NCBI RefSeq assembly: GCF_000426345.1
Contig: NZ_AUFE01000032.1
Location: 1 to 64,000 of the forward strand
Length of the DNA stretch: 64,000 nt
Direction of reading: 5' to 3'
From: Cupriavidus phytohabitans
Lineage (GTDB): Bacteria; Pseudomonadota; Gammaproteobacteria; Burkholderiales; Burkholderiaceae
Part shown: piece by piece, positions 1-64,000 of the stretch
Layout of the letters: each line of letters opens with the position of its first letter
How positions within the stretch are numbered: position 1 is the first letter of the stretch
The notes under the pieces: model-generated
Database searches by the model: none
Seen by the model: the letters and a program-made list of their open reading frames with translations, nothing else
Told to the model about the DNA's origin: nothing
Position numbers and translations under genes: made by a program

Positions 1-51
1 GAGCACTGTATAACTTGTGAAGCAACACTGTCCGAAGACAGCGGCGTCCGC

Positions 52-114
52 TACCCAGCGCCCACACTTATCGGTTGTTTGTTTGTTAAAGAACTTCGCT
101 CACCGGCTTTGCCG
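52..114 (-). promoter_or_regulatory. rRNA leader antitermination site: boxB, boxA, boxC
   Basis: On the minus strand, in order: a boxB-like hairpin CGGC-AAA-GCCG (114-104), the boxA element AGTTCTTTAACA (95-84) and a boxC-like GTGTGGGCGCTGGG (about 66-53). This is the established order for the Nus-factor antitermination complex ahead of 16S rRNA. A perfect UUCG-loop hairpin, CTGTC-TTCG-GACAG, follows at 41-28. The 16S gene itself is not in the window and should begin just left of base 1. Confidence 0.72.
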
Positions 115-150
115 TTCAGCGCGCTGCGTTGTCTGCAGCAGAGAAACGAG

Positions 151-179
151 ATTATGCAGAGCTTTCTTCGTTTCGTCAA
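151..179 (-). promoter_or_regulatory. rRNA operon promoter (-35/-10), minus strand
   Basis: Read on minus, TTGACG (179-174) is followed after exactly 17 bases by CATAAT (156-151), a near-consensus sigma-70 promoter. Directly upstream of the -35, around 190-203 on plus, is an A/T tract (seven T on plus, seven A on minus) placed like an rRNA UP element. Start of transcription is expected near base 144. Downstream lie boxB, boxA and boxC in the correct order, so the assignment to rrn rests on the combination of elements rather than on the hexamers alone. Confidence 0.75.
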
Positions 180-418
180 CCGTTTCAGCAATCTTTTTTT
201 GCTGCAGCCAGCGCGCCAACTTCGCCGCGCCAACCCTCCCGGTCGACCCCGCAACCCTTGCTGCGTCTGCCTTTGCAGCGCCGCGTTGTGTTGCGAGGGG
301 GCGAATATTAGGCCGGTTTCGCCGACCTTGCAACACCTTTGTCACAGCGCGCAGCTAGGGGATTGCGTGATTATGTCGTAACCCCTTGAGTGATAAAGGA
401 AAACCTTCTAATAGCCAA

Positions 419-444
419 CGCGGGGATCCTTTAATATCCCCGCG
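419..444. terminator. Stem-loop at the end of the crotonase gene
   Basis: Perfect 9-bp inverted repeat CGCGGGGAT / ATCCCCGCG around an 8-base loop, 29 bases beyond the stop of the minus-strand crotonase gene. There is no long T run on either side, so it may be a weak or Rho-assisted terminator. Its position separates the crotonase transcript from the rRNA promoter. Confidence 0.5.
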
Positions 445-473
445 CTGTCGTCGGGTATTCCCCTATCAAGTTC

Positions 474-1250
474 TCAGCGATGCTGGAAATTGGGCGGGCG
501 CTTCTCTACGAAAGCGGCCATACCTTCCTTTTGGTCTTCACTGGCAAAGGTGGAATGGAACAGCCTGCGCTCGAAGTGCACGCCTTCGGCCAGCGTGGTC
601 TCGTAGGCGGCGTTGACCGACTCCTTGATCATCATGACCACCGGCAACGAGAACCCGGCGATGGTTTCGGCGGCGGCCAGGACTTCATCCAGCAGCTTGT
701 CCGCCGGCACCACGCGCGACACCAGGCCGGAGCGCTCGGCTTCGGCGGCATCCATCATGCGCGAGGTCAGGCACAGGTCCATCGCCTTGGCCTTTGACAC
801 CGCGCGCGGCAGGCGCTGGGTGCCGCCGGCACCGGGCATGGTGCCGAGCTTGACTTCCGGCTGGCCGAACCTGGCCGAGTCCGCCGCGATGATGATGTCG
901 CACATCATCGCCAGCTCGCAGCCTCCGCCTAGCGCATAGCCCGCCACGCCAGCGATCACCGGCTTGCGGATCTTGCGGATGGTTTCCCAGTTGCGGGTGA
1001 TGTAGTCGCCCTTGTAGACATCCATGAAGGAATACTTGGCCATCATGCCGATATCGGCGCCGGCGGCAAAAGCGCGGTCGCTGCCGGTAATGACGATGGC
1101 GCCGATGCCCTCATCCTGGTCGAACGCCGTCAGTGCGGCACCCAGTTCATCCATCAGCGCGTCGTTGAGCGCGTTCAGCGCCTTGGGGCGGTTCAGCGTA
1201 ACCAGACCAACGCGGCCGCGCGTCTCGACCAGGATGTTTTCGTACGGCAT
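474..1250 (-). CDS. Enoyl-CoA hydratase (crotonase family)
   Basis: This 258-residue protein has the usual length of a short-chain enoyl-CoA hydratase, which adds water to trans-2-enoyl-CoA in fatty-acid and aromatic-acid beta-oxidation. It carries the oxyanion-hole segment AFAAGADI and both catalytic glutamates, in GGGCELAM and in FGQPEVKLG. The start chosen is the ATG giving MPYENI, preceded by AGGAGA; an upstream in-frame start would add 14 residues with no family match. It lies 107 bases downstream of an amino-acid ABC transporter on the same strand, but that gap contains a large inverted repeat, so co-transcription is uncertain. The exact substrate cannot be read from the sequence. Confidence 0.93.
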
Positions 1251-1272
1251 GTCTTCTCCTATGTATTGGCAA

Positions 1273-1318
1273 ACAGATGGCAGTGTCGCCACCGGCTGCG
1301 GGCTATTCTGCCATCTGT
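1273..1318. repeat. 11-bp inverted repeat between ABC ATPase and crotonase genes
   Basis: ACAGATGGCAG (1273-1283) and CTGCCATCTGT (1308-1318) are perfect complements across a 24-base spacer. The stem could end the transporter transcript or be a binding site ahead of the crotonase gene. No T run follows on the minus strand. Confidence 0.5.
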
Positions 1319-1330
1319 CGTGGCATGGCG

Positions 1331-1361
1331 GCGTTAGTCCCGGCGTTAGTCCCGGCGTTAG
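1331..1361. repeat. 12-bp direct repeat (2.6 copies)
   Basis: GCGTTAGTCCCG occurs twice in tandem and is followed by GCGTTAG. The last copy overlaps the stop codon of the ABC ATPase gene. It looks like local slippage duplication at the 3' end of the operon. Confidence 0.6.
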
Positions 1362-2167
1362 AGCATGTGCGCAAGGAATTCGCGGGTGCGAGCATGGGCA
1401 GGCGCGCCAAACACGTCGGCGGGCGTGCCTTCCTCGAGGATCCTGCCTTCGTCCATAAAGACGAGGTGGTTGGCCACTTCGCGCGCAAACCCCATCTCGT
1501 GCGTGACGACGAGCATGGTCATATGCTCGTCCGCCAGTTGCCGCATGGTGCGCAACACTTCCCCCGTCAGCTCCGGATCGAGCGCCGAGGTCGGTTCGTC
1601 GAACAGCATGATGTCGGGCTCCATCGCCAGCGCGCGCGCAATCGCCACGCGCTGCTTCTGGCCACCTGACAAGCGCGCCGGATAGTTGTCCCGCTTGGCC
1701 AGCAGGCCGACCTTGCGCAACAGTTCCTCGGCCTTGGGCACGGCCGCGTCGCGCGACAGCCCCTTGACGGTCATGGGCGCCTCGATGATGTTCTGCAGCA
1801 CCGTCATGTGCGGGAACAGGTTGAACGACTGGAACACCATGCCCATCTTGCGGCAGATGCGGCGAACCTCCGCGTCCGGCACATATTTGGAGGCACCGCC
1901 GGCACCAGCGGCCGCCAGCGACTCCCCTTCGATCTCGATGGTGCCGCGGTCGATCACCTCGAGATGGTTCAGGCAGCGCAGCAAGGTACTCTTGCCGGAG
2001 CCCGAGGGCCCAATCACCGCGGTGACATCGCCCTTGCGCAGCGTCAGCGAGACGCCGCGCAGGACATGCAGCGATCCGAACGACTTGAAGATGTCCCGCG
2101 CCGAGATCATGGTGCCGGGCGTGCGATCAGAGGTGGCGCCGTTCGGGCTAATCATCATGTTTGGCAT
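1358..2167 (-). CDS. Polar amino-acid ABC transporter, ATP-binding protein
   Basis: ATPase subunit of a family-3 amino-acid importer (His/Glu/Gln/Arg type). It shows Walker [10 protein letters not shown], signature [15 protein letters not shown], Walker [12 protein letters not shown] and the switch histidine in VVTHEMGF. Its 269 residues include about 20 extra N-terminal residues before MISARDIF, where family members usually begin. The start at 2167 overlaps the permease stop by 20 bases; ATG codons at 2158 and the one giving MISARDIF are alternatives, and no strong ribosome site decides between them. It works with the permease and binding lipoprotein encoded just upstream. Confidence 0.93.
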
Positions 2168-2801
2168 AGCGTTTTTCGAGATTCTGGAAGAACCAGGTCA
2201 GAATCAGGGTCATCACCAGATAGAAGAGCGCGGCAACCAGGAAAGGCGTAGTTGTGAAATCGCGCTGCACGATGCCGCGCGCGGTACGGAGGATATCGTT
2301 GAGGGCCAGCACGTAGATCAGCGACGTGTCCTTGATCAGCGTAATGGTTTCGTTGCTGACCGGCGGCAGCACGCGGCTGACCATCTGCGGCAGCACCACG
2401 CGCCGCATGGTCTGGAAGTACGTCATGCCCAGCGCCTTGCTGGCTTCATACTGCCCACGGTCGACGGACTTGATCCCGGCGCGGAAGATTTCCGCGAAGT
2501 ACGCGGCGTAGTTGAGCGCAAATGCCACCACAGCCGCGGGAAAATCGGGCAGCCTTACGCCGATGACTGGCACGAACGGCAGCGCGAAATAGATAAACAG
2601 CATCTGCAGCATCAGCGGCGTGCCGCGCATCAGCCAGATGTAGCCATTGACGGCACCGCTCAGCAGCGGCCATGACGAGATGCGCGCCAGCGCCAGCGCA
2701 AGCCCCAGCGGCACTGACAGGGCGAGCGTGATGACGAACAGGGTGAGCGTGACTTTCGCACCCTGCGCCAATGGCCCCAGTAGAGATAAGACGTAATCCA
2801 T
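2148..2801 (-). CDS. Polar amino-acid ABC transporter, permease
   Basis: Inner-membrane permease of 217 residues, the usual length for HisM/GlnP-like subunits. About five membrane segments are visible, and the ATPase-contacting EAA loop reads [22 protein letters not shown]. The start at MDYVLSLLG is chosen by family alignment; the preceding bases lack a good ribosome site and an upstream in-frame extension is Arg/Ala-rich and unlike a membrane protein. It overlaps the ATPase gene and lies 119 bases after the binding-protein gene, with a strong stem-loop in that gap. Confidence 0.92.
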
Positions 2802-2877
2802 GTCGCGCGAACGGAAGGAGAAAGGATTGCAGGCAGCGGGCCGTCGCGCGGCCAGCGCCCGAGTCCGGAAGGAAGCC

Positions 2878-2906
2878 GGCGCCCTGCCTGAACCGCGCAG
2901 GGCGCC
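2878..2906 (-). other. Intercistronic stem-loop between binding protein and permease genes
   Basis: GGCGCCCTGC and GCAGGGCGCC form a perfect 10-bp GC-rich stem around a 9-base loop, 14 bases past the stop of the binding-protein gene. No T run follows, so full termination is unlikely. In comparable importer operons such stems protect the upstream mRNA and let the binding protein be made in excess; that role is inferred here. Confidence 0.55.
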
Positions 2907-2920
2907 GTGTAGCGCCTGGA

Positions 2921-3715
2921 TTACTTGGTGATATCGGTGCCGAACCACTGGGTGGCGATGCGGGCAGCCGTGCCGTCCTGCTTCATCGATGCCAGGGTCT
3001 TGTCCAGCTTGCCGAGCAGTTCGGCGTCATCCTTGCGGACGCCAACGCCGTAATCCTCGGTGCCGAAGTTCTCTTCCAGCACGCGGTATTCTCCGGCTCG
3101 CTTGCTGATCAGGTAGCGGCCCACCACTTCATCGACCACGATTGCGTCGAGGCGCCCGGCGGACAGGTCCATCAGCGCCGTCACGTTATCGCCGAAGGTC
3201 TTGAGCTCCTTCAGGCTGGCGGCGATCTGGCTTTCCTTCTTGATGGCATCCACCGCGCTGCTGCCGTCCTGCGCGCCGACGATGCGGCCGGCCAGGTCCG
3301 CCTTGGCCTTCACCGGCGAATTGGTGCCGACGATGACGATCTGGTGGTTGGTCATGTAGGGCGCGGTAAAGCTGATGTTCTTCTTGCGCTCGTCCGTGAT
3401 GGTCAGGCCGTTCCACAGCACGTCCACGCGCTTGCCATTCAGCTCGGCTTCCTTGGCACTCCAGTCGATCGGCTTGAATTCGACCGCCATGCCCAGGCGG
3501 CGGCTGGCCTCTTTCGCCATATCGATATCGAAGCCGACGATCTCGTTATTGGTATCGCGGAAACCCATGGGCGGGAAATTGTCATCCAGGCCGACGATGA
3601 TCCTGTTGGTGGCGGCGCTGTCCGTGCTGCCGGCGGCCGGCGCCGGTTCGTTCTTGCCGCACGCGGCGAACAACGCCACGGACGAAACCAAAAGGAATGC
3701 TGCGAACTTCTTCAT
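2921..3715 (-). CDS. Polar amino-acid ABC transporter, substrate-binding lipoprotein
   Basis: Solute-binding protein of family 3 (264 residues), anchored to the periplasmic face of the membrane. The start at MKKFAAF gives a short signal peptide ending in a lipobox, LFAAC, with Cys19 as the lipidated residue. The mature part shows the bilobed family-3 pattern, including VGLDDNFPPMGF near the start and FDIDMAKEASRRLG. The gene heads the transporter operon. Ligand specificity (His, Glu/Gln, Arg or cystine) cannot be fixed from the sequence. Confidence 0.92.
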   Translation of the reverse strand: MKKFAAFLLVSSVALFAACGKNEPAPAAGSTDSAATNRIIVGLDDNFPPMGFRDTNNEIVGFDIDMAKEASRRLGMAVEFKPIDWSAKEAELNGKRVDVLWNGLTITDERKKNISFTAPYMTNHQIVIVGTNSPVKAKADLAGRIVGAQDGSSAVDAIKKESQIAASLKELKTFGDNVTALMDLSAGRLDAIVVDEVVGRYLISKRAGEYRVLEENFGTEDYGVGVRKDDAELLGKLDKTLASMKQDGTAARIATQWFGTDITK

Positions 3716-4039
3716 AGGGAGATCCAGTGCGGAAAAGGCAAAAAGGAAGGAATCAGTGAAACAGTCTTGCGCGCCGGCGCACGCACGGGCACCAGCGATG
3801 CTGCAATTGTTGTTGGCAGCGCGATTATAGAGCGACACCGGTTGCAGGCATTGCGTCCGTCATCGCATTTGCGGAGCGGGAGCGCGGGTTAGTACTGATA
3901 AAGCACCCCGGCCGGACGCCCTTACGCTGACCGGATGGATCACGCATCCAGCATTTAGTGCTACTATTTTCCGACCGACTGGTCGGTTTATTTTAGTGGC
4001 GCCCCGCGTCCATCCCGAAGAACCAGGCAGGAGACCAAC
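3716..4039. promoter_or_regulatory. Divergent promoter region: amino-acid transporter / paa cluster
   Basis: This 324-base gap separates two outward-facing operons. On minus, a perfect TATAAT (3829-3824) could serve the transporter operon, though no good -35 stands 16-18 bases before it. On plus, TACTAT (3962-3967) lies just before a palindrome that resembles a TetR/PaaR operator. A ribosome site AGGAG precedes the paaG start. No coding frame here looks real. Confidence 0.55.
3974..3987. promoter_or_regulatory. TetR/PaaR-like operator before paaG
   Basis: ACCGAC-TG-GTCGGT is an inverted repeat with 6-bp arms, 52 bases before the paaG start and immediately downstream of a possible -10. The ACCGACCGGTCGGT-like shape is one I associate from memory with TetR-type regulators of phenylacetate degradation in betaproteobacteria. 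No regulator gene sits next to it, so repression would be in trans. Confidence 0.5.
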
Positions 4040-4864
4040 ATGCCCCCAATGCCCACGCCCGCTGGCCAGCCGGTCAGTATCGATACCGGCCCAATCCTGC
4101 TCCAATGGCAGGGGCCCGTCGCGGTGATCACGCTGAACCGCCCCGACAAGCTCAACAGCTTTACCCGCGAAATGCACAAGGCGCTGCAGCAGGCACTCGA
4201 CCACGTCGAGGCCGGCGGCGCGCGGGCGCTGCTGCTGACCGGCGCCGGCCGCGGCTTCTGCGCCGGGCAGGACCTGGCCGACCTGGATTTCACGCCCGGC
4301 CAGATGACCGACCTGGGCGAACTGATCGACACCTGGTTCAACCCGCTGATCCGCCGGCTGCAGGCGCTGCCGCTGCCGGTGGTGGCGGCGGTCAACGGCA
4401 CTGCCGCCGGTGCCGGCGCCAACCTGGCGCTGGCCTGCGACATGGTACTGGCCGCCCGCTCGGCCAACTTTATCCAGGCCTTCGTCAAGATCGGGCTGGT
4501 GCCGGATTCCGGCGGCACCTGGCTGCTGCCCAAGCGCCTCGGCATGGCGCGCGCGCTGGGGCTGGCGATGACCGGCGAGCGCCTGTCCGCCGAGGAGGCC
4601 GAGAAGTGGGGCCTGATCTGGGAAGCCATGGACGACCCGCTGCTGCCCGAGCAGGCGCTGGCGCTGGCCACGCACCTCGCCGCGCAGCCGACCCGGGCGC
4701 TGGCCGCGATCAAGCGCGCCATGTACGCCAGCGGCACTGCCAGCCTCGATGCCCAGCTCGACCTGGAACGCGACCTGCAGCGCGACCTCGGCCAGTCCGC
4801 GGACTATGCAGAGGGCGTCAACGCCTTCCTGGAAAAGCGCGCCGCCCGCTTCACCGGCAAGTAA
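4040..4864 (+). CDS. paaG: 2-(1,2-epoxy-1,2-dihydrophenyl)acetyl-CoA isomerase
   Basis: PaaG converts the ring epoxide of phenylacetyl-CoA to the oxepin in aerobic phenylacetate degradation. The 274-residue crotonase-fold protein has FCAGQDLADL for the oxyanion hole and GLVPDSGGTWLLPK, whose Asp is the acid/base residue of PaaG rather than the second Glu of hydratases. GRGFCAGQDL and the C-terminal AFLEKRAARFTGK match the family closely. AGGAG precedes the ATG. It is first in a paaG-paaI-paaK run; the ring epoxidase genes paaABCDE are not in this window. Confidence 0.93.
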   Translation: MPPMPTPAGQPVSIDTGPILLQWQGPVAVITLNRPDKLNSFTREMHKALQQALDHVEAGGARALLLTGAGRGFCAGQDLADLDFTPGQMTDLGELIDTWFNPLIRRLQALPLPVVAAVNGTAAGAGANLALACDMVLAARSANFIQAFVKIGLVPDSGGTWLLPKRLGMARALGLAMTGERLSAEEAEKWGLIWEAMDDPLLPEQALALATHLAAQPTRALAAIKRAMYASGTASLDAQLDLERDLQRDLGQSADYAEGVNAFLEKRAARFTGK

Positions 4865-4912
4865 GCGCCCCTGCGCGCCTGCACGGCGCCGCCCTTCCTC
4901 AAGGAGAGAATA

Positions 4913-5356
4913 TTGCACAAGGACCCACAGGCCCTCGCCGAAGCGGCCGCTGCCGCCATGTATGAAGCCGACACCTGCAGCCGCTGGCTCGGGATCACCG
5001 TCGAAGCGGTCCGCCCCGGGTACGCCCGGCTGACCATGCCGGTACGCAACGAATTTCTGAACGGGCATGGCATCTGCCATGGCGGCCTGATGTTCACGCT
5101 GGCCGATTCGACCTTCGCGTTCGCCTGCAACAGCCATAACATCAATACCGTGGCAGCCGGCTGCAGCATCGAGTTCCTCAAACCCGTGCATGGCGGCGAC
5201 GTGCTGACCGCCGAAGGGATCGAGCAGACCCTGTCGGGCCGCCACGGTATCTACGACATCCGCGTGACCAATGCCGCCGGCGAGGTGGTGGCGATGTTCC
5301 GCGGCAAGTCAGCGCATATCAAGGGCCATGTCGTGCCGCCGGATGCCATCGCCTGA
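4913..5356 (+). CDS. paaI: Hydroxyphenylacetyl-CoA thioesterase
   Basis: PaaI is a hotdog-fold thioesterase that hydrolyses dead-end CoA thioesters of the phenylacetate pathway and so frees CoA. The 147-residue protein has the family core NGHGICHGGLMFTLADST, with the catalytic Asp in ADST. Translation appears to begin at a TTG, six bases after AAGGAG. The next in-frame ATG, in AAMYEAD, would remove about 13 N-terminal residues. The gene lies 48 bases after paaG and 43 before paaK. Confidence 0.93.
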   Translation: MHKDPQALAEAAAAAMYEADTCSRWLGITVEAVRPGYARLTMPVRNEFLNGHGICHGGLMFTLADSTFAFACNSHNINTVAAGCSIEFLKPVHGGDVLTAEGIEQTLSGRHGIYDIRVTNAAGEVVAMFRGKSAHIKGHVVPPDAIA

Positions 5357-5399
5357 ACGCCGCAGTCACCAAGATAACCGCCCCCGTGCAGGAGACGAC

Positions 5400-6704
5400 A
5401 TGAGCACGCGCCTGACCGATCTGCCCCTGGACCCGATCGAAACCGCCAGCCGCGCCGAGCTGCAGGCCTTGCAGCTGGAGCGGCTGAAATGGTCGCTCCA
5501 CCACGCCTACGCCAATTCGCCGGTGTATCGTCGCAAGTTCGACGAGGCCGGCGTCCATCCTGACCAGCTGCAATCGCTGGCCGACCTGGCGCGCTTTCCG
5601 TTCACCAGCAAGCAGGACCTGCGCGATCACTACCCCTTCGGCATGTTCGCCGTGCCGCAAGACCGGGTGGCGCGCGTGCATGCCTCGTCCGGCACCACTG
5701 GCAAGCCGACGGTGGTCGGCTACACGCTGCAGGACATCGACAACTGGGCGACGGTGATGGCGCGCTCGATCCGCGCTTCGGGCGCAAGGCGCGGCGACAA
5801 GGTACATATCAGCTACGGCTACGGCCTCTTCACCGGCGGCCTGGGCGCGCACTACGGTGTCGAGAAAGCCGGCCTGACGGCGATCCCGTTCGGCGGCGGC
5901 CAGACCGAGCGCCAGGTCCAGCTGATCCTGGACTTCAAGCCCGAAATCATCATGGTCACGCCCAGCTACATGCTGGCGATCGCCGATGAGTTCGAGCGCC
6001 AGGGCATCGATCCGGCCAGCAGCTCGCTGCGCGTGGGCATCTTCGGCGCCGAGCCGTGGACGCCGGAAATGCGGCTGGCGATCGAGAAGCGCATGGGCAT
6101 TTCCGCGGTCGATATCTATGGGCTGTCCGAGGTGATGGGCCCGGGCGTGGCCAACGAATGCGCGGAGACCAAGGACGGACCGACCATCTGGGAGGACCAC
6201 TTCTACCCCGAGATCATCGACCCGGATACCGGCGAGGTGCTGCCCGACGGCGAATTCGGCGAGCTGGTCTTTACCTCGCTGACCAAGGAAGCGATGCCGG
6301 TGGTGCGCTACCGGACCCGCGACCTGACCCGCTTGCTACCTGGCACGGCGCGGCCGGCCTTCCGCCGCATGGAGAAGGTTACCGGCCGGACCGACGACAT
6401 GATGATCGTGCGCGGTGTCAACGTGTTCCCGTCGCAGATCGAGGAACTGATCCTGAAACAGGCGGAACTGGCGCCGCACTACCAGTGCGTGCTGGGCAAG
6501 GACGGCCATATGGATACGCTGACGGTACGCGTGGAATGCGCCCATGGCAGCGAGCCGGCGCGCGCGCAGGCCGCGCGCGAGCGGCTGGCGCACGAGATCA
6601 AGTCTTATATCGGGGTGACCGCCGCGATCGAGGTGCTGCCGGAGGGCGGCATCGAGCGCTCGGTGGGGAAGGCGAAGCGGATCGTGGACCAGCGGCCGCG
6701 CTGA
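5400..6704 (+). CDS. paaK: Phenylacetate-CoA ligase
   Basis: PaaK activates phenylacetate with ATP and CoA, the first step of the pathway. Its 434 residues match the family length. The nucleotide loop HASSGTTGKPTVVGY, the aromatic-site segment YGLSEVMGPGVANEC and the hinge region RTDDMMIVRGVNVFPSQIEE are all present. The chosen ATG follows AGGAGA. Translation could be read further upstream in frame, but that would run into paaI and add unrelated residues. The gene ends just before a palindromic GC repeat shared with three other sites. Confidence 0.96.
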   Translation: MSTRLTDLPLDPIETASRAELQALQLERLKWSLHHAYANSPVYRRKFDEAGVHPDQLQSLADLARFPFTSKQDLRDHYPFGMFAVPQDRVARVHASSGTTGKPTVVGYTLQDIDNWATVMARSIRASGARRGDKVHISYGYGLFTGGLGAHYGVEKAGLTAIPFGGGQTERQVQLILDFKPEIIMVTPSYMLAIADEFERQGIDPASSSLRVGIFGAEPWTPEMRLAIEKRMGISAVDIYGLSEVMGPGVANECAETKDGPTIWEDHFYPEIIDPDTGEVLPDGEFGELVFTSLTKEAMPVVRYRTRDLTRLLPGTARPAFRRMEKVTGRTDDMMIVRGVNVFPSQIEELILKQAELAPHYQCVLGKDGHMDTLTVRVECAHGSEPARAQAARERLAHEIKSYIGVTAAIEVLPEGGIERSVGKAKRIVDQRPR

Positions 6705-6718
6705 AATCCACCGGTTTG

Positions 6719-6748
6719 CTCCCCTCGCCCGCTTGCGGGAGAGGGGAG
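6719..6748. repeat. GC palindromic repeat, copy 1
   Basis: CTCCCCTC and GAGGGGAG flank a short inner stem (CCCGC/GCGGG region), giving a 30-base hairpin between the convergent ends of paaK and mltA. Near-identical elements occur at 14861-14890, 20054-20169 and 45968-45997. It probably acts as a bidirectional terminator or belongs to a REP-like family. Confidence 0.75.
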
Positions 6749-6779
6749 ACAACATTCGCAGTCTTAGCTCTGTCGACGG

Positions 6780-7916
6780 TCAGCTGCGCGGCATCAGCAC
6801 CCACATCCTGCCGCCCTGCTTCATCCGCCCTGCAGTTTCACCGGCGGCATCGCCAGCGCCCCAGAAGAAGTCCGCGCGTACCCCGCCCTTGATGGCGCTG
6901 CCCGTATCCTGCGCGAACATCAGCCGCTGGATTGGCTCGGTCGACAGCGGGCGCGTGGTCGACAGGAACACCGGCACGCCCAGCGGGATGGTGGCGGGAT
7001 CGACCGCGATCGAGCGCTCGGCGGTCAGCGGCACGCCCAGCGCGCCCACCGGGCCGTCATTGTTCGGCGGCAGCTCGCGGAAGAACACGAAGCGCGGGTT
7101 GACGTTGAGCATTTCTTCGACGCGCCCCGGGTTGGCGCGGGCCCACGCCTTGATACCCTGCATGGTCGCCTGCGCCGGCGTGATCTCGCCGCGGTCCAGC
7201 AGCCATTTGCCGAACGAGCGGAACGGCTGGTCGTTGGTGCCGCCGAAGCCGACCCGCATCACGGTGCCGTCCGCCATGCGGACCCGGCCCGAGCCCTGGA
7301 TCTGCAGGAAGGCGGCCTCGACCGCGTCATCCACCCACACCAGCTCGTTGCCGCGCATGGCCGGGTTCTGCAGCAGCTCGGCGCGCCCCGGCAGCGGGCG
7401 GTTGCCGAACTGCGCGGGCTTGCGGTACAGCGGCACCTGGTAGCGCCCCTGGCGCGTGCGCGAGCCGTGCAGGATGGGCTCGTAGTAGCCGGTGATCAGG
7501 CCACTGTCGGTGCCGTCGCCGTTGACCACCCGGAACGGCTGGAAGTTGGTCTCGAAGTAGGCACGCATGGCGCTGAGGTCGCCGGCGTCGACCATCATGC
7601 CGGCAGCGCAGGCGCGGCTCCATTCGGCGCGCTTCTTCAGCGCCTGGCAGCTGGCCTGCAGCGCGGGCCAGGCGGCGCGCACGTCATCCTGGCCCCAGCC
7701 GCCGATCTCGTTCCAGCTGGCGGCCTGCAACTGGCCCTTCTGGGTCGATGAAACGGGCGGCGTGGTGCCGGACGGGCCGGTCTCGATGCGCGGCGGCGGA
7801 CCGCTCATGCAGCCGGCCAGCAGCACGCCGGCGCCGGCCAGCGCCAGCCAGGCCCGGACGCCCGGGCGCGAAGTGAAGCGAGGAAGAGAAATCGAAAGGG
7901 GGTCCGCGTATGCCAT
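6780..7916 (-). CDS. mltA: Membrane-bound lytic murein transglycosylase A
   Basis: MltA cleaves the glycan strands of peptidoglycan, forming 1,6-anhydromuramyl ends, and sits on the periplasmic side of the outer membrane. The 378-residue protein starts with a signal peptide ending in the lipobox VLLAGC. It then has the MltA barrel and the C-terminal 3D domain, whose three aspartates lie in FAQDTGSAIKGGVRADFFWG. The start at 7916 leaves a 36-residue export signal, somewhat long; no better start is evident. It is convergent with paaK. Confidence 0.94.
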   Translation of the reverse strand: MAYADPLSISLPRFTSRPGVRAWLALAGAGVLLAGCMSGPPPRIETGPSGTTPPVSSTQKGQLQAASWNEIGGWGQDDVRAAWPALQASCQALKKRAEWSRACAAGMMVDAGDLSAMRAYFETNFQPFRVVNGDGTDSGLITGYYEPILHGSRTRQGRYQVPLYRKPAQFGNRPLPGRAELLQNPAMRGNELVWVDDAVEAAFLQIQGSGRVRMADGTVMRVGFGGTNDQPFRSFGKWLLDRGEITPAQATMQGIKAWARANPGRVEEMLNVNPRFVFFRELPPNNDGPVGALGVPLTAERSIAVDPATIPLGVPVFLSTTRPLSTEPIQRLMFAQDTGSAIKGGVRADFFWGAGDAAGETAGRMKQGGRMWVLMPRS

Positions 7917-8025
7917 CTTGCTTGTTGTTCAGTGTCCCGCGACCGGTGCCGGCCCGGCAGGGATCGCGCGGCGCAGTTGCCCTACAATCCCACCGTCATC
8001 TGTCTTTGCCACCGCCGCATCCGCC

Positions 8026-8247
8026 ATGAGCAAGTTCTTCGAAGCCCATCCAATGCTGCTGTTCGCCCTCGAGGCCGGCGTGGCATTGTTCCTGCTGGTC
8101 TTTATCGTGGTCTGGACCATGGGCACGGCCAAGAAGAACCCGCGCCCGAGCCGCGCGCCCGACGACCACCCCTCGCGCCAGCCGCAGCAGTCAACGCAAG
8201 GCCAGCAAACGCCGGCGCAGGAACAGGACAGCGCGAAGCGCCCGTAG
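8026..8247 (+). CDS. Small single-pass membrane protein, unknown function
   Basis: A 73-residue protein I do not recognise. Residues about 10-32 form one hydrophobic segment, followed by a basic and Gln/Pro-rich tail (about residues 34-73) that looks disordered. No good ribosome site precedes the ATG. TACAAT at 7983-7988 could be a -10 element for it. It is divergent from mltA and convergent with apaG. Support comes from the coherent membrane segment and its fit between genes. Confidence 0.6.
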   Translation: MSKFFEAHPMLLFALEAGVALFLLVFIVVWTMGTAKKNPRPSRAPDDHPSRQPQQSTQGQQTPAQEQDSAKRP

Positions 8248-8294
8248 GTTCCCGGCTGTCCGGCTGTCCGGTTTGCCGGCCGGACGCGCCGCGC

Positions 8295-8669
8295 TCAGTG
8301 CAGCATGCGCGGCAGCACCAGCGCGAATTCGGGGATGGGCACCTCGAAGCGGTGGCCGTCCTCGGCCACGCAGAAATACTCGCCCTTCATCGAGCCGACC
8401 GGCGTCGAGATGGTGGCCCAGCTGGTGTACTCGAAATGCTCGCCCGGCTTCAGCAGCGGCTGGTGGCCCACCACGCCCAGGCCGGCGACTTCCTGCGTGC
8501 CGTTGTCGCTGTCGGTGATGATCCAGTGGCGCGAGATCAGCTGCGCCGCGACCTCGCCCGTGTTGTGGATGGTGATGGTGTAGGCGAAGGCATGGCGCCC
8601 GCGCTCGGGATCGGACTGGTCCGGCAGGTACTGGGTGCGCACCGACACGGAGAAGGCGTACTCGCTCAT
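8295..8669 (-). CDS. apaG: ApaG domain protein (Co2+/Mg2+ efflux-associated)
   Basis: The 124-residue protein is a complete ApaG, a fibronectin-like beta-sandwich. Family landmarks are the N-terminal YLPDQSDP, the core YTITIHNTG and RHWIITDS, and GVVGHQPLLKPGEHFEYTSW. ApaG was linked genetically to Co2+ resistance and Mg2+ efflux; its biochemical role is still uncertain. The start at MSEYAFSV fits the family. It is divergent from rpe across 245 bases that hold only GC-rich sequence and a possible TAGAAT -10 for rpe at 8793-8798. Confidence 0.93.
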   Translation of the reverse strand: MSEYAFSVSVRTQYLPDQSDPERGRHAFAYTITIHNTGEVAAQLISRHWIITDSDNGTQEVAGLGVVGHQPLLKPGEHFEYTSWATISTPVGSMKGEYFCVAEDGHRFEVPIPEFALVLPRMLH

Positions 8670-8914
8670 CTTGGGCAGGGCCGGCGGCGGGACGGCCGGC
8701 AGGGAAATGGTAGCCGCATTGTGCGGGATGGGCGCGGGACGGGCAAGAGCGCGGGCCGGGCGCCGCCCGGATGCGATCTCGCCGGGCGGGCGTAGAATAT
8801 CGGTCTTTCGACGCCGCGCCGCCCGCCGTGCGCCCCGGCCGCCCCTGCGGCGCCCCCGGCTCCGGCCTCCCGTAGCGGCGATAACGGCATTCCCTGCATT
8901 CACCGCGCGCCACC

Positions 8915-9616
8915 ATGACCCAGCCCACATTCCGCATCGCCCCGTCCATCCTGTCCGCCGACTTCGCCCGCCTGGGCGAAGAAGTCCGCCGCGTGACCGA
9001 GGCCGGCGCCGACTGGATCCACTTCGACGTGATGGACAACCATTACGTGCCCAACCTGACCGTGGGCCCGCTGGTGTGCGAGGCGATCCGCCCCCACGTA
9101 ACCGCGCCGATCGATGTGCACCTGATGGTGCGCCCGGTGGACCGGATCATCCCGGACTTTGCCAAGGCCGGCGCCAATATCATCACCTTCCACCCGGAAG
9201 CCAGCGAACACGTCGACCGCTCGCTCGCGCTGATCCGCGATAGCGGCTGCCAGGCCGGCCTGGTGTTCAACCCGGCCACCCCGCTGCACCACCTGGACCA
9301 CGTGATGGACCGCCTGGACGTAATCCTGCTGATGTCGGTCAACCCGGGCTTCGGCGGCCAGTCGTTCATCCCCGAGACGCTGAACAAGCTGCGCGCCGTG
9401 CGCCAGCGCATCGATGACTACACTGCCCGCACCGGCCGCACCATCCTGCTGGAAGTGGACGGCGGCGTGAAGGTCGACAACATTGCCGAGATCGCCGCGG
9501 CCGGCGCCGACACCTTTGTGGCCGGCTCGGCCGTATTCGGCAAGCCGGACGCCGACGGCGGCTACCGCGGCATCATCTCGGCGCTGCGCGGCGAACTGGC
9601 CAAGGTCGGCCAATGA
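8915..9616 (+). CDS. rpe: Ribulose-phosphate 3-epimerase
   Basis: Rpe interconverts ribulose 5-phosphate and xylulose 5-phosphate in the pentose phosphate and Calvin cycles. The 233-residue TIM barrel shows [16 protein letters not shown], the metal-binding [22 protein letters not shown] and [11 protein letters not shown]. Its stop overlaps the start of gph by four bases (ATGA), so the two are translationally coupled, and both lead into the trp genes. Confidence 0.97.
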
Positions 9617-10356
9617 CCGCGGGCGTGGCACTGCGCCGCACCGACTGGAGCGGCATCGAAGGGGTGATCGTTGACCTGGACGGCACCATGGTCGATACGG
9701 CGGGCGACTTCCACGCGTCGATCAACGCCATGCTGCTGGCGCTGGGCCGCCAGCACCCCAACCTCGGGCCGGTGGCACCGATGTCCGAGCACGAGATCGT
9801 CAGCTACGTCGGCAAGGGCTCGGAAAACCTGATCCGGCGCGTGCTCGACGCGCGCTTCTCGCCGCTGCACGCCAACAGCCTCTTTGCCGATGCCTACGCG
9901 CTGTATGACCGCGAGTACATCCGCATCAATGGCCAGTTCTCGCAGGTCTACCCGGGCGTGCGCGAAGGCCTGGCGGCAATGAAGGCGGCCGGGTTGCGGC
10001 TGGCCTGCGTGACCAACAAGCCCTACAGCTTTACCGAGCCGCTGCTGGCCAAGACCGGGCTGGCGCCCTATTTCGAGCTGGTCTACGGCGGCGACGCGTT
10101 CCAGCTGCGCAAGCCGGACCCGTTCCCGCTGCTCAAGGTGGCGGAGGCGTTCAGGCTGGATCCGTCGGCGATGGCCGCCCTTGGCGACTCGGAAAACGAC
10201 GCCCAGGCAGCCCGCGCGGCCGGCATGGGCGTGCTGCTGGTGCCCTACGGCTACAACCATGGCAATCCTGTACAAGCCGTCGAAGCCGATGGTATAGTCG
10301 ACACCATTGCCCACGCCGCAGCGCTGTTCGCGGCACACCGGGCAGGTCATCGCTAG
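9613..10356 (+). CDS. gph: Phosphoglycolate phosphatase
   Basis: A HAD-superfamily phosphatase that removes phosphate from 2-phosphoglycolate. The 247-residue protein has motif [13 protein letters not shown], motif II in CVTNKP, the motif III lysine in [10 protein letters not shown] and the acidic motif [15 protein letters not shown]. It overlaps rpe by four bases. The trpE gene starts 447 bases further on, behind a leader region. Confidence 0.95.
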
Positions 10357-10400
10357 GATCGGTCTCAGGATCGATCGCGACTGAAATCCCTGAACATTCA

Positions 10401-10487
10401 ATGTTTCTCAACCGCAAACGCATCTCTTCTGGCAGTGATCGGCAGGCTTGGCCCTGGCGTCGCTGGCGCGCCTCCCAACAGGCGTAA
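10401..10487 (+). CDS. trpL: trp leader peptide
   Basis: A 28-codon frame ATG...TAA reading MFLNRKRISSGSDRQ, then A-W-P-W-R-R-W and a short tail ASQQA. Three TGG codons at 10449, 10455 and 10464 within six codons are far above chance and sit 317 bases ahead of trpE. This is the hallmark of a leader peptide whose translation senses charged tRNA-Trp. No strong ribosome site precedes the ATG, which is the main weakness. The Trp codons lie two-thirds along, as in classic attenuators. Confidence 0.72.
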   Translation: MFLNRKRISSGSDRQAWPWRRWRASQQA

Positions 10488-10532
10488 AGTGCGTTCGCGA
10501 GTCTGCTGACGCGCCCTCTACCCGAGGGCGTC
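10465..10532 (+). promoter_or_regulatory. Candidate trp attenuator: competing hairpins
   Basis: CGCCCTC (10512-10518) and GAGGGCG (10524-10530) form a 7-bp GC stem with loop TACCC. An alternative pairing joins GGCGCG (10465-10470), inside the third Trp codon region, to CGCGCC (10510-10515), which would open that stem. A small stem CGCCT/AGGCG spans the end of the leader frame. The downstream hairpin has no T run, so the termination step is not proven from sequence. Confidence 0.45.
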
Positions 10533-10803
10533 GTTACAACCGGCTGAGGGGTCAACCCCGTGCCGGGCATCCCACCCAAACCCGCCAAAAGCCAGCGTAG
10601 CTGCGATTCTCTGCTACGTTTAGCTCAAGAACGCGCCGCACGCCCTTCCCCGGCCGTGTGCAGCCTTGTCCGCAACTTGCCTGCACCACGGCCCGCCAGA
10701 CGGGGCGGGTATCGATTCGCTCCAGCCTGATTGCCGAAATGCGGCGCCGCGCCCAAACTCATCGCGCAGCGACGCCGTACAAAAGGACCGCAAGAGGACC
10801 GAC

Positions 10804-12333
10804 ATGACCGAACTGGAATTCAAATCGCTGGCCGACCAGGGCTACAACCGCATCCCGCTGATCGCCGAGGCCTTTGCCGACCTGGAAACGCCGCTGTCGC
10901 TGTACCTGAAGCTGGCGCAGTCGCAGACGCGCGGAGTCAACACCTTCCTGCTGGAATCGGTGGTCGGCGGCGAGCGCTTCGGGCGCTATTCCTTCATCGG
11001 CCTGCATGCCCGCACGCTGCTGCGCGCCTTCGGCAACCGCACCGAGGTGGTGACCGACGGCAAGGTGGTGGAAACCCACGAAGGCAATCCGCTGGACTTC
11101 ATCGCCGAGTTCGAGAGCCGCTTCAAGGTGGCGCTGCGCCCGGGCCTGCCCCGCTTCTGCGGCGGCCTGGCGGGCTACTTCGGCTACGACGCGGTGCGCT
11201 ATATCGAGAAGAAGCTCGCCAGCACGCAGAAGCCCGACGACCTGAACCTGCCCGATATCCAGCTGCTGCTGTGTGAAGAGCTGGCCGTGATCGACAACCT
11301 GTCGGGCAAGCTCTACCTGATCGTCTACGCCGACCCGACCACGCCGGAAGCCTATCCCCGCGCCCGCCAGCGCCTGCGCGAACTGCGCATGAAGCTGCGC
11401 CAGCCGGTGGACGTGCCGGTGACCAGCCCGTCGGTGCAGACCGAGGTCTACCGCGAGTTCGCCAAGGCGGACTACCTGAACGCGGTGCACAAGGCCAAGG
11501 AATACATCATGGCCGGCGACATGATGCAGGTGCAGATCGGCCAGCGCCTGATGAAGCCCTACCGCGACTCGCCGCTGTCGCTGTACCGCGCGCTGCGCTC
11601 GCTGAATCCGTCGCCGTACATGTATTTCTATAACTTCGGCGATTTCCAGGTGGTGGGCGCGTCGCCGGAAATCCTGGTGCGCCAGGAGGAACGCAAGGTC
11701 GGCACAAATGGAGAAAACGGCGGCGACACGCGCAGCGAGCACATCGTCACCATCCGCCCGCTGGCCGGCACCCGCCCGCGCGGCAATACGCCGGACAAGG
11801 ATGCCCAGCTTGCCACCGAGCTGCTGAACGATCCCAAGGAGATCGCCGAGCACGTGATGCTGATCGACCTGGCGCGCAACGATATCGGCCGCATCGCCGA
11901 GACCGGCTCGGTCAAGGTCACCGACAAGATGGTGATCGAGAAGTACTCGCACGTGCAGCATATCGTCAGCTCGGTCGAAGGCACGCTGCGTGAAGGCATG
12001 AGCAACCTCGACGTGCTGCGCGCAACCTTCCCGGCCGGCACGCTGTCGGGCGCGCCCAAGGTGCATGCGATGGAAATCATCGACGAGCTGGAGCCGCGCA
12101 AGCGCGGCATCTATGGCGGCGCGGTGGGCTACCTGTCGTTCGGCGGCGAGATGGACCTGGCCATTGCCATCCGCACCGGCATCATCAAGGACGGCAATTT
12201 GTATGTGCAGGCCGCCGCCGGCATCGTTGCCGATTCGGACCCCGAAGCCGAATGGAGGGAAACTGAAGCCAAGGCGCGCGCCGTGATCCGCGCCGCCGAG
12301 CAGGTCCAGGATGGCCTGGACTCCGACATCTGA
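10804..12333 (+). CDS. trpE: Anthranilate synthase component I
   Basis: TrpE makes anthranilate from chorismate with ammonia supplied by TrpG, the first committed step to tryptophan. The 509-residue protein has the feedback-binding LLES motif near residue 50 ([17 protein letters not shown]), NPSPYMYF, the chorismate-site [11 protein letters not shown] and [18 protein letters not shown]. The ATG at 10804 follows AGAGGAC. An in-frame upstream extension is not family-like. It heads trpE-trpG-trpD-trpC behind a candidate attenuator. Confidence 0.97.
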
Positions 12334-12353
12334 GAGAACAGGAGACAGACGCC

Positions 12354-12923
<570 letters not shown>

Positions 12924-12985
12924 GACTGCTCGACTCCGCGCCTGCCAGCACCCATCACGCCATCCAGACTGTCAACGAGAACGCC

Positions 12986-14011
12986 ATGATCACGCCGCAA
13001 GAAGCCCTGACGCGCTGCATCGAGCACCGCGAAATCTTCCATGACGAGATGCTGCACCTGATGCGGCAGATCATGCAGGGGCAGATCTCGCCGGTGATGG
13101 CCGCCGCGATCCTGACCGGCCTGCGCGTCAAGAAGGAAACCATCGGCGAGATCTCCGCCGCCGCGCAGGTGATGCGCGAGTTCGCCAACAAGGTCGCGGT
13201 GAAGGATCGCGAGAACTTTGTCGATATCGTCGGCACCGGCGGCGATGGTTCGCATACGTTCAATATCTCGACCGCTTCGATGTTCGTCGCGGCCGCTGCC
13301 GGCGCGAAGATTGCCAAGCACGGCAACCGTGGCGTCAGTTCCAAGTCGGGCAGCGCCGACGTGCTGGAGGCGCTGGGCGTCAATATCATGCTGACGCCCG
13401 AGCAGGTCGGCCAGTGCATCGAGCAGACGGGTATCGGCTTCATGTTCGCGCCGACGCACCACCCGGCGATGAAGAACGTCGCGCCGATCCGCAAGGAAAT
13501 GGGCGTGCGCACCATCTTCAATATCCTGGGCCCGCTGACCAACCCGGCCGATGCGCCCAATATCCTGATGGGCGTGTTCCATCCTGATCTGGTCGGCATC
13601 CAGGTGCGCGTGATGCAGCGCCTGGGGGCCAAGCACGCCATTGTCGTCTACGGCAAGGACGGCATGGACGAAGTCTCGCTGGGCGCGGCGACGCTGGTCG
13701 GCGAGTTGAAGGACGGCGAAGTGCGCGAGTACGAGATCCACCCCGAGGACTTCGGCCTGTCGATGGTCTCCAACCGCGGCCTGAAGGTGGCCGATGCCGC
13801 CGAATCGAAGGAGATGCTGCTGGAAGCGCTGTCCAACGTGCCGGGCACGCCGCGCGAGATCGTGTCGCTGAACGCCGGCACCGCGCTGTATGCCGCCAAC
13901 GTGGCCGACTCGGTCGAGGACGGCATCCGCCGCGCGCGCGAAGCCATCGCCAGCGGCGCGGCGCGCGAGAAGCTCGACCAGTTCGTGCGCGCCACGCAGC
14001 AGTTCAAATAA
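12986..14011 (+). CDS. trpD: Anthranilate phosphoribosyltransferase
   Basis: TrpD transfers phosphoribose from PRPP to anthranilate. The 341-residue protein carries [14 protein letters not shown] for [25 protein letters not shown] and the anthranilate site [22 protein letters not shown] chose MITPQEAL as start because it matches the family. A start at 12920 (MRLLDSAP) would add 22 residues and overlap trpG by ATGA, so translational coupling from there is possible. Confidence 0.96.
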
Positions 14012-14022
14012 GAGGCGCTGAT

Positions 14023-14826
14023 ATGTCCGATATCCTGGAAAAAATCCTGGCCGTGAAGGCCGACGAAGTGGCCGCCGCGCGCAAGAAGCGCGACCTGCCC
14101 AGCCTGCGTGCCGAGGCCGAGAGCCTGCGCACCGAGCCCGGCCTGGCGCCGCGCGGTTTCGAGCGCGCGCTGCGCGACAAGATCGCCGCGGGCCATGCCG
14201 GCGTAATCGCGGAGGTGAAGAAGGCCTCGCCGTCCAAGGGCGTGCTGCGCGAAAACTTCGTGCCCGAGGCCATCGCCGAGAGCTACGCCACGCACGGCGC
14301 GGCCTGCCTGTCGGTGCTGACCGACGTGAACTTCTTCCAGGGCCATGCCGATTTCCTCAAGCGCGCGCGCGGCGCCTGCCCGCTGCCGGCGCTGCGCAAG
14401 GACTTCATGGTCGACCTGTACCAGGTCTACGAGGCTCGCACCTGGGGCGCCGACTGCATCCTGCTGATCGTCGCCGCGCTGGACCACGGCCTGATGGCCG
14501 AGCTCGAAGCCTGCGCGCTGGAACTCGGCATGGACGTGCTGGTGGAAGTCCATGGCGACGATGAGCTGGATGCCGCGCTGCGGCTGAAGACGCCGCTGCT
14601 GGGCGTGAACAACCGCAACCTGCGTACGTTCGAGGTGTCGCTGGACAACACGCTGGACCTGCTGCCGCATATTTCGGCTGACAAGCTGGTGGTGACGGAA
14701 TCGGGCATCCTCGGGCCGGCGGACGTGAAGCGCATGCGAGATGGCAACGTGCATGCGTTCCTGGTGGGCGAGGCGTTCATGCGGGCGAAGGATCCGGGCC
14801 TGGAGCTGGCGCGGTTGTTTGCCTGA
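14023..14826 (+). CDS. trpC: Indole-3-glycerol phosphate synthase
   Basis: TrpC closes the indole ring from CdRP. The 267-residue monofunctional TIM barrel has [15 protein letters not shown] with the catalytic Lys, [24 protein letters not shown] and VTESGI. It begins 11 bases after trpD. The trpF, trpB and trpA genes are not here, the usual split in this group. A palindromic GC repeat follows its stop. Confidence 0.96.
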
Positions 14827-14860
14827 GGGTAAAAGCGGATTAAGGCCTACCGCTTGTTTG

Positions 14861-14890
14861 CTCCCCTCTCCCGCGCGCGGGAGAGGGGAC
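14861..14890. repeat. GC palindromic repeat, copy 2
   Basis: CTCCCCTCTCCCGC followed by GCGCGGGAGAGGGGAC forms a 30-base, almost perfect hairpin 35 bases after trpC. The flank tttg before it matches the flanks of the other copies. It may end the trp transcript. Confidence 0.75.
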
Positions 14891-14946
14891 CGGCTTGTGG
14901 TGATGGAACCGTGTCGCCATTGCTGACTGCTTAAGCCCATATCGAA

Positions 14947-15576
14947 ATGCCTCAGGAAATCGAACTCAAACTCGCCGTCCCCGACGCCGCCCTCGCCCCG
15001 CTGGCCGCCTGGCTCGACGCCAACGGCCAGCCGCGAGGCGAAGCCACGCTGCTCAACGTCTACCTCGACACGCCCGAACACGACCTGGCCCAGGCCCGCG
15101 CCGCGCTGCGCCTGCGCCGCAAGGGCGCGCAATGGCTGCAGACCCTGAAGACCGCCGGCAGCAGCCAGGGCGGGCTGGCCACGCGCCATGAATGGGAAAC
15201 CGGCATCGCTGGCGAGGCCATCGAGCTGCAGACCTTCCCCGCTGAGGCGCAAGCCGTGCTCGCGCCACTGGTCGGCAAGCTGGCACCGGTGTTCCGTACC
15301 GACTTTATCCGCCGCACCTGGATCGTCACGCAGGACGGCGCGCGTATTGAAGCCGCCCTCGATACCGGCACCATTACCGCACCGGCCAGCGCCGCGCAGG
15401 AACGTATCCAGGAACTCGAACTGGAATGGCTCGACGGCGACGCCGCGCACGCGGCCGATGCCCTGCGCGCCTTTGCCGCACGGCTTGCTGCCGTGGCCAC
15501 GCTGGCGCCGTCCGACCTCAGTAAAGCCGCGCGCGGCTACCGCCTGGCGGGAATCGCCGAAGGCAAGGCGTCATAA
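14947..15576 (+). CDS. CYTH domain protein (triphosphate-binding)
   Basis: A 209-residue stand-alone CYTH domain. The diagnostic ExExK motif is seen in QEIELKL at the N-terminus, with further charged strand motifs such as ALRLRRKG, LQTLKT and ELELEWLDG. Members hydrolyse inorganic triphosphate or bind triphosphates inside an acidic/basic tunnel; E. coli YgiF joins CYTH to a CHAD domain, which is absent here. The real substrate is unknown. It lies 33 bases before ung on the same strand. Confidence 0.88.
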   Translation: MPQEIELKLAVPDAALAPLAAWLDANGQPRGEATLLNVYLDTPEHDLAQARAALRLRRKGAQWLQTLKTAGSSQGGLATRHEWETGIAGEAIELQTFPAEAQAVLAPLVGKLAPVFRTDFIRRTWIVTQDGARIEAALDTGTITAPASAAQERIQELELEWLDGDAAHAADALRAFAARLAAVATLAPSDLSKAARGYRLAGIAEGKAS

Positions 15577-15609
15577 TCGCGGTTTTTCCCGCCCAGGCAT
15601 TCCTCACGC

Positions 15610-16383
15610 ATGCAAGCCGATCTCTTCGCCGCCGAAGCGCCCCGCGCGCCCGGCGAGCCTTCCCCCACCGCCAGCCTGCAGGCCCAGGCCGATGCCCTCC
15701 CCGCCGCCTGGCGCGCGCTGCTGGCGCCCTGCATCACCGTGCCGGCATGGCAGGAGCTGGCCGCCTTTGTCGATGGCGAACGCGCCGCCGGCAAGCCAGT
15801 GTTTCCGCACCACGTCTTCCACGCGCTGCACCTGACGCCGCCGGATGCGGTCAAGGTCGTGATCCTGGGCCAGGATCCATATCACGGCACCGGCACGGTC
15901 GGCGGCGTGGAACTGCCGCAGGCGCACGGCCTGGCCTTTTCGGTACCGGAAGGCATCAAGGTGCCGCCCAGCCTGCGCAACATCTTCAAGGAGATCGCCG
16001 CCGAGTTCGGCACGGATGGCACCTTGCCGCGCATCTCGGGCAACCTGGAAGGCTGGGCACGCCAGGGCGTGCTGCTGCTGAACACCGTGCTGACGGTCGA
16101 GCAGGGCCAGGCCGCCAGCCACGCGCGGCGCGGCTGGGAGGCGGTCACCGACTGCCTGATCCACGCACTGGCAGCGAGCCGCCCGAACCTGGTGTTCATG
16201 CTGTGGGGCAGCCACGCCCAGGCCAAGAAGCCGCTGCTGGGCGATGGCCATCGCGTGCTCGAAGCGCCGCATCCATCGCCGCTGTCGGCGCATCGCGGCT
16301 TCCTCGGCTGCGGCCACTTCCGCGAAGCCAACCGCTGGCTGGAAACGCACGGCCGCGCGCCGGTCGACTGGACTGCCGCCTGA
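15610..16383 (+). CDS. ung: Uracil-DNA glycosylase
   Basis: Family-1 UDG, which removes uracil from DNA to start base excision repair. Motif A GQDPYHGTG holds the catalytic Asp and motif B HPSPLSAHRGFLG the catalytic His. The 257-residue protein has an N-terminal extension of about 45 residues before the conserved core. No strong ribosome site is seen. Its stop is four bases from the convergent stop of acyP. Confidence 0.96.
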   Translation: MQADLFAAEAPRAPGEPSPTASLQAQADALPAAWRALLAPCITVPAWQELAAFVDGERAAGKPVFPHHVFHALHLTPPDAVKVVILGQDPYHGTGTVGGVELPQAHGLAFSVPEGIKVPPSLRNIFKEIAAEFGTDGTLPRISGNLEGWARQGVLLLNTVLTVEQGQAASHARRGWEAVTDCLIHALAASRPNLVFMLWGSHAQAKKPLLGDGHRVLEAPHPSPLSAHRGFLGCGHFREANRWLETHGRAPVDWTAA

Positions 16384-16387
16384 TCGA

Positions 16388-16666
16388 CTAGATAGTAGGC
16401 CGGAACTCGAACCCCGCGAACTCCCCTTCCCCGCGCCCGACCTCGACAAACGTCACTTGCGCCGCAGGCGGGCCCGTTTCCATCCACGCCTGCAGCGCTT
16501 CGAGCTGCTTGACCGTGCCGTGCGCCATCACCTCGACGGTGCCGTCGACCCGGTTGCGCACCCAGCCGCCCAGCCCGAGTTCGTCCGCCGCGTCGGCGCA
16601 GGCGGCGCGATAGCCCACGCCCTGCACACGCCCATGCGCGACCAGGCGCCAGGTTGCCTTCTTCAT
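16388..16666 (-). CDS. acyP: Acylphosphatase
   Basis: A 92-residue acylphosphatase, which hydrolyses carboxyl-phosphate bonds. The active-site loop HGRVQGVGYRA holds the phosphate-binding Arg, and NRVDGTVEVMAHG provides the catalytic Asn. Length and start fit the family. It is convergent with ung and divergent from the ABC transporter across a 259-base structured gap. Confidence 0.95.
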   Translation of the reverse strand: MKKATWRLVAHGRVQGVGYRAACADAADELGLGGWVRNRVDGTVEVMAHGTVKQLEALQAWMETGPPAAQVTFVEVGRGEGEFAGFEFRPTI

Positions 16667-16682
16667 GGCCGTTTCCCCGTAA

Positions 16683-16701
16683 GCGCACGCCAGGCGTGCG
16701 C
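16683..16701. promoter_or_regulatory. Perfect 19-bp palindrome in divergent gap
   Basis: GCGCACGCC-A-GGCGTGCGC has perfect 9-bp arms and a one-base centre, 17 bases upstream of the acyP start and 225 bases before the ABC permease start. The placement suits an operator for a dimeric regulator, but GC-rich palindromes arise easily in this genome. Confidence 0.45.
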
Positions 16702-16737
16702 GTTCTGTCGTCGACACCAAGTAAACTAGACCGCCAT

Positions 16738-16820
16738 GCCGGGCGTTACAAAGGGATGCGCGCCGCCCGGCGTGATCAGCGTGGAGCCGGCGGCATGCGG
16801 GCTTTGCCGTTGTCCGCCGG
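16738..16820 (+). other. Structured 5' leader of the ABC transporter (two GC hairpins)
   Basis: GCCGGGCG (16738-16745) pairs perfectly with CGCCCGGC (16764-16771), and CCGGCGG (16787-16793) with CCGCCGG (16814-16820). Together with the tandem repeat that follows, this gives an unusually structured leader of about 190 bases. I do not recognise a riboswitch class. Confidence 0.4.
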
Positions 16821-16863
16821 GGCCGCGAACCAGGAGCAGGCCACAAGCCTTCGCCCTTCCAGG

Positions 16864-16917
16864 TCGACACAGCTCGACACAGCTCGACACAGCTCGACAC
16901 AGCTCGACACAGCTCGA
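16864..16917 (+). repeat. 10-bp tandem repeat, five copies
   Basis: TCGACACAGC repeats exactly five times (16864-16913) and is followed by TCGA, ending eight bases before the ABC permease ATG. The 10-base period equals one helical turn, so each copy faces the same side of the DNA. Such perfect repeats usually vary in copy number between strains. Confidence 0.95.
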
Positions 16918-16925
16918 GAAGCGCC

Positions 16926-18680
16926 ATGATGCCACCCGCCAACCGCCGCGCGGAACAACCCGCTCCTGGCTTCGACAGCCAGCTGCTGCGCGCGCCGCCC
17001 AACCGCTTCGACCTGGCGCTGCTGCCGATCATCCTGGCCGTGATCGTGATGATCGCGTTCGCCGCGCAGCAGATGAATGCCCCGTTCCACCCCGACCAGC
17101 AGCTGGCGGTGCACCTGGACGTGGCCTACCTGCCCTACTACCTGATGCGCACCAGCATCCGCATGCTGGCGGCGCTGGCGGCGTCACTGCTGTTCTCGCT
17201 GGCGTTCGCGGCGCTGGCGTCCAAGAGCCGCACCGCCGAGAAGGTGCTGGTGCCGGCCCTGGATATCTTGCAGTCGATCCCGGTGCTGGGCTTCCTGTCG
17301 ATCACGGTGACGGGCTTTATCGCGCTCTTCCCCGGCAATATCGCCGGCGTGGAATGCGCGGCGATCTTCGCCATCTTCACCTCGCAGGCGTGGAACATGG
17401 CGTTCAGCCTGTACCAGTCGTTCCGCACCATCCCGGGCGACCTGCTGGAGGCCGCGGCCATGTTCCGGCTCTCGCCATGGCAGCGCTTCTGGCGGCTGGA
17501 AGTGCCGTTCGCGATGCCGGGACTGCTGTGGAACATGATGATGTCGATGTCGGGCGGCTGGTTCTTCGTGGTCGCGTCCGAGGCGATCTCGGTGTCGGGA
17601 CACGATATCCGCCTGCCGGGCATCGGCTCCTACATCGCGCTGGCGATCCAGCAGCAGGACCTGGCCGCGATTGGCTGGGCAATCCTGGCCATGCTGGTCG
17701 GCATCCTGCTGTACGACCAGCTGCTGTTCCGCCCGCTGGTGGCATGGGCCGACCGCTTCCGCTTCGAGACGCTGGCGCAGGACAAGCTGCCGCAGTCGTG
17801 GCTGCTGGACCTGCTGCGGCGCTCGGCGTGGGTCGGCGCGCTGCTGGCGCATGCGGCGGCGCTGGCCTCGCGCACGCTGGCCTGGGGCGCGCAGCGGCGC
17901 TCGCCAGTCGCTGCGCGGCCTGCCGACCCGCGCCGCGCGCAGTGGCTCGGCCGCGCGCGTGACGCGGTGATCGTGCTGGTGGCGCTGGCGGCGCTGGTGC
18001 GCATCGGCTACTTCGTGCATAGCGAAGTGGGCTGGGCCGAGGTCGGTCACGTGCTGTGGCTCGGCACCATCACCATGGTGCGCGTGGTGCTGCTGATCGC
18101 GCTGGCGGCGCTGGTATGGGTGCCGATCGGCATCCGCATCGGCCTGAACCCCGACCTGGCACGTGTCGCGCAGCCGGTGGCGCAGTTCCTGGCGGCGTTC
18201 CCGGCCAACCTGATGTTCCCGCTGGCGGTGATGCTGATCGCTCGTTTCGGCCTGAACCCGGAGATCTGGCTGAGCCCGCTGCTGGTGTTCGGCACGCAGT
18301 GGTACATCCTCTTCAACGTGGTGGCGGGCGCTTCGGGCATCCCCACCGAGCTGAAGCTGGCGGCGCGCAACTTCGGCTTGCGCGGCTGGCTGCTGTGGAA
18401 GCGCTTCCTGGTCCCGGCGGTGTTCCCCAGCCTGCTGACCGGGCTGGTGACGGCCGCCGGCGGTTCTTGGAATGCCAGCATCGTGTCCGAGTACGTGACC
18501 TGGGGCGACCGCACCATCGTCGCCACCGGGCTCGGCAGCTATATCGCCGAGACCACCGCGCGCGGCGACTTCCCGCGCATCGCGCTGGGCATCGGCGTGA
18601 TGGCGTTGTTCGTGGTCGGCTTCAACCGGCTGCTGTGGAACCGACTGTACCAACTCGCGCAAGAGCGCACCCGCCTGTAA
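16926..18680 (+). CDS. ABC transporter permease, two fused permease domains
   Basis: A 584-residue inner-membrane protein made of two BPD permease domains in tandem (about residues 20-270 and 350-584). Each half has its own ATPase-contacting loop: EAAAMFRLSPWQRFWRLEVP in the first and ELKLAARNFGLRGWLLWKR in the second. This fused form belongs to the nitrate/sulfonate/taurine-like class. No substrate-binding protein is encoded nearby, so the substrate is unknown. The start ATGATG follows a 10-bp tandem repeat and a weak GAGAAG ribosome site. Confidence 0.9.
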   Translation: MMPPANRRAEQPAPGFDSQLLRAPPNRFDLALLPIILAVIVMIAFAAQQMNAPFHPDQQLAVHLDVAYLPYYLMRTSIRMLAALAASLLFSLAFAALASKSRTAEKVLVPALDILQSIPVLGFLSITVTGFIALFPGNIAGVECAAIFAIFTSQAWNMAFSLYQSFRTIPGDLLEAAAMFRLSPWQRFWRLEVPFAMPGLLWNMMMSMSGGWFFVVASEAISVSGHDIRLPGIGSYIALAIQQQDLAAIGWAILAMLVGILLYDQLLFRPLVAWADRFRFETLAQDKLPQSWLLDLLRRSAWVGALLAHAAALASRTLAWGAQRRSPVAARPADPRRAQWLGRARDAVIVLVALAALVRIGYFVHSEVGWAEVGHVLWLGTITMVRVVLLIALAALVWVPIGIRIGLNPDLARVAQPVAQFLAAFPANLMFPLAVMLIARFGLNPEIWLSPLLVFGTQWYILFNVVAGASGIPTELKLAARNFGLRGWLLWKRFLVPAVFPSLLTGLVTAAGGSWNASIVSEYVTWGDRTIVATGLGSYIAETTARGDFPRIALGIGVMALFVVGFNRLLWNRLYQLAQERTRL

Positions 18681-18687
18681 GGCAACG

Positions 18688-20025
18688 ATGGCAGAAAACA
18701 CCCAACCCACCACCGCGGCCGCCGTGATCGAGTTGCGCGGCGTCGGCAAAATCTTCCGCACTGCCAGCCAGAGCGACCGCGCCGTGCTAGAAGGCGTCGA
18801 CCTGACGCTGCGCGAGGGCGAGATCGTCGCCATGCTGGGCAAGTCCGGCTCGGGCAAGTCGACGCTGCTGCGCATCATGGCCGGGCTGGCCGGCGCCGAC
18901 CGGGGCGAGGTGCGCTTCCGCGGCGAGCGCCTCGCGGGCACCGCCAAAGGCATCGCCATGGTGTTCCAGTCATTCGCGCTGTTCCCGTGGCTGACGGTGC
19001 AGCAGAACGTCGAACTGGGCCTCGAAGCGCAAGGCGTGCCCAGGGCCGAGCGCGAGCGCCGCGCCGAGGCCGCGATCGACATGATCGGGCTGGCCGGCTT
19101 CAACAGCGCGCTGCCGCGCGAGCTGTCCGGCGGCATGCGCCAGCGCGTGGGCATTGCGCGCGCGCTGGTGACCGAGCCCGACCTGCTGCTGATGGACGAA
19201 GCCTTCTCGGCGCTGGATGTGCTGACCGGCGAGACGCTGCGCGACGAGATGCTGGCGCTGTGGGAAAGTGGCCGCGCCAATATCCGCAGCATCCTGATCG
19301 TGTCGCACAATATCGAAGAGGCGGTGATGATGGCCGACCGCATCGTGATCCTGTCGAGCGATCCCGGCCGCATTCGCGCCGAGGTTCCGGTCACGCTGCC
19401 GCGCCCGCGCAACCGCGACAGCGCGCAGGTGCGCTCGCTGGTCGACGAGATCTACGCCCTGATGACCGCGCCGGCTGCCGAGACGCGGCTGCCCGCGCAG
19501 GCCCCCGCGCGCCAGATCGGCTACCGCTTGCCGGACGCCGATATCAGCCAGATGGAAGCCATCCTCGACCTGCTGTGCGAGGCGCCCTTCAACTGCCGCG
19601 CCGACCTGCCCCATCTGGCCGACGAAGCCGGCCTGACCGACGATGAGCTGCTGCCCGCGTGCGAGGCGCTGCAGCTGGTACGGCTGGTGTCGATCGAGGC
19701 CGGAGACATCACGGCCACCGAAGCGGGCCGCACTTACTATGCCTCGGGGCCGCAGCAGCGCAAGGCGATCTTCGGCCGGCAACTGCTCGCCAACGTCGCG
19801 CTGGCCGCGCATATCCGGCGCGAGCTGGTGGCGAGCGAGGCGGGCGAGATCGGCGAGGAACAGGTGCTGAACGCACTGGAGCAGTTCCTGAAGCCGGCCG
19901 AAGCCGAGCGCGTGCTGAGCGTGGCGATTGGCTGGGGGCGGTACGGGGAGATCTTCGGGTACAGCTATAACAGCGGGATGCTGACGTTGCCGGAGGATGA
20001 GATGCCGGTGGGGCACGGGGCTTGA
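18688..20025 (+). CDS. ABC transporter ATPase with C-terminal AAA-associated domain
   Basis: ATP-binding partner of the preceding permease, seven bases away. Residues 1-260 are a NitT/TauT-type ATPase: Walker A GKSGSGKST, signature LSGGMRQRVGIARAL, Walker B LLLMDEAFSALD and switch His in VSHNIEEAV. Residues about 285-445 form an extra domain, starting near SQMEAILDLLCEAPFNCRAD, of the AAA-associated C-terminal type. That domain looks like a winged-helix followed by a helical part and may regulate the pump. The fused permease plus this ATPase is a recurring pair in proteobacteria; its substrate is not established. Confidence 0.9.
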   Translation: MAENTQPTTAAAVIELRGVGKIFRTASQSDRAVLEGVDLTLREGEIVAMLGKSGSGKSTLLRIMAGLAGADRGEVRFRGERLAGTAKGIAMVFQSFALFPWLTVQQNVELGLEAQGVPRAERERRAEAAIDMIGLAGFNSALPRELSGGMRQRVGIARALVTEPDLLLMDEAFSALDVLTGETLRDEMLALWESGRANIRSILIVSHNIEEAVMMADRIVILSSDPGRIRAEVPVTLPRPRNRDSAQVRSLVDEIYALMTAPAAETRLPAQAPARQIGYRLPDADISQMEAILDLLCEAPFNCRADLPHLADEAGLTDDELLPACEALQLVRLVSIEAGDITATEAGRTYYASGPQQRKAIFGRQLLANVALAAHIRRELVASEAGEIGEEQVLNALEQFLKPAEAERVLSVAIGWGRYGEIFGYSYNSGMLTLPEDEMPVGHGA

Positions 20026-20053
20026 GCATGCCGCCGGTTTGCACACCACGCCA

Positions 20054-20169
20054 GTGGGAGAGGGGCCGGGGGTGAGGGCGGGCGGTACCACGAAGTGAAC
20101 GCCAGCCTGCTGCAAGCGCCTGCCCTCACCCCCTGCCCCTCTCCCGCAAGCGGGAGAGGGGAGCAAACC
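20054..20169. repeat. GC palindromic repeat, copy 3 (composite inverted pair)
   Basis: A left element (20054-20079) and a right element (20122-20147) are inverted copies of about 26 bases with few mismatches, separated by 42 bases. The right element continues into a full hairpin, CCCCTCTCCCGC-aa-GCGGGAGAGGGG. It lies between the convergent ends of the ABC ATPase and the FUSC gene and resembles a paired BIME-like unit. Confidence 0.75.
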
Positions 20170-20195
20170 CGCGGAAGCTACCTGCGCTAAGTGCT

Positions 20196-22553
20196 CTACG
20201 ACCGCGCCCGCATCGCGCGGCCAATCGCCCCCGTACGCAGTGCGATCTTCGCCGCGTCCTCGCGCAGCGCGCGCAGCCGGCGCTCCAGCACCGCATTGGC
20301 GGGACGACCCGTGGAGCTGGACGTCGGCCCGGCCTGTTCGCTCGACTCGCCCGCCGCGGCGGCCTGCACCAGCGTATCGGTGCGGCGCTTGTCCGCCGAG
20401 TCCGCCAGCCGCGCGCGGCGCTCGGCCGCCGCATCCTCCGCGGCTTCGACAGCGGCGGCGGCGTCGCCCATCGCCGGCCCCGCGGCTACCGCCAGCGGTA
20501 CCTGTACTTCGGCCACGACCGGCGCGCGTTCGCGGCGGATAAAGCCCGCCCCGCGCCCGCCGCCACGCTCGTCGGCATGCAACCGCTCGCTGGCCAGCTG
20601 CAGGCTGCTGCGCGCCGCTTCGGTAGCCTGCTCGATCGCCGCCTCGGCAGCGGGAATATCCAACTCAGCATAGTGCTGCCGCACCTGGATCCGCGCCGCC
20701 GCCACGTGCGCCGCCACCAGGTAGTTCTGCACGATAAAGCGGTTCAGGTTGTCGACCGCGCGATGCCGGCTCTTGGGCTCGTCCAGCATGCGCTGGAACG
20801 AAGAGATCAGCGCCGACAGGTTGTCCATGAACTGCTTGCGCTGCACGCGGTAGGCAAAGTCGTCCTTGGCCCGGCGCAGCAGCAGGTCGCGCGTGGCGGC
20901 GATATAGCGGCGGTTGGCCTGCAGCACGTTCTCCACCAGCTTGGGGATGGCGCGGTATTCCCAGCTCGGCAGCACGAAGCTGAACAGCGAGGCGATGATG
21001 CCGCCGATCACCGTATCGACCAGTCGCTCTCCCGCCACCGTCGGGCTGCCCGGCATCAGCAGGTTGATCTGGATGAGCACCTGGATGCAGGCCGCGATGG
21101 CGGTATAGCGGTACTTGATGGTCACGAACGCTGCGCTGGCCACCAGCGACAGGAACAGCACGCCCAGCAGTATCAGCGGCTCGTCCACCACCTTCAGGAT
21201 CCCCACTGCCACCACGCAGCCGATCAGCGTGCCGATCACGCGGTCGTTGTAGCGCTGCTTGGTCATGCTGAAGTTGGGCTTCAGGATGACGATGATGGTC
21301 AGCAGGATCCAGTAGCTGTGCGACACGTAGGGCAGGTGGTTGGTGATCCACAGCCCCAGCGCCACCGCCATCGACATGCGCAGGGCAAAGCGGAACGCCG
21401 GCGAGCGCCAGTGCAGGTTGTCGCGCAGCACGCCCAGTTCGTACTTCTGGCGCGTCAGGAACGGCGTCATGTCGCTGCCCGGCAGCACCTTGGCCGGTTC
21501 CACCGGCGTGCGCGAGGCCTCGTGCAGCTGGCCGATCAGCGTGACCGCGCCGCGGATCATGTCCAGCGTCTCGGCCAGCGCGGTCATCGCCGCCGGGTTG
21601 ATATGGTGGTGGCGCAGCTGCGCGATCTCGGCCTCGACCGCGCGCAGGCCCTCGCGGTATTCCACGATGCCGTACGAGCCGCGGCCGCGCGTGACCTCGT
21701 AGGCGATCTCTTCCACGTCCTTGCACATCAGCACCACCAGCCCGCGCAGGTGGTCCAGCACCGGCGTGCCGCCGAAGGTCTGGCGCAGCAGCGGATAGTC
21801 GGTGTTGGTCGACAGCACGTACTCGTACAGGTCGAGCATGCGCAGGTGCACCTGCACCAGCAGCCCGTCGTGCGGCGTGCGGTTGCCGCGCAGCACCAGG
21901 TCGCGCGCGGCCTGCTGGCGCTCGGCCACCACGATCTGCTGGCGCACCAGCTGGTTGAACCGGGCCTCGTAGTTGTTGCCGGCATCGTAGAAGCCGGCCT
22001 TGATCTCGAGGTAGCCGGCCAGCTCGTACAACGACTCGGCCAGCACCTGCTGCCTGGTGCGGCGCTCGGTCAGCCAGCTCACCAGCATCGCGTAGCCGAG
22101 GTAGGCCACCGCGCCGGCGCTGAAGTGCGCCGCATGCACCAGCGCGCGCTCGACCACGAAATCCTCGTTGATCGTGAGCGTCATCACGAACAGCGCCGCG
22201 AATTGCAGCGGCAAGGTCTTGTTGCCGTACACCGTCATCATGGCGGCGAGGAACGTCACCAGCACCAGCACGAACGGCATCACGCGCGGGAACGGCGTGG
22301 TCAGCGCCACCACCAGTGTCACGGCGCTGCACAGCAGCACGCTCGCCAGCATCTCGTTGAACTTGTGGCTCAGCGGGCTGGGCAGGTCCATCAGGCTGGT
22401 GCACAGCGCGCCCATCGACACCACCATCGCGGTGGGCAAGTCGGAGAACTGCAGCGCGATCAGCGTGGCGCCGATCACCCCGGTGGCCGAGCGCAGCCCC
22501 CGGTACACGTAGTGCGAATACAGGAAGGTGCGGGGGTCGTGCGCGTATTGCAT
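20196..22553 (-). CDS. FUSC-family inner-membrane protein (YccS-like)
   Basis: A 785-residue protein with the two-part FUSC design: an N-terminal membrane bundle (about residues 20-170), a long soluble helical region, a second membrane bundle (about 395-545) containing SYWILLTIIVILKPNFSMTK, and a cytoplasmic tail. The tail after residue 660 is Ala/Glu/Arg-rich and low in complexity. Relatives are proposed exporters of aromatic acids (AaeB) or YccS proteins of unknown role. No AaeA-like adaptor gene is adjacent, so YccS-like is the safer label. Confidence 0.88.
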   Translation of the reverse strand: MQYAHDPRTFLYSHYVYRGLRSATGVIGATLIALQFSDLPTAMVVSMGALCTSLMDLPSPLSHKFNEMLASVLLCSAVTLVVALTTPFPRVMPFVLVLVTFLAAMMTVYGNKTLPLQFAALFVMTLTINEDFVVERALVHAAHFSAGAVAYLGYAMLVSWLTERRTRQQVLAESLYELAGYLEIKAGFYDAGNNYEARFNQLVRQQIVVAERQQAARDLVLRGNRTPHDGLLVQVHLRMLDLYEYVLSTNTDYPLLRQTFGGTPVLDHLRGLVVLMCKDVEEIAYEVTRGRGSYGIVEYREGLRAVEAEIAQLRHHHINPAAMTALAETLDMIRGAVTLIGQLHEASRTPVEPAKVLPGSDMTPFLTRQKYELGVLRDNLHWRSPAFRFALRMSMAVALGLWITNHLPYVSHSYWILLTIIVILKPNFSMTKQRYNDRVIGTLIGCVVAVGILKVVDEPLILLGVLFLSLVASAAFVTIKYRYTAIAACIQVLIQINLLMPGSPTVAGERLVDTVIGGIIASLFSFVLPSWEYRAIPKLVENVLQANRRYIAATRDLLLRRAKDDFAYRVQRKQFMDNLSALISSFQRMLDEPKSRHRAVDNLNRFIVQNYLVAAHVAAARIQVRQHYAELDIPAAEAAIEQATEAARSSLQLASERLHADERGGGRGAGFIRRERAPVVAEVQVPLAVAAGPAMGDAAAAVEAAEDAAAERRARLADSADKRRTDTLVQAAAAGESSEQAGPTSSSTGRPANAVLERRLRALREDAAKIALRTGAIGRAMRARS

Positions 22554-22598
22554 GCGGCGAAGCGGCGGGGGCCAGGTTGTGGGGATTGCAGCGCTACG

Positions 22599-24422
22599 TC
22601 ACTGGCCCAGCCAGCGCGAGCGCGCCGCATGCCGGCCGTCCGCCAGCTTGACCTTGAACTGCGCCGCGGGCTCGCGCGCCAGCGTCACGGGCAGCACCTG
22701 CAGCTCGTCGCGGCGGAAGGCGTGCAGGTCGACGCGGTCGCCGGTGCGGTAGCGTCCCAGCAGCTTGTCGATCTGGCCCGGCGCCACGCGCAGGCCGTCG
22801 ATGGCCACCAGCAGGTCGCCGGCCGACAGGCCCGCGGCCTGCGCCGCGCCGCCGTCCAGCACCTGCGTGACGCGTACCCAGCCGTCGTCGGTCTTGACCT
22901 TGATGCCCAGCGCCGCGGTGCGCGACGGCTTCTGTGCCTCGGCCTTGACGCCGATGTCCTTGAACAGCGCCGCCAGCGGCAGCTCGCCCGTGCCTTCGGT
23001 CAGCGAGCGCAGCAGCCCGCCCAGCTTCAGGCCGGTCACTTCGTCGAACAGCGCATAGACTTCCGGCTCGGTCACGCCACGCTGCATCGCGCCGGGCGCA
23101 TAGAAGCCGCGCCCGTAGCGGCGCCACAGCGCGCGCATGACATCATCGAGCGAGCGCCGTCCGCGCGACCTGGCGCGGATGGTCAGGTCCAGCGCCAGCG
23201 CCACCAGCGATCCCTTGGTGTAGTAGCTGACGATGGCGTTGGGCGCGTTCTCGTCCTGGCGGTAGTACTTGGTCCAGGCGTCGAACGAGCTTTCGGCCAC
23301 GCTCTGCTTGGTGCGGCCGTTGCCGCGCAGCACGCCGTTCCAGGTCTTGCCCAGCATCTCGACGTACTGGGCCTCGGTCACGCAGCCCGAGCGCACCAGC
23401 AGCAGATCGTCGTAGTAGCTGGTGAAGCCCTCGAACAGCCACAGCAGCGGCGTGTAGGTTTCCTCGGCCAGCCGGTACGGCACGAACGCGGCGGGCTTGA
23501 TGCGCTTGACGTTCCAGGTGTGGAAATACTCGTGGCTGCACAGGCCCAGGAAAGTGCGATAGCCCTCGCTAGTGTCGCTGTTGTCGCTCATGCCGCGCAC
23601 CGGCAGGTCATTGCGCGCGCACATCAGCGCGGTGCTGGCGCGGTGCTCGAGGCCGCCGTAGCCGTCGGTGGTGACCATCGTCATGAAGACGTAGCGGCGG
23701 TTGCTGTCCAGGAACGGTGCCTCGGCGCTGCGGGGTTCGAACAGGCGGATCTGGGTTTCGCAGATGCGCTTGAGGTCGCGGCACACGCGCTCGAGGTCGA
23801 GGTTGGGCACGCGGCCGGTGAAGACCACGTCGTGCTGCGCGCCGCAGGCGCGGAAGCTGGCGAGCTGGAAATTGCCCATCTCCACCGGGTGGTCAACCAG
23901 TTCGTCGTAGTCCGCGACCTGGTAGCGGCCGAAGCCGTAGCGCTTCGCGCCGTCGCGGCCCAGTGCTTCCGGCATTGCGGTGGCGACGCGCCAGCCGCGG
24001 TAAGCCTCGCCTTCGGGAGCGTGGATATCGACGGTGCATGGCCGCTCGGCCTGGCCTTCGACGCACAGGAACACCGAGCTGCCATTGAAGAAGCCATGGG
24101 TGGCGTCCAGGTGCGCGGCGCGCACCGACAGGTCCCAGGCATAGATTTCGTAGCTCAGCGTCAGCGGGCCGTCCGACAGGCCCACCGGCGCGGCCTGCCA
24201 GCTCTGCTTGTCGAGCTTGGTCAGCGAGACTTCGCGGCCGCCGGCATCGGCGCGGATGCGCACGATATGGCGGGCGAAGTCGCGGATCATGTAACTGCCC
24301 GGGATCCACGCGGGCAGCGTGAAGCGCTGGCCGGCGGGATCGGGCTCGCTCACCGTGACGGTGACGGCAAAGAGGTGCGCCTCAGGCGCAAGCGGGGCGA
24401 TGGCGTAGCGGATCGGCGTCAT
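22599..24422 (-). CDS. M61-family glycyl aminopeptidase with PDZ domain
   Basis: A 607-residue zinc peptidase of family M61. The zinc motif HEYFH (about 297-301, in CSHEYFHTWNVKRIKP) and the downstream ligand Glu in LWLFEGFTSYYDD are visible. An N-terminal beta domain precedes the catalytic domain. A PDZ domain lies at about 500-580 (LGIKVKTDDGWVRVTQVLDG, then AGLSAGDLLVAIDG). No signal peptide is seen, so the protein is probably cytoplasmic. The start at MTPIRYAI is preferred over a GTG eight codons upstream; neither has a good ribosome site. Confidence 0.92.
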   Translation of the reverse strand: MTPIRYAIAPLAPEAHLFAVTVTVSEPDPAGQRFTLPAWIPGSYMIRDFARHIVRIRADAGGREVSLTKLDKQSWQAAPVGLSDGPLTLSYEIYAWDLSVRAAHLDATHGFFNGSSVFLCVEGQAERPCTVDIHAPEGEAYRGWRVATAMPEALGRDGAKRYGFGRYQVADYDELVDHPVEMGNFQLASFRACGAQHDVVFTGRVPNLDLERVCRDLKRICETQIRLFEPRSAEAPFLDSNRRYVFMTMVTTDGYGGLEHRASTALMCARNDLPVRGMSDNSDTSEGYRTFLGLCSHEYFHTWNVKRIKPAAFVPYRLAEETYTPLLWLFEGFTSYYDDLLLVRSGCVTEAQYVEMLGKTWNGVLRGNGRTKQSVAESSFDAWTKYYRQDENAPNAIVSYYTKGSLVALALDLTIRARSRGRRSLDDVMRALWRRYGRGFYAPGAMQRGVTEPEVYALFDEVTGLKLGGLLRSLTEGTGELPLAALFKDIGVKAEAQKPSRTAALGIKVKTDDGWVRVTQVLDGGAAQAAGLSAGDLLVAIDGLRVAPGQIDKLLGRYRTGDRVDLHAFRRDELQVLPVTLAREPAAQFKVKLADGRHAARSRWLGQ

Positions 24423-24486
24423 GGCAGGATTGTAACGTCGGCGCACTGCTGGCCTCGCCGACGCTCATGAAGCAGCCGGTCGCTCC

Positions 24487-25491
24487 TCAGGAGCGATTGA
24501 CGTCGACGACCACGCGGCCGCGCATGCCGCCCTCCACGATCCTGCGGCCGGCGTCGATCGCCTCGGCCAGCCCGATCTCGCGCGTGATCGCGTTCAGGCG
24601 ATCCGGCTCCAGGTCGCTCGCCAGCCGCTGCCACGCGCGCTCGCGCAGCGGCATGGCAGCCATCACGCTGTCGATGCCGTGCAGCGTCACGCCGCGCAGG
24701 ATGAACGGCGCCACCGATGCCGGGAAGTCCATGCCCTGCGCCAGCCCGCATGCCGTCACCACGCCGCCGTAGCGCACCTGCGCGCAGGCATTGACCAGCG
24801 TGTGCGAGCCGACCGAATCCACCACCGCGGCCCAGCGTTCCTTTTGCAGCGGCTTGCCGGGCACGCCAAGCTCGGTGCGGTCGATGACATCGGCGGCGCC
24901 CAGGGCCTTCAGGAAGTCCGCTTCATTGGTCTTGCCTGTCGACGCCACCACCTTGTAGCCCAGCTTGCTCAGCACCGCGATCGCGACCGAGCCCACGCCG
25001 CCCGAGGCGCCGGTCACCAGCACCTCGCCATCGCCGGGCCGCACCGGGCCATTGACGCCGCCGCGCTCCAGCGCCAGCACCGACAGCATCGCGGTGTAGC
25101 CGGCGGTGCCGATCGCCATGGCCTGGCGCGTGGTGAAGGCATCGGGCAGGCGCACCAGCCAGTCGCCCTTCAGCCGCGCGCGCTGCGCCAGGCAGCCCCA
25201 GTGGGTCTCGCCCACTCCGTAGCCGTTCAGCACCACCTTGTCGCCGGCCTGCCAGCGCGGGCTGGACGATTGCAGCACCGTGCCGGCCCCGTCGATGCCC
25301 GCCACCATCGGCCACTTGCGCACCACCGGCGAGCGGCCCGTGATCGCCAGGCCGTCCTTGAAGTTGATGGTGGAGTAGTCCACGGCAACCAGCACGTCGC
25401 CTTCAGGTGGCAACTGCGCCTCGTCCAGCGTAGCGAGATTGGCCTGGGTGGCGCCGTCGGCCTGGGTCAGCAGCAATGCCTGGAACGTCAT
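24487..25491 (-). CDS. acuI: Acrylyl-CoA reductase / YhdH-type quinone oxidoreductase
   Basis: A 334-residue medium-chain dehydrogenase/reductase without the structural zinc lobe. Family marks are YSTINFKDGLAITGR, the Rossmann loop VTGASGGVGSVAIAVL and CGLAQGMDFPASVAPFILRGV. AcuI/YhdH enzymes reduce acryloyl-CoA to propionyl-CoA with NADPH, removing a toxic electrophile. AAGGAGA precedes the ATG. It lies 111 bases upstream of the dsbC stop on the same strand arrangement. Confidence 0.93.
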   Translation of the reverse strand: MTFQALLLTQADGATQANLATLDEAQLPPEGDVLVAVDYSTINFKDGLAITGRSPVVRKWPMVAGIDGAGTVLQSSSPRWQAGDKVVLNGYGVGETHWGCLAQRARLKGDWLVRLPDAFTTRQAMAIGTAGYTAMLSVLALERGGVNGPVRPGDGEVLVTGASGGVGSVAIAVLSKLGYKVVASTGKTNEADFLKALGAADVIDRTELGVPGKPLQKERWAAVVDSVGSHTLVNACAQVRYGGVVTACGLAQGMDFPASVAPFILRGVTLHGIDSVMAAMPLRERAWQRLASDLEPDRLNAITREIGLAEAIDAGRRIVEGGMRGRVVVDVNRS

Positions 25492-25602
25492 GGTGTCTCC
25501 TTGCCGCCTGGCGGCGGTCGCCTGGGAATGAGGGGAAAGCGGAAAGCAGAACGGCCGGACAAGTCCGGCCGCTGATCGAGCCGGGTCAGGTCCGGCGCGC
25601 GC

Positions 25603-26361
25603 TTATTTCTTGATGCTGGCGAGCTTCTTCTCCAGCGTGGCCACGTCGGCCGCGCCCGGGATGCGGGTGCCGTCCATGAAGAACACCGCCGGCGTGCCGG
25701 TGACATTCATGCTCTGGCCCAGCGCCAGGTTCTCCTGCAGCGGCGTCTGGCAACTGCCATTGCCGGTCAGCGCCACATGCTTGAGCATCCAGTCGCGCCA
25801 GGCCTTGGTGCGGTCGGCTGCGCACCAGACCTGCTTGGCCTTGGTCTCGGAGTCCGGCGACAGCACCGGGTACAGGAAGGTGTACACGGTGATGTTGTCC
25901 ATCTGCTGGAAGGTCTGCTCGATGCGCTTGCAGTAGCCGCAGTTGGGGTCGGAGAACACCGCGATCTGCCGGCTGCCATCGCCCTTGGTCCACTTGATCG
26001 CGCGCGCCAGCGGCAGGTCCGACCACTTGATGCGGTTGATCTCGGCCATCCGCTCCTCGGTCAGATTGGTGCCGGTGCGGGTGTCGATCATCTCGCCGTT
26101 GAGGATGTAGCGGCCGGTGCTGTCGGTATAGACCACCTGCCCGCCGATATTGGCTTCGAACAGCCCGGGCACCGGGGTCTTGCTGACGCTTTTCACCTCG
26201 GCACGGCCGCCCAGCACCTTCTGCAGCGACTCCCTGATGCGGTCGGTGCCGGGTTCGCCCGCTGCCATGGCATGCATGGCAAAGCCCGCCGCGGCCAGGC
26301 CGCCCACGACGGCGGTGACGGCAGCGCTGCGGACAGGGTGGTGGCGCAGGAATTGAAACAT
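25603..26361 (-). CDS. dsbC: Thiol:disulfide interchange protein DsbC
   Basis: Periplasmic disulfide isomerase of 252 residues. A signal peptide ends near residue 34 (AMAAG). An N-terminal dimerisation domain is followed by the thioredoxin fold with active site CGYC (141-144, in SDPNCGYCKRIEQ) and the cis-Pro in VTGTPAVFF. A second Cys pair lies in QVWCAAD and GSCQTP. The start at MFQF has GGAG six bases ahead; a start at 26406 would overlap the ubiH-like stop (ATGA) but spoil the signal peptide. Confidence 0.94.
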   Translation of the reverse strand: MFQFLRHHPVRSAAVTAVVGGLAAAGFAMHAMAAGEPGTDRIRESLQKVLGGRAEVKSVSKTPVPGLFEANIGGQVVYTDSTGRYILNGEMIDTRTGTNLTEERMAEINRIKWSDLPLARAIKWTKGDGSRQIAVFSDPNCGYCKRIEQTFQQMDNITVYTFLYPVLSPDSETKAKQVWCAADRTKAWRDWMLKHVALTGNGSCQTPLQENLALGQSMNVTGTPAVFFMDGTRIPGAADVATLEKKLASIKK

Positions 26362-26405
26362 GTGGACTCCAGGGGTATTCGGTGATCGTTCGGGGAGCGG
26401 TGGCA

Positions 26406-27701
26406 TCAGCCGAGCGCGTGCCCGATCAGGAAACGCTTGAGCAGCGACTGGCCGCCCACCGCACGCATGCCGGTGTTGCGCACCACCCTCGCCACGCCGC
26501 CGGGCAGTGAAAACAGCCGGTGCAGCCCGTCGGTGGCCGCGGTCAGCGACAGCAGGTCGGTGGCGCGCGCGCGCTCGTAGCGGCGCAGCAGGCGCAGGTC
26601 GCCCTCGCTGCGGAAAGGTTCTTTGTCGGCCATCACGCGGCCAAGTTCCGCGACATCGCGCAGGCCCAGGTTCATGCCCTGCCCCGCCAGCGGGTGCACC
26701 ACGTGGGCGGCGTCGCCGACCAGCGCCACGTGCGGCTGCACGAACTGGTCGGCGCGCTGCAGCACCAGCGGGAAGCCCTGCGCCGAGGTCACGCAGCGCA
26801 GCGTGCCGAACTGGCTGCCGACCGCCCCGGCGGCGCCCTGCATCACGGTGGCGGCAAGCGCCTCGGGCGACAGTGCGAGCAGGTCGCGCGCGTGCGCTTC
26901 GTCTGCCGACCAGACCATCGAGACGTGGTTGCCGGGCAGCGGCAGCATCGCCAGCACCTCGCCGTTGGCGGGCTCTTCGTCTGCCATCAGCTTTTCCGGC
27001 GCGCCCAGGAACCACTGCCAGGCAGTCTCGTGATGCGGACGCTCGCAGGCAAAGTTGGCGACCACGCCAAGCTGGCGGTACTTGCGCGTGCTGACGCCGA
27101 TATGGCACTGCTGGCGCAGCCACGAGCGCGCCCCGTCGGCGCCGATTGCCAGCGCCGTGCGCAGCCTCGTGCCGTTGTCCAGCGTCAGGGTAATACCCTC
27201 CGGATCGCGCTCGCACACGCTGGCGGTGCCATCGTGCCAGTTGACCTGGTGCTGGAAGCCGAGCGCGGTGTCGAGCGCGCGCTCGACGTGGCTGGATTCG
27301 ATGATCCACGCCAGTTGCGGCACCGCGGCGGCGTAGGCGGAGAAATGCAGGTCGCCGTCCAGGCTGGGCGAGGTTTCGGCGGCGCTGACGTCGCCAAAGA
27401 CACGCATGTCACGCACCGGCTGGATGCGCGTCGGATCCAGCGCCTCCCACACACGCATCCGCTCCAGGAGCGCCTGCGAGCTAGAGGAGAACGCATAAAT
27501 ACGGCTGTCCCAGTCCTCCGGCCCTGCCGGCGCGCGGCTGGCGCCGCGGGGCGGCTTCGGCGCCACCAGCGCCACGTCCATGCCCTGCTGGGCCAGCAAC
27601 AAGGCACAGGACTTGCCGACGATGCCGCCGCCGACGACGGCCACCTGGAAAGTGGAGGAGTTGCGCGCAGCGGTGCGCGCGGACGCGTGGGATCGGGTCA
27701 T
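26406..27701 (-). CDS. UbiH/UbiF/COQ6-family FAD monooxygenase
   Basis: A 431-residue flavoprotein hydroxylase of the ubiquinone-biosynthesis type. It has the dinucleotide motif VVGGGIVGKS near residue 23, the DG motif GADGARSWL and the second FAD motif VGDAAHVVHPLAGQGMNLGL. Which ring position it hydroxylates cannot be told; UbiH, UbiF/UbiI and UbiM are close relatives. On the minus strand a perfect TATAAT (27713-27708) lies so close that transcription could begin at the ATG itself. It is immediately upstream of dsbC and probably co-transcribed. Confidence 0.9.
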   Translation of the reverse strand: MTRSHASARTAARNSSTFQVAVVGGGIVGKSCALLLAQQGMDVALVAPKPPRGASRAPAGPEDWDSRIYAFSSSSQALLERMRVWEALDPTRIQPVRDMRVFGDVSAAETSPSLDGDLHFSAYAAAVPQLAWIIESSHVERALDTALGFQHQVNWHDGTASVCERDPEGITLTLDNGTRLRTALAIGADGARSWLRQQCHIGVSTRKYRQLGVVANFACERPHHETAWQWFLGAPEKLMADEEPANGEVLAMLPLPGNHVSMVWSADEAHARDLLALSPEALAATVMQGAAGAVGSQFGTLRCVTSAQGFPLVLQRADQFVQPHVALVGDAAHVVHPLAGQGMNLGLRDVAELGRVMADKEPFRSEGDLRLLRRYERARATDLLSLTAATDGLHRLFSLPGGVARVVRNTGMRAVGGQSLLKRFLIGHALG

Positions 27702-27770
27702 GGCTGGATTATAGCCACGTCACTCCGGAGCCCTTTGGCCGGGATGGGCCGGCGTTCCTTATTTCTTCAG

Positions 27771-27787
27771 GTCATAAGGCTTATGAC
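27771..27787. promoter_or_regulatory. Perfect palindrome upstream of the D-G-A repeat protein
   Basis: GTCATAAG-G-CTTATGAC has perfect 8-bp arms with a one-base centre. It lies 100 bases before the small repeat-protein ATG and 70 bases before the ubiH-like ATG, in the only AT-richer part of the gap. This is a good operator candidate for a MarR-like or response-regulator dimer. A possible -10, TATATT, is at 27830-27835. Confidence 0.6.
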
Positions 27788-27886
27788 AAAACAGTTGGTG
27801 CATGGCTCCGAGTTCGGAAACGCTCAGCCTATATTGAAACGAAATGTTTCTGACCGGGGACGAACCACCTGAAGGGAGGTGGAGCA

Positions 27887-28147
27887 ATGTTTAAGAAGGC
27901 GCTTTGGCTTGCCGCGGCTAGCATCGCGGTTGCAGGGGGATCGGCATTTGGAGGCACGACTGGCCCGCGGGACGTTTATACCGACGGCGCCAAGGTTTCC
28001 AAGTTCGATGTGTATTCGGATGGAGCACGGTCAATCGACCGGCGGGATGTATTCCTGGATGGTGCAAGGGCAATCGACAGGCGCGACATGTTTACGGACG
28101 GCGCCAGGACCACGGATATGCGGGACCAGTTCACGGACGGCGCATGA
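27887..28147 (+). CDS. Small exported protein of five D-G-A repeats, unknown function
   Basis: An 86-residue protein. Residues 1-22 are a clear Sec signal peptide (ends AGGSAFGG). The mature part is almost wholly five tandem repeats of 12-13 residues with consensus R-D-x-[YF]-x-D-G-A-[RK] (RDVYTDGAK, DVYSDGAR, RDVFLDGAR, RDMFTDGAR, RDQFTDGA). Alternating acidic and basic residues suggest metal or polyelectrolyte binding, but no function is known to me. GGGAGGTGGAG is an excellent ribosome site. A strong terminator follows 41 bases after the stop, so it is a single-gene unit. Confidence 0.85.
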   Translation: MFKKALWLAAASIAVAGGSAFGGTTGPRDVYTDGAKVSKFDVYSDGARSIDRRDVFLDGARAIDRRDMFTDGARTTDMRDQFTDGA

Positions 28148-28187
28148 ACGTCGTGGATCTCGATTGAGCGGAAGCGGCGCTCACGCA

Positions 28188-28221
28188 ACGGCCAGGATGA
28201 CTTCCTGGCCGTCTTGTTTTT
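28188..28221 (+). terminator. Rho-independent terminator of the D-G-A repeat gene
   Basis: ACGGCCAGGA and TCCTGGCCGT form a perfect 10-bp stem with loop TGACT, followed by CTTGTTTTT. Confidence 0.9.
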
Positions 28222-28440
28222 GTATGCGGTGCAAATCGCCCCCGGCTCGCAACCCGCAGTCCCGATAGGGTTACAATTGCCGTTTTTCGTGGCAGACCCC
28301 GTACAGCCGTCGAGCGGCGCTCGATGTGATGTGTTTGCCTCGTCCGATGCAGTCCCGCCACTGGCCCCGCCAGACGCCTGTCGCCAGGCCCGCCCGTCGC
28401 CGGACCGCATCCCGCAACCCTTGATTTCTAAGACAAGACC

Positions 28441-29532
28441 ATGAGCCTCAAATGCGGCATCGTCGGCCTGCCCAACGTCGGCAAGTCCACGCTGTTCAAT
28501 GCCCTGACCAAGGCCGGCATCGCCGCCGAAAACTATCCGTTCTGCACGATCGAGCCCAACGTGGGCGTGGTCGAAGTGCCGGACCCGAGGCTCGGCAACC
28601 TGGCCGAGATCGTCAAGCCTGAGCGCATCCTGCCCGCCACGGTCGAGTTCGTCGACATCGCCGGACTGGTCGCGGGCGCATCGAAGGGCGAAGGCCTGGG
28701 CAACCAGTTCCTGGCCAATATCCGCGAAACCGACGCCATCACCCACGTGGTGCGCTGCTTCGAGGACGATAACGTGATCCACGTGGCCGGCAAGGTCGAC
28801 CCGCTGTCCGACATCGAGGTCATCAACACCGAGCTGGCGCTGGCCGACCTGGCCACCGTGGAAAAGGCCCTGGCCCGCTACGTCAAGCCGGCCCGCGCCG
28901 GCGACAAGGAAGCCCAGCGCCTGGTCGCCGTGCTGGAAAAGGCGCAAGCCGTGCTCGACCAGGCCAAGGCCGTGCGCACCCTCGACCTGGCCCCGGAAGA
29001 ATGGGACGCCATCCGCCCGTTCTGCCTGATCACCGCCAAGCCGACCATGTACGTCGCCAACGTGCGTGAAGACGGCTTCGAGAATAACCCGCACCTGGAC
29101 GCCGTGCGCGAGTACGCCAAGCAGACCGATTCCCCGGTGGTCGCCGTCTGCGCCGCCATCGAAGCCGAGATCGCAGACCTGGACGACGCCGACAAGGCCG
29201 AATTCCTGGCCGACCTGGGCATGGAAGAACCGGGCCTGGACCGCGTGATCCGCGCCGGCTTCAAGCTGCTGGGCCTGCAGACCTACTTCACCGCCGGCGT
29301 GAAGGAAGTGCGCGCCTGGACCATCCATGTCGGCGACACCGCGCCCAAGGCGGCCGGTGTGATTCATACCGATTTCGAACGCGGCTTTATCCGTGCGCAG
29401 ACCATTTCCTACGACGACTACATCGCGTTCAAGGGCGAGAACGGCGCCAAGGAAGCCGGCAAGATGCGCGCGGAAGGCAAGGAATACGTAGTGAAGGATG
29501 GGGATGTGATGAACTTCCTGTTCAACGTCTGA
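28441..29532 (+). CDS. ychF: Redox-regulated ATPase/GTPase YchF
   Basis: OLA1/YchF protein of the Obg-related family (363 residues), which binds ribosomes and prefers ATP. G1 is [16 protein letters not shown]3 [17 protein letters not shown], and the altered G4 that gives ATP preference is around YVANVRED. The C-terminal TGS domain begins near [13 protein letters not shown]. Start and length match the family. TACAAT at 28272-28277 may be its -10. A strong bidirectional terminator follows. Confidence 0.96.
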
Positions 29533-29552
29533 GCCTGCCCCGCCGACAAAAA

Positions 29553-29576
29553 ACCCGCGATCTCGCGGGTTTTTTT
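29553..29576. terminator. Bidirectional terminator, ychF / GDYXXLXY operon
   Basis: ACCCGCG-ATCT-CGCGGGT with seven T on one side and six A on the other, between convergent genes. It can serve both directions. Confidence 0.93.
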
Positions 29577-29606
29577 CTTTCTGCAGCAGGGGAACCGCTT
29601 GCCCCT

Positions 29607-30104
29607 TCACAACCTTTCCAATTCCTTCCCCCGCAGCCCCACCAGCAGCGCCTGGCCGTCCGCCCCCACGCGGAATTCCCCATACATGGCCTGGGCGAAG
29701 CGCTCACCCTGCCCCTCCTGGAAGAAATACGCATCGGTTGACACCTGCACCTGCGCGCCGCCCCAGCGCGACCGCGCCGCTTGGAAGCGCAGCAGCTGCT
29801 CGCCCGCGCCCAGCGGCCCGCCATCATGCAGCCGCACGAAGCTGGCAACGCCCCGCGTGTCGCGCCGGATCACGGCCACGCCGTCGCGCGGCGGGCGCTC
29901 CGCCGGCCCCTGCGCCGTGCGGATCTGGTTGCCGATGTCGAAGTTCAGTGCCATGTAGTCGCCCTGCATCAGCGAGCGCGGATCGACCGGCGCGAGCCGC
30001 AGCAAGACGGTGTCGCCGCGCGCCAGCAGCGTTTCCTTGCCGGCGATGCCGGCGGCGGCCAGCACCAGCGTCAGTGCCCAGGCGATCACGATCCAGCGCT
30101 TCAT
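29607..30104 (-). CDS. GDYXXLXY-domain protein
   Basis: A 165-residue protein of the GDYXXLXY family; the naming motif is seen as MQGDYMALNFDI at about residues 46-57. An N-terminal hydrophobic segment (about 5-22) anchors it or acts as a signal. The rest is predicted beta-rich and periplasmic. Its start overlaps the DUF4401 gene by four bases (ATGA). The family is typically the last member of a DUF2157-DUF4401-GDYXXLXY set, of unknown function. Confidence 0.85.
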   Translation of the reverse strand: MKRWIVIAWALTLVLAAAGIAGKETLLARGDTVLLRLAPVDPRSLMQGDYMALNFDIGNQIRTAQGPAERPPRDGVAVIRRDTRGVASFVRLHDGGPLGAGEQLLRFQAARSRWGGAQVQVSTDAYFFQEGQGERFAQAMYGEFRVGADGQALLVGLRGKELERL

Positions 30105-31228
30105 GCGAACTCCTTGCCGGTGCGGCCGCGCAGCAGCCAGTAACGGCCGGCCAGCAACAGCGCGCCCGCCGCGGCCAGCGTGACGGACTTGGCCAGCAGG
30201 GTCCAGTGCAGCGCGCTGTAGTACCAGACAAAGCCGATGGCAATGGCGGCGATGCCCAGCCCCATCCAGGCCATGGAAGCCCGGCGCAGGGCCAGCGCCA
30301 GCGCCAGCGCGCCGGCCACCACGGCAGGCGCCGCGGCCATCAGCGCGCCAAAGGCGAGCGTGCCGGCGAGCACTGCCGCCTGCATGGCGGAGCCGACGGC
30401 CAGCCGGCGGCATTCGGCCAGGGCGAAGCCAGCCAGCACCAGCGTCAGCAGGGCGCCACCGATCCAGTGCGCGAACGACAGGCGGCCCGCCTCCGGTTCG
30501 AACAGCCATGCCATCGGATGGCTCATCCCGGTCACCACCAGCGCCATGGCGAGCGCGGCCAGCAGTGTGGCATCGGCGAGCGGCTCCAGCAGTGCATGCC
30601 GCCCCGCCGCGCACGCGCGCGCTTCGGCCAGCGTGAAGCCGGCCACCAGAGCGCAGCCCAGCGGCGCCAGCCAGCCGAGCGACCACGTCAGCGCCAGCCA
30701 GTCATCGGTTGCCCCGCGAGGCAGGCCGAAATGCACTGCGCCCGCCAACCCGATCCAGACGCCAAGGCCGGACAACAGCCGGTGCAACCGGTTGGGCACC
30801 AGCACCACAAGCGCGCCTTCGAACAGCGCAATGCCGGCCCAGAATCCGGCGGTCTCGGCCACGCGCTTAAAGCCGAGCGAGCCGAGCGCCTCGACCAGCC
30901 CATACACCGCCATCCCCTGCCCGCACAGGCTGACCGCCAGCGCGAACTGGCTCGCCGCGATGCCGCCGCCACGCCAGTACAACAACGCGGCCAGCGCAAT
31001 CATGGCCAGTCCGGTCACGGCCATGGCGACGCCGTTCTCGCGCGCGGCCACGAACACCGTCCCGACCAGGAACATCTGGAAGAACAAGGCCCCAAGCCAG
31101 CCGGCCGCGCCCATCAGGCAGCGCACCGCCCACGGTGCGTGGCTGTGCTCCGGGCATTCGCCCTGCACCGCGCCGCGCGCGGCCAGCTCGCGCCAGAGCC
31201 GTTGTTCGGTCTGCAAGGTGGTGCTCAT
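30101..31228 (-). CDS. DUF4401 integral membrane protein
   Basis: A 375-residue, very hydrophobic protein with about 10-12 membrane segments and few charged residues outside the first 30. It matches the DUF4401 type by position and composition. Start and stop both overlap the neighbouring genes by four bases, so the three products are translationally coupled and probably form one membrane complex. Function unknown. A further in-frame extension upstream is Arg/Gly-rich and reads through the DUF2157 gene, so it was rejected. Confidence 0.82.
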   Translation of the reverse strand: MSTTLQTEQRLWRELAARGAVQGECPEHSHAPWAVRCLMGAAGWLGALFFQMFLVGTVFVAARENGVAMAVTGLAMIALAALLYWRGGGIAASQFALAVSLCGQGMAVYGLVEALGSLGFKRVAETAGFWAGIALFEGALVVLVPNRLHRLLSGLGVWIGLAGAVHFGLPRGATDDWLALTWSLGWLAPLGCALVAGFTLAEARACAAGRHALLEPLADATLLAALAMALVVTGMSHPMAWLFEPEAGRLSFAHWIGGALLTLVLAGFALAECRRLAVGSAMQAAVLAGTLAFGALMAAAPAVVAGALALALALRRASMAWMGLGIAAIAIGFVWYYSALHWTLLAKSVTLAAAGALLLAGRYWLLRGRTGKEFA

Positions 31229-32274
31229 GCCTGCTCCAGCTGGGCGCGCAGTTGAGCACGCAGTTGAGCGCGATAAGCGCGCATCAGCCACGCCGCCGCG
31301 CCGGCGGCCAGGCCGATGGTGACCAGCCCGAGCAGCAGGAACGCGCCGAAGTCGCCCTTGCCCTCGAACAGCAGCTTGCCGAGGCCGGCCACCACCAGCA
31401 CGATGCCCGTCAGGCAGGTCAGGCTCAGCACGACGATATCGAAGGCGCGTTGCCGGTACCACCATGTCAGCCCGGCCAGCACGCCCACCGCAATCGCGAA
31501 CGACGCCGCATCGAAGCGGCTGTCGAACAGGCTGGCCAGTCCCAGCGAACCCGCCTGCACGCACGCCAGCGCCGCCAGCAAGCGGCTGCCGGTCTGTCCC
31601 CGGAAGCCCAGCCCGGGCGCGCGGGCGGCCAGCAGGTGCCACAGCGCCAGCTGCAGCAGCACCGCTCCCAGCAGAGCCAGGGTGGCGGTGCGCAGGTAGC
31701 GGCTGTCGAACAGCAGTGCGAACAGGCCATCCATGCCGAAACGGATGCTGAAGTAGCGCAGCAGCGCCACGTTGCCGACCACCAGCACCAGCCACCAGTG
31801 CGGCGCCGCGCGTGCCGCCAGTGCCCACGGCACCGCCAGCAGCGCCCACAGCGCGAACAGCTGCCAGGCATCGGCGCCGGTCTGGTAGGTCTGCCCGATC
31901 ACGGCGAGCAGCACCCCGGCCAGCACCTGCGCGCCGCCCAGCGCGGCGCGGCCGGCGGCGTCGGCGGCAGGGCGCAGCCAGGCGAACGCGGCCACCACCG
32001 TGATGGCGGCGGCGAGCAAGCCGAATTTGGAGAACTTGTGCAGGTCTTGCCAGTTGAAGGCAAAGAAGACGATCACGCCGGCGCACAGCAGCGCGGTGCC
32101 CAGTGCCATCAGCGCCTGGTCGAGCCAGCGGCGCCAGTCGGCGGCGGCAGGCTCGGTGCTTGCCCAAGGGGCGGCGACCGCTTCGGCAGCCAGGCATCCG
32201 CGTGCGCGCCAGTCGGCCAGTGCCCGGCGGATGGCGCGCCGTTCGCCGTTTGCCACGGTGGAGGTGACTTGCAT
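31225..32274 (-). CDS. DUF2157 membrane protein
   Basis: A 349-residue protein, first of the coupled trio. The N-terminal soluble part (about residues 1-50, WRRWLDQALMALG) leads into roughly ten membrane segments; the FAFNWQDLHKFSKFG region is typical of DUF2157. It ends in a short repeat, AQLRAQLRAQLEQA, caused by a 12-bp DNA duplication at about 31242-31272. The gene overlaps the next by four bases. Function unknown. Confidence 0.82.
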   Translation of the reverse strand: MQVTSTVANGERRAIRRALADWRARGCLAAEAVAAPWASTEPAAADWRRWLDQALMALGTALLCAGVIVFFAFNWQDLHKFSKFGLLAAAITVVAAFAWLRPAADAAGRAALGGAQVLAGVLLAVIGQTYQTGADAWQLFALWALLAVPWALAARAAPHWWLVLVVGNVALLRYFSIRFGMDGLFALLFDSRYLRTATLALLGAVLLQLALWHLLAARAPGLGFRGQTGSRLLAALACVQAGSLGLASLFDSRFDAASFAIAVGVLAGLTWWYRQRAFDIVVLSLTCLTGIVLVVAGLGKLLFEGKGDFGAFLLLGLVTIGLAAGAAAWLMRAYRAQLRAQLRAQLEQA

Positions 32275-32416
32275 GCTCGCCCTTGCGTGCCCGGATGCGT
32301 GGCACTTTAGCAAAGCGGCGCCCGGGCCGCACCCGTCTTGCGGCGCGCCGGCGCTATGCCTGCCGCATGGGCGCCGGTATGCTCTGGCTTTTCGGCTTTC
32401 ACTCTCTGCCTGCCCC

Positions 32417-33205
32417 ATGACCCTGGGAATCCTTGCCGCTATCCACGATGAAGTCGACGGCCTGGTGGCCGCGATGCGCCATGACGACAGCCGCGCCACA
32501 GTGCACACCGTCGGCATGCGCGACTACTATGTCGGCAACCTTTACGGCCAGCCATGCGTGCTGGTGCTGGCGCGCATGGGCAAGGTGGCCGCCTCGGCGA
32601 CCACGGTCACGCTGATCCGCGAGTTCGGCGCCACCCAGGTGGTCTTTACCGGGCTGGCGGGCGGCGTCGGCGCCGACACCAACGTCGGCGACATCGTCAT
32701 CGCGGATCGGACGATTCAGCACGACCTCGACGCGCGCCCGTTCTTCGCCCGCCATGAAGTGCCGCTGCTGGATCGCGCCGAGTTCCCGGCCGACCCGGCG
32801 CTGACCGAGGAACTGGAAGGCGCGGCCGCCGATTTCCTGCGGCTCGACCTGGCCGTCGATGTGCCGCCCGAGGTGCTGGCCCGCTTCGGCGTGGCCACGC
32901 CGGCGCTGCACAAGGGCATGATCGCCAGCGGCGACCAGTTTATCGGCGCCCCGGCCTCGGTGGCGGAACTGCGCGACCGGCTGCCCGGGCTGCTGGCGGT
33001 GGAGATGGAAGGCGCCGCGGTGGCGCAGGTGTGCCATGAATACGGCGTCCCGTACGCGGTCATGCGCACGGTTTCGGACCGCGCCGACGATACCGCCCAT
33101 GTGGACTTCGCGGCATTCCTGAAGGAAGTGGCCAGCCACTATTCCAACGGGGTACTGCGCCGGCTGCTGGCCGCCCGGGCCGAAGCGGATCCCGTGCGGA
33201 CCTGA
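32417..33205 (+). CDS. mtnN: 5'-Methylthioadenosine/S-adenosylhomocysteine nucleosidase
   Basis: MTAN hydrolyses methylthioadenosine and SAH to adenine and a thioribosyl product, recycling sulfur and relieving methyltransferase inhibition. The 262-residue protein has [12 protein letters not shown] (catalytic acid Glu), [20 protein letters not shown], the purine-site [12 protein letters not shown] and the catalytic Asp in RTVSDRAD. The start at MTLGILAA fits the family; upstream in-frame sequence belongs to the divergent gap. Confidence 0.93.
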
Positions 33206-33254
33206 CCAGGATCAAGCGGCCCGCAGATTTCCGGGCGCCACGTCAGCCCTGCCT

Positions 33255-33500
33255 TTACCGTCCGCGCGGCCGGACCGCGCCCCAGGCACCCACCAGGATG
33301 GCGGCGCCGGCGATCACCGCCAGCCAGCTGCTGAGTTGACCGTCGACGAACAGGTGCAGCGCGCGGCCGCCGTAGAATGCAGCCGCCGCTCCCGCCGCAC
33401 CCAGCACCAGCGCGGCCGGCCGGGTCACGACGCGTCCTGCCGGATGCAGCCGGCGCGCCGCCAGTCCAACCAGCAAACCCACGATCAAGGTGCCCAGCAT
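33255..33500 (-). CDS. Small membrane protein, GlsB/YeaQ/YmgE-like
   Basis: An 81-residue protein with two or three short hydrophobic helices. The start [20 protein letters not shown] has the pattern seen in transglycosylase-associated (GlsB/YeaQ/YmgE) proteins, which are often stress-induced, although the C-terminal part is more divergent. AGGAGAAG precedes the ATG. It is divergent from hemA and convergent with mtnN. Confidence 0.65.
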
Positions 33501-33617
33501 CCGCTTCTCCTGTGTAGCCTGAATCACAACCTCGACTGGCTGCGCCGTAACAATACTGCAAACCGGCGCGCCTGCGACGCATACTGGGTATGCGCCTGCA
33601 ATCTGTGGTGCTGGCGG

Positions 33618-33623
33618 TATAAT
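33618..33623 (+). promoter_or_regulatory. Candidate -10 for hemA
   Basis: Perfect TATAAT 45 bases before the hemA ATG. No good -35 is found 16-18 bases upstream, so activity is uncertain. Confidence 0.4.
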
Positions 33624-33668
33624 GGCAACCGATCCGGCCACGCTCCGGATCGCACCTGTCCCCAAGAA

Positions 33669-34973
33669 ATGCAACTGCTCGCGATCGGCATCAACCACAC
33701 GACGGCACCAGTCTCGCTGCGCGAGCGGGTGGCGTTTCCGCTCGAGCAGATCAAACCGGCACTGGGCGCGCTGCGCGAGCACCTGTCCGGCCGCAGCGGC
33801 ACCGAAGCCGCCATCCTTTCCACCTGCAACCGCACCGAGATCTACTGCGCCACCGACGTCCTGAAGCCGGGGCAAGAGGGTTTCGAGCACACCCTGCGGT
33901 GGCTGTCGCAGCACCACAACGTGCCGGCCGGCGAACTGGCCCCGCACCTGTACGCGCTGCCGCAGTCCGAGGCCGTGCGCCATGCCTTCCGCGTGGCCAG
34001 TGGGCTGGATTCGATGGTGCTGGGCGAAACCCAGATCCTGGGCCAGCTCAAGGATGCCGTGCGCACCGCCGGCGAGGCCGGCTCGCTGGGGACATACCTG
34101 AACCAGCTGTTCCAGCGCACCTTCGCGGTAGCCAAGGAAGTGCGCGGCCAGACCGAGATCGGCGCGCATTCCGTGTCGATGGCCGCGGCCGCGGTGCGGC
34201 TGGCGCAACGGATTTTTGAAAGCGTCTCGACCCAGCGCGTGCTCTTTATCGGCGCGGGCGAGATGATCGAGCTGTGCGCGACGCACTTTGCCGCGCAGCA
34301 GCCGCGCCAGATCGTGGTGGCCAACCGCACCGTCGAGCGCGGCGAGAAACTGGCCGAGCAGCTGTCCGGCCAGGGCCTGACCGCGCAGGCGATCCGCCTG
34401 ACCGACCTGGGCGAGCGGCTGCATGAATTCGACATCGTGGTGTCGTGCACCGCCAGCTCGCTGCCGATCATCGGCCTGGGCGCGGTGGAGCGCGCGGTCA
34501 AGCGCCGCAAGCACCGCCCGATCATGATGGTCGACCTCGCTGTGCCGCGCGACGTGGAACCGGAAGTCGCGCGCCTGGACGACGTCTTCCTGTACACCGT
34601 CGACGACCTTGGCGCGATCGTGCGCGAAGGCAACGCGCTGCGCCAGGCCGCGGTCGCGCAGGCCGAAGCCATTATCGAAAGCCGCGTGCAGAACTTCATG
34701 CACTGGCTGGAAACGCGCAGCGTGGTGCCGGTCATCCGCGAGCTGCAGACCAGCGGCGAGGCCATCCGCCAGGCCGAGCTGGAGCGCGCGCGCCGCATGC
34801 TGGCCCGCGGCGACGATCCCGAGGCGGTGCTTGAAGCACTGTCCGGCGCACTGACCCGCAAGTTCCTGCACGGCCCGACCCACGCGCTGAACCACACCCA
34901 GGGCGAAGACCGCGAGGCGCTGCTGCGCCTGGTGCCGGGCCTGTTCCGCCACAGCAGCCACTCCGAGCGCTAG
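33669..34973 (+). CDS. hemA: Glutamyl-tRNA reductase
   Basis: HemA reduces Glu-tRNA-Glu to glutamate-1-semialdehyde, the first step of C5 haem synthesis. The 434-residue protein has the catalytic Cys in [25 protein letters not shown] for tRNA/substrate binding, the NADPH loop VLFIGAGEM and the C-terminal dimerisation helix. The start MQLLAIGIN fits the family. Order hemA-prfA-prmC is conserved widely. Confidence 0.97.
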
Positions 34974-35073
34974 CCGCGCTCCCGTCTTGCCGCGCGCCGA
35001 CCGCGCCGGCACGCCGCCGCCGCAATCCCGGCAGCCCCGGCCCACCGGCCTCCCCCAATTCCCCCGCATCCCG

Positions 35074-36159
35074 ATGAAAGCCAGCATGCTTGCCAAGCTC
35101 GACCAACTGGCCGAGCGACTCGATGAAGTCAACGCCCTGCTCGCGCGCGAAGACGCGACTGCCAACATCGACCAGTACCGCAAGCTCAGCCGCGAGCATG
35201 CCGAACTGTCGCCGGTGGCCGAGCAGTACGGGCAATACCGCCAGGCGCAGGACGACCTGGGCACCGCGCAGGCGCTGCTGGACGACCCCGAGATGAAGGA
35301 CTTCGCCGCCGACGAGATCGCCAGCGCGCGCGAGCGGCTGGAGGCGCTGGAACATAGCCTGCAGCGCCTGCTGCTGCCCAAGGATCCCAATGACGACCGC
35401 AACCTGCTGCTGGAAATCCGCGCCGGCACCGGCGGCGAGGAAAGCGCGCTGTTCGCCGCCGATCTGCTGCGGATGTACACACGCTACGCCGAGCGCCAGC
35501 GCTGGCAGGTCGAGATCATGAGCGAATCCGAATCCGACCTGGGTGGTTTCAAGGAAGTCATCGTGCGGATCGCCGGCGATGCCGCATTTTCGAAGCTGAA
35601 GTTCGAATCCGGCGGCCATCGCGTGCAGCGCGTGCCCGCCACCGAGGCGCAGGGGCGCATCCACACTTCCGCCTGCACGGTGGCGGTGATGCCCGAAGCC
35701 GACGAGGTCGGCGAGGTCGAGATCAACCCGGCCGACCTGCGCATCGACACATTCCGCGCGTCGGGCGCCGGCGGCCAGCACGTGAACAAGACGGATTCGG
35801 CCGTGCGCCTGACCCACCTGCCGACTGGCATCGTGGTCGAGTGCCAGGACGACCGGTCGCAGCACCGCAACAAGGACAAGGCGATGAAGGTGCTGGCCGC
35901 GCGCATCAAGGACATGCACGCCCGCGCCGCCCAGGCGAAGGAAGCCAGCACGCGGCGCAACCTGATCGGCTCGGGCGACCGCAGCGACCGCATCCGCACC
36001 TACAACTTCCCGCAGGGCCGCGTGACCGACCACCGCATCAACCTGACGCTCTACAAGATCGACATGATCATGGACGGCGACATGGACGAGCTGCTGTCGT
36101 CGCTGGCTGCGGAGCACCAGGCGGACCAACTGGCGGCACTCGGCGAAGGCGCAGCTTAA
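35074..36159 (+). CDS. prfA: Peptide chain release factor 1
   Basis: RF1 reads UAA and UAG and triggers peptide release. The GGQ tripeptide lies in [17 protein letters not shown], and the stop-codon reader PAT lies in [10 protein letters not shown], distinguishing it from RF2 (SPF). Length is 361 residues. MKASMLAKL is chosen as start; the internal ATG at MLAKL would shorten it by four. Its GGQ glutamine is methylated by PrmC, encoded just downstream. Confidence 0.97.
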
Positions 36160-36166
36160 GCGGCTC

Positions 36167-36199
36167 AAGCGGCTTAAGCTGCGCTCAAGCCCGCTTTTT
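36167..36199 (+). terminator. Terminator after prfA
   Basis: AAGCG-GCTT (36167-36175) pairs with AAGC-c-CGCTT (36187-36196) with one bulged base, followed by T residues. An overlapping perfect 11-bp inverted repeat, GCAGCTTAAGC/GCTTAAGCTGC, spans the prfA stop (36151-36182), so two structures compete. Confidence 0.6.
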
Positions 36200-36283
36200 G
36201 CGCGAACTGCGCGTAACGTCCCACAAGACTTTGTATTTCTTGTAAATGCTTGAAACAGCACTGGTAGGGGTAAACGCGCTGTC

Positions 36284-36289
36284 TATAAT
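36284..36289 (+). promoter_or_regulatory. Candidate -10 for the Ala-rich lipoprotein gene
   Basis: Perfect TATAAT 68 bases before the ATG, downstream of the prfA terminator. The -35 region is not recognisable. It supports independent transcription of the lipoprotein gene. Confidence 0.5.
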
Positions 36290-36357
36290 CGATTTCGACC
36301 GGCAAACGGAGAATGGTGCCGGGTGAGTCTCTCCCAAAAACTTCCCAGGACGAAATC

Positions 36358-36684
36358 ATGAAAAAACTGCTCGCGCTGTTGATGATCACCGCGGCCATGG
36401 CCGCTTGCAGCAAGAAGGAAGAAGCTCCCGCAGCTTCCAGCGCTGACAGCGCCATGCAGAGGGCCGCCGAATCCGCCAAGGCTGCCGCCAGCGACGCCGC
36501 GGCAGCAGCCAACAGCGCTGCCGACGCCGCCAAGGCTGCCGCCAGCGATGCCGCTTCGAGCGCGTCGGTCGCCGCCGAGAAGGCCAAGGAAGAAGCCGGC
36601 AACGCCATGGAAAATGCCAAGCAGGCAGCCAAGGACGCCGTCAATGCCGGCGCCGACAAGGCCAAGGACACCGTCAATAAGTAA
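36358..36684 (+). CDS. Small Ala-rich helical lipoprotein
   Basis: A 108-residue protein with a short signal peptide ending in the lipobox AMAAC (Cys about residue 17), then a long Ala/Lys/Asp/Ser helix with near-regular AAxxAK and SDAA spacing that should form an amphipathic or coiled-coil rod. This looks like Lpp- or LEA-type structural lipoproteins; the precise role is unknown. AGGA precedes the ATG. The gene has its own possible promoter and a terminator on each side, and interrupts the common prfA-prmC adjacency. Confidence 0.85.
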   Translation: MKKLLALLMITAAMAACSKKEEAPAASSADSAMQRAAESAKAAASDAAAAANSAADAAKAAASDAASSASVAAEKAKEEAGNAMENAKQAAKDAVNAGADKAKDTVNK

Positions 36685-36763
36685 TCGTCCCGGCGGGGGC
36701 TTTCTGCCGCCCGCCTCCGATGGGCGGTACACTTGCCGAAACGCCGGAAGTCCCGCCTCAAAG

Positions 36764-36795
36764 CCCCGCTAGGCCCTGCGCCGGTGGGGTTTTTT
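36764..36795 (+). terminator. Terminator of the lipoprotein gene
   Basis: CCCCGC pairs with GTGGGG (one G-T wobble) over a 14-base loop, followed directly by six T. Confidence 0.75.
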
Positions 36796-36824
36796 GTGGC
36801 CGGCAACAGAACCGTCCCTACCAG

Positions 36825-37697
36825 ATGTCTTCCCCCAACACTGCCGCGCTGCCGGCCACGCCGACGCTGCGTGAAGCCCAGACCCTCGCTGCCATGGTGG
36901 GCCTGCCCACGCTGGAAGCGCGCATGCTCCTGACGCACGTGACCGGACTCACCCGCACGCAACTGATCACGCGCGATACCGACACGCTCACACTGCCCCA
37001 GCGCGATGCCTTTGCCACGCTGCTGGCGCGGCGGCTCGCTGGCGAGCCGATGGCATACCTGCTGGGCGAGCGCGAATTTTTTGGCCGCAAGTTCCGCGTC
37101 ACGCCCGATGTGCTGATCCCGCGCCCCGACACCGAGATCGCCGCCGAAGCCTCGCTGGCCCGGCTGGCCGACGTGCCCCGCCCGCTGGTGCTGGACCTGG
37201 GCACCGGCTCGGGCATCCTGGCCGTGACGCTGGCGCGCGAACGCACCGATGCGCAGGTCTGGGCCACCGATATCTCGCCCGGCGCGCTGATGGTGGCGCA
37301 AGACAACGCCAGCGCCCTTGGCGCCGACCGTATCCACTTCCTGGTATCGGACTGGTACGCCGCGCTGCCGCCCGGACTGCGCTTCCACCTGGTCGTCAGC
37401 AACCCGCCTTATATCGCCGCGGGCGACCCGCACCTGGCAGAAGGAGACCTGCGCTTCGAGCCCATCGATGCGCTGACCGACCACCAGGATGGCCTGTCCG
37501 ACCTGCGCACGATCGTCGACGGCGCGCCGCCGCGGCTGCTACCGGGCGGCTGGCTGCTGATGGAACACGGTTTCGACCAGGCGCAGGCAACGCGCGCGCT
37601 GCTGCAGGGGGCCGGCTTCACCGACGTCTTCACCGTGCGCGACCTGGCCGGCCAGGAGCGCTGCACCGGCGGACGCTGGTCCGGGGCGCAACCCTGA
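36825..37697 (+). CDS. prmC: Release-factor glutamine N5-methyltransferase
   Basis: PrmC methylates the Gln of the GGQ motif in RF1 and RF2. The 290-residue protein has the SAM loop VLDLGTGSGILAVTLA, LIPRPDTE, and the catalytic NPPY (VVSNPPYIAAGDPHL). The start MSSPNTAALP adds a short N-terminal tail. It begins 30 bases after a terminator, so it may have a separate promoter or rely on read-through. Confidence 0.96.
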   Translation: MSSPNTAALPATPTLREAQTLAAMVGLPTLEARMLLTHVTGLTRTQLITRDTDTLTLPQRDAFATLLARRLAGEPMAYLLGEREFFGRKFRVTPDVLIPRPDTEIAAEASLARLADVPRPLVLDLGTGSGILAVTLARERTDAQVWATDISPGALMVAQDNASALGADRIHFLVSDWYAALPPGLRFHLVVSNPPYIAAGDPHLAEGDLRFEPIDALTDHQDGLSDLRTIVDGAPPRLLPGGWLLMEHGFDQAQATRALLQGAGFTDVFTVRDLAGQERCTGGRWSGAQP

Positions 37698-37823
37698 AGC
37701 AAGCCGGCGATTCCGGTAAAATCGCCAGCAGATTCCCGCCACGTGGCTTGCCGCGCGGCATCCCTTGTCCCTTTCCCCCAGGCGGCGCCCCGACGGCGGC
37801 GCCATCCAACTGAAAAGCAGACC

Positions 37824-38135
37824 ATGAGCGACGTGCAGCAAAAGATCGACCAGATCGTCAAGGGCAACCCGGTAGTCCTGTTCATGAAGGGCACCGCGCA
37901 GTTCCCGATGTGCGGCTTCTCGGGCCGCGCCATCCAGATCCTGAAGGCCTGCGGCGTCGACGCGCCGACCACGGTCAACGTGCTGGACGACGACAGCATC
38001 CGCCAGGGCATCAAGGAATACGCCAGCTGGCCGACCATCCCGCAGCTCTACGTGAACGGCGAGTTCATCGGCGGCTCGGACATCATGATGGAGATGTACC
38101 AGAACGGCGAACTGCAAACCCTGCTGAAGGGCTGA
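37824..38135 (+). CDS. grxD: Monothiol glutaredoxin (Grx4/GrxD)
   Basis: A 103-residue CGFS-type glutaredoxin, which binds and transfers [2Fe-2S] clusters. The active site CGFS is at residues 30-33 (FPMCGFSGRA), with WPTIPQLYVNGEFIGGSDI carrying the cis-Pro and GSH-binding loop. It follows prmC by 126 bases, where GGTAAAATCGCC includes a possible -10, and precedes ubiX by seven bases. Confidence 0.96.
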   Translation: MSDVQQKIDQIVKGNPVVLFMKGTAQFPMCGFSGRAIQILKACGVDAPTTVNVLDDDSIRQGIKEYASWPTIPQLYVNGEFIGGSDIMMEMYQNGELQTLLKG

Positions 38136-38142
38136 GTCCGCC

Positions 38143-38793
38143 ATGCCCGCGGGTGCTGCCCCGCCCCCTTCGGCGGGGACCGTACCACCGCGGCGGCTGA
38201 TCGTCGCGATCACGGGCGCCACCGGCGCCATCTACGGCGTGCGCCTGCTGCAGGTGCTGCGCGCGGCCCCCGCGGTGGAAACCCACGTGCTGATTTCTCC
38301 GGCCGGCGTGATGAACCTGCAGCATGAGCTGGACATCGGCCGTGCCGAGGTGGAAGCGCTGGCCAGTGTCGTGCACAACGTGCGCGACATCGGCGCCACT
38401 ATTGCCAGCGGCTCGTTCCGCGCCCATGCGATGGTGGTGGCGCCCTGCTCCATGCGCACGCTGGCCGCGATCGCGCATGGCCTGTCCGATAACCTGATCA
38501 CGCGCGCCGCCGACGTCACGCTGAAGGAGCGGCGCAAGCTGGTCCTGATGGTGCGGGAAACGCCGCTGAACCTTGCGCACCTGCGCAACATGACGGCGGT
38601 GACGGAAATGGGCGGGATCGTGTTCCCGCCTGTGCCGGGCTTCTACCAGAAGCCGCAAAGCATTGCGGAGCTGGTCGACCATACGGTCGGCCGGGTGCTG
38701 GACCTGGTCGACCTGCCCGAGATCGGCCAGACGCTCACGCCCAGCTGGGGCGGGCTCAACGCCCGGCCCGGTGACGCGGCTGGCGGCAACTGA
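38143..38793 (+). CDS. ubiX: Flavin prenyltransferase
   Basis: UbiX attaches a dimethylallyl group to FMN, making the prenylated cofactor used by UbiD decarboxylases. The 216-residue protein has ITGATGAIYGVRLLQ, ASGSFRAHAMVVAPCSMRTLA and LVLMVRETPLN. About 17 N-terminal residues before the core are Pro/Ala-rich. It starts seven bases after grxD. Confidence 0.95.
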   Translation: MPAGAAPPPSAGTVPPRRLIVAITGATGAIYGVRLLQVLRAAPAVETHVLISPAGVMNLQHELDIGRAEVEALASVVHNVRDIGATIASGSFRAHAMVVAPCSMRTLAAIAHGLSDNLITRAADVTLKERRKLVLMVRETPLNLAHLRNMTAVTEMGGIVFPPVPGFYQKPQSIAELVDHTVGRVLDLVDLPEIGQTLTPSWGGLNARPGDAAGGN

Positions 38794-38875
38794 ACGCTGT
38801 TGCCGGGCTCCCCGCCGTTGCTTCAATCCTGCCTACCTTGCCGCAACCTCCGGCAATCGCGGCCTTTCCGTTGAA

Positions 38876-39076
38876 TTACCAGCGACGATAGCCACGCCCG
38901 TAGTAGCCGTAGCCGCCGTAGTAGTACGGCCGCGGCGCGACCACGACCGGCGCGGGGGCTACATAGACCGGCGCGGGACCCACGGCGGGGCCGGCGGGGG
39001 TGGGATAGACGGCGCAGCCGCCCAGCAGGGTGACCGAGGCCGCGGCGGCAGCCAGTCCAATCGTCAGCAGTTTCAT
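38876..39076 (-). CDS. Small lipoprotein with Pro/Val and Gly/Tyr-rich tail
   Basis: A 66-residue protein with signal peptide and lipobox TLLGGC (Cys about 21), then a PAP/VAPAP-rich stretch and a C-terminal PYYYGGYGYYGRGYRRW. It is low in complexity, as in many envelope lipoproteins of this group. Function unknown. It is convergent with ubiX. Confidence 0.7.
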   Translation of the reverse strand: MKLLTIGLAAAAASVTLLGGCAVYPTPAGPAVGPAPVYVAPAPVVVAPRPYYYGGYGYYGRGYRRW

Positions 39077-39215
39077 GGTGTTTTCCTAGGGGACCTCAGG
39101 GCCGGGAACGGGCATGTGCCTGCCCTGCTGACGTTATACGGGCAGCTGGCGAAATATGGCGTCAAAAGCGTGTAAGGCTTGTTACCGTTCCCTACGGCGC
39201 TCGTGACGCCCCCTT

Positions 39216-40733
39216 TCAGATCTCGAACCTGATCCCCTGCGCCAGCGGCAATGAATCGCCGTAGTTGATGGTGTTGGTCGCCCGGCGCATATATCCCTTC
39301 CACGCATCCGATCCCGACTCGCGTCCGCCGCCGGTCGCCTTCTCGCCGCCGAAGGCGCCGCCGATCTCCGCGCCGCTGGTGCCGATATTGACGTTGGCGA
39401 TGCCGCAGTCGCTGCCCGCCGACGACAGGAAGCGCTCGGCTTCGCGCATCGACTCGGTGAAGATGCACGACGACAGCCCGTGCGCGGCGGCATTGTTCAG
39501 TGCGATCGCCTCGTCGAAGCTGGTGTACGGCATCAGGTACAGGATCGGCGCAAAGGTCTCGGTCAGCATGGTGTCGTGCTGCTCGTCGGTCATCACCAGC
39601 GCCGGCCGCACGTAGCAGGCGTGCGGGAAACGCCCGGCCAGCAGCCGTTCGCCGCCGGTGACGATATTGCCCTGCGCGCGGCACGCGGCGAGCGCGTTGG
39701 CCATGGCGTCGCCCGCGGCGTTGTCGATCAGCGGCCCGATCAGCGTGCCGTCGTCAAGCGGATCGCCAACCGGAAGCCGGTCGAATACAGTGACCAGCCG
39801 GCTGGCCATGGTATCCATCAGGTCGGCATGGACGAAGCAGCGGCGCAGCGTGGTGCAACGCTGGCCCGCCGTGCCCGCCGCGGCAAAGGTGATGGCCCGC
39901 ACCGCCAGCTCGATGTCGGCCGATGGCGCGACGATGGCGGCGTTGTTGCCGCCCAGCTCCAGGATGCTGCGCTTGAACTGCCCGGCGCAGGCGATGCCGA
40001 CCTCGCGGCCCATGCGGGTCGAGCCGGTCGCGCTGACCAGCCGTACCGCGGCATGTTGCACCAGATGGCTGCCAAGCATGCGTCCGCCCGGCAGCACCGC
40101 GGTGATGCCTGCATGCTGCGGCATTGCCGCGGCCAGCACGCGCTCGAGCAGCCCGTGCGCCGCCAGCGCGCACAACGACGCCTTCTCCGACGGCTTCCAC
40201 AGTACGCCGTTGCCGCACACCAGCGCCAGCGCCGCGTTCCACGCCCACACCGCCACCGGGAAGTTGAAGGCCGAGATCACGCCGCACAGGCCGTACGGGT
40301 GCCAGGTTTCGCGCATGGCATGCTGCGGGCGCTCCGAGGCAATGGTCAGCCCGTGCAGCTGGCGCGACAGGCCCACCGCGAAGTCGCAGATGTCGATCAT
40401 CTCCTGCACCTCGCCCAGCCCTTCCTGCAGGATCTTGCCGGTTTCCAGCGACACCAGCCGGCCCAGCGCGGGCTTGTGCTCGCGCAGCACCTCGCCGTAG
40501 CGCCGCACGATCTCGCCGCGCGCCGGCGCCGGCAGCAGCGCCCAGGTGCTCTGCGCCGCGTGCGCGCGTGCGACCAGCGCATCGGCCTGCGCCGGGGTGC
40601 AGGCCGGCACATGGCCGATGGCCTCGCCGTCGACCGGCGAGCGCACCGTCACCGCCCCGGCCGGCGTGCCATCCTGCCAGGGCCGCGGCAGTCCCAGCGA
40701 ATCCCAGCAGGCTGCGAACTCTTGCGCTTTCAT
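39216..40733 (-). CDS. Aldehyde dehydrogenase, ALDH7 (aminoadipate-semialdehyde) type
   Basis: A 505-residue NAD(P)-linked aldehyde dehydrogenase of the ALDH7/antiquitin type, which oxidises alpha-aminoadipate semialdehyde to aminoadipate. The catalytic Cys lies in GTAGQRCTTLRR, the general-base Glu in LELGGNNAAIV, and IGTSGAEIGGAFGGEK with TNTINYG is diagnostic of ALDH7. It overlaps the upstream saccharopine-dehydrogenase-like gene by four bases, which supports a shared lysine-degradation role. Confidence 0.88.
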   Translation of the reverse strand: MKAQEFAACWDSLGLPRPWQDGTPAGAVTVRSPVDGEAIGHVPACTPAQADALVARAHAAQSTWALLPAPARGEIVRRYGEVLREHKPALGRLVSLETGKILQEGLGEVQEMIDICDFAVGLSRQLHGLTIASERPQHAMRETWHPYGLCGVISAFNFPVAVWAWNAALALVCGNGVLWKPSEKASLCALAAHGLLERVLAAAMPQHAGITAVLPGGRMLGSHLVQHAAVRLVSATGSTRMGREVGIACAGQFKRSILELGGNNAAIVAPSADIELAVRAITFAAAGTAGQRCTTLRRCFVHADLMDTMASRLVTVFDRLPVGDPLDDGTLIGPLIDNAAGDAMANALAACRAQGNIVTGGERLLAGRFPHACYVRPALVMTDEQHDTMLTETFAPILYLMPYTSFDEAIALNNAAAHGLSSCIFTESMREAERFLSSAGSDCGIANVNIGTSGAEIGGAFGGEKATGGGRESGSDAWKGYMRRATNTINYGDSLPLAQGIRFEI

Positions 40734-41911
40734 ACGAGGGTCTCCTGCAGCGGATGCTGCGTGTAATTGCGGCCGAAGCGGTTCTTGAGGAAGGCGTCGA
40801 GCGGCATCGCCTCCTGGCGCACGAAGCCGGCCTGCGGCAGCGCGCCGGTGGCCACCATGTCCAGCGCGGTGCAGATGCCCGCCGCGGTGGTCAGCTGGAT
40901 CGCGTTGACGTGCCCGTCCTTGTTGTCGACCCCGCCGATGCGCGCCGAGAACGAAGCCTGCGTCAGCGGTCCGCGCCCGCGTTCGCCGCCGGCCGGGTAG
41001 CCGGTGGCGGTGGCGAACACGATCACCACGTCCTGCTCGGTCACCGGGATGGCGCGGTCGAAGATCTCGCGCAGCCAGTCGCGGCGCTCGCGCAGGCGCA
41101 GGTCGTTGAGCAGCAGCTTCATCAGCGCGCAGTGGCCGGGGTAGCGGATGGACTTGTAGTCGACGTGGCGCGCGCGCCCGGCCAGCGTCTCGGGCAGCGT
41201 GCCAAGCCCGCCAGATGTATTAAAGGCTTCGTACTCGATACCGTCCAGCGCGAAGCTTTCCAGCCCTTCCAGCGCCGGCAGTTCGACGCGGCGGCCGTCG
41301 ACGATGGCTTCGCACGGGTTGCAATACTCGTTGATCAGTCCCTCGGTGCTCCAGGTCAGGTTGTACTTGAGCGCGTTGCTGGGATAGCGCGGCAGCGCGC
41401 CGACCCGCATCTGCAGGTCCAGCAGCTCGCCGCCGCCGCGCAGGAAGCGCCGCGCCAGGTCGTGCCCGACCACGCCGATAAAGCCGGGCGCCAGCCCGCA
41501 CTGCGGCATCAGCACCGAGCGCGCGTTCTGCGCCAGCTGGCGGATCGCATGGGTGGCGGCCACATCCTCGGTCAGGTCGAAGTAATGCACGCCCAGGCGC
41601 GCCGCGACCGAAGCCACGGCGATGGCGGCGTGGAATGGCAGCGCGTTGAGCACCGCGTCGGCGCCGGCCAGCAGCGCGGCGCAGGTGCCGGGTTCGGTGG
41701 GATCGCCGGCGCGCGCCAGCACGCCACGCGGCAGGCCGTCGAGGCGGCGCGCGTCATGGTCGACCACGCTGACGCGGTAGTCGCCGCTGTCATGGAGCAT
41801 GGCGGCAATGGTGCGCCCGATCTTGCCCGCGCCCAGCACCGTCACGTGCAGCGGACGGTTCGCCTTGGGCAGGTCCGGTGGGCCCTGCCGGCCCAGGTTA
41901 GAGGGTTGCAT
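40730..41911 (-). CDS. Saccharopine dehydrogenase family / L-lysine 6-dehydrogenase-like
   Basis: A 393-residue oxidoreductase. The Rossmann motif VTVLGAGKIGRTIAAML near residue 25 and the two-domain saccharopine-dehydrogenase layout are clear. With no separate lysine-ketoglutarate reductase nearby and an ALDH7 coupled downstream, oxidation of lysine's epsilon-amino group to aminoadipate semialdehyde is the best guess. GGAG precedes the ATG. It is divergent from an Lrp-type regulator. True saccharopine dehydrogenase or another amino-acid dehydrogenase remains possible. Confidence 0.82.
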   Translation of the reverse strand: MQPSNLGRQGPPDLPKANRPLHVTVLGAGKIGRTIAAMLHDSGDYRVSVVDHDARRLDGLPRGVLARAGDPTEPGTCAALLAGADAVLNALPFHAAIAVASVAARLGVHYFDLTEDVAATHAIRQLAQNARSVLMPQCGLAPGFIGVVGHDLARRFLRGGGELLDLQMRVGALPRYPSNALKYNLTWSTEGLINEYCNPCEAIVDGRRVELPALEGLESFALDGIEYEAFNTSGGLGTLPETLAGRARHVDYKSIRYPGHCALMKLLLNDLRLRERRDWLREIFDRAIPVTEQDVVIVFATATGYPAGGERGRGPLTQASFSARIGGVDNKDGHVNAIQLTTAAGICTALDMVATGALPQAGFVRQEAMPLDAFLKNRFGRNYTQHPLQETLV

Positions 41912-42037
41912 GGTGTCTCCGTCCACAAGAAAGGTTGTCCCGTGACTGGAGTATGGATAGCAGCTGCGACGGAATGAAGGCGCAAGAATGACGAAAACCC
42001 GCCATAATCGAACGAAACGACGCACCTGACCGACGTT

Positions 42038-42487
42038 ATGACTGAACTCGACGTAACCGACCGCCACCTGCTCTCGTTGCTGCAGGCCAATGCCCGCGAA
42101 AGCGCCGCCAACCTCGCACGGCAGCTGGGAATCGCCCGCACTACCGTGGTCGCCCGCATCGCCCGGCTGGAGCGCAGCGGCGTGATCGCCGGCTATGGAG
42201 TGCGCCTGGGGCAAAAAATGGAAGACAACGTGATCCTGGCCTATTGCGGGCTGTCGGTGCAGCCCAAGGCCGCGCCGGCGATCCTGCGCGCGCTGCAGCG
42301 GTTGCCCGAGATCGAAGAGGTCAACTCGGTCAGCGGGCCGGTCGATTACCTGGTGGCGATCCGCTGCGACACGCACGACCGGCTGGATCGGCTGCTGGAC
42401 GAGATCGGCATGCTCGATGGCGTCAACCACACCACCACCTCGATCGTGCTGGCGCGCAAGCTCGACCGCCGGCGCGCTGCCGGCTGA
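42038..42487 (+). CDS. Lrp/AsnC-family transcriptional regulator
   Basis: A 149-residue regulator with an N-terminal winged helix (TDRHLLSLLQANARESAANL, then RTTVVARIARLERSGVI) and a C-terminal RAM domain that binds amino acids. It is divergent from the lysine-type dehydrogenase operon across 126 bases, so lysine or a product is a plausible effector. The start MTELDVTD fits the family. Confidence 0.92.
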   Translation: MTELDVTDRHLLSLLQANARESAANLARQLGIARTTVVARIARLERSGVIAGYGVRLGQKMEDNVILAYCGLSVQPKAAPAILRALQRLPEIEEVNSVSGPVDYLVAIRCDTHDRLDRLLDEIGMLDGVNHTTTSIVLARKLDRRRAAG

Positions 42488-42531
42488 AGCGGTATGCTCG
42501 CAGACCGAACAAGCCAAAGCGGAGATATCCA

Positions 42532-43341
42532 ATGAGCAATCCGATCCGTGTCGCCGTGGGCGGCGTGACCGGCTGGGCCGGCGGTGAACTGGCGCGCGGC
42601 GTGGCGCACGCCGCCGACATGACGCTGGTGGCGGGGCTGTCGCGCGGCGCCGCGGGGCAGCCGCTGGCGCAGCTGACCGGCCATGCCGACACGCCGGGCG
42701 TGGCTGCCTCCAGCATCGAGGCGCTCGGGCAGACGCCCTATGACGTCTATGTCGAGTACACCAAGCCGGTCGTCGCCAAGCACAACATCCTGCAGGCGCT
42801 GGCGCACGGCGCGCACGTGGTAGTGGGCACCTCGGGGCTGACCGACGAGGACTATGCCGAGATCGACGCGGCCGCGCGCAAAGCCGAGCGCGGCGTGCTG
42901 GCCTGCGGCAATTTCGCCATTACCGTGGTGCTGCTGCAGAAGTTTGCCGAGATGGCGGCGCGCCACCTGGAGCATTGGGAGATCATCGACTACGCCAAGG
43001 CCGGCAAGGTCGACGTGCCGTCCGGCACGGTGCGCGAGCTGGCGTACCGGCTCGGCCAGGTCAGGACCGCCGCGCAGGCGGTGCCGGTGGACCAGGTCAA
43101 CGGCCCGAAGGAAACGCGCGGCGCCACCATGTCGGGCACGCAGGTGCATGCGGTGCGGCTGCCGGGCTACCAGCTCGGCGTCGAGGTGATCTTCGGCGCG
43201 GACGGCCAGCGCCTGCACCTCAAGCACGAGGCCGGCGACGGCTCCAAGCCCTATGTCGCCGGCGCGCTGCTGGCGATCCGCAAGGTCCACACCGTGCGCG
43301 GCGTGGTGCGGGGGCTGGACAAGGTGATGGAAGGACTGTGA
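42532..43341 (+). CDS. DapB-like dihydrodipicolinate reductase paralogue
   Basis: A 269-residue protein with DapB layout: N-terminal Rossmann motif VGGVTGWAGGEL, hinge GTSGLTDED, CGNFAITVVLLQKF, and the substrate loop GKVDVPSGT. By alignment with E. coli DapB the Lys of KVDxPSGT is kept (Lys159), but the preceding His-His pair of EAHHRHK is replaced by Ala-Lys (D-Y-A-K-A-G-K). This suggests a changed reaction or substrate. It is 44 bases after the Lrp gene; the housekeeping dapB is presumably elsewhere. Confidence 0.82.
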   Translation: MSNPIRVAVGGVTGWAGGELARGVAHAADMTLVAGLSRGAAGQPLAQLTGHADTPGVAASSIEALGQTPYDVYVEYTKPVVAKHNILQALAHGAHVVVGTSGLTDEDYAEIDAAARKAERGVLACGNFAITVVLLQKFAEMAARHLEHWEIIDYAKAGKVDVPSGTVRELAYRLGQVRTAAQAVPVDQVNGPKETRGATMSGTQVHAVRLPGYQLGVEVIFGADGQRLHLKHEAGDGSKPYVAGALLAIRKVHTVRGVVRGLDKVMEGL

Positions 43342-43371
43342 CGGCCGCAGGCCGTCACGGCCACACCCTGC

Positions 43372-44112
43372 TTACCAGCTGCCGGGGTTGACCGGCTTGG
43401 CAGGCGGCTTGGCGGCCGCCTTTTCTGTCTTTTCAGGCTTCTCGGCCTTGCCCTTCGCCGCCGGCGCCGACGCGGGGTTCAACTTGCCGTCCACCTCGGC
43501 ATCCTTTTCCGCCATCAGGGCGCGCGCCTGGGGCAGCAGCATCTCGATGGTGCCGGTGGCCGGGTCTTCCGGCATCGCGTACAGCTCCACGGTCAGCGGC
43601 CTCTTCATCCAGCCGGCATGGATCGTCTTGACGGTCTTGCCGGCCTTGTCGCGCATCTCTTCCTGCTCCTGGCGGAACGGCTTGCCATACAGCGCGTTGA
43701 TGCTGTCGACGGCGGCCTGCTGCGAATTGGCGCCGGCGGTCGGAACCACCAGGCCGACCAGCGCATTGCGGTCGACAAAGGCCACCACGTGCGGGCCATC
43801 CATGAAGCCGGGGCGCTTGTCACGCGGCACGCCAACCTGGCGCACCAGGCCGTCGCCCTTCAGTTCCACGCAGAACGCGGTTACATCGCGGCCGTCGGGC
43901 GAGCGCTTGTCGGCGCAATCGGGCAGCGCAGGCAGCGGGTTGCCGATCTCGAGCATGCCCAGCAGCGGCGCCAGCGCGCTGTTGTCCGCCTTGGCGGACG
44001 GTGCTGGTGCTGGTGCTGGTGCGGGTGCGGCAGGCTTGGCGGCGGGGGCGGCAATGGCGCTGGCGGCGCCCATCAGGCCGGCGAGCGCCAGCCCGGCAAC
44101 GGGGAATTTCAA
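43372..44112 (-). CDS. Exported protein with Pro/Ala repeat linker, unknown function
   Basis: A 246-residue protein that seems to start at TTG, seven bases after AGGAG, giving LKFPVAGLALAGL as a signal peptide cut near AIAAPA. A hexamer DNA repeat encodes an (AP)n linker at about residues 28-37. The middle region (LLGMLEIGNPLPALPDCADK, later HVVAFVDRNALVGLVVP) is globular. The C-terminus is Lys/Ala/Pro-rich. No ATG start fits; an upstream read-through adds unrelated sequence. I do not recognise the family. Confidence 0.72.
   Translation of the reverse strand: MKFPVAGLALAGLMGAASAIAAPAAKPAAPAPAPAPAPSAKADNSALAPLLGMLEIGNPLPALPDCADKRSPDGRDVTAFCVELKGDGLVRQVGVPRDKRPGFMDGPHVVAFVDRNALVGLVVPTAGANSQQAAVDSINALYGKPFRQEQEEMRDKAGKTVKTIHAGWMKRPLTVELYAMPEDPATGTIEMLLPQARALMAEKDAEVDGKLNPASAPAAKGKAEKPEKTEKAAAKPPAKPVNPGSW
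44000..44029. repeat. Hexamer tandem repeat inside coding sequence
   Basis: GGTGCT three times, then GGTGCG twice; on the coding strand this is an Ala-Pro repeat. Being a multiple of three, copy changes would lengthen or shorten the linker without a frameshift. Confidence 0.85.
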
Positions 44113-44322
44113 AGTCTGACTCCTGGAAAACGGCTCCGGGTTGGAGCGCGCCACCGCCGGGATGTTCCTGGGGACGGGTGCGGCGCCGGTCACGCATGGC
44201 AACAGGGCAGCGGCATGAGTGCCGCGCAAGCCACCGGACGCCCGCGGATCGAGGGCGAACGCTAGCTTAACCGATCGCTCCGGCGGCTCCTGCACATGCA
44301 GCAGCATCGAATGGCGGCGGCT

Positions 44323-45816
44323 TCAGGCCGGCGCCTTGCGCACCAGCACCAACGCCAGCGCCTCGCGCCGGAACCCATGGCTCACCTGGTGGTAGAACGG
44401 GTGCGGCGAGAACTGCCGCGAGATAAACGACGCCAGCAGCGACGCCGCCAGCAGGAACACGGTCAGGTCCTGCGTGCGCGTCATCTCCATCACGATCACG
44501 CTGGCGGTGACGGGCGCCTGCGTGGCCGCGGCGAGGAACGCCGCCATCGATACCAGCGCAAGCACGCGCGGCTCCGCCATGCCGGTGACGAACTGCGCCA
44601 CGTTCTCGCCGATGCCCGCGCCGATGGCCAGCGCCGGCGTGAAAATCCCGCCCGGGATGCCGGCAAAGTACGACACCACCGTCGCCACCAGCTTGGCGAC
44701 GCCGAACCACAGCGTCGCATGCGATTCGCCGTTGATCAGCGCCGAGGCCTGCTCGTAGCCGGTGCCGAAGGTGGCACCCGCGGTGGCCACGCCAAGCACC
44801 GCCACCACCAGCCCGCAGCCGAACGCTACCCACACCGGATGCTGCATCGGCCAGGCGCGCCAGCGTGCCGGCAGCAGGCCGGGCACGCCGCCCGCCAATG
44901 CCTTGGCGAAGAAGCCGCCCAGCACGCCATTGAGCAGCGCGCAAACCAGCACCGGCCCCCAGGCGTTGCTCAGTACCAGCATCGGCACCTTGACGACGAA
45001 ATACGGGTTGTTGCCCAGCACCGCCAACGACAGGAAGCCGGCGGTCAGTACGCCCGACAGCACCAGCCGGTCCCAACGCACCGCGGTACCGCGCCCCAGC
45101 TCCTCGATGGCGAAAACCACGCCTGCCAGCGGCGTGTTGAACGCGGCCGCCAGCCCGCCGGCCGCGCCCGCGGCGATCAGCGCGTTGGGATGGAAGCCGA
45201 TGCGCAAGCGCAGTTTCTGCTGGCACCAACGGCCCCACGCCAGCATGGCCGCGGCGCCGACCTGCACCGACGGCCCCTCGCGGCCCACCGACGCGCCGGC
45301 GAGCAACGCCAGCGTGGTCAGCAACACCTTCCACATCGATTGCCGCAACGACACCAGCGCCGTCTGCGCCGGGCCATTCGGCGGCAGCTTGAACGCCGCG
45401 ATCACCTGGGGGATGCCGCTGCCGCGCGCCTGCGGCGCGAAGCGGATCGTCAGCCAGCGCAGCGCGGCCAGGCCGAACGGCAGCATCACGAAGGCCAGCC
45501 ACGGCGTGGCCTGGGTCAGCTGGTGGTTCCAGCGCAGCGCCACCTCGGCGATCCACGCGAACACCAGCGAAAACAGGCCGACGAAGCCGGCGCCGAACAT
45601 GAATACCGTGTAGCGCAGCGTGGTGCGCGAGATGCGGCCGGCCTGGCGCGATTTGCGCCGGGCTGCGAGGCGGGCGCGGCGGGTGAGTTCGTCGATCAGG
45701 CGGGGATCGGGGGGCGGTGCGGCGGGATCCTGAGCGTCCGGATGCTGCGCCAGTTCTGTGGGCGATGGATCGGCGGTATCGGCATTCTTGGGTTCGGTGG
45801 ACTCGCGCTCGGTCAT
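44323..45816 (-). CDS. CLC-family chloride channel/transporter
   Basis: A 497-residue CLC protein with the three pore signatures GSGIPQV, GREGPSVQVGA (gating Glu) and GIFTPALAIGA. FNTPLAGVVFAIEEL keeps the acidic pair that carries protons in CLC exchangers, so an H+/Cl- antiporter is likely. The first 65 residues are an acidic/Pro-rich then Arg-rich cytoplasmic tail; the C-terminus lacks CBS domains. Other CLC members export fluoride, but their marker motifs are absent here. Confidence 0.92.
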   Translation of the reverse strand: MTERESTEPKNADTADPSPTELAQHPDAQDPAAPPPDPRLIDELTRRARLAARRKSRQAGRISRTTLRYTVFMFGAGFVGLFSLVFAWIAEVALRWNHQLTQATPWLAFVMLPFGLAALRWLTIRFAPQARGSGIPQVIAAFKLPPNGPAQTALVSLRQSMWKVLLTTLALLAGASVGREGPSVQVGAAAMLAWGRWCQQKLRLRIGFHPNALIAAGAAGGLAAAFNTPLAGVVFAIEELGRGTAVRWDRLVLSGVLTAGFLSLAVLGNNPYFVVKVPMLVLSNAWGPVLVCALLNGVLGGFFAKALAGGVPGLLPARWRAWPMQHPVWVAFGCGLVVAVLGVATAGATFGTGYEQASALINGESHATLWFGVAKLVATVVSYFAGIPGGIFTPALAIGAGIGENVAQFVTGMAEPRVLALVSMAAFLAAATQAPVTASVIVMEMTRTQDLTVFLLAASLLASFISRQFSPHPFYHQVSHGFRREALALVLVRKAPA

Positions 45817-45967
45817 GACACGGGGCGTTGCTGGGACATTCGGCGCGGTGCGGGGGTGCGCCAGGAATCAGCGAGAACTATACGCCCATCGTTGCGACGT
45901 GGGCCCAAGGCTGGCCGGTGATCGTCGGGCATGAGCGCTTGAGCAAACTACCGCCCGGCCGCGAAGG

Positions 45968-45997
45968 CTCGCCTCTCCCGCACGCGGGAGAGGCGAG
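45968..45997. repeat. GC palindromic repeat, copy 4
   Basis: CTCGCCTCTCCCGCACGCGGGAGAGGCGAG, shown as arms CTCGCCTCTCCCGC and GCGGGAGAGGCGAG around CA, is a perfect palindromic hairpin between the Bug gene stop and the CLC gene start. Compared with other copies, both arms carry the compensating C-G change (CCCC to CGCC), which preserves pairing. Confidence 0.75.
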
Positions 45998-46027
45998 CAA
46001 GCCGAGCGCTTGCCAGCGCATGCATCC

Positions 46028-47026
46028 CTAATCCAGCGAAATATTATTCGCCTTGATCACCTTCCCCCAATGCTCCCGGTCCGCCTCGATGTACCGGTCG
46101 ATCTCCGCCTGCGTGCGCGGCGGCTGCACGATCAGGCCGAGCCCGCTGAAGGTTGCACGGAACTGCGGATCCTTCAGCACGTGCGATGCCGCAGCCTGCA
46201 ATTTGGCCACCGCCTCGGGGGGCGTCTGTGCGGGCACCGCCAGCCCGAACCACGTCGCGGCCTGGAAATTGGGATAGCCGCTCTCGGCCACGGTCGGCAC
46301 GTTGGGCAGCACCTCCAGCCGGGTGCGGCCGGTGACCGCCAGCGCCTTGAGCTTGCCGGCCTTGATATGCGGCAGCGAGGTGCTGACCACGTCGACCATC
46401 AGCTGCACGTCATTGGCCAGCAGCGCCGCCAGCGCCGGCGCGCTGCCGTTGTAGGGCACGTGGGTAACGTTGATGCCGAGCTCGGTCTTCAGCATCTCGG
46501 TGGCCAGCTGCAGCGCATTGCCCAACCCCACCGACGCATAGTTGAGCTTGCCGCCGGACGATTTGGCGTAGGCCGCGAACTCCTTGATGCTGGTGGCCGG
46601 CACCTGGGTATTGGTCACCACCACCAGCGGCGCCTCGGCGCCGATCGTGAAGATCTTGAAGTCCTTGGGCGGATCGTAGGTGATCTTCTTGTACAGCATC
46701 GGATTGAGCACCATGCTGCCGTTGGTTGCCAGCACCATGGTGTAGCCGTCGGCGGGCGCACGTGCCACGCTGTTGGTGCCGATCATGGTGGCGGCACCGG
46801 GGCGGTTCTCGACCACCACGGTCTGGCCGAGCTGGCGCGACATGCCGTCGGCCAGCGCGCGTCCGAACTGGTCGGTCGAGCCGCCCGGCGTGTACGGCAC
46901 CACCAGCTTGAGCGGCCGGTCCGGATAGGCGGCCAGCGCGGCGCCGCCCCACAGTGCCAGCGCGCATCCGGCGCCGGCTGCCATCGCGGCGAGCCAGGTG
47001 CGCCGTCCGCTGTTGTCCTTGTGCAT
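46028..47026 (-). CDS. Bug-family (TTT) periplasmic solute-binding protein
   Basis: A 332-residue receptor of the tripartite tricarboxylate/Bug family, with signal peptide ending near ALAAYP and the family opening YPDRPLKLVVPYTPGGSTDQFGR. Other marks are VVVENRPGAATMIGTNSVARAPADGYT and VPTVAESGYP. No TctAB membrane genes are adjacent, as is usual for orphan Bug proteins. GGAGGAG precedes the ATG. It lies 49 bases downstream of an acyl-CoA synthetase on the same strand and may capture that enzyme's acid. Confidence 0.93.
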   Translation of the reverse strand: MHKDNSGRRTWLAAMAAGAGCALALWGGAALAAYPDRPLKLVVPYTPGGSTDQFGRALADGMSRQLGQTVVVENRPGAATMIGTNSVARAPADGYTMVLATNGSMVLNPMLYKKITYDPPKDFKIFTIGAEAPLVVVTNTQVPATSIKEFAAYAKSSGGKLNYASVGLGNALQLATEMLKTELGINVTHVPYNGSAPALAALLANDVQLMVDVVSTSLPHIKAGKLKALAVTGRTRLEVLPNVPTVAESGYPNFQAATWFGLAVPAQTPPEAVAKLQAAASHVLKDPQFRATFSGLGLIVQPPRTQAEIDRYIEADREHWGKVIKANNISLD

Positions 47027-47075
47027 CGCGTCTCCTCCTGTGGTTATCTTTGTGTTGCCGCGCCGCCCGGTACGC

Positions 47076-48569
47076 TTAAACGCGCCGCTGACGGCCTTCC
47101 CAGTATCGGTCACGCAGCCGGCGCTTGGCGAGCTTGCCGGTCTCGTCGCGCGGCAGCTGCGGCTCGATCACGATGCTGCGCGGCACCTTGAAGCCCGACA
47201 GCCGCTGGCGCAGCCATTCGATCACGTCGGCCTCGCGGATTTCCGCGCCCGGCATCGGCTGCACCAGGCCCAGCAGGCGCTCGCCGTACTCGTCATCGGG
47301 GACGCCGAACACCACGCAGTCGGCCACGCCGGGATAGCGCACCAGCTCGTGCTCGATCTCGGCCGGGTAGATGTTGACGCCGCCGGAGATCACCATGTCC
47401 GAGGCGCGGTCGCAGATGAACAGGTAGCCGTCGGCATCGACGTAGCCCATGTCGCCCAGCGTCACCAGCCCGCCACGGTCGATGGCGCTGCGCGCGGCGT
47501 CGTTGTTGCGGTAACTGAAGTCGGGATAGGCTGGCTGGCGCACGTAGACCAGGCCGACTTCGCCCGGCGCGCACTCGCGGCCGTCTTCGTCCAGGATGCG
47601 CAGCTGCGCGTCGTCGACAGGCTTGCCGGCGGTGCCCGGGCGCGCGGCGGCGTCGGCCGGCGTGGCCACGGTGATCATGCCGGCCTCGCTGGAGGCATAG
47701 GTCTCGTAGATGATGGGGCCGAACCAGTCGAGCATGGCGCGCTTGACCTCCGGCGCGCACGGCGAGCCGGTCGAGGCGACGAAGCGCAGCGACGACACGT
47801 CGTACTTCGCGCGCACCTCGGGCGGCAGCTTGAGCAGGCGCACGTACATGATAGGCACCAGGTAGATCACGTCGATGCGGTGTTTCTCGATCAGCGCCAG
47901 CACCTGCTCGGCATCGAAGCGCGGCGTGATCACCAGCCGCTCCGCCATCTGCAGCGCGTTCTGGATAAACGAGCTTGGCGCGCTGTGATACAGCGGCGCC
48001 GACATCAGCGCGCGGCAGCCCGGCTCGAGACCGTAGGTCTGCCGCACCAGCGAACGGGCGCGCGCCTGCTGCGCTTCCAGCTGGTCCAGCGGGACCGGAG
48101 CGCGCACCACGCCCTTGGGCCGGCCGGTGGTGCCGGAGGTGTAGGCCATGTGGCCGCGCGGCGCCACGCGCGGGCCGTCATACGCCGGCTGCTGTGCCAG
48201 CCAGCCCTCATACTCGATCGCGCCCTCGGCGCCACCGCCGACCGACAGCACCGTCATGCCGGCGGGCACGGCCTCATGCACCGCGGGCAGCAGGTCGGAC
48301 TGGACCAGCAACGCCTTGGCGCCGCTGTCGGCCAGCAGGAAGCGCACCTCCTCGGCGGTGAAGTGCCAGTTGATCGGGCAGTAGTAGCAGCCGGCGGTGC
48401 GGCAGGCATTAACCACGTCGGCGTAGGCGGGATCGTTGCGCAGCAGCACCGCCACCACGTCGCCCTGCTGCACGCCCAGCCGGCGCAGGCCGCCGGCGAG
48501 TTGCGCGCCGCGCGCCACCAGTTCGTCGGCGCTGCGGTGCATGTCTTCAAACCAGAGGTCCGTGGCCAT
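47076..48569 (-). CDS. AMP-binding acyl-CoA synthetase, substrate unknown
   Basis: A 497-residue class I adenylate-forming ligase with the ATP loop AYTSGTTGRPKGVVR, YETYASSEAGM, GDMGYVDADGYLFICDR and the C-terminal catalytic Lys in LPRDETGKLAKRRLRDR. Relatives activate medium or aromatic acids. AAGGAGA precedes the ATG. It is first of the synthetase-Bug pair, divergent from a LysR regulator, which suggests substrate-induced expression. Confidence 0.92.
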   Translation of the reverse strand: MATDLWFEDMHRSADELVARGAQLAGGLRRLGVQQGDVVAVLLRNDPAYADVVNACRTAGCYYCPINWHFTAEEVRFLLADSGAKALLVQSDLLPAVHEAVPAGMTVLSVGGGAEGAIEYEGWLAQQPAYDGPRVAPRGHMAYTSGTTGRPKGVVRAPVPLDQLEAQQARARSLVRQTYGLEPGCRALMSAPLYHSAPSSFIQNALQMAERLVITPRFDAEQVLALIEKHRIDVIYLVPIMYVRLLKLPPEVRAKYDVSSLRFVASTGSPCAPEVKRAMLDWFGPIIYETYASSEAGMITVATPADAAARPGTAGKPVDDAQLRILDEDGRECAPGEVGLVYVRQPAYPDFSYRNNDAARSAIDRGGLVTLGDMGYVDADGYLFICDRASDMVISGGVNIYPAEIEHELVRYPGVADCVVFGVPDDEYGERLLGLVQPMPGAEIREADVIEWLRQRLSGFKVPRSIVIEPQLPRDETGKLAKRRLRDRYWEGRQRRV

Positions 48570-48632
48570 CCGTTGTCTCCTTTTTTCGCTGAGCTGACTG
48601 ACAGCTTGCCACTGTATCGGCGCGGTCCTGCA

Positions 48633-48682
48633 TCGACAATCACGCGCAGCGGAATCACAATGTTGCGCCAGACTCGACAATC
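48633..48682. promoter_or_regulatory. Paired TCGACAATC sites in the synthetase/LysR gap
   Basis: TCGACAATC occurs at 48633-48641 and 48674-48682, 41 bases apart, in the 129-base divergent gap. Direct repeats there could be LysR contact sites. Spacing is about four helical turns. Confidence 0.35.
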
Positions 48683-48698
48683 CCACAGGCAATCCCGG

Positions 48699-49607
48699 AT
48701 GGACCTCAACCTGATCCAGGCCTTCGTCGACATCGTCGATGCCGGCAACCTTGCCGAAGCGGGCCGGCGGCGCGGCGTCACGCGCTCGCAGGTCAGCCGC
48801 CAGCTGCGCGAGCTCGAGCACCAGGCCGGCGCCCAACTGCTGCGCCGGACCACGCGGCGGCTGGAACTGACCGAGCCCGGCCATGCGCTGTACCAGCATG
48901 GCGTGCGCATCCTGCAGGAGGTGAGTTCGGCACAAGCGGAAATCGACAGCCTGGGCAAGACCCTGCGCGGCCATGTGCGCGTGAGCGTGCCGACCGGGCT
49001 GGGCGATGCCTATATCGCGCCATTGCTGCTGCGCTTTGCCAAGCTGCATCCCGGGATCACGCTGCGGGTGTTCTTTGCCAACCGCGTCAACGACCTGATC
49101 GCGGCGGAGATCGATGTGGCGCTGAAGGTCACCTCTGCGCCGCCGCTGGACCATGTGGCGCGGGAAATCTGCGATATCCGCTGGCAACTGTATGCATCGC
49201 CGGAATACCTTGCGACCATGCCGCCGGTGCGGGTGCCACCCGATCTGGCCGGGTGCAGCTTCCTTTGCCCGCCCTATACGCCGCGCCAGTTCGCGCTGTC
49301 GCTGTACCGCGAGGGTCAGCGCGTCGACGTGGCGCTGACGCCGACGCTGCAATCCGAGCACTTCCTGTTCCTGGCACGCGCGGTGACGGAGGGGCACGGC
49401 ATCGGCCTGCTGCCGGTCTATATCGGCTGGGAGGAAGTGCGCGCTGGCAAACTTGTGCCGGTGCTGCCGGACTGGCGGCCCGAGGGCCTGGGCAACCGGC
49501 TCTTCATCATCACCACCCCCAATCTGCATCCGTCGATGGCCACGCGCGCGCTGATCGAATTCATGCGCGACGAACTGGGCAAGCTGGAGGTCTTCGCCGC
49601 GCCCTGA
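48699..49607 (+). CDS. LysR-family transcriptional regulator
   Basis: A 302-residue LysR protein. The N-terminal winged helix reads MDLNLIQAFVDIVDAGNLAEAGRR in part, with RSQVSRQLRELEHQAG as recognition helix, followed by the effector-binding domain from about residue 88. It probably controls the divergent acyl-CoA synthetase-Bug operon. An ATG 13 codons upstream (MLRQTRQ) is in frame; the later one fits the family. Confidence 0.92.
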   Translation: MDLNLIQAFVDIVDAGNLAEAGRRRGVTRSQVSRQLRELEHQAGAQLLRRTTRRLELTEPGHALYQHGVRILQEVSSAQAEIDSLGKTLRGHVRVSVPTGLGDAYIAPLLLRFAKLHPGITLRVFFANRVNDLIAAEIDVALKVTSAPPLDHVAREICDIRWQLYASPEYLATMPPVRVPPDLAGCSFLCPPYTPRQFALSLYREGQRVDVALTPTLQSEHFLFLARAVTEGHGIGLLPVYIGWEEVRAGKLVPVLPDWRPEGLGNRLFIITTPNLHPSMATRALIEFMRDELGKLEVFAAP

Positions 49608-49665
49608 CCGCGCGGCCGGTGATCGAACAGAATCACGCGTTGGCGGCACTGTCCGGGTCCGCAGA

Positions 49666-49680
49666 CTTGCATTCTGCAAG
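49666..49680. promoter_or_regulatory. Palindrome 1 upstream of hxlR
   Basis: CTTGCA-TTC-TGCAAG, perfect 6-bp arms. Its partner is centred exactly 30 bases downstream. Confidence 0.7.
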
Positions 49681-49695
49681 CTATGCTTCAGGGAA

Positions 49696-49710
49696 CTTGC
49701 AAAATGCAAG
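49696..49710. promoter_or_regulatory. Palindrome 2 upstream of hxlR
   Basis: CTTGCA-AAA-TGCAAG, the same arms as palindrome 1, 31 bases before the hxlR ATG. Two identical operators three helical turns apart fit cooperative autorepression by a dimeric winged-helix protein. Confidence 0.7.
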
Positions 49711-49740
49711 CATGCTGACCACCGCGAGGCGGAGACATCC

Positions 49741-50256
49741 ATGCCCCCAACCGATTTCACTTCGATGCCCTGCCCGGTCGCCCGCTCGATGGCGGTGCTG
49801 GGCGAGCGCTGGGCCATCCTGGTGCTGCGCGAGGCCTTCTACGGCAGCACGCGCTTCGATGAGTTCGAACGCAACCTGGGCATCGCCCCCAATATCCTCA
49901 GCGCCCGGCTCAAGACGCTGGTAGCGCACGGCCTGCTCGCCCGCGTCACGCCAGAGGGCGGCGGCCGCCATGTCTACCAGCTGACCGGCAAGGGCCGTGA
50001 CTTCTTCCCGGCCTATGTCGCGCTCAAGGCCTGGGCCGACCGCTGGATGACCGATGAGAAGGGTCCGCTGACGCTGCTGCAGGACCGCCGCACCGGCCAG
50101 GAAATCGCCGAACCCGCGCTGGCACGCGCCGACGGCACGCCGATCACGCTGGACGACGTGCGCGTGCTGCCCGGCCCGGGCGCCGGCCGCTTCCTGCGGC
50201 GCCGCTTCGGCGAACCCGACACCATCGGCCACGTGGCGGAGCACGAACATGAGTGA
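49741..50256 (+). CDS. HxlR-family transcriptional regulator
   Basis: A 171-residue winged-helix regulator with the HxlR opening CPVARSMAVLGERWAILVLRE (shown to 20 residues: CPVARSMAVLGERWAILVLR) and the sensing Cys at about residue 11. The recognition region is GIAPNILSARLKTLV. HxlR proteins respond to aldehydes, quinones or other electrophiles. The last eight bases overlap the MATE efflux gene, so it likely controls that pump. Confidence 0.92.
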   Translation: MPPTDFTSMPCPVARSMAVLGERWAILVLREAFYGSTRFDEFERNLGIAPNILSARLKTLVAHGLLARVTPEGGGRHVYQLTGKGRDFFPAYVALKAWADRWMTDEKGPLTLLQDRRTGQEIAEPALARADGTPITLDDVRVLPGPGAGRFLRRRFGEPDTIGHVAEHEHE

Positions 50257-51607
50257 AACCCATGCCTTGCCCGCCGGCAGCGTACCGGCCGAGACAGTCC
50301 CCGCCAGCGAACTCGCCCGCCGCATCGGCCGCCTGGCCGGTCCGACCGCGCTGATCGCGGTGCTGCAGGCCGTGGGCCAGCTGATCGAAACCTGGCTGGC
50401 CGCGCGCCAGGGCACCGCCGCCCTGGCGGGCTGGGCGGTGGTGCTGCCGTTTGCGCTGCTGCTGCAGCAGATGTCGGCCGGCGCCATGGGCGGCGGCGTG
50501 GTCGCGGCGATCGCGCGGGCGCTGGGTGCCAACAGGCGCGACGAGGCCTCGGCACTGGTGATGCATGCGCTGCTGATTGCGGTCACGGCCGGGCTGGCCT
50601 TTGCCGTGGTGCTGGCCGGCTTCCCGCGGGGCGTGCTCGGCGCCGTCGCCGGCGCCACCGCTGCCGAAGCTGCTGCCACCTATGCGATCTGGCTGTTCGG
50701 CGCGGGCGCGATCCCGGCGTGGCTGGCCAATACGCTGGCCTCGGTACTGCGCGGCGGCGGCCGCCATGCGCTGGCGGCGCGCGTGCTGGCGCTGATGTGG
50801 GTGGCCTTCCCGGTGCTGGCGTGGCTGCTGTCCGAACCCGCCGGCATGGGGCTGGCCGGCATCGGAGCGGCGCTGGCCGCGGTCTCGTGGGCCGCGGCGC
50901 TGGCGATGGCAATCGTGGTCGCGCGCGGTGGCGCGGGCTTCGTGCCGGTGCTGCGGGTGCAGCCGTCGTGGGCGCTGTTCTCGCGGATCCTGTCGGTGGG
51001 GCTGGTGGCGTGCGCGCTGGCGTCGGTGGCCAACCTGACCACCATCCTCGTCACCGCGCAGCTGCGCCACCATGGCACCGCGGCGGTGGCGGCCTACGGC
51101 ATCTCGGCGCGGCTGGAATTCCTGATGATCCCGCTGGCGTTCGGCGTGGGCTCGGCGCTGACGGCGCTGGTCGGGCGCGCGGTCGGTGCCGGCGACTGGC
51201 ATACGGCGCGCCGCACCGCATGGGTTGGCGCCTTCCTCGCGCTGGCGATCGCGGGCACGTCCGGCGCAGCGGTGGGACTGGCGCCGATGCGCTTTGCCAG
51301 CCTGTTCAGCAGCGATGCCGAGGTGATCGCCATCGCCGCGCGCGCACTGTCGTGGGTGGGACCGGCGTTCGGCGGCTTCGGCCTGGGGATGGCGCTTTAC
51401 TTCGCCTCGATGGGCGCCGGCCGCATGCGCTGGCCGGTGGCGGCCGGGCTGTGCCGGATCGCGCTGGCCGCGGGCGGCGGCTGGGTGCTGGCCAATGTGT
51501 TCGGCATGGGCCTGGACGGGCATTTCCTGGGCGTGGCGCTGGGGATCACCGCCTATGGCGTGGTGACGGCGATGGGCGTCAGGCAAGGGGAGTGGTCGGC
51601 GCGGTGA
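50249..51607 (+). CDS. MATE-family efflux transporter
   Basis: A 452-residue membrane protein with twelve predicted helices in two halves, matching the MATE (NorM/DinF) class, which exports cationic drugs or metabolites using Na+ or H+. Visible family segments include MSAGAMGGGVVAAIARALGA and SALTALVGRAVGAGDWHTAR. Translation is coupled to hxlR by an eight-base overlap. The substrate is unknown; a toxic electrophile or its conjugate would fit the regulator. Confidence 0.88.
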   Translation: MSETHALPAGSVPAETVPASELARRIGRLAGPTALIAVLQAVGQLIETWLAARQGTAALAGWAVVLPFALLLQQMSAGAMGGGVVAAIARALGANRRDEASALVMHALLIAVTAGLAFAVVLAGFPRGVLGAVAGATAAEAAATYAIWLFGAGAIPAWLANTLASVLRGGGRHALAARVLALMWVAFPVLAWLLSEPAGMGLAGIGAALAAVSWAAALAMAIVVARGGAGFVPVLRVQPSWALFSRILSVGLVACALASVANLTTILVTAQLRHHGTAAVAAYGISARLEFLMIPLAFGVGSALTALVGRAVGAGDWHTARRTAWVGAFLALAIAGTSGAAVGLAPMRFASLFSSDAEVIAIAARALSWVGPAFGGFGLGMALYFASMGAGRMRWPVAAGLCRIALAAGGGWVLANVFGMGLDGHFLGVALGITAYGVVTAMGVRQGEWSAR

Positions 51608-51663
51608 GGGCGAAAGCGCCGAGAGGAAGAACTCTTGCGGCGCCAGCCAGCAAGCTTGCGCCG

Positions 51664-53106
51664 CTACCGCGCCAGCACCTTCGCATCCCCCTGCATCCCC
51701 GCCTCGCGCACGGCCTGCGGCACCGACGGCCAGCCGCCGCCCAGCGACTTGTACAGCGCCGCGGTGCTGGTCAGCACGTCGACCTGGCCCTGGATCGCCG
51801 CCAGTTGCGCGTCGAACAGCTTCTCGCGCGCATTGGTGACCTCCAGGTAGCTCGAATACCCGCCCTCATACCGGGCAAAGGCCTGGTCCGCATAGATGAA
51901 CAGGCTCTGTTCCTGCCGGCGCAGGCTGCCCAGCCGCGTGCGGGTCTCGACGCCATTGGCTAGCGCGCTGTTCACATCCGCCAGCGCGGCGAGCACCGTG
52001 CCCTGGTACGCAAACATGGCCTGGTCGCGCTGCGCGGACGCAGTCTGCACCTGCCCGCGGATGGCGCCGCCCTGGAAGATCGGCTGGGTCAGCCCCGCGC
52101 CGAAGGCCCACACCCGCGACGCGCTGTCCCACAGCGCGCCCGGCGACGCCGCCACGGCGCCGAACAGGCCGCCCAGATTGACCGCCGGCAGGTAGAGTGC
52201 CTGCGCCGCGCCCAGCTGCGCATTGGCGGCGATGGCGGCCTGCTCGGCCTGCAGCACATCGGGCCGGCGCGAGAGCAACGCGGCCGGCAGGTCCGCGCCA
52301 ACCGGCGGCGCCTGCAGCTCGTTGATCGGCTTGCCACGCTCGATCGGGCCCGCCGGCCGGCCCAGCAGCACCGACAGCGCGTTCTCGGTCTGCGCGATGG
52401 CGGCACGCAGCGGCGGGATCGAGCCCTCGGCCACGTAGTAGTCGTTCTCGGCCTGCGCCATTTCCAGCTGCGAGATCACGCCGCCTTCGTAGCGCTGGCG
52501 GAAGATGTCCAGCCCGCTCGCGCGCGATGCCAGCGTCTGCTGCGCGACGTCGAGCTGCGCATCGAGCCCGCGCAGCGTGGCATACCCCTGCACCACGGAA
52601 GCCGCCAGCGCCAGCACCACGCCGCGGCGCGCATACTCGGCATTCCACAGGCTGGCCTCGGCCGCCTCGGCCTGCCGGCGGATGCGGCCCCACAGGTCGA
52701 TCTCCCAGTTGGCGTTGGCCAGCAGCTGGTAGGTATTGCCGGTGCCGCTGCCGAACTGCGTGCTGTTCAGGCTGCCGATGCTTTGACGCGCGGCCGACGC
52801 GGAAAGATTGAGCTGCGGGAAAAAGCCGGCGCGCGCCACCATCAGCTGGCCCCGGAATTCGTCGATGCGCGCGGCGGCGATCCGGACATCGTAGTTGCCG
52901 GCCAGCGCCGCATCCACCAGCGCGTTCAGCACCGGGTCGCTGAACTGGTTCCACCAGTCGCTGTCGGCGGCGATCGCCAGCGCGCCGGTGTCGAGGCGGT
53001 ACTGCGCCACCTCCGGCGTCTCCGGGCGCTGGTAGTTGGGGCCGATCGCACAGCCGCCCAGTGTTGCCGCGACGCTGGCCGCCAGCATCCACGCACGTGG
53101 GCTCAT
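51664..53106 (-). CDS. RND efflux outer-membrane lipoprotein (OprM/NodT type)
   Basis: A 480-residue outer-membrane factor. A signal peptide ends in the lipobox TLGGC (Cys about 19), followed by [12 protein letters not shown], the standard NodT-family opening. Two OEP repeats follow, including [21 protein letters not shown] and [10 protein letters not shown]. It is the third gene of the RND operon and overlaps the pump gene by four bases. Confidence 0.94.
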
Positions 53107-56100
53107 AGCGTTTCTCCGGCGGGCGGGGTGGTGGGTGGCGTGGCGGGCGGCTGCGGCGCATCGCCCGCCTTTTCCGCCTTCTTGGGCTTGCCCTCGGACA
53201 GGCGCTCCAGCCCCCAGAAGAACATCGGGATAAAGAACAGCGCGATTACCGTCGCCCCGAGCATGCCACCGATCACGCCCGTGCCAAGCGACTGCCGGCT
53301 GGCCGCCGAGGCGCCGCTGGCGATGGCCAGCGGCACGCAGCCCAGGATAAACGCCAGCGAGGTCATGATGATCGGCCGCAGGCGCAACTTGGACGCATGG
53401 ATGGCGGCATCGTACGCGCTCAGCCCTTCCTTCTCGCGCATTTCCACCGCGAACTCGAAGATCAGGATCGCGTTCTTCGCCGCCAGCGCGATCAGCACGG
53501 TCAGGCCGATCTGGAAGTAAACGTCGTTCTCCATGCCGCGCATCAGGATGCCGAGCAGCGCGCCGAACAGCGCGAACGGCACGGCCAGCAGCACGCCGAG
53601 CGGCAGCGACCACTTCTCGTACTGCGCCGCCAGGATCAGGAACACCATCAGCAAGGCAAAGGCGAAGACGTAGACCGCGGTGGAGCCGGCGGTCTTTTCT
53701 TCGTAGGCCTGGCCGCTCCAGGCGTAGGCGTAGCCCGGCCCCAGCACCTCCTGCGCTACCTCCTCCATGGCCTTGATGGCTTCCCCGGAACTGTAGCCGG
53801 GCGCGGAATCGCCCATGACCTTGGCGGCCGGGAAGTTGTTGAAGCGCGTGACGATGTCGGCCCCCGGCACATACCTGGTGGTGGTCACCGCCTTGATCGG
53901 CACCATTTCGCCGTTGTGGTTGCGCACGTAGACCTTGTCGAGGTCTTCCGGCCGCGAGCGAAACTCGGGCTCGGCCTGCAGGATCACCTGGAACAAGCGG
54001 CTGTTCTTCGGGAACTGGCTCACGTAGAGCGAGCCGAACATGGTCTGCAGCGCAGAATAGACATTCTCGACCGGCACGCCCTGGGTTTCGGAGCGCTCCC
54101 GGTCGACTTCGACCAGGAACTGGCGCGAGCGCGAATTGATCGTGGAGTTCACGCCGCTCAGCTCCGGCCGATGGCGGGCCTTGGCGATGAACTCATGGAC
54201 CTTTTGCTCCAACTGCTGGTAAGTCCCGTCTGCCGTGCTCTGCAGCCAGAACTCGAAGCCGCCGGTGGTGCCAAGGCCCGGGATCGACGGCGGATTCAGC
54301 GGGATCACGACGCCGTCCTGGTAGCGGGAGAACTCCTGGCGGGCCTTCTGCATCAGTTCGGTCGCCGTCTGGCCGGCACCCCGCTCATGGAAGCCCTTGA
54401 GCGTGACGAACAGCGTGCCGGCGTTGGCCTTGTTCTGGGAATCGATCAGGCTGTAGCCATCGACCGACGCCACCGACGAGACGCCGGGCTGCTTGGCGAA
54501 CCATGTCTCCGCGCGGCCAGATAATGTCTGGGTACGGTCCAGGCTGGCCGCGTCCGGCATCACCACCGCGCCGAACAGGTAACCCTGGTCCTCCACCGGC
54601 AGGAACGAGGTCGGGATGCGCATGAACATGACCACGCTGACCGCTACCATCGCCAGGATGATGGCAATCGACATCACCGTGCGCCGGATCACGATCTGCA
54701 GCGACTTGTCATAGCCGGCCACGAGCCGGTCGAAGGAATTGTTGAACCAGGTGAAGAAGCGGTTCTTCTTGTGCTCGCCGGGCTTGAGCAGGATCGCCGC
54801 CATCGCCGGCGACAACGTCAGCGCCACCACGCCGGACAGCACCACCGACACCGCGATGGTGATGGCGAACTGCTTGTACAGCTGCCCGGTGATGCCCGAC
54901 AGGAACGCCACCGGGATGAACACCGCCAGCAGCACCAGCACGATCGCGACCACCGGGCCGCTGACCTCGTCCATCGCTTTCTTGGCCGCCTCCTTGGGCG
55001 GCAGGTTGAACTCCGTCATGTTGCGCTCGACGTTCTCGATCACCACGATCGCGTCGTCGACCACGATGCCGATGGCCAGCACCATGCCGAACAAGGTCAG
55101 CATGTTGACCGAGAAGCCGAACGCGCTCATGCCGACGAAGGCGCCGATGATCGACACGGGCACGGCCAGGATCGGCACCAGCGTGGCACGCAGGCTCTGC
55201 AGGAACAGGAACACCACCAGGATCACCAGGATCACCGCGTCGCGCAGCGTGTGCACCACCTCGTCGATCGACTCCTGCACGAACTCCGTGGTGTCGAGCG
55301 CGACCTCGTATTCCAGCCCCGGCGGGAAGCTCTTCTTCAGCTCCGCCAGCGTGGAGCGCACCTGCTTGGCAACATCCAGCGCATTGGCCCCCGGCTGCTG
55401 GTACACCGCCAGCAGCGTGGCGGTCTTGCCGTTGTAGCGGCTGCGCAGCGAGTAGTCCTTGGAGCCGAGCTCGGCGCGGCCGATGTCCTTCAGGCGCACC
55501 AGCGCGGCGTCGCCGGACTGCGCGCGCAGGATCATGTTTTCAAACTCGGCGGGCTCGGTCATGCGGCCCTTGGTGGCGATCGGGAAGGTCTGCTGCACCG
55601 GCCCGGTGGTCGGCGACTGGCCGATGCGCCCCGCGGAAAACTGCTGGTTCTGGTTGGCGACCGCGTTCTTGACGTCCTCGGTGGTGATGCCCAGCGAAGC
55701 CATGCGGTCCGGCCGCAGCCAGATGCGCATGGCGTAGTCCGGGCTGCCGAAGATCGATGACTGGTTGGCGCCGGGGATGCGCTTGAGCGCATCCAGCACG
55801 TAGATGTTGGCGTAGTTGCCGACGAAGGTCTGGTTGTAGCTGTTGTCCGGCGAGTAGATGGCGATCACCATCATGAACGCCGACGACCGCTTCTGCACCG
55901 AGACGCCCTGCGCAGTCACCGCATCGGGCAGCGTGGGCAGTGCCAGGTTGACGCGGTTCTGCACGTCCACCTGCGCGAGTTCAGGGTCGGTGCCGATCTC
56001 GAAATAGGTGGTCAGCGTCAGGTCGCCGGTGGAGGAACTCGTCGAGTTCATGTACATCATGCGGTCGGCGCCGTTGACCTGCTGCTCGATCGGCGCGGCC

Positions 56101-56288
56101 ACGTTCTGCGCCACCACTTCGGCGCTGGCGCCCGGGTACCGGGTCGTGACCGTGATGGACGGGGGCGTGATATCCGGAAACTGGGCGATCGGCAGCTTGG
56201 TCAGCGCTACCAGGCCGCCCACCGTGATGATGATGGACAGCACCGATGCGAAGATCGGCCGGTCGATAAAGAAATGGGCAAGCTTCAT
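53103..56288 (-). CDS. RND multidrug efflux pump, inner-membrane subunit (AcrB/MexB type)
   Basis: A 1061-residue HAE1-family pump. The proton-relay Asp-Asp pair lies in [16 protein letters not shown] and the TM10 Lys in [38 protein letters not shown] and the large periplasmic loops match AcrB. It overlaps the adaptor upstream and the outer-membrane factor downstream by four bases each. Drug range cannot be read from sequence. Confidence 0.96.
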
Positions 56289-57517
56289 GGCTTGCCCCCG
56301 GTGGTGCCGGCTGCCTGGGGCGCGGCCGCGCCGGAGGCGGCCGGTGCCGCTGCGGCCTGGGCGCCGCTGGCCGGGCCATGCGCGGCCGCCTGGGCCGCCG
56401 GCACGGCCTTGACCGGCGCACCGGGCATCAGGCGCAGGATCCCGCTCACCGCCACGCGCTCACCAGCCTTCAGCCCCGAGCGCACCACCCAGTTGGAGCC
56501 GGTCCACTCGCCCACGTCGACCACGCGCTGCTGCGCCTTGTTGTCCGGGCCGATGACCCAGACCGTCTGGCCGCGCGGGCCTTGCACAATGGCTTCCTGC
56601 GGCACGGCAATGGCCTGCGTGCGCATCGCGCCATGCACCTTGACCCGCACGAACTGGCCCGGCCTCAGGGCCCCCTGCGGATTGGCGACCTCGGCGCGAA
56701 CCAGGTAGGTGCCGGTTTCCTGGCTGAACGAAGCGTCGGCAAAGGCAATCCTGCCGTGGTGCGGGAACTCCGATCCGTCGGCCAGCACGATGACAATGTC
56801 GAAGGCCTCCTGCGCCGGGTACTTGATGGCGCCGGATTTCTCCGATGAGCGGATCGACAGGACCTCGTTTTCCGACAGGCTGAAGTTGACCCACATCGGA
56901 TCCAGCTTGGCGACATAGGTCAGCAGGCTGTTTGTGGTATCGATATAGGATCCCACCTGCCGCTTGGCAAAGCTCGACAGGCCCGCGACCGGCGACTTGA
57001 TCGTGGTGTAGCTCAGGTTCAGCCTGGCATTGATCACATTGGCGCGCGCCTGCTCCACCGCGGCCGCGGCCTCCTGCTCCTTGCCGGTGGCGTCATCCAG
57101 GTCGCGCTGGCTGAGGGCATTGCGCGCCGCCAGCGGGCGCACGCGGTTCAGGTCGGCGCGCGCGGTGTTCAGCCGCGCTTGCTGCTGCGCCAGTTCGGCC
57201 TCGGCCGCCTTCAGGGTGGCCTCGAACGGCTTGGGATCCATCAGGAACAGGGTCTCGCCCGCCTTGACCAGGGCACCCTCCGAATAGACCCGCTTCTCCA
57301 GGAAGCCATTGACGCGCGCGCGTATCTCCACCTGCTGCGAGCTCTGGGTCTGGCCGACGAAATCAAAGATGAGCGGCACGTCGCGCAGCGCCACGGTGAT
57401 GACGCCCACCTCGGCTGCCGGTGGCGCCACCGCTGCCGGCTTTTCCTTGCCGCAGCCCGCCACCAGCAACAGGGCCAGCAGGCCCGCCGCGCTGCACCCT
57501 TTGAGCATTATCCTCAC
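56285..57517 (-). CDS. RND efflux periplasmic adaptor (MexA/AcrA type)
   Basis: A 410-residue membrane-fusion protein with lipobox LLLVAGC. Domains in order: beta-barrel entry ([20 protein letters not shown] region), lipoyl half-motifs ([30 protein letters not shown]), helical hairpin (about 105-165) and a C-terminal Ala/Pro-rich tail after residue 365. I favour a GTG start behind GGAGGAGG; an ATG three codons later is the alternative. No regulator gene is next to the operon. Confidence 0.94.
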
Positions 57518-57692
57518 GTGACCTCCTCCGCCAGCAACCATGGCTGCCCCCGATGCCAGACGTAGTGGCGCCCGCCACCCGATCCGGTGCCTGTTCAGGC
57601 AGGTTAAGGCGCGCCCATGGACGCGCCAATTCAATCTTTCTTGTGCCCGTGTTTAGTCGTTTCGACAGTCGCGGCCCGCCCGGCAGTCCGCC

Positions 57693-60077
57693 TCAGCGGC
57701 GGAAGCCGCCATGGAACCGGCCCCCGCCGCGGAATCCCCCGCCGCCAAACCGGCCCGCGCCCTGCCACTGCTGCGCCATGCCGCTGAAGCGCTGTTGCCC
57801 CACTTCGCGCGCCTGGCGCTGCTGGTCCAGCCGGCCGGTCACTTCGTTGTTGGCCTGCACCGGCTCCCAGCCGCCGGGCGTGTGCTTCTGCCAGCCGCTG
57901 TCGGTATGCTGGTAGACCGAGCCATCATGGCCGGCATAGACATTGCCGTTGTTCCACACCAGGGCGGTGTCCTTGCCCGGGTTGGCAACGAAGCCGCGGC
58001 TGCCGGCGGTGTGCTCGCCGGTCTGCGTGTTGCCGGCAATGCCGGCCTCGGCCGCGCCCACGCGGCCGGTCTGCGCGTTGTAGCCGGCCGCCTGGCGCCC
58101 GGCTGCGTAGTCGCCGGTATATGTATTGCCGGCAACGCCGCCGCGCGCGGCACCCTCGCGCCCGGTGGAGGGGTTGGAGAACGAGCCCTGGCGACCGGCG
58201 GCGTAGTTGCCGGAATACGGGTTGAACGCGGCACCTCGGCTGCCCTGGTAGCGCGCGCCGGTGGCCGGGTTGAATCCCGACGCCGCGCTGCCGCGCCACT
58301 CGGTGCCGGTCCACGCATTCCAGCCTTGCGCATGCGTCACCGTGCCCTGCCCCCAGCGGCCGTAGAAGTTGGCCTGGTTCACGTTGACGTAGTTCCAGTT
58401 ATAAGGGCCGCCCCACCAGTACGGTCCCCAGTACGGAGCCGCCGCCCCCCAGAACGCCCCCGCGGCAAAGCCGAAGGCAAACCCCTCCGCCATGCCGATG
58501 CCAAAGCCTGCGCCGTAGCCGTAGGTAACCGGGTAGCCGTAATAGACCGCTCCGACGTAGGGCGGATAGACGTAGCCGGTGCCGTACACGACCGTGCCAT
58601 CTGGACTGACCACCACGCCCATGTACCCGGGGGTGTAGCCAACCACGACGGCTTCCGGCGTGACCGAGTAGATCCGTACATAGGTCACGTAGTAGAGCGG
58701 CGAGGTTGGCGGGATGGTGTAGATGGCGGACGGCACCTCGGTGGCGACGCGCCACGGTCCAGACGGCGCCGGCGCCGTGAACCAGACGCCGTTGGCAACC
58801 GCGTAATAGTGGCTGGCATCGACCTCGATCACCGGCGTGCCCGTGTTCGCCGCATAGCTGAGCGAGGTGCCGGTGATCGGCGTAAAGCGCGGCACGCCGT
58901 CGTAGCTGACGTTCAGGCTGGCCTTGCTGCGCGACACCGTGGCGGTCTGCGGGATGGTGGCAGCAATCTCGGCCTCGCGCGCCTGCGGCGTGCCCGGCAC
59001 CGACACCAGCACATTGGCCTTCGGGTCGGTCGCCGGAATCCTGGCGAAATCCGCCGGCAACTCGCGGCCAGGCACGTATTCCCACGGCCCGGTCAGCATC
59101 GGCGCGCGGAACCAGCGACCCGACACCAGCACGTAATACTGGTTGGTGGCCGGGTCGACGAAGATGGCGTGATCGGCGTTGGAGACCGTCAGCAGGCCCA
59201 CGCCGCTGACCGGCGTCATCTGCGGCGCGCCGCTGGTAATGACCAGCTCGGTCGGCCGGGTGGCGAAAACGATCTCCGGCGCCCGCGCCGGGCGCTTGCC
59301 GCCGGCGGGCAGCATTGCATCAGGCTTCATGCCGGCGGCGGCCTTGGTGGCGGCATTTTCCAGCGCCTTCGGCACGGTCGACATGACCTCCCATGCTCCG
59401 CCCGCGGATTCGGAGCGGTACCAGTAGCCGGTGGCCTTCAGGTACAGCTCGCCGCCCGACTCGCGCAGCAACAGGGCACGGCTGTTGAGGGCGCGTTCGT
59501 ACTGCGTGCCCGGGACGGCGCGCCAGGCCGGGTCGCCGTCGACCAGCACCAGCAGTGTCGGCGTGGTCGCAAACAGGATCTGCGGCGCGTCGTTGCGGAC
59601 CGGCACACGGCCGGCGCGGGCCAGTTGCTGAGACACGGCATAGCTGGCCTGCAACTGGTCCAGCGGCACGGTCAGGCCGTTGGCCGGCAGCCGGGACACC
59701 AGCGCCTGGCGTACCCGTTCGGCGGCGTCGGGCCTGGTGGGGACTTCCACGCTCCCGATGCGCAGCGCACTCAGCTGCACCAGCCCGGATGGCTTGTCGA
59801 TATCGGCGGTGGCCGAGAAATGCACTACACCATAGGTGGGCGAGCCACCCTTCTCCCCCACCGCCACGGCGGCCCGCCCCGACAGCCGGTTGCCGTCCCA
59901 GGTCTCGACCTGCGGCTGGTAAAGCTCGACATGGTCGTTGGCGGCGTCGAAATTGCGCGGCCAGCCCAGCGTTGCGGCCGCCTGTGGCGGCGTCGTGGCG
60001 GCTTGCGGCGCCATGGGCGCCAGCGCAAGCCATGCCGCCGCAATCAGGACGCTGGTCTGCTTGAGGCAAGAAAACAT
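57693..60077 (-). CDS. Large secreted repeat protein, unknown function
   Basis: A 794-residue protein with signal peptide (residues 1-27, ends PQAA). Three related modules of about 70 residues, at about 165-235, 267-335 and 380-445, each begin G-x-P-x-x-x-x-[VI]-x-G and end in a W-[YF]-x-[SA]...G-x-W motif (GYWYRS..GAWEV, GRWFRAP..GPWEY, GVWFTAP..GPWRV). Residues about 470-580 are Gly/Tyr/Trp-rich. The last 200 residues hold near-repeats of the G-N-Y-A-A-G-R and G-N-T-x-T-G type. GGAGAA precedes the start. It precedes the RND operon by 175 bases on the same strand. Confidence 0.8.
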   Translation of the reverse strand: MFSCLKQTSVLIAAAWLALAPMAPQAATTPPQAAATLGWPRNFDAANDHVELYQPQVETWDGNRLSGRAAVAVGEKGGSPTYGVVHFSATADIDKPSGLVQLSALRIGSVEVPTRPDAAERVRQALVSRLPANGLTVPLDQLQASYAVSQQLARAGRVPVRNDAPQILFATTPTLLVLVDGDPAWRAVPGTQYERALNSRALLLRESGGELYLKATGYWYRSESAGGAWEVMSTVPKALENAATKAAAGMKPDAMLPAGGKRPARAPEIVFATRPTELVITSGAPQMTPVSGVGLLTVSNADHAIFVDPATNQYYVLVSGRWFRAPMLTGPWEYVPGRELPADFARIPATDPKANVLVSVPGTPQAREAEIAATIPQTATVSRSKASLNVSYDGVPRFTPITGTSLSYAANTGTPVIEVDASHYYAVANGVWFTAPAPSGPWRVATEVPSAIYTIPPTSPLYYVTYVRIYSVTPEAVVVGYTPGYMGVVVSPDGTVVYGTGYVYPPYVGAVYYGYPVTYGYGAGFGIGMAEGFAFGFAAGAFWGAAAPYWGPYWWGGPYNWNYVNVNQANFYGRWGQGTVTHAQGWNAWTGTEWRGSAASGFNPATGARYQGSRGAAFNPYSGNYAAGRQGSFSNPSTGREGAARGGVAGNTYTGDYAAGRQAAGYNAQTGRVGAAEAGIAGNTQTGEHTAGSRGFVANPGKDTALVWNNGNVYAGHDGSVYQHTDSGWQKHTPGGWEPVQANNEVTGRLDQQRQAREVGQQRFSGMAQQWQGAGRFGGGGFRGGGRFHGGFRR

Positions 60078-60335
60078 GGATTTCTCCGGCAAGGAGGGCA
60101 CGATGCTGCACAGCAAGCGGCCCATGCTGGCAATCTAAATTAGGCCGGACAGGCGAACAATCGCATTTGAAAACATTCAGGGGCGGCGCAAAAAAAGACA
60201 GATCAGGCCGGCGCGAGGCTTCCGCACGCGGCGCGGGTGTGCATCTCGCTTGGCCGGCGGCGGCTGCTTCCACCCTTGAAGCGCACCCGCAGCGGCCTCA
60301 TCTCCCGATTCCACCCTGGCTCTCGCCGCGCCCCT

Positions 60336-61487
60336 ATGCCCCCTCGCACCACCATCCTGACCGCCGCCCTGATCACGGCACTGCTGCACGGCTATATCGG
60401 GCTGCGCCTGTTGCCGGCGATGCCCGTGCCGATGCTGGTCAAGACGCTCGCCGTGATCTGGCTCGCCCTGTCCTGCGCGCTGCTGCCCGCAGGGTTGCTG
60501 GCACGCCGCTTCAGCCAGCCGTGGGCGGACCGGATTTCCTGGATCGGCATGCTGGCAATGGGATTCTTCTCATCCCTGCTGCTGCTGACCCTGGCGCGCG
60601 ACGTCGCGCTGGCCGCCGCCTGGCTGGTGGGCAAGCTGCTCGGCTGGCAAGCCCCCGGGCTGGTTGCGGGCAGCGCCCTCGCCGTGCCGCTGCTGGCACT
60701 GCTGGTCACGCTGGCCGGCTATATCAACGCCCGCCGCGTGGCGCGCGTGGTCGAGGTCGACGTGCCGGTGTCCGGACTGCCCGAGGCGCTGCACGGCTTC
60801 ACCATCGCGCAGATCAGCGATATCCACGTCGGCCCCACCATCAAGGGGCCCTACCTCGACCGCATCGTCGACCGCGTCAACAGCCTCAAGCCGGACGCCG
60901 TGGCCATCACCGGCGACCTGGTCGACGGCACCGTTCGCGAACTTTCCGCCCATACCGCGCCGCTGGCGCGGCTGCAGTCTCGCCATGGCAGCTACTTCGT
61001 CACTGGCAACCACGAGTACTACGCGGGCGCACAGCCGTGGATCGACGAACTGCGCCGGCTCGGCCTGTGCGTGCTGATGAACGAGCACGTGGTAGTGCAG
61101 CACGGCGGGCAGCCGCTGGTGCTGGCAGGCGTGACCGACTACTCCGCCGGCCGCTTCCATGAAAGCCACCGCAGCGACCCGCACCGCGCCATCGCCGGAG
61201 CGCCGACGGAAGCCGGGGTGCTGGTGCTGTTAGCGCACCAGCCGCGCACGGCGGTAGCTGCGGCCGAGGCAGGCTTCGACCTGCAACTGTCGGGGCATAC
61301 CCATGGCGGGCAGTTCTGGCCCTGGAACCTGTTCGTGCCGATGCAGCAGCCGTACACCGCGGGGCTGGTGCGGCATGGGGCGATGTGGATCTATGTGAGC
61401 CGGGGGACGGGGTACTGGGGACCGCCGAAGCGCTTTGGGGCGCCGTCGGAGATCACCCGGTTGAGGCTGGTGCGGGCCACTGAATAG
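60336..61487 (+). CDS. Membrane-associated metallophosphoesterase
   Basis: A 383-residue protein with four membrane helices (residues about 7-140) and a C-terminal calcineurin-like phosphoesterase. All metal motifs are present: ISDIHVG, GDLVDG, GNHEYY, LAHQP and SGHTHGGQ. Related YaeI/YkuE-type proteins act on phospholipids or UDP-lipids. The ATG chosen gives MPPRTTIL; an in-frame start 33 codons upstream is Arg-rich and less likely. It is divergent from the repeat protein across 258 bases where I see no clear element. Confidence 0.9.
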   Translation: MPPRTTILTAALITALLHGYIGLRLLPAMPVPMLVKTLAVIWLALSCALLPAGLLARRFSQPWADRISWIGMLAMGFFSSLLLLTLARDVALAAAWLVGKLLGWQAPGLVAGSALAVPLLALLVTLAGYINARRVARVVEVDVPVSGLPEALHGFTIAQISDIHVGPTIKGPYLDRIVDRVNSLKPDAVAITGDLVDGTVRELSAHTAPLARLQSRHGSYFVTGNHEYYAGAQPWIDELRRLGLCVLMNEHVVVQHGGQPLVLAGVTDYSAGRFHESHRSDPHRAIAGAPTEAGVLVLLAHQPRTAVAAAEAGFDLQLSGHTHGGQFWPWNLFVPMQQPYTAGLVRHGAMWIYVSRGTGYWGPPKRFGAPSEITRLRLVRATE

Positions 61488-61529
61488 CGCGCGCCGCGCC
61501 AATAGCGTGTCCCCTTCCAGCCATAAAAA

Positions 61530-61558
61530 AACCAGGCCCGCCGGCCTGGTTCTCTTTC
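61530..61558. terminator. Bidirectional terminator, metallophosphoesterase / ettA
   Basis: AACCAGGCC-CGCC-GGCCTGGTT, a 9-bp stem with six A before and TCTCTTT after, between convergent genes. Confidence 0.9.
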
Positions 61559-61573
61559 ATACTCAGCAGTACT

Positions 61574-63241
<1,668 letters not shown>

Positions 63242-63379
63242 GGGTGCGTGTTGGGGTTGGTACGGGAATGGCGGGAGTGTATCAGGCACGCCGGGGCGCT
63301 CAGGCCGGCCCCAGCCAGCTTTGGCCCCCGCCGGTACAATGACAGGTTCGACCTTCCGCTGATTTTTCAAGCCATCGCC

Positions 63380-63604
63380 ATGAGCAGACCCGCCCTGACC
63401 CTGAAGTTCAAGTGCAAGAAGTGCGCGAAACCCGTCACGCTGTACCTACAGAAAACGTCCGCGTGCTCGCACATCACTCCGTACCAGGGCTTCTGCAAGT
63501 GCGGCGAAATGATGCGCCACGCCACCGGCGACAAGGACGCGGTCGAGTCCTTCGTCAATTCGCTGGACAACAGCTGGATGCATCACCATCACCACCACCA
63601 TTGA
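63380..63604 (+). CDS. Small zinc-ribbon protein with natural seven-His tail
   Basis: A 74-residue protein. The N-terminal half has CKKC and, about 25 residues on, C-K-C (FCKCGE), a zinc-ribbon-like set of cysteines. The C-terminus is S-W-M followed by seven histidines encoded by mixed CAT/CAC codons, then TGA. Such a tail is a strong metal-binding site. Function unknown. It is divergent from ettA and 23 bases before ygjP, possibly co-transcribed. Confidence 0.82.
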
Positions 63605-63627
63605 CCACGACTAGGCAGGCCGCTGCA

Positions 63628-64000
63628 GTGACCGAAACCTGGCGCCCCGCCGGCAAGGACCCGATGCGCTTCCTGGGCGGCTATCCGCCCGAAGTGCTCG
63701 ACCAGGTGCGCGAACTCGCCGCCGCCGGCCGCCTGGGCGACCACCTGGTCCGCCGCTATCCCGGCCGCCACACCGTGCAGACCGACCGCGCGCTGTACGA
63801 CTACGCCACCGAACTGAAGCAGGAATACCTGCGCAGCGCGCCGCCGCTGCACAAGGTCGGCTTCGATGCCACGCTCGACTCGGCGCGCAAGGCGTTGGGC
63901 CTGCACACCGCGATCTCGCGCGTGCAGGGCGGCAAACTGAAGGCCAAGAAGGAAATCCGCGTGGCCTCGCTGTTCAAGGAAGCGCCGCCGGAATTCCTGC
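63628..64000 (+). CDS. ygjP: YgjP-like M48-type metallopeptidase (5' part, cut by window edge)
   Basis: The first 124 residues closely follow E. coli YgjP: FLGGYPPEVLDQVRELAAAGRLGD, LVRRYPGRHTVQTDRALYDY and LGLHTAISRVQGGKLKAKKE. The zinc HExxH motif should lie just beyond base 64000. A GTG at 63628 is taken as start; an ATG at 63664 (MRFLGGYP) with AAGGA nearby is a real alternative. Confidence 0.85.
   Translation, partial: MTETWRPAGKDPMRFLGGYPPEVLDQVRELAAAGRLGDHLVRRYPGRHTVQTDRALYDYATELKQEYLRSAPPLHKVGFDATLDSARKALGLHTAISRVQGGKLKAKKEIRVASLFKEAPPEFL

Follow-up and report, generated by a model that had tools for sequence, protein, structure and literature searches.

A conserved tryptophan-rich leader frame ahead of trpE in Cupriavidus and related families, with a Trp-codon hairpin and a missing intrinsic terminator in Cupriavidus

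Here we describe a short tryptophan-rich frame directly ahead of trpE that is well supported as a Trp-sensing leader and that is kept in Cupriavidus and in related families. It lies in a stretch of 64,000 nucleotides of Cupriavidus phytohabitans (the window), at positions 10401-10487 of the forward strand. The first-pass annotation had proposed ribosome-mediated attenuation for this frame. The sensing part of that proposal stands, for a Trp leader is kept before trpE and its Trp codons lie in a hairpin, but the textbook terminator and antiterminator are absent in the window, although a terminator is present in related genera. Thus, with leader and Trp hairpin kept and both terminator and mutually exclusive folds absent, the window has kept the input side of an attenuator and lacks the output side as it is known. 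Classical attenuation at an intrinsic terminator is unsupported in the window by scan and folds. We consider it probable that the frame belongs to a cis-acting trp leader that sets the output of the trp operon by the position of a ribosome.

The frame runs from ATG to TAA over 28 codons and would encode MFLNRKRISSGSDRQAWPWRRWRASQQA. Translation and codon tables place the Trp codons at W17 (10449-10451), W19 (10455-10457) and W22 (10464-10466), within the run W17 P18 W19 R20 R21 W22 (10449-10466, forward strand), so that coordinates and codons are as originally described: 28 codons ahead of trpE with three Trp in six positions. The leader sits between gph, which ends at 10356, and trpE, which starts at 10804, with a spacer of 316 nt from leader stop to trpE. 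On the same strand, gph (9613-10356; phosphoglycolate phosphatase; TIGR01449, 201.4 bits, cut-off 180) holds a promoter-like element, and trpE (10804-12333; anthranilate synthase component I; TIGR00564, 539.2 bits, cut-off 517.7) encodes a protein 98% identical to the TrpE of Cupriavidus alkaliphilus. Family matches give the gene order rpe, gph, leader, trpE, trpD, trpC, and an open reading frame at 12354-12923 is a candidate for trpG by its position.

Clustered Trp codons directly before a trp biosynthesis operon, conserved there, are as found in attenuators. The cluster alone is nevertheless weak evidence because 13 of the 425 frames of 12-60 amino acids in this GC-rich window have at least three Trp in six residues (7 of 157 among the short frames started by ATG), and clustering was discarded as stand-alone evidence. 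As far as sequence comparison goes, the case for the leader is carried by position and conservation, and conservation is decisive.

For the trpE search, genomes were taken one per species and the best 80 loci were kept; 79 of them have upstream DNA, the other (L029) being cut with no sequence upstream. All 79 have a leader homologue before trpE, 24-28 codons long, that starts with ATG and stays open to its stop codon. Profile searches (E up to 0.01 throughout) gave matches for 154 out of 200 genomes in the window's family, for 118 of 145 in the family with Oxalobacteraceae-type leaders and, using a profile that takes in f2 peptides, for 119 of 150 in the third family, f2; these family-wide counts include weak matches (E 0.001-0.01), and adjacency to trpE was checked for part of them. 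The f2 family is probably Comamonadaceae, and trpE follows the leader in the four f2 loci checked. Within a sample of the order, 25 of 399 genomes match at E up to 0.001, including two loci (L119, L121) in which neither leader nor trpE was found. The GTDB class sample yielded matches in 13 of 274 genomes (E up to 0.01), with trpE beside the match only in the window's own genome and in G224; the other 11 loci (L088-L098) gave no trpE hit. A DNA pattern for A-W-x-W-R-R-W has five matches in the window's genome, one of them the trp leader, and paralogous leaders were rejected there, the peptide profile giving one credible copy and a next best E of 0.106.

Leader sets were cleaned before counting. 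Two inner starts (L129b, L240b) and two non-leader frames (L182, L183) were dropped before the 253-leader set, and a further inner start (L227b) and a second tandem leader (L264b) before the 251-leader set; new leaders identical to one already in the set over leader plus 60 nt were excluded. Scripted leader calling returned none for L119, L121, L279 and L280. The last two are strong homologues: in L279 (G1093) the frame shifts by one base between ATG and leader, across an A-tract, and in L280 (G1090) ACG stands in place of ATG, with a GTG two codons upstream. Six further genomes of the genus of L280 match only from profile position 2. In locus L264 (G1092:C25) tandem trp leaders lie about 230 bp apart, each with hairpin and U-tract after it.

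Three representative leaders had no match in Pfam or NCBIfam, for which 24-28 amino acids are near the limit of such searches, and Rfam, including Trp_leader, had no match in the window and three relatives, either at gathering thresholds or at E up to 5. The suspicion that annotation overlooks this leader peptide was well founded, since it is kept before trpE in 79 of 79 loci and has no curated-library match. Titles and abstract beginnings of the open literature, a scope outside which subscription attenuator surveys fall, yielded no trp leader of these bacteria, and the main text of PMC2965389 names neither trpE nor Ralstonia. The leader may have been published earlier, and we do not claim that it is unpublished.

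It had been expected that the Trp codons would stay while their flanks drift and that the other residues would be ordinary. Drift is indeed seen outside the frame, both upstream and downstream. Inside it, the codons beside the Trp codons vary about as little as these do, frequently in their third bases too, and the other residues are far from ordinary, MFLNRKR and DR-x-AWPWRRW being kept in near relatives. The third Trp is present in 76 of the 79 named trpE loci (absent in L047, L067 and L072) and in 176 of the 251 leaders of the larger set, and 66 of the 70 f2 leaders have two Trp only; to judge from these counts it is dispensable. W17 and W19 are not scorable in the larger set because that set was selected for [AGS]W.W.

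Many codons are frozen as nucleotides. GAC, CGG and CCC occur in 70/70 f2 leaders, with GGA in 67/70, and each of the same first three in 54 of 55 Burkholderia-type leaders. Cupriavidus leaders (n = 31) have CGG, CAG, CCC, CGT and CGC each in 31/31, and Oxalobacteraceae-type leaders (n = 91) have CGA in 91 and CGC in 90. A 23-base pattern with three degenerate positions had a single match in each of 11 genomes among 399 of the order, and the 23 bases were identical in all 11. Third bases frozen in this way indicate that selection acts on RNA or DNA. Elsewhere the residue is kept while its third base is free: the Arg after WxW is present in 70/70 f2 leaders (CGT 36, CGC 24, CGA 7, CGG 3), and Oxalobacteraceae-type leaders have mostly Leu between their Trp (CTA 30, CTG 25, CTT 24, CTC 4). 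Residues kept with free third bases beside sites that are frozen make both RNA and peptide look constrained, which in turn argues for translation of the frame.

The same pattern bears on two explanations in which the peptide matters as such. The leader peptide, or a short leader RNA, might act in trans, and this might be the main reason for its retention in Cupriavidus. The leader is conserved there despite loss of the U-tract, the residue-level constraint with free third bases (f2 Arg in 70/70 with four codons, Oxalobacteraceae-type Leu as CTN) would suit a peptide, and trans functions of peTrpL and rnTrpL are reported for S. meliloti in excerpts of PMC7298713. A free peptide would however have no need of the many frozen synonymous sites, and the leader precedes trpE in the loci checked, which leads us to regard a trans role as the main reason for retention as quite unlikely. 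In the second explanation A-W-P-W-R would itself be a Trp-responsive stalling motif, a TnaC-like nascent-chain arrest in place of stalling at hungry codons. It would account for W-x-W-R being kept where the third Trp is lost (75 of 251 leaders lack it, and 66 of 70 in f2 have only two Trp) and for Arg and Leu kept with free third bases, but the large set had been selected for W-x-W, so that this support comes mainly from the 79 trpE loci and from the Arg. Two to four Trp codons are enough for hungry-codon stalling and the frozen nucleotides suggest a constraint on RNA; we find arrest by the motif itself very unlikely.

The only promoter-like site detected in 9600-11400 is a promoter predicted by consensus scan on the forward strand at 10269-10298, with a -35 TGTACA (10269-10274) and an extended -10 TGGTATAGT. 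Its hexamer TATAGT (10293-10298) falls within the last codons of gph, and the transcript would start near 10305. The element has the form T(A/G)T(A/G/T)CA - spacer - GGTATA(G/A)T, always inside the gph 3' end, and contains an ATA codon for Ile, which is unusual in such GC-rich genes. It is kept in 114 of the 116 loci of Cupriavidus, Burkholderia type and Oxalobacteraceae type long enough to test (30/30, 36/37 and 48/49, respectively), at 49-197 nt from the leader, and was found in 1/4 Ralstonia-type and 0/30 f2 loci. In 68 of 70 f2 leaders a TANANT box ends 6-10 nt upstream of the ATG, preceded by TG in 63; the box occurs at that place in 1/55 Burkholderia-type, 1/91 Oxalobacteraceae-type, 0/31 Cupriavidus and 0/4 Ralstonia-type leaders, and a control position 20 nt further upstream in f2 gave 0 boxes. 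By this layout f2 leaders (e.g. L117, L118, L120 and L087) are apparently leaderless genes. The S. meliloti trpL RNA starts at its ATG, according to excerpts of PMC7298713, and leaderless genes are reported in B. cenocepacia and C. metallidurans (PMC4603805, PMC7563307), in papers whose main texts mention neither trpE nor attenuation.

A Shine-Dalgarno match of at least 4 nt was found before none of the 80 leaders, the window's included, and before trpE in 64 of the 80. This lack in 80/80 is what would be expected if the frame were a relic or a pure structured RNA, untranslated and kept as an RNA or DNA element only, as are the frozen synonymous sites, the out-of-frame ATG of L279 and the ACG for ATG of L280. 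Such an origin is nonetheless highly improbable, given that ATG, open frame and stop are kept in 79/79 named loci, that several codons keep their amino acid with a free third base, and that the -10-like box 6-10 nt before the f2 ATG is the layout of a leaderless gene.

In the window and in Cupriavidus the Trp codons lie within an RNA hairpin (region 1:2), in which codons 11-15 pair with codons 18-22 (10433-10465, forward strand) in single RNA folds and in the consensus fold. Consensus folding, on at most 40 random distinct rows per group, returned a Trp-codon hairpin for f2, Burkholderia-type and Cupriavidus leaders. The f2 and Burkholderia-type block folds as CCGGGG-AGCCUGG-CCCUGG, Cupriavidus has a hairpin of its own, and the consensus hairpin of Oxalobacteraceae-type leaders is weak.

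Downstream of the leader, scanning of 9600-11400 for an intrinsic terminator (GC hairpin and U-tract) found none, and a T6 tract follows 0/31 Cupriavidus leaders. Nor did the window yield an exclusive antiterminator/terminator pair, its sole nearby hairpin forming in all the ribosome states folded (none, W17, W19, W22 and stop; thermodynamic folds with an assumed footprint and no kinetics). This is a GC-rich hairpin, CGCCCTC/GAGGGCG, at 10512-10530 of the forward strand, with no U-tract after it. Among 13 distinct close rows, the window's included, 98.9% of its cells are paired, and the two-helix structure has two pairs changed on both sides against a shuffled mean of 1.0 (35/500 as high); the sequence at this site differs in the more distant Cupriavidus rows shown. 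Attenuation might be classical in Cupriavidus too if this hairpin terminated without a U-tract and were switched by the leader ribosome, as its compensatory changes among the 13 close rows and the hairpin with U-tract at the corresponding place in sister genera would allow. But no T run follows it, it is present in all five ribosome states and the more distant rows differ at 10512-10530, and we hold this explanation to be unlikely.

A proposed closing helix would join CGCAAACGCAU in codons 5-8 (10413-10423, forward strand; RNAalifold and single-sequence fold) to GUGCGUUCGCG just past the stop codon (10489-10499, forward strand; alignments). The downstream strand is invariant in an alignment of close relatives (14 of the 31 Cupriavidus rows) and nearly invariant in 28 Cupriavidus. 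Both strands are invariant in the close relatives, with one A-C mismatch, hence there is no covariation within Cupriavidus, and the case for the helix is made by where its strands lie and by their complementarity. Set against shuffled downstream sequence, the longest uninterrupted run is significant at the 0.05 level in only 1 of 28 Cupriavidus (p 0.015-0.575); the four Ralstonia-type leaders, whose runs directly behind the stop codon measure 8-10 bp, give p 0-0.05. In the folds, with the footprint assumed, the helix is lost when a ribosome stands at the stop codon and retained when it stands at W17, W19 or W22.

Further along the Cupriavidus spacer, alignment shows a GAACGCGCC block (10629-10637, forward strand), found in 30/30 loci searched for it, whose GAACG (10629) is invariant in 28 Cupriavidus aligned without selecting for the block. 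A candidate pairing would join 10489-10499 with the GAACG block, each side being invariant or nearly so. A second spacer hairpin, GGCCGUGUGCAG/CUGCACCACGGCC (10652-10693, forward strand; 10652-10663 with 10681-10693), lies 110 nt before trpE and shows modest covariation in 31 Cupriavidus rows: 92.5% of its cells are paired, and both sides have changed in 4 pairs (2.4 on average in shuffles, 58/500 as high) and in 16 cells (6.8 in shuffles, 0/500 as high). A third, 10692-10697 with 10704-10709, was unsupported and was rejected. GCGTTTG occurs immediately past the leader stop in the spacers of three Ralstonia-type loci (L026, L027 and L028) and recurs some 195-237 nt later, with an AAACGC in the interval, so that alternative pairings are possible. 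The maximum C/G in 78 nt has a median of 2.14 in the spacers of 28 Cupriavidus against 1.51 in the trpE 5' end; for Burkholderia-type leaders it is 2.06 in the spacer against 2.00 in their own trpE, and since the measure fails to set these spacers apart from trpE, the Rho part of the mechanism considered below is weak.

Sister genera provide a different picture, with an intrinsic terminator as the probable output. A U-tract comes after a hairpin that shows compensatory changes in Burkholderia, Paraburkholderia, Trinickia and Pandoraea, and in Burkholderia/Pandoraea and in Oxalobacteraceae the leader precedes hairpin and U-tract. A T6 tract lies downstream of 34 of 55 Burkholderia-type leaders (TTTCTT in 17 more) and 67 of 91 Oxalobacteraceae-type leaders, and is lacking in 69 of 70 f2 leaders. 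In the four genera named, RNAalifold, unprompted, pairs leader nt 12-21 with the U-tract. Each of these pairs is broken in at most 2 of 49 Burkholderia-type rows: nt 12 (codon 4, third base) is paired in every row with the first base past the U-tract (CG 32, UA 15, UG 2), nt 14 pairs as AU 44, GC 3, GU 2 and nt 15 as AU 31, GC 17, GU 1. Of 54 Burkholderia-type rows, L297-L300 and L304 were excluded from the alignment and its counts, since a long insertion or a different spacer disturbed it; in L297-L300 leader nt 21 is mismatched, CGC standing opposite CCG. Pairs at nt 10 and nt 11 were discarded, being paired in only 22/49 and 16/49.

Cells with both sides changed number 35 against 12.3 in shuffles, which ignore relatedness (0/500 as high), and sliding the helix by one to three columns lowers pairing from 88.8% to 47-62%. 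Shuffles were not exceeded by the number of pairs with both sides changed (3 against 2.9, 355/500 as high) or of further pair types (8 against 8.2, 477/500 as high). Counting exactly six T (Burkholderia-type 34/55 leaders, 23 distinct; Oxalobacteraceae-type 60/91, 51 distinct), nt 12 pairs in 23/23 distinct Burkholderia-type leaders where 17.5 are expected and in 49/51 distinct Oxalobacteraceae-type leaders where 44.0 are expected, with 0/1000 shuffles as high in both; in the latter group 26/51 are paired at nt 20, where shuffles average 16.1, and 22/51 at nt 21, where they average 21.2. Lys AAA at codon 5 goes with T6 in Oxalobacteraceae-type (60/13 vs 7/11) and Burkholderia-type leaders (29/0 vs 5/21), both uncorrected for relatedness. 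Tree tests covered 75 of 119 leaders, those with enough trpE, of which 73 have both traits. The trpE DNA tree gives 7 independent nt 12 contrasts, with a change of the partner in the same direction in 4-5 and in the opposite direction in 0 (sign test p 0.06-0.125), and the protein tree gives 3, with 1-3 the same way and 0 opposite (p 0.25-1). With so few contrasts and these p values, phylogeny-corrected support for the U-tract helix is suggestive only. Where the U-tract is interrupted, Pandoraea-type TTTCTT faces AAG, and L291 and L288 have C opposite G; L059, against the pattern, has C opposite A. Helix and terminator hairpin coexist in 19 of 20 folds (four leaders in five ribosome states; the exception is L080 with the ribosome at stop), a coexistence that would speak against an antiterminator and for a helix that accompanies the terminator or closes off the leader start.

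Our preferred reading, a cis-acting leader that senses Trp through ribosome position, would work as follows. The transcript would start in the end of gph, and a ribosome would then read the 28-codon frame. Scarce charged tRNA-Trp would hold it at W17, W19 or W22, and plentiful charged tRNA-Trp would let it reach the stop codon; its position would determine the fold of the RNA that separates leader from trpE, and thereby the amount of trp operon made. The sign of the response to Trp is one that we infer. We propose a ribosome position set by Trp because it is the simplest reason for Trp codons before trpE in three families. The last step in Cupriavidus would not be a standard intrinsic terminator. 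The output would most likely be premature termination by other means, probably Rho in the 316-nt C-rich spacer, or a spacer fold, which are favoured because the spacer is C-rich and because a ribosome at the stop would cover 10489-10499. There the switch point would lie, the covering ribosome preventing the closing helix with 10413-10423.

More tentatively, these leaders may form a distinct Burkholderiales trp leader family in which the first codons capture the terminator U-tract and in which the output changed where the U-tract was lost. The capturing helix, some 10 bp long and with compensatory changes, would then reach one base past the U-tract and, once RNA polymerase has passed, would seal the leader start, leaving the pioneer ribosome as sole reader. 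The U-tract would have been lost in Cupriavidus, Ralstonia and f2; in Cupriavidus and Ralstonia the capture strand would have shifted to the bases just past the stop codon, and the leader would have taken on another output (Rho, spacer folding or a trans role).

The leader thus offers a candidate for the control of trp synthesis in several groups for which no leader came out of the curated libraries searched: Cupriavidus, Burkholderia, Pandoraea, Oxalobacteraceae and another large family. It also offers a natural series, one leader being kept while U-tract, promoter position and number of Trp codons vary, and this series makes testable what a leader regulates without a terminator. Trp flux may be of practical interest in Cupriavidus necator, which serves as a production host.

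Compared with the enterobacterial trp attenuator, E. coli trpL (Rfam Trp_leader), the leader is alike in being a short Trp-rich frame before trpE with its Trp codons in a hairpin, and sister genera of Cupriavidus share the hairpin and U-tract. Unlike E. coli trpL, it has no Rfam match and no Shine-Dalgarno sequence, Cupriavidus has no U-tract, and in the sister genera early leader codons pair with the U-tract. TnaC, an arrest peptide that senses Trp and controls breakdown genes and the access of Rho after arrest, is also short with Trp and Pro, whereas the leader described here stands before biosynthesis genes and has several Trp codons. The rhizobial trpL, source of rnTrpL and peTrpL in S. 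meliloti, likewise precedes trpE(G), and its RNA starts at the ATG (excerpts of PMC7298713); the f2 leaders have a -10-like box 6-10 nt before theirs. As far as those excerpts go, the leader differs from S. meliloti trpL in encoding another peptide and, in Cupriavidus, in having its promoter-like element about 100 nt upstream, inside gph.
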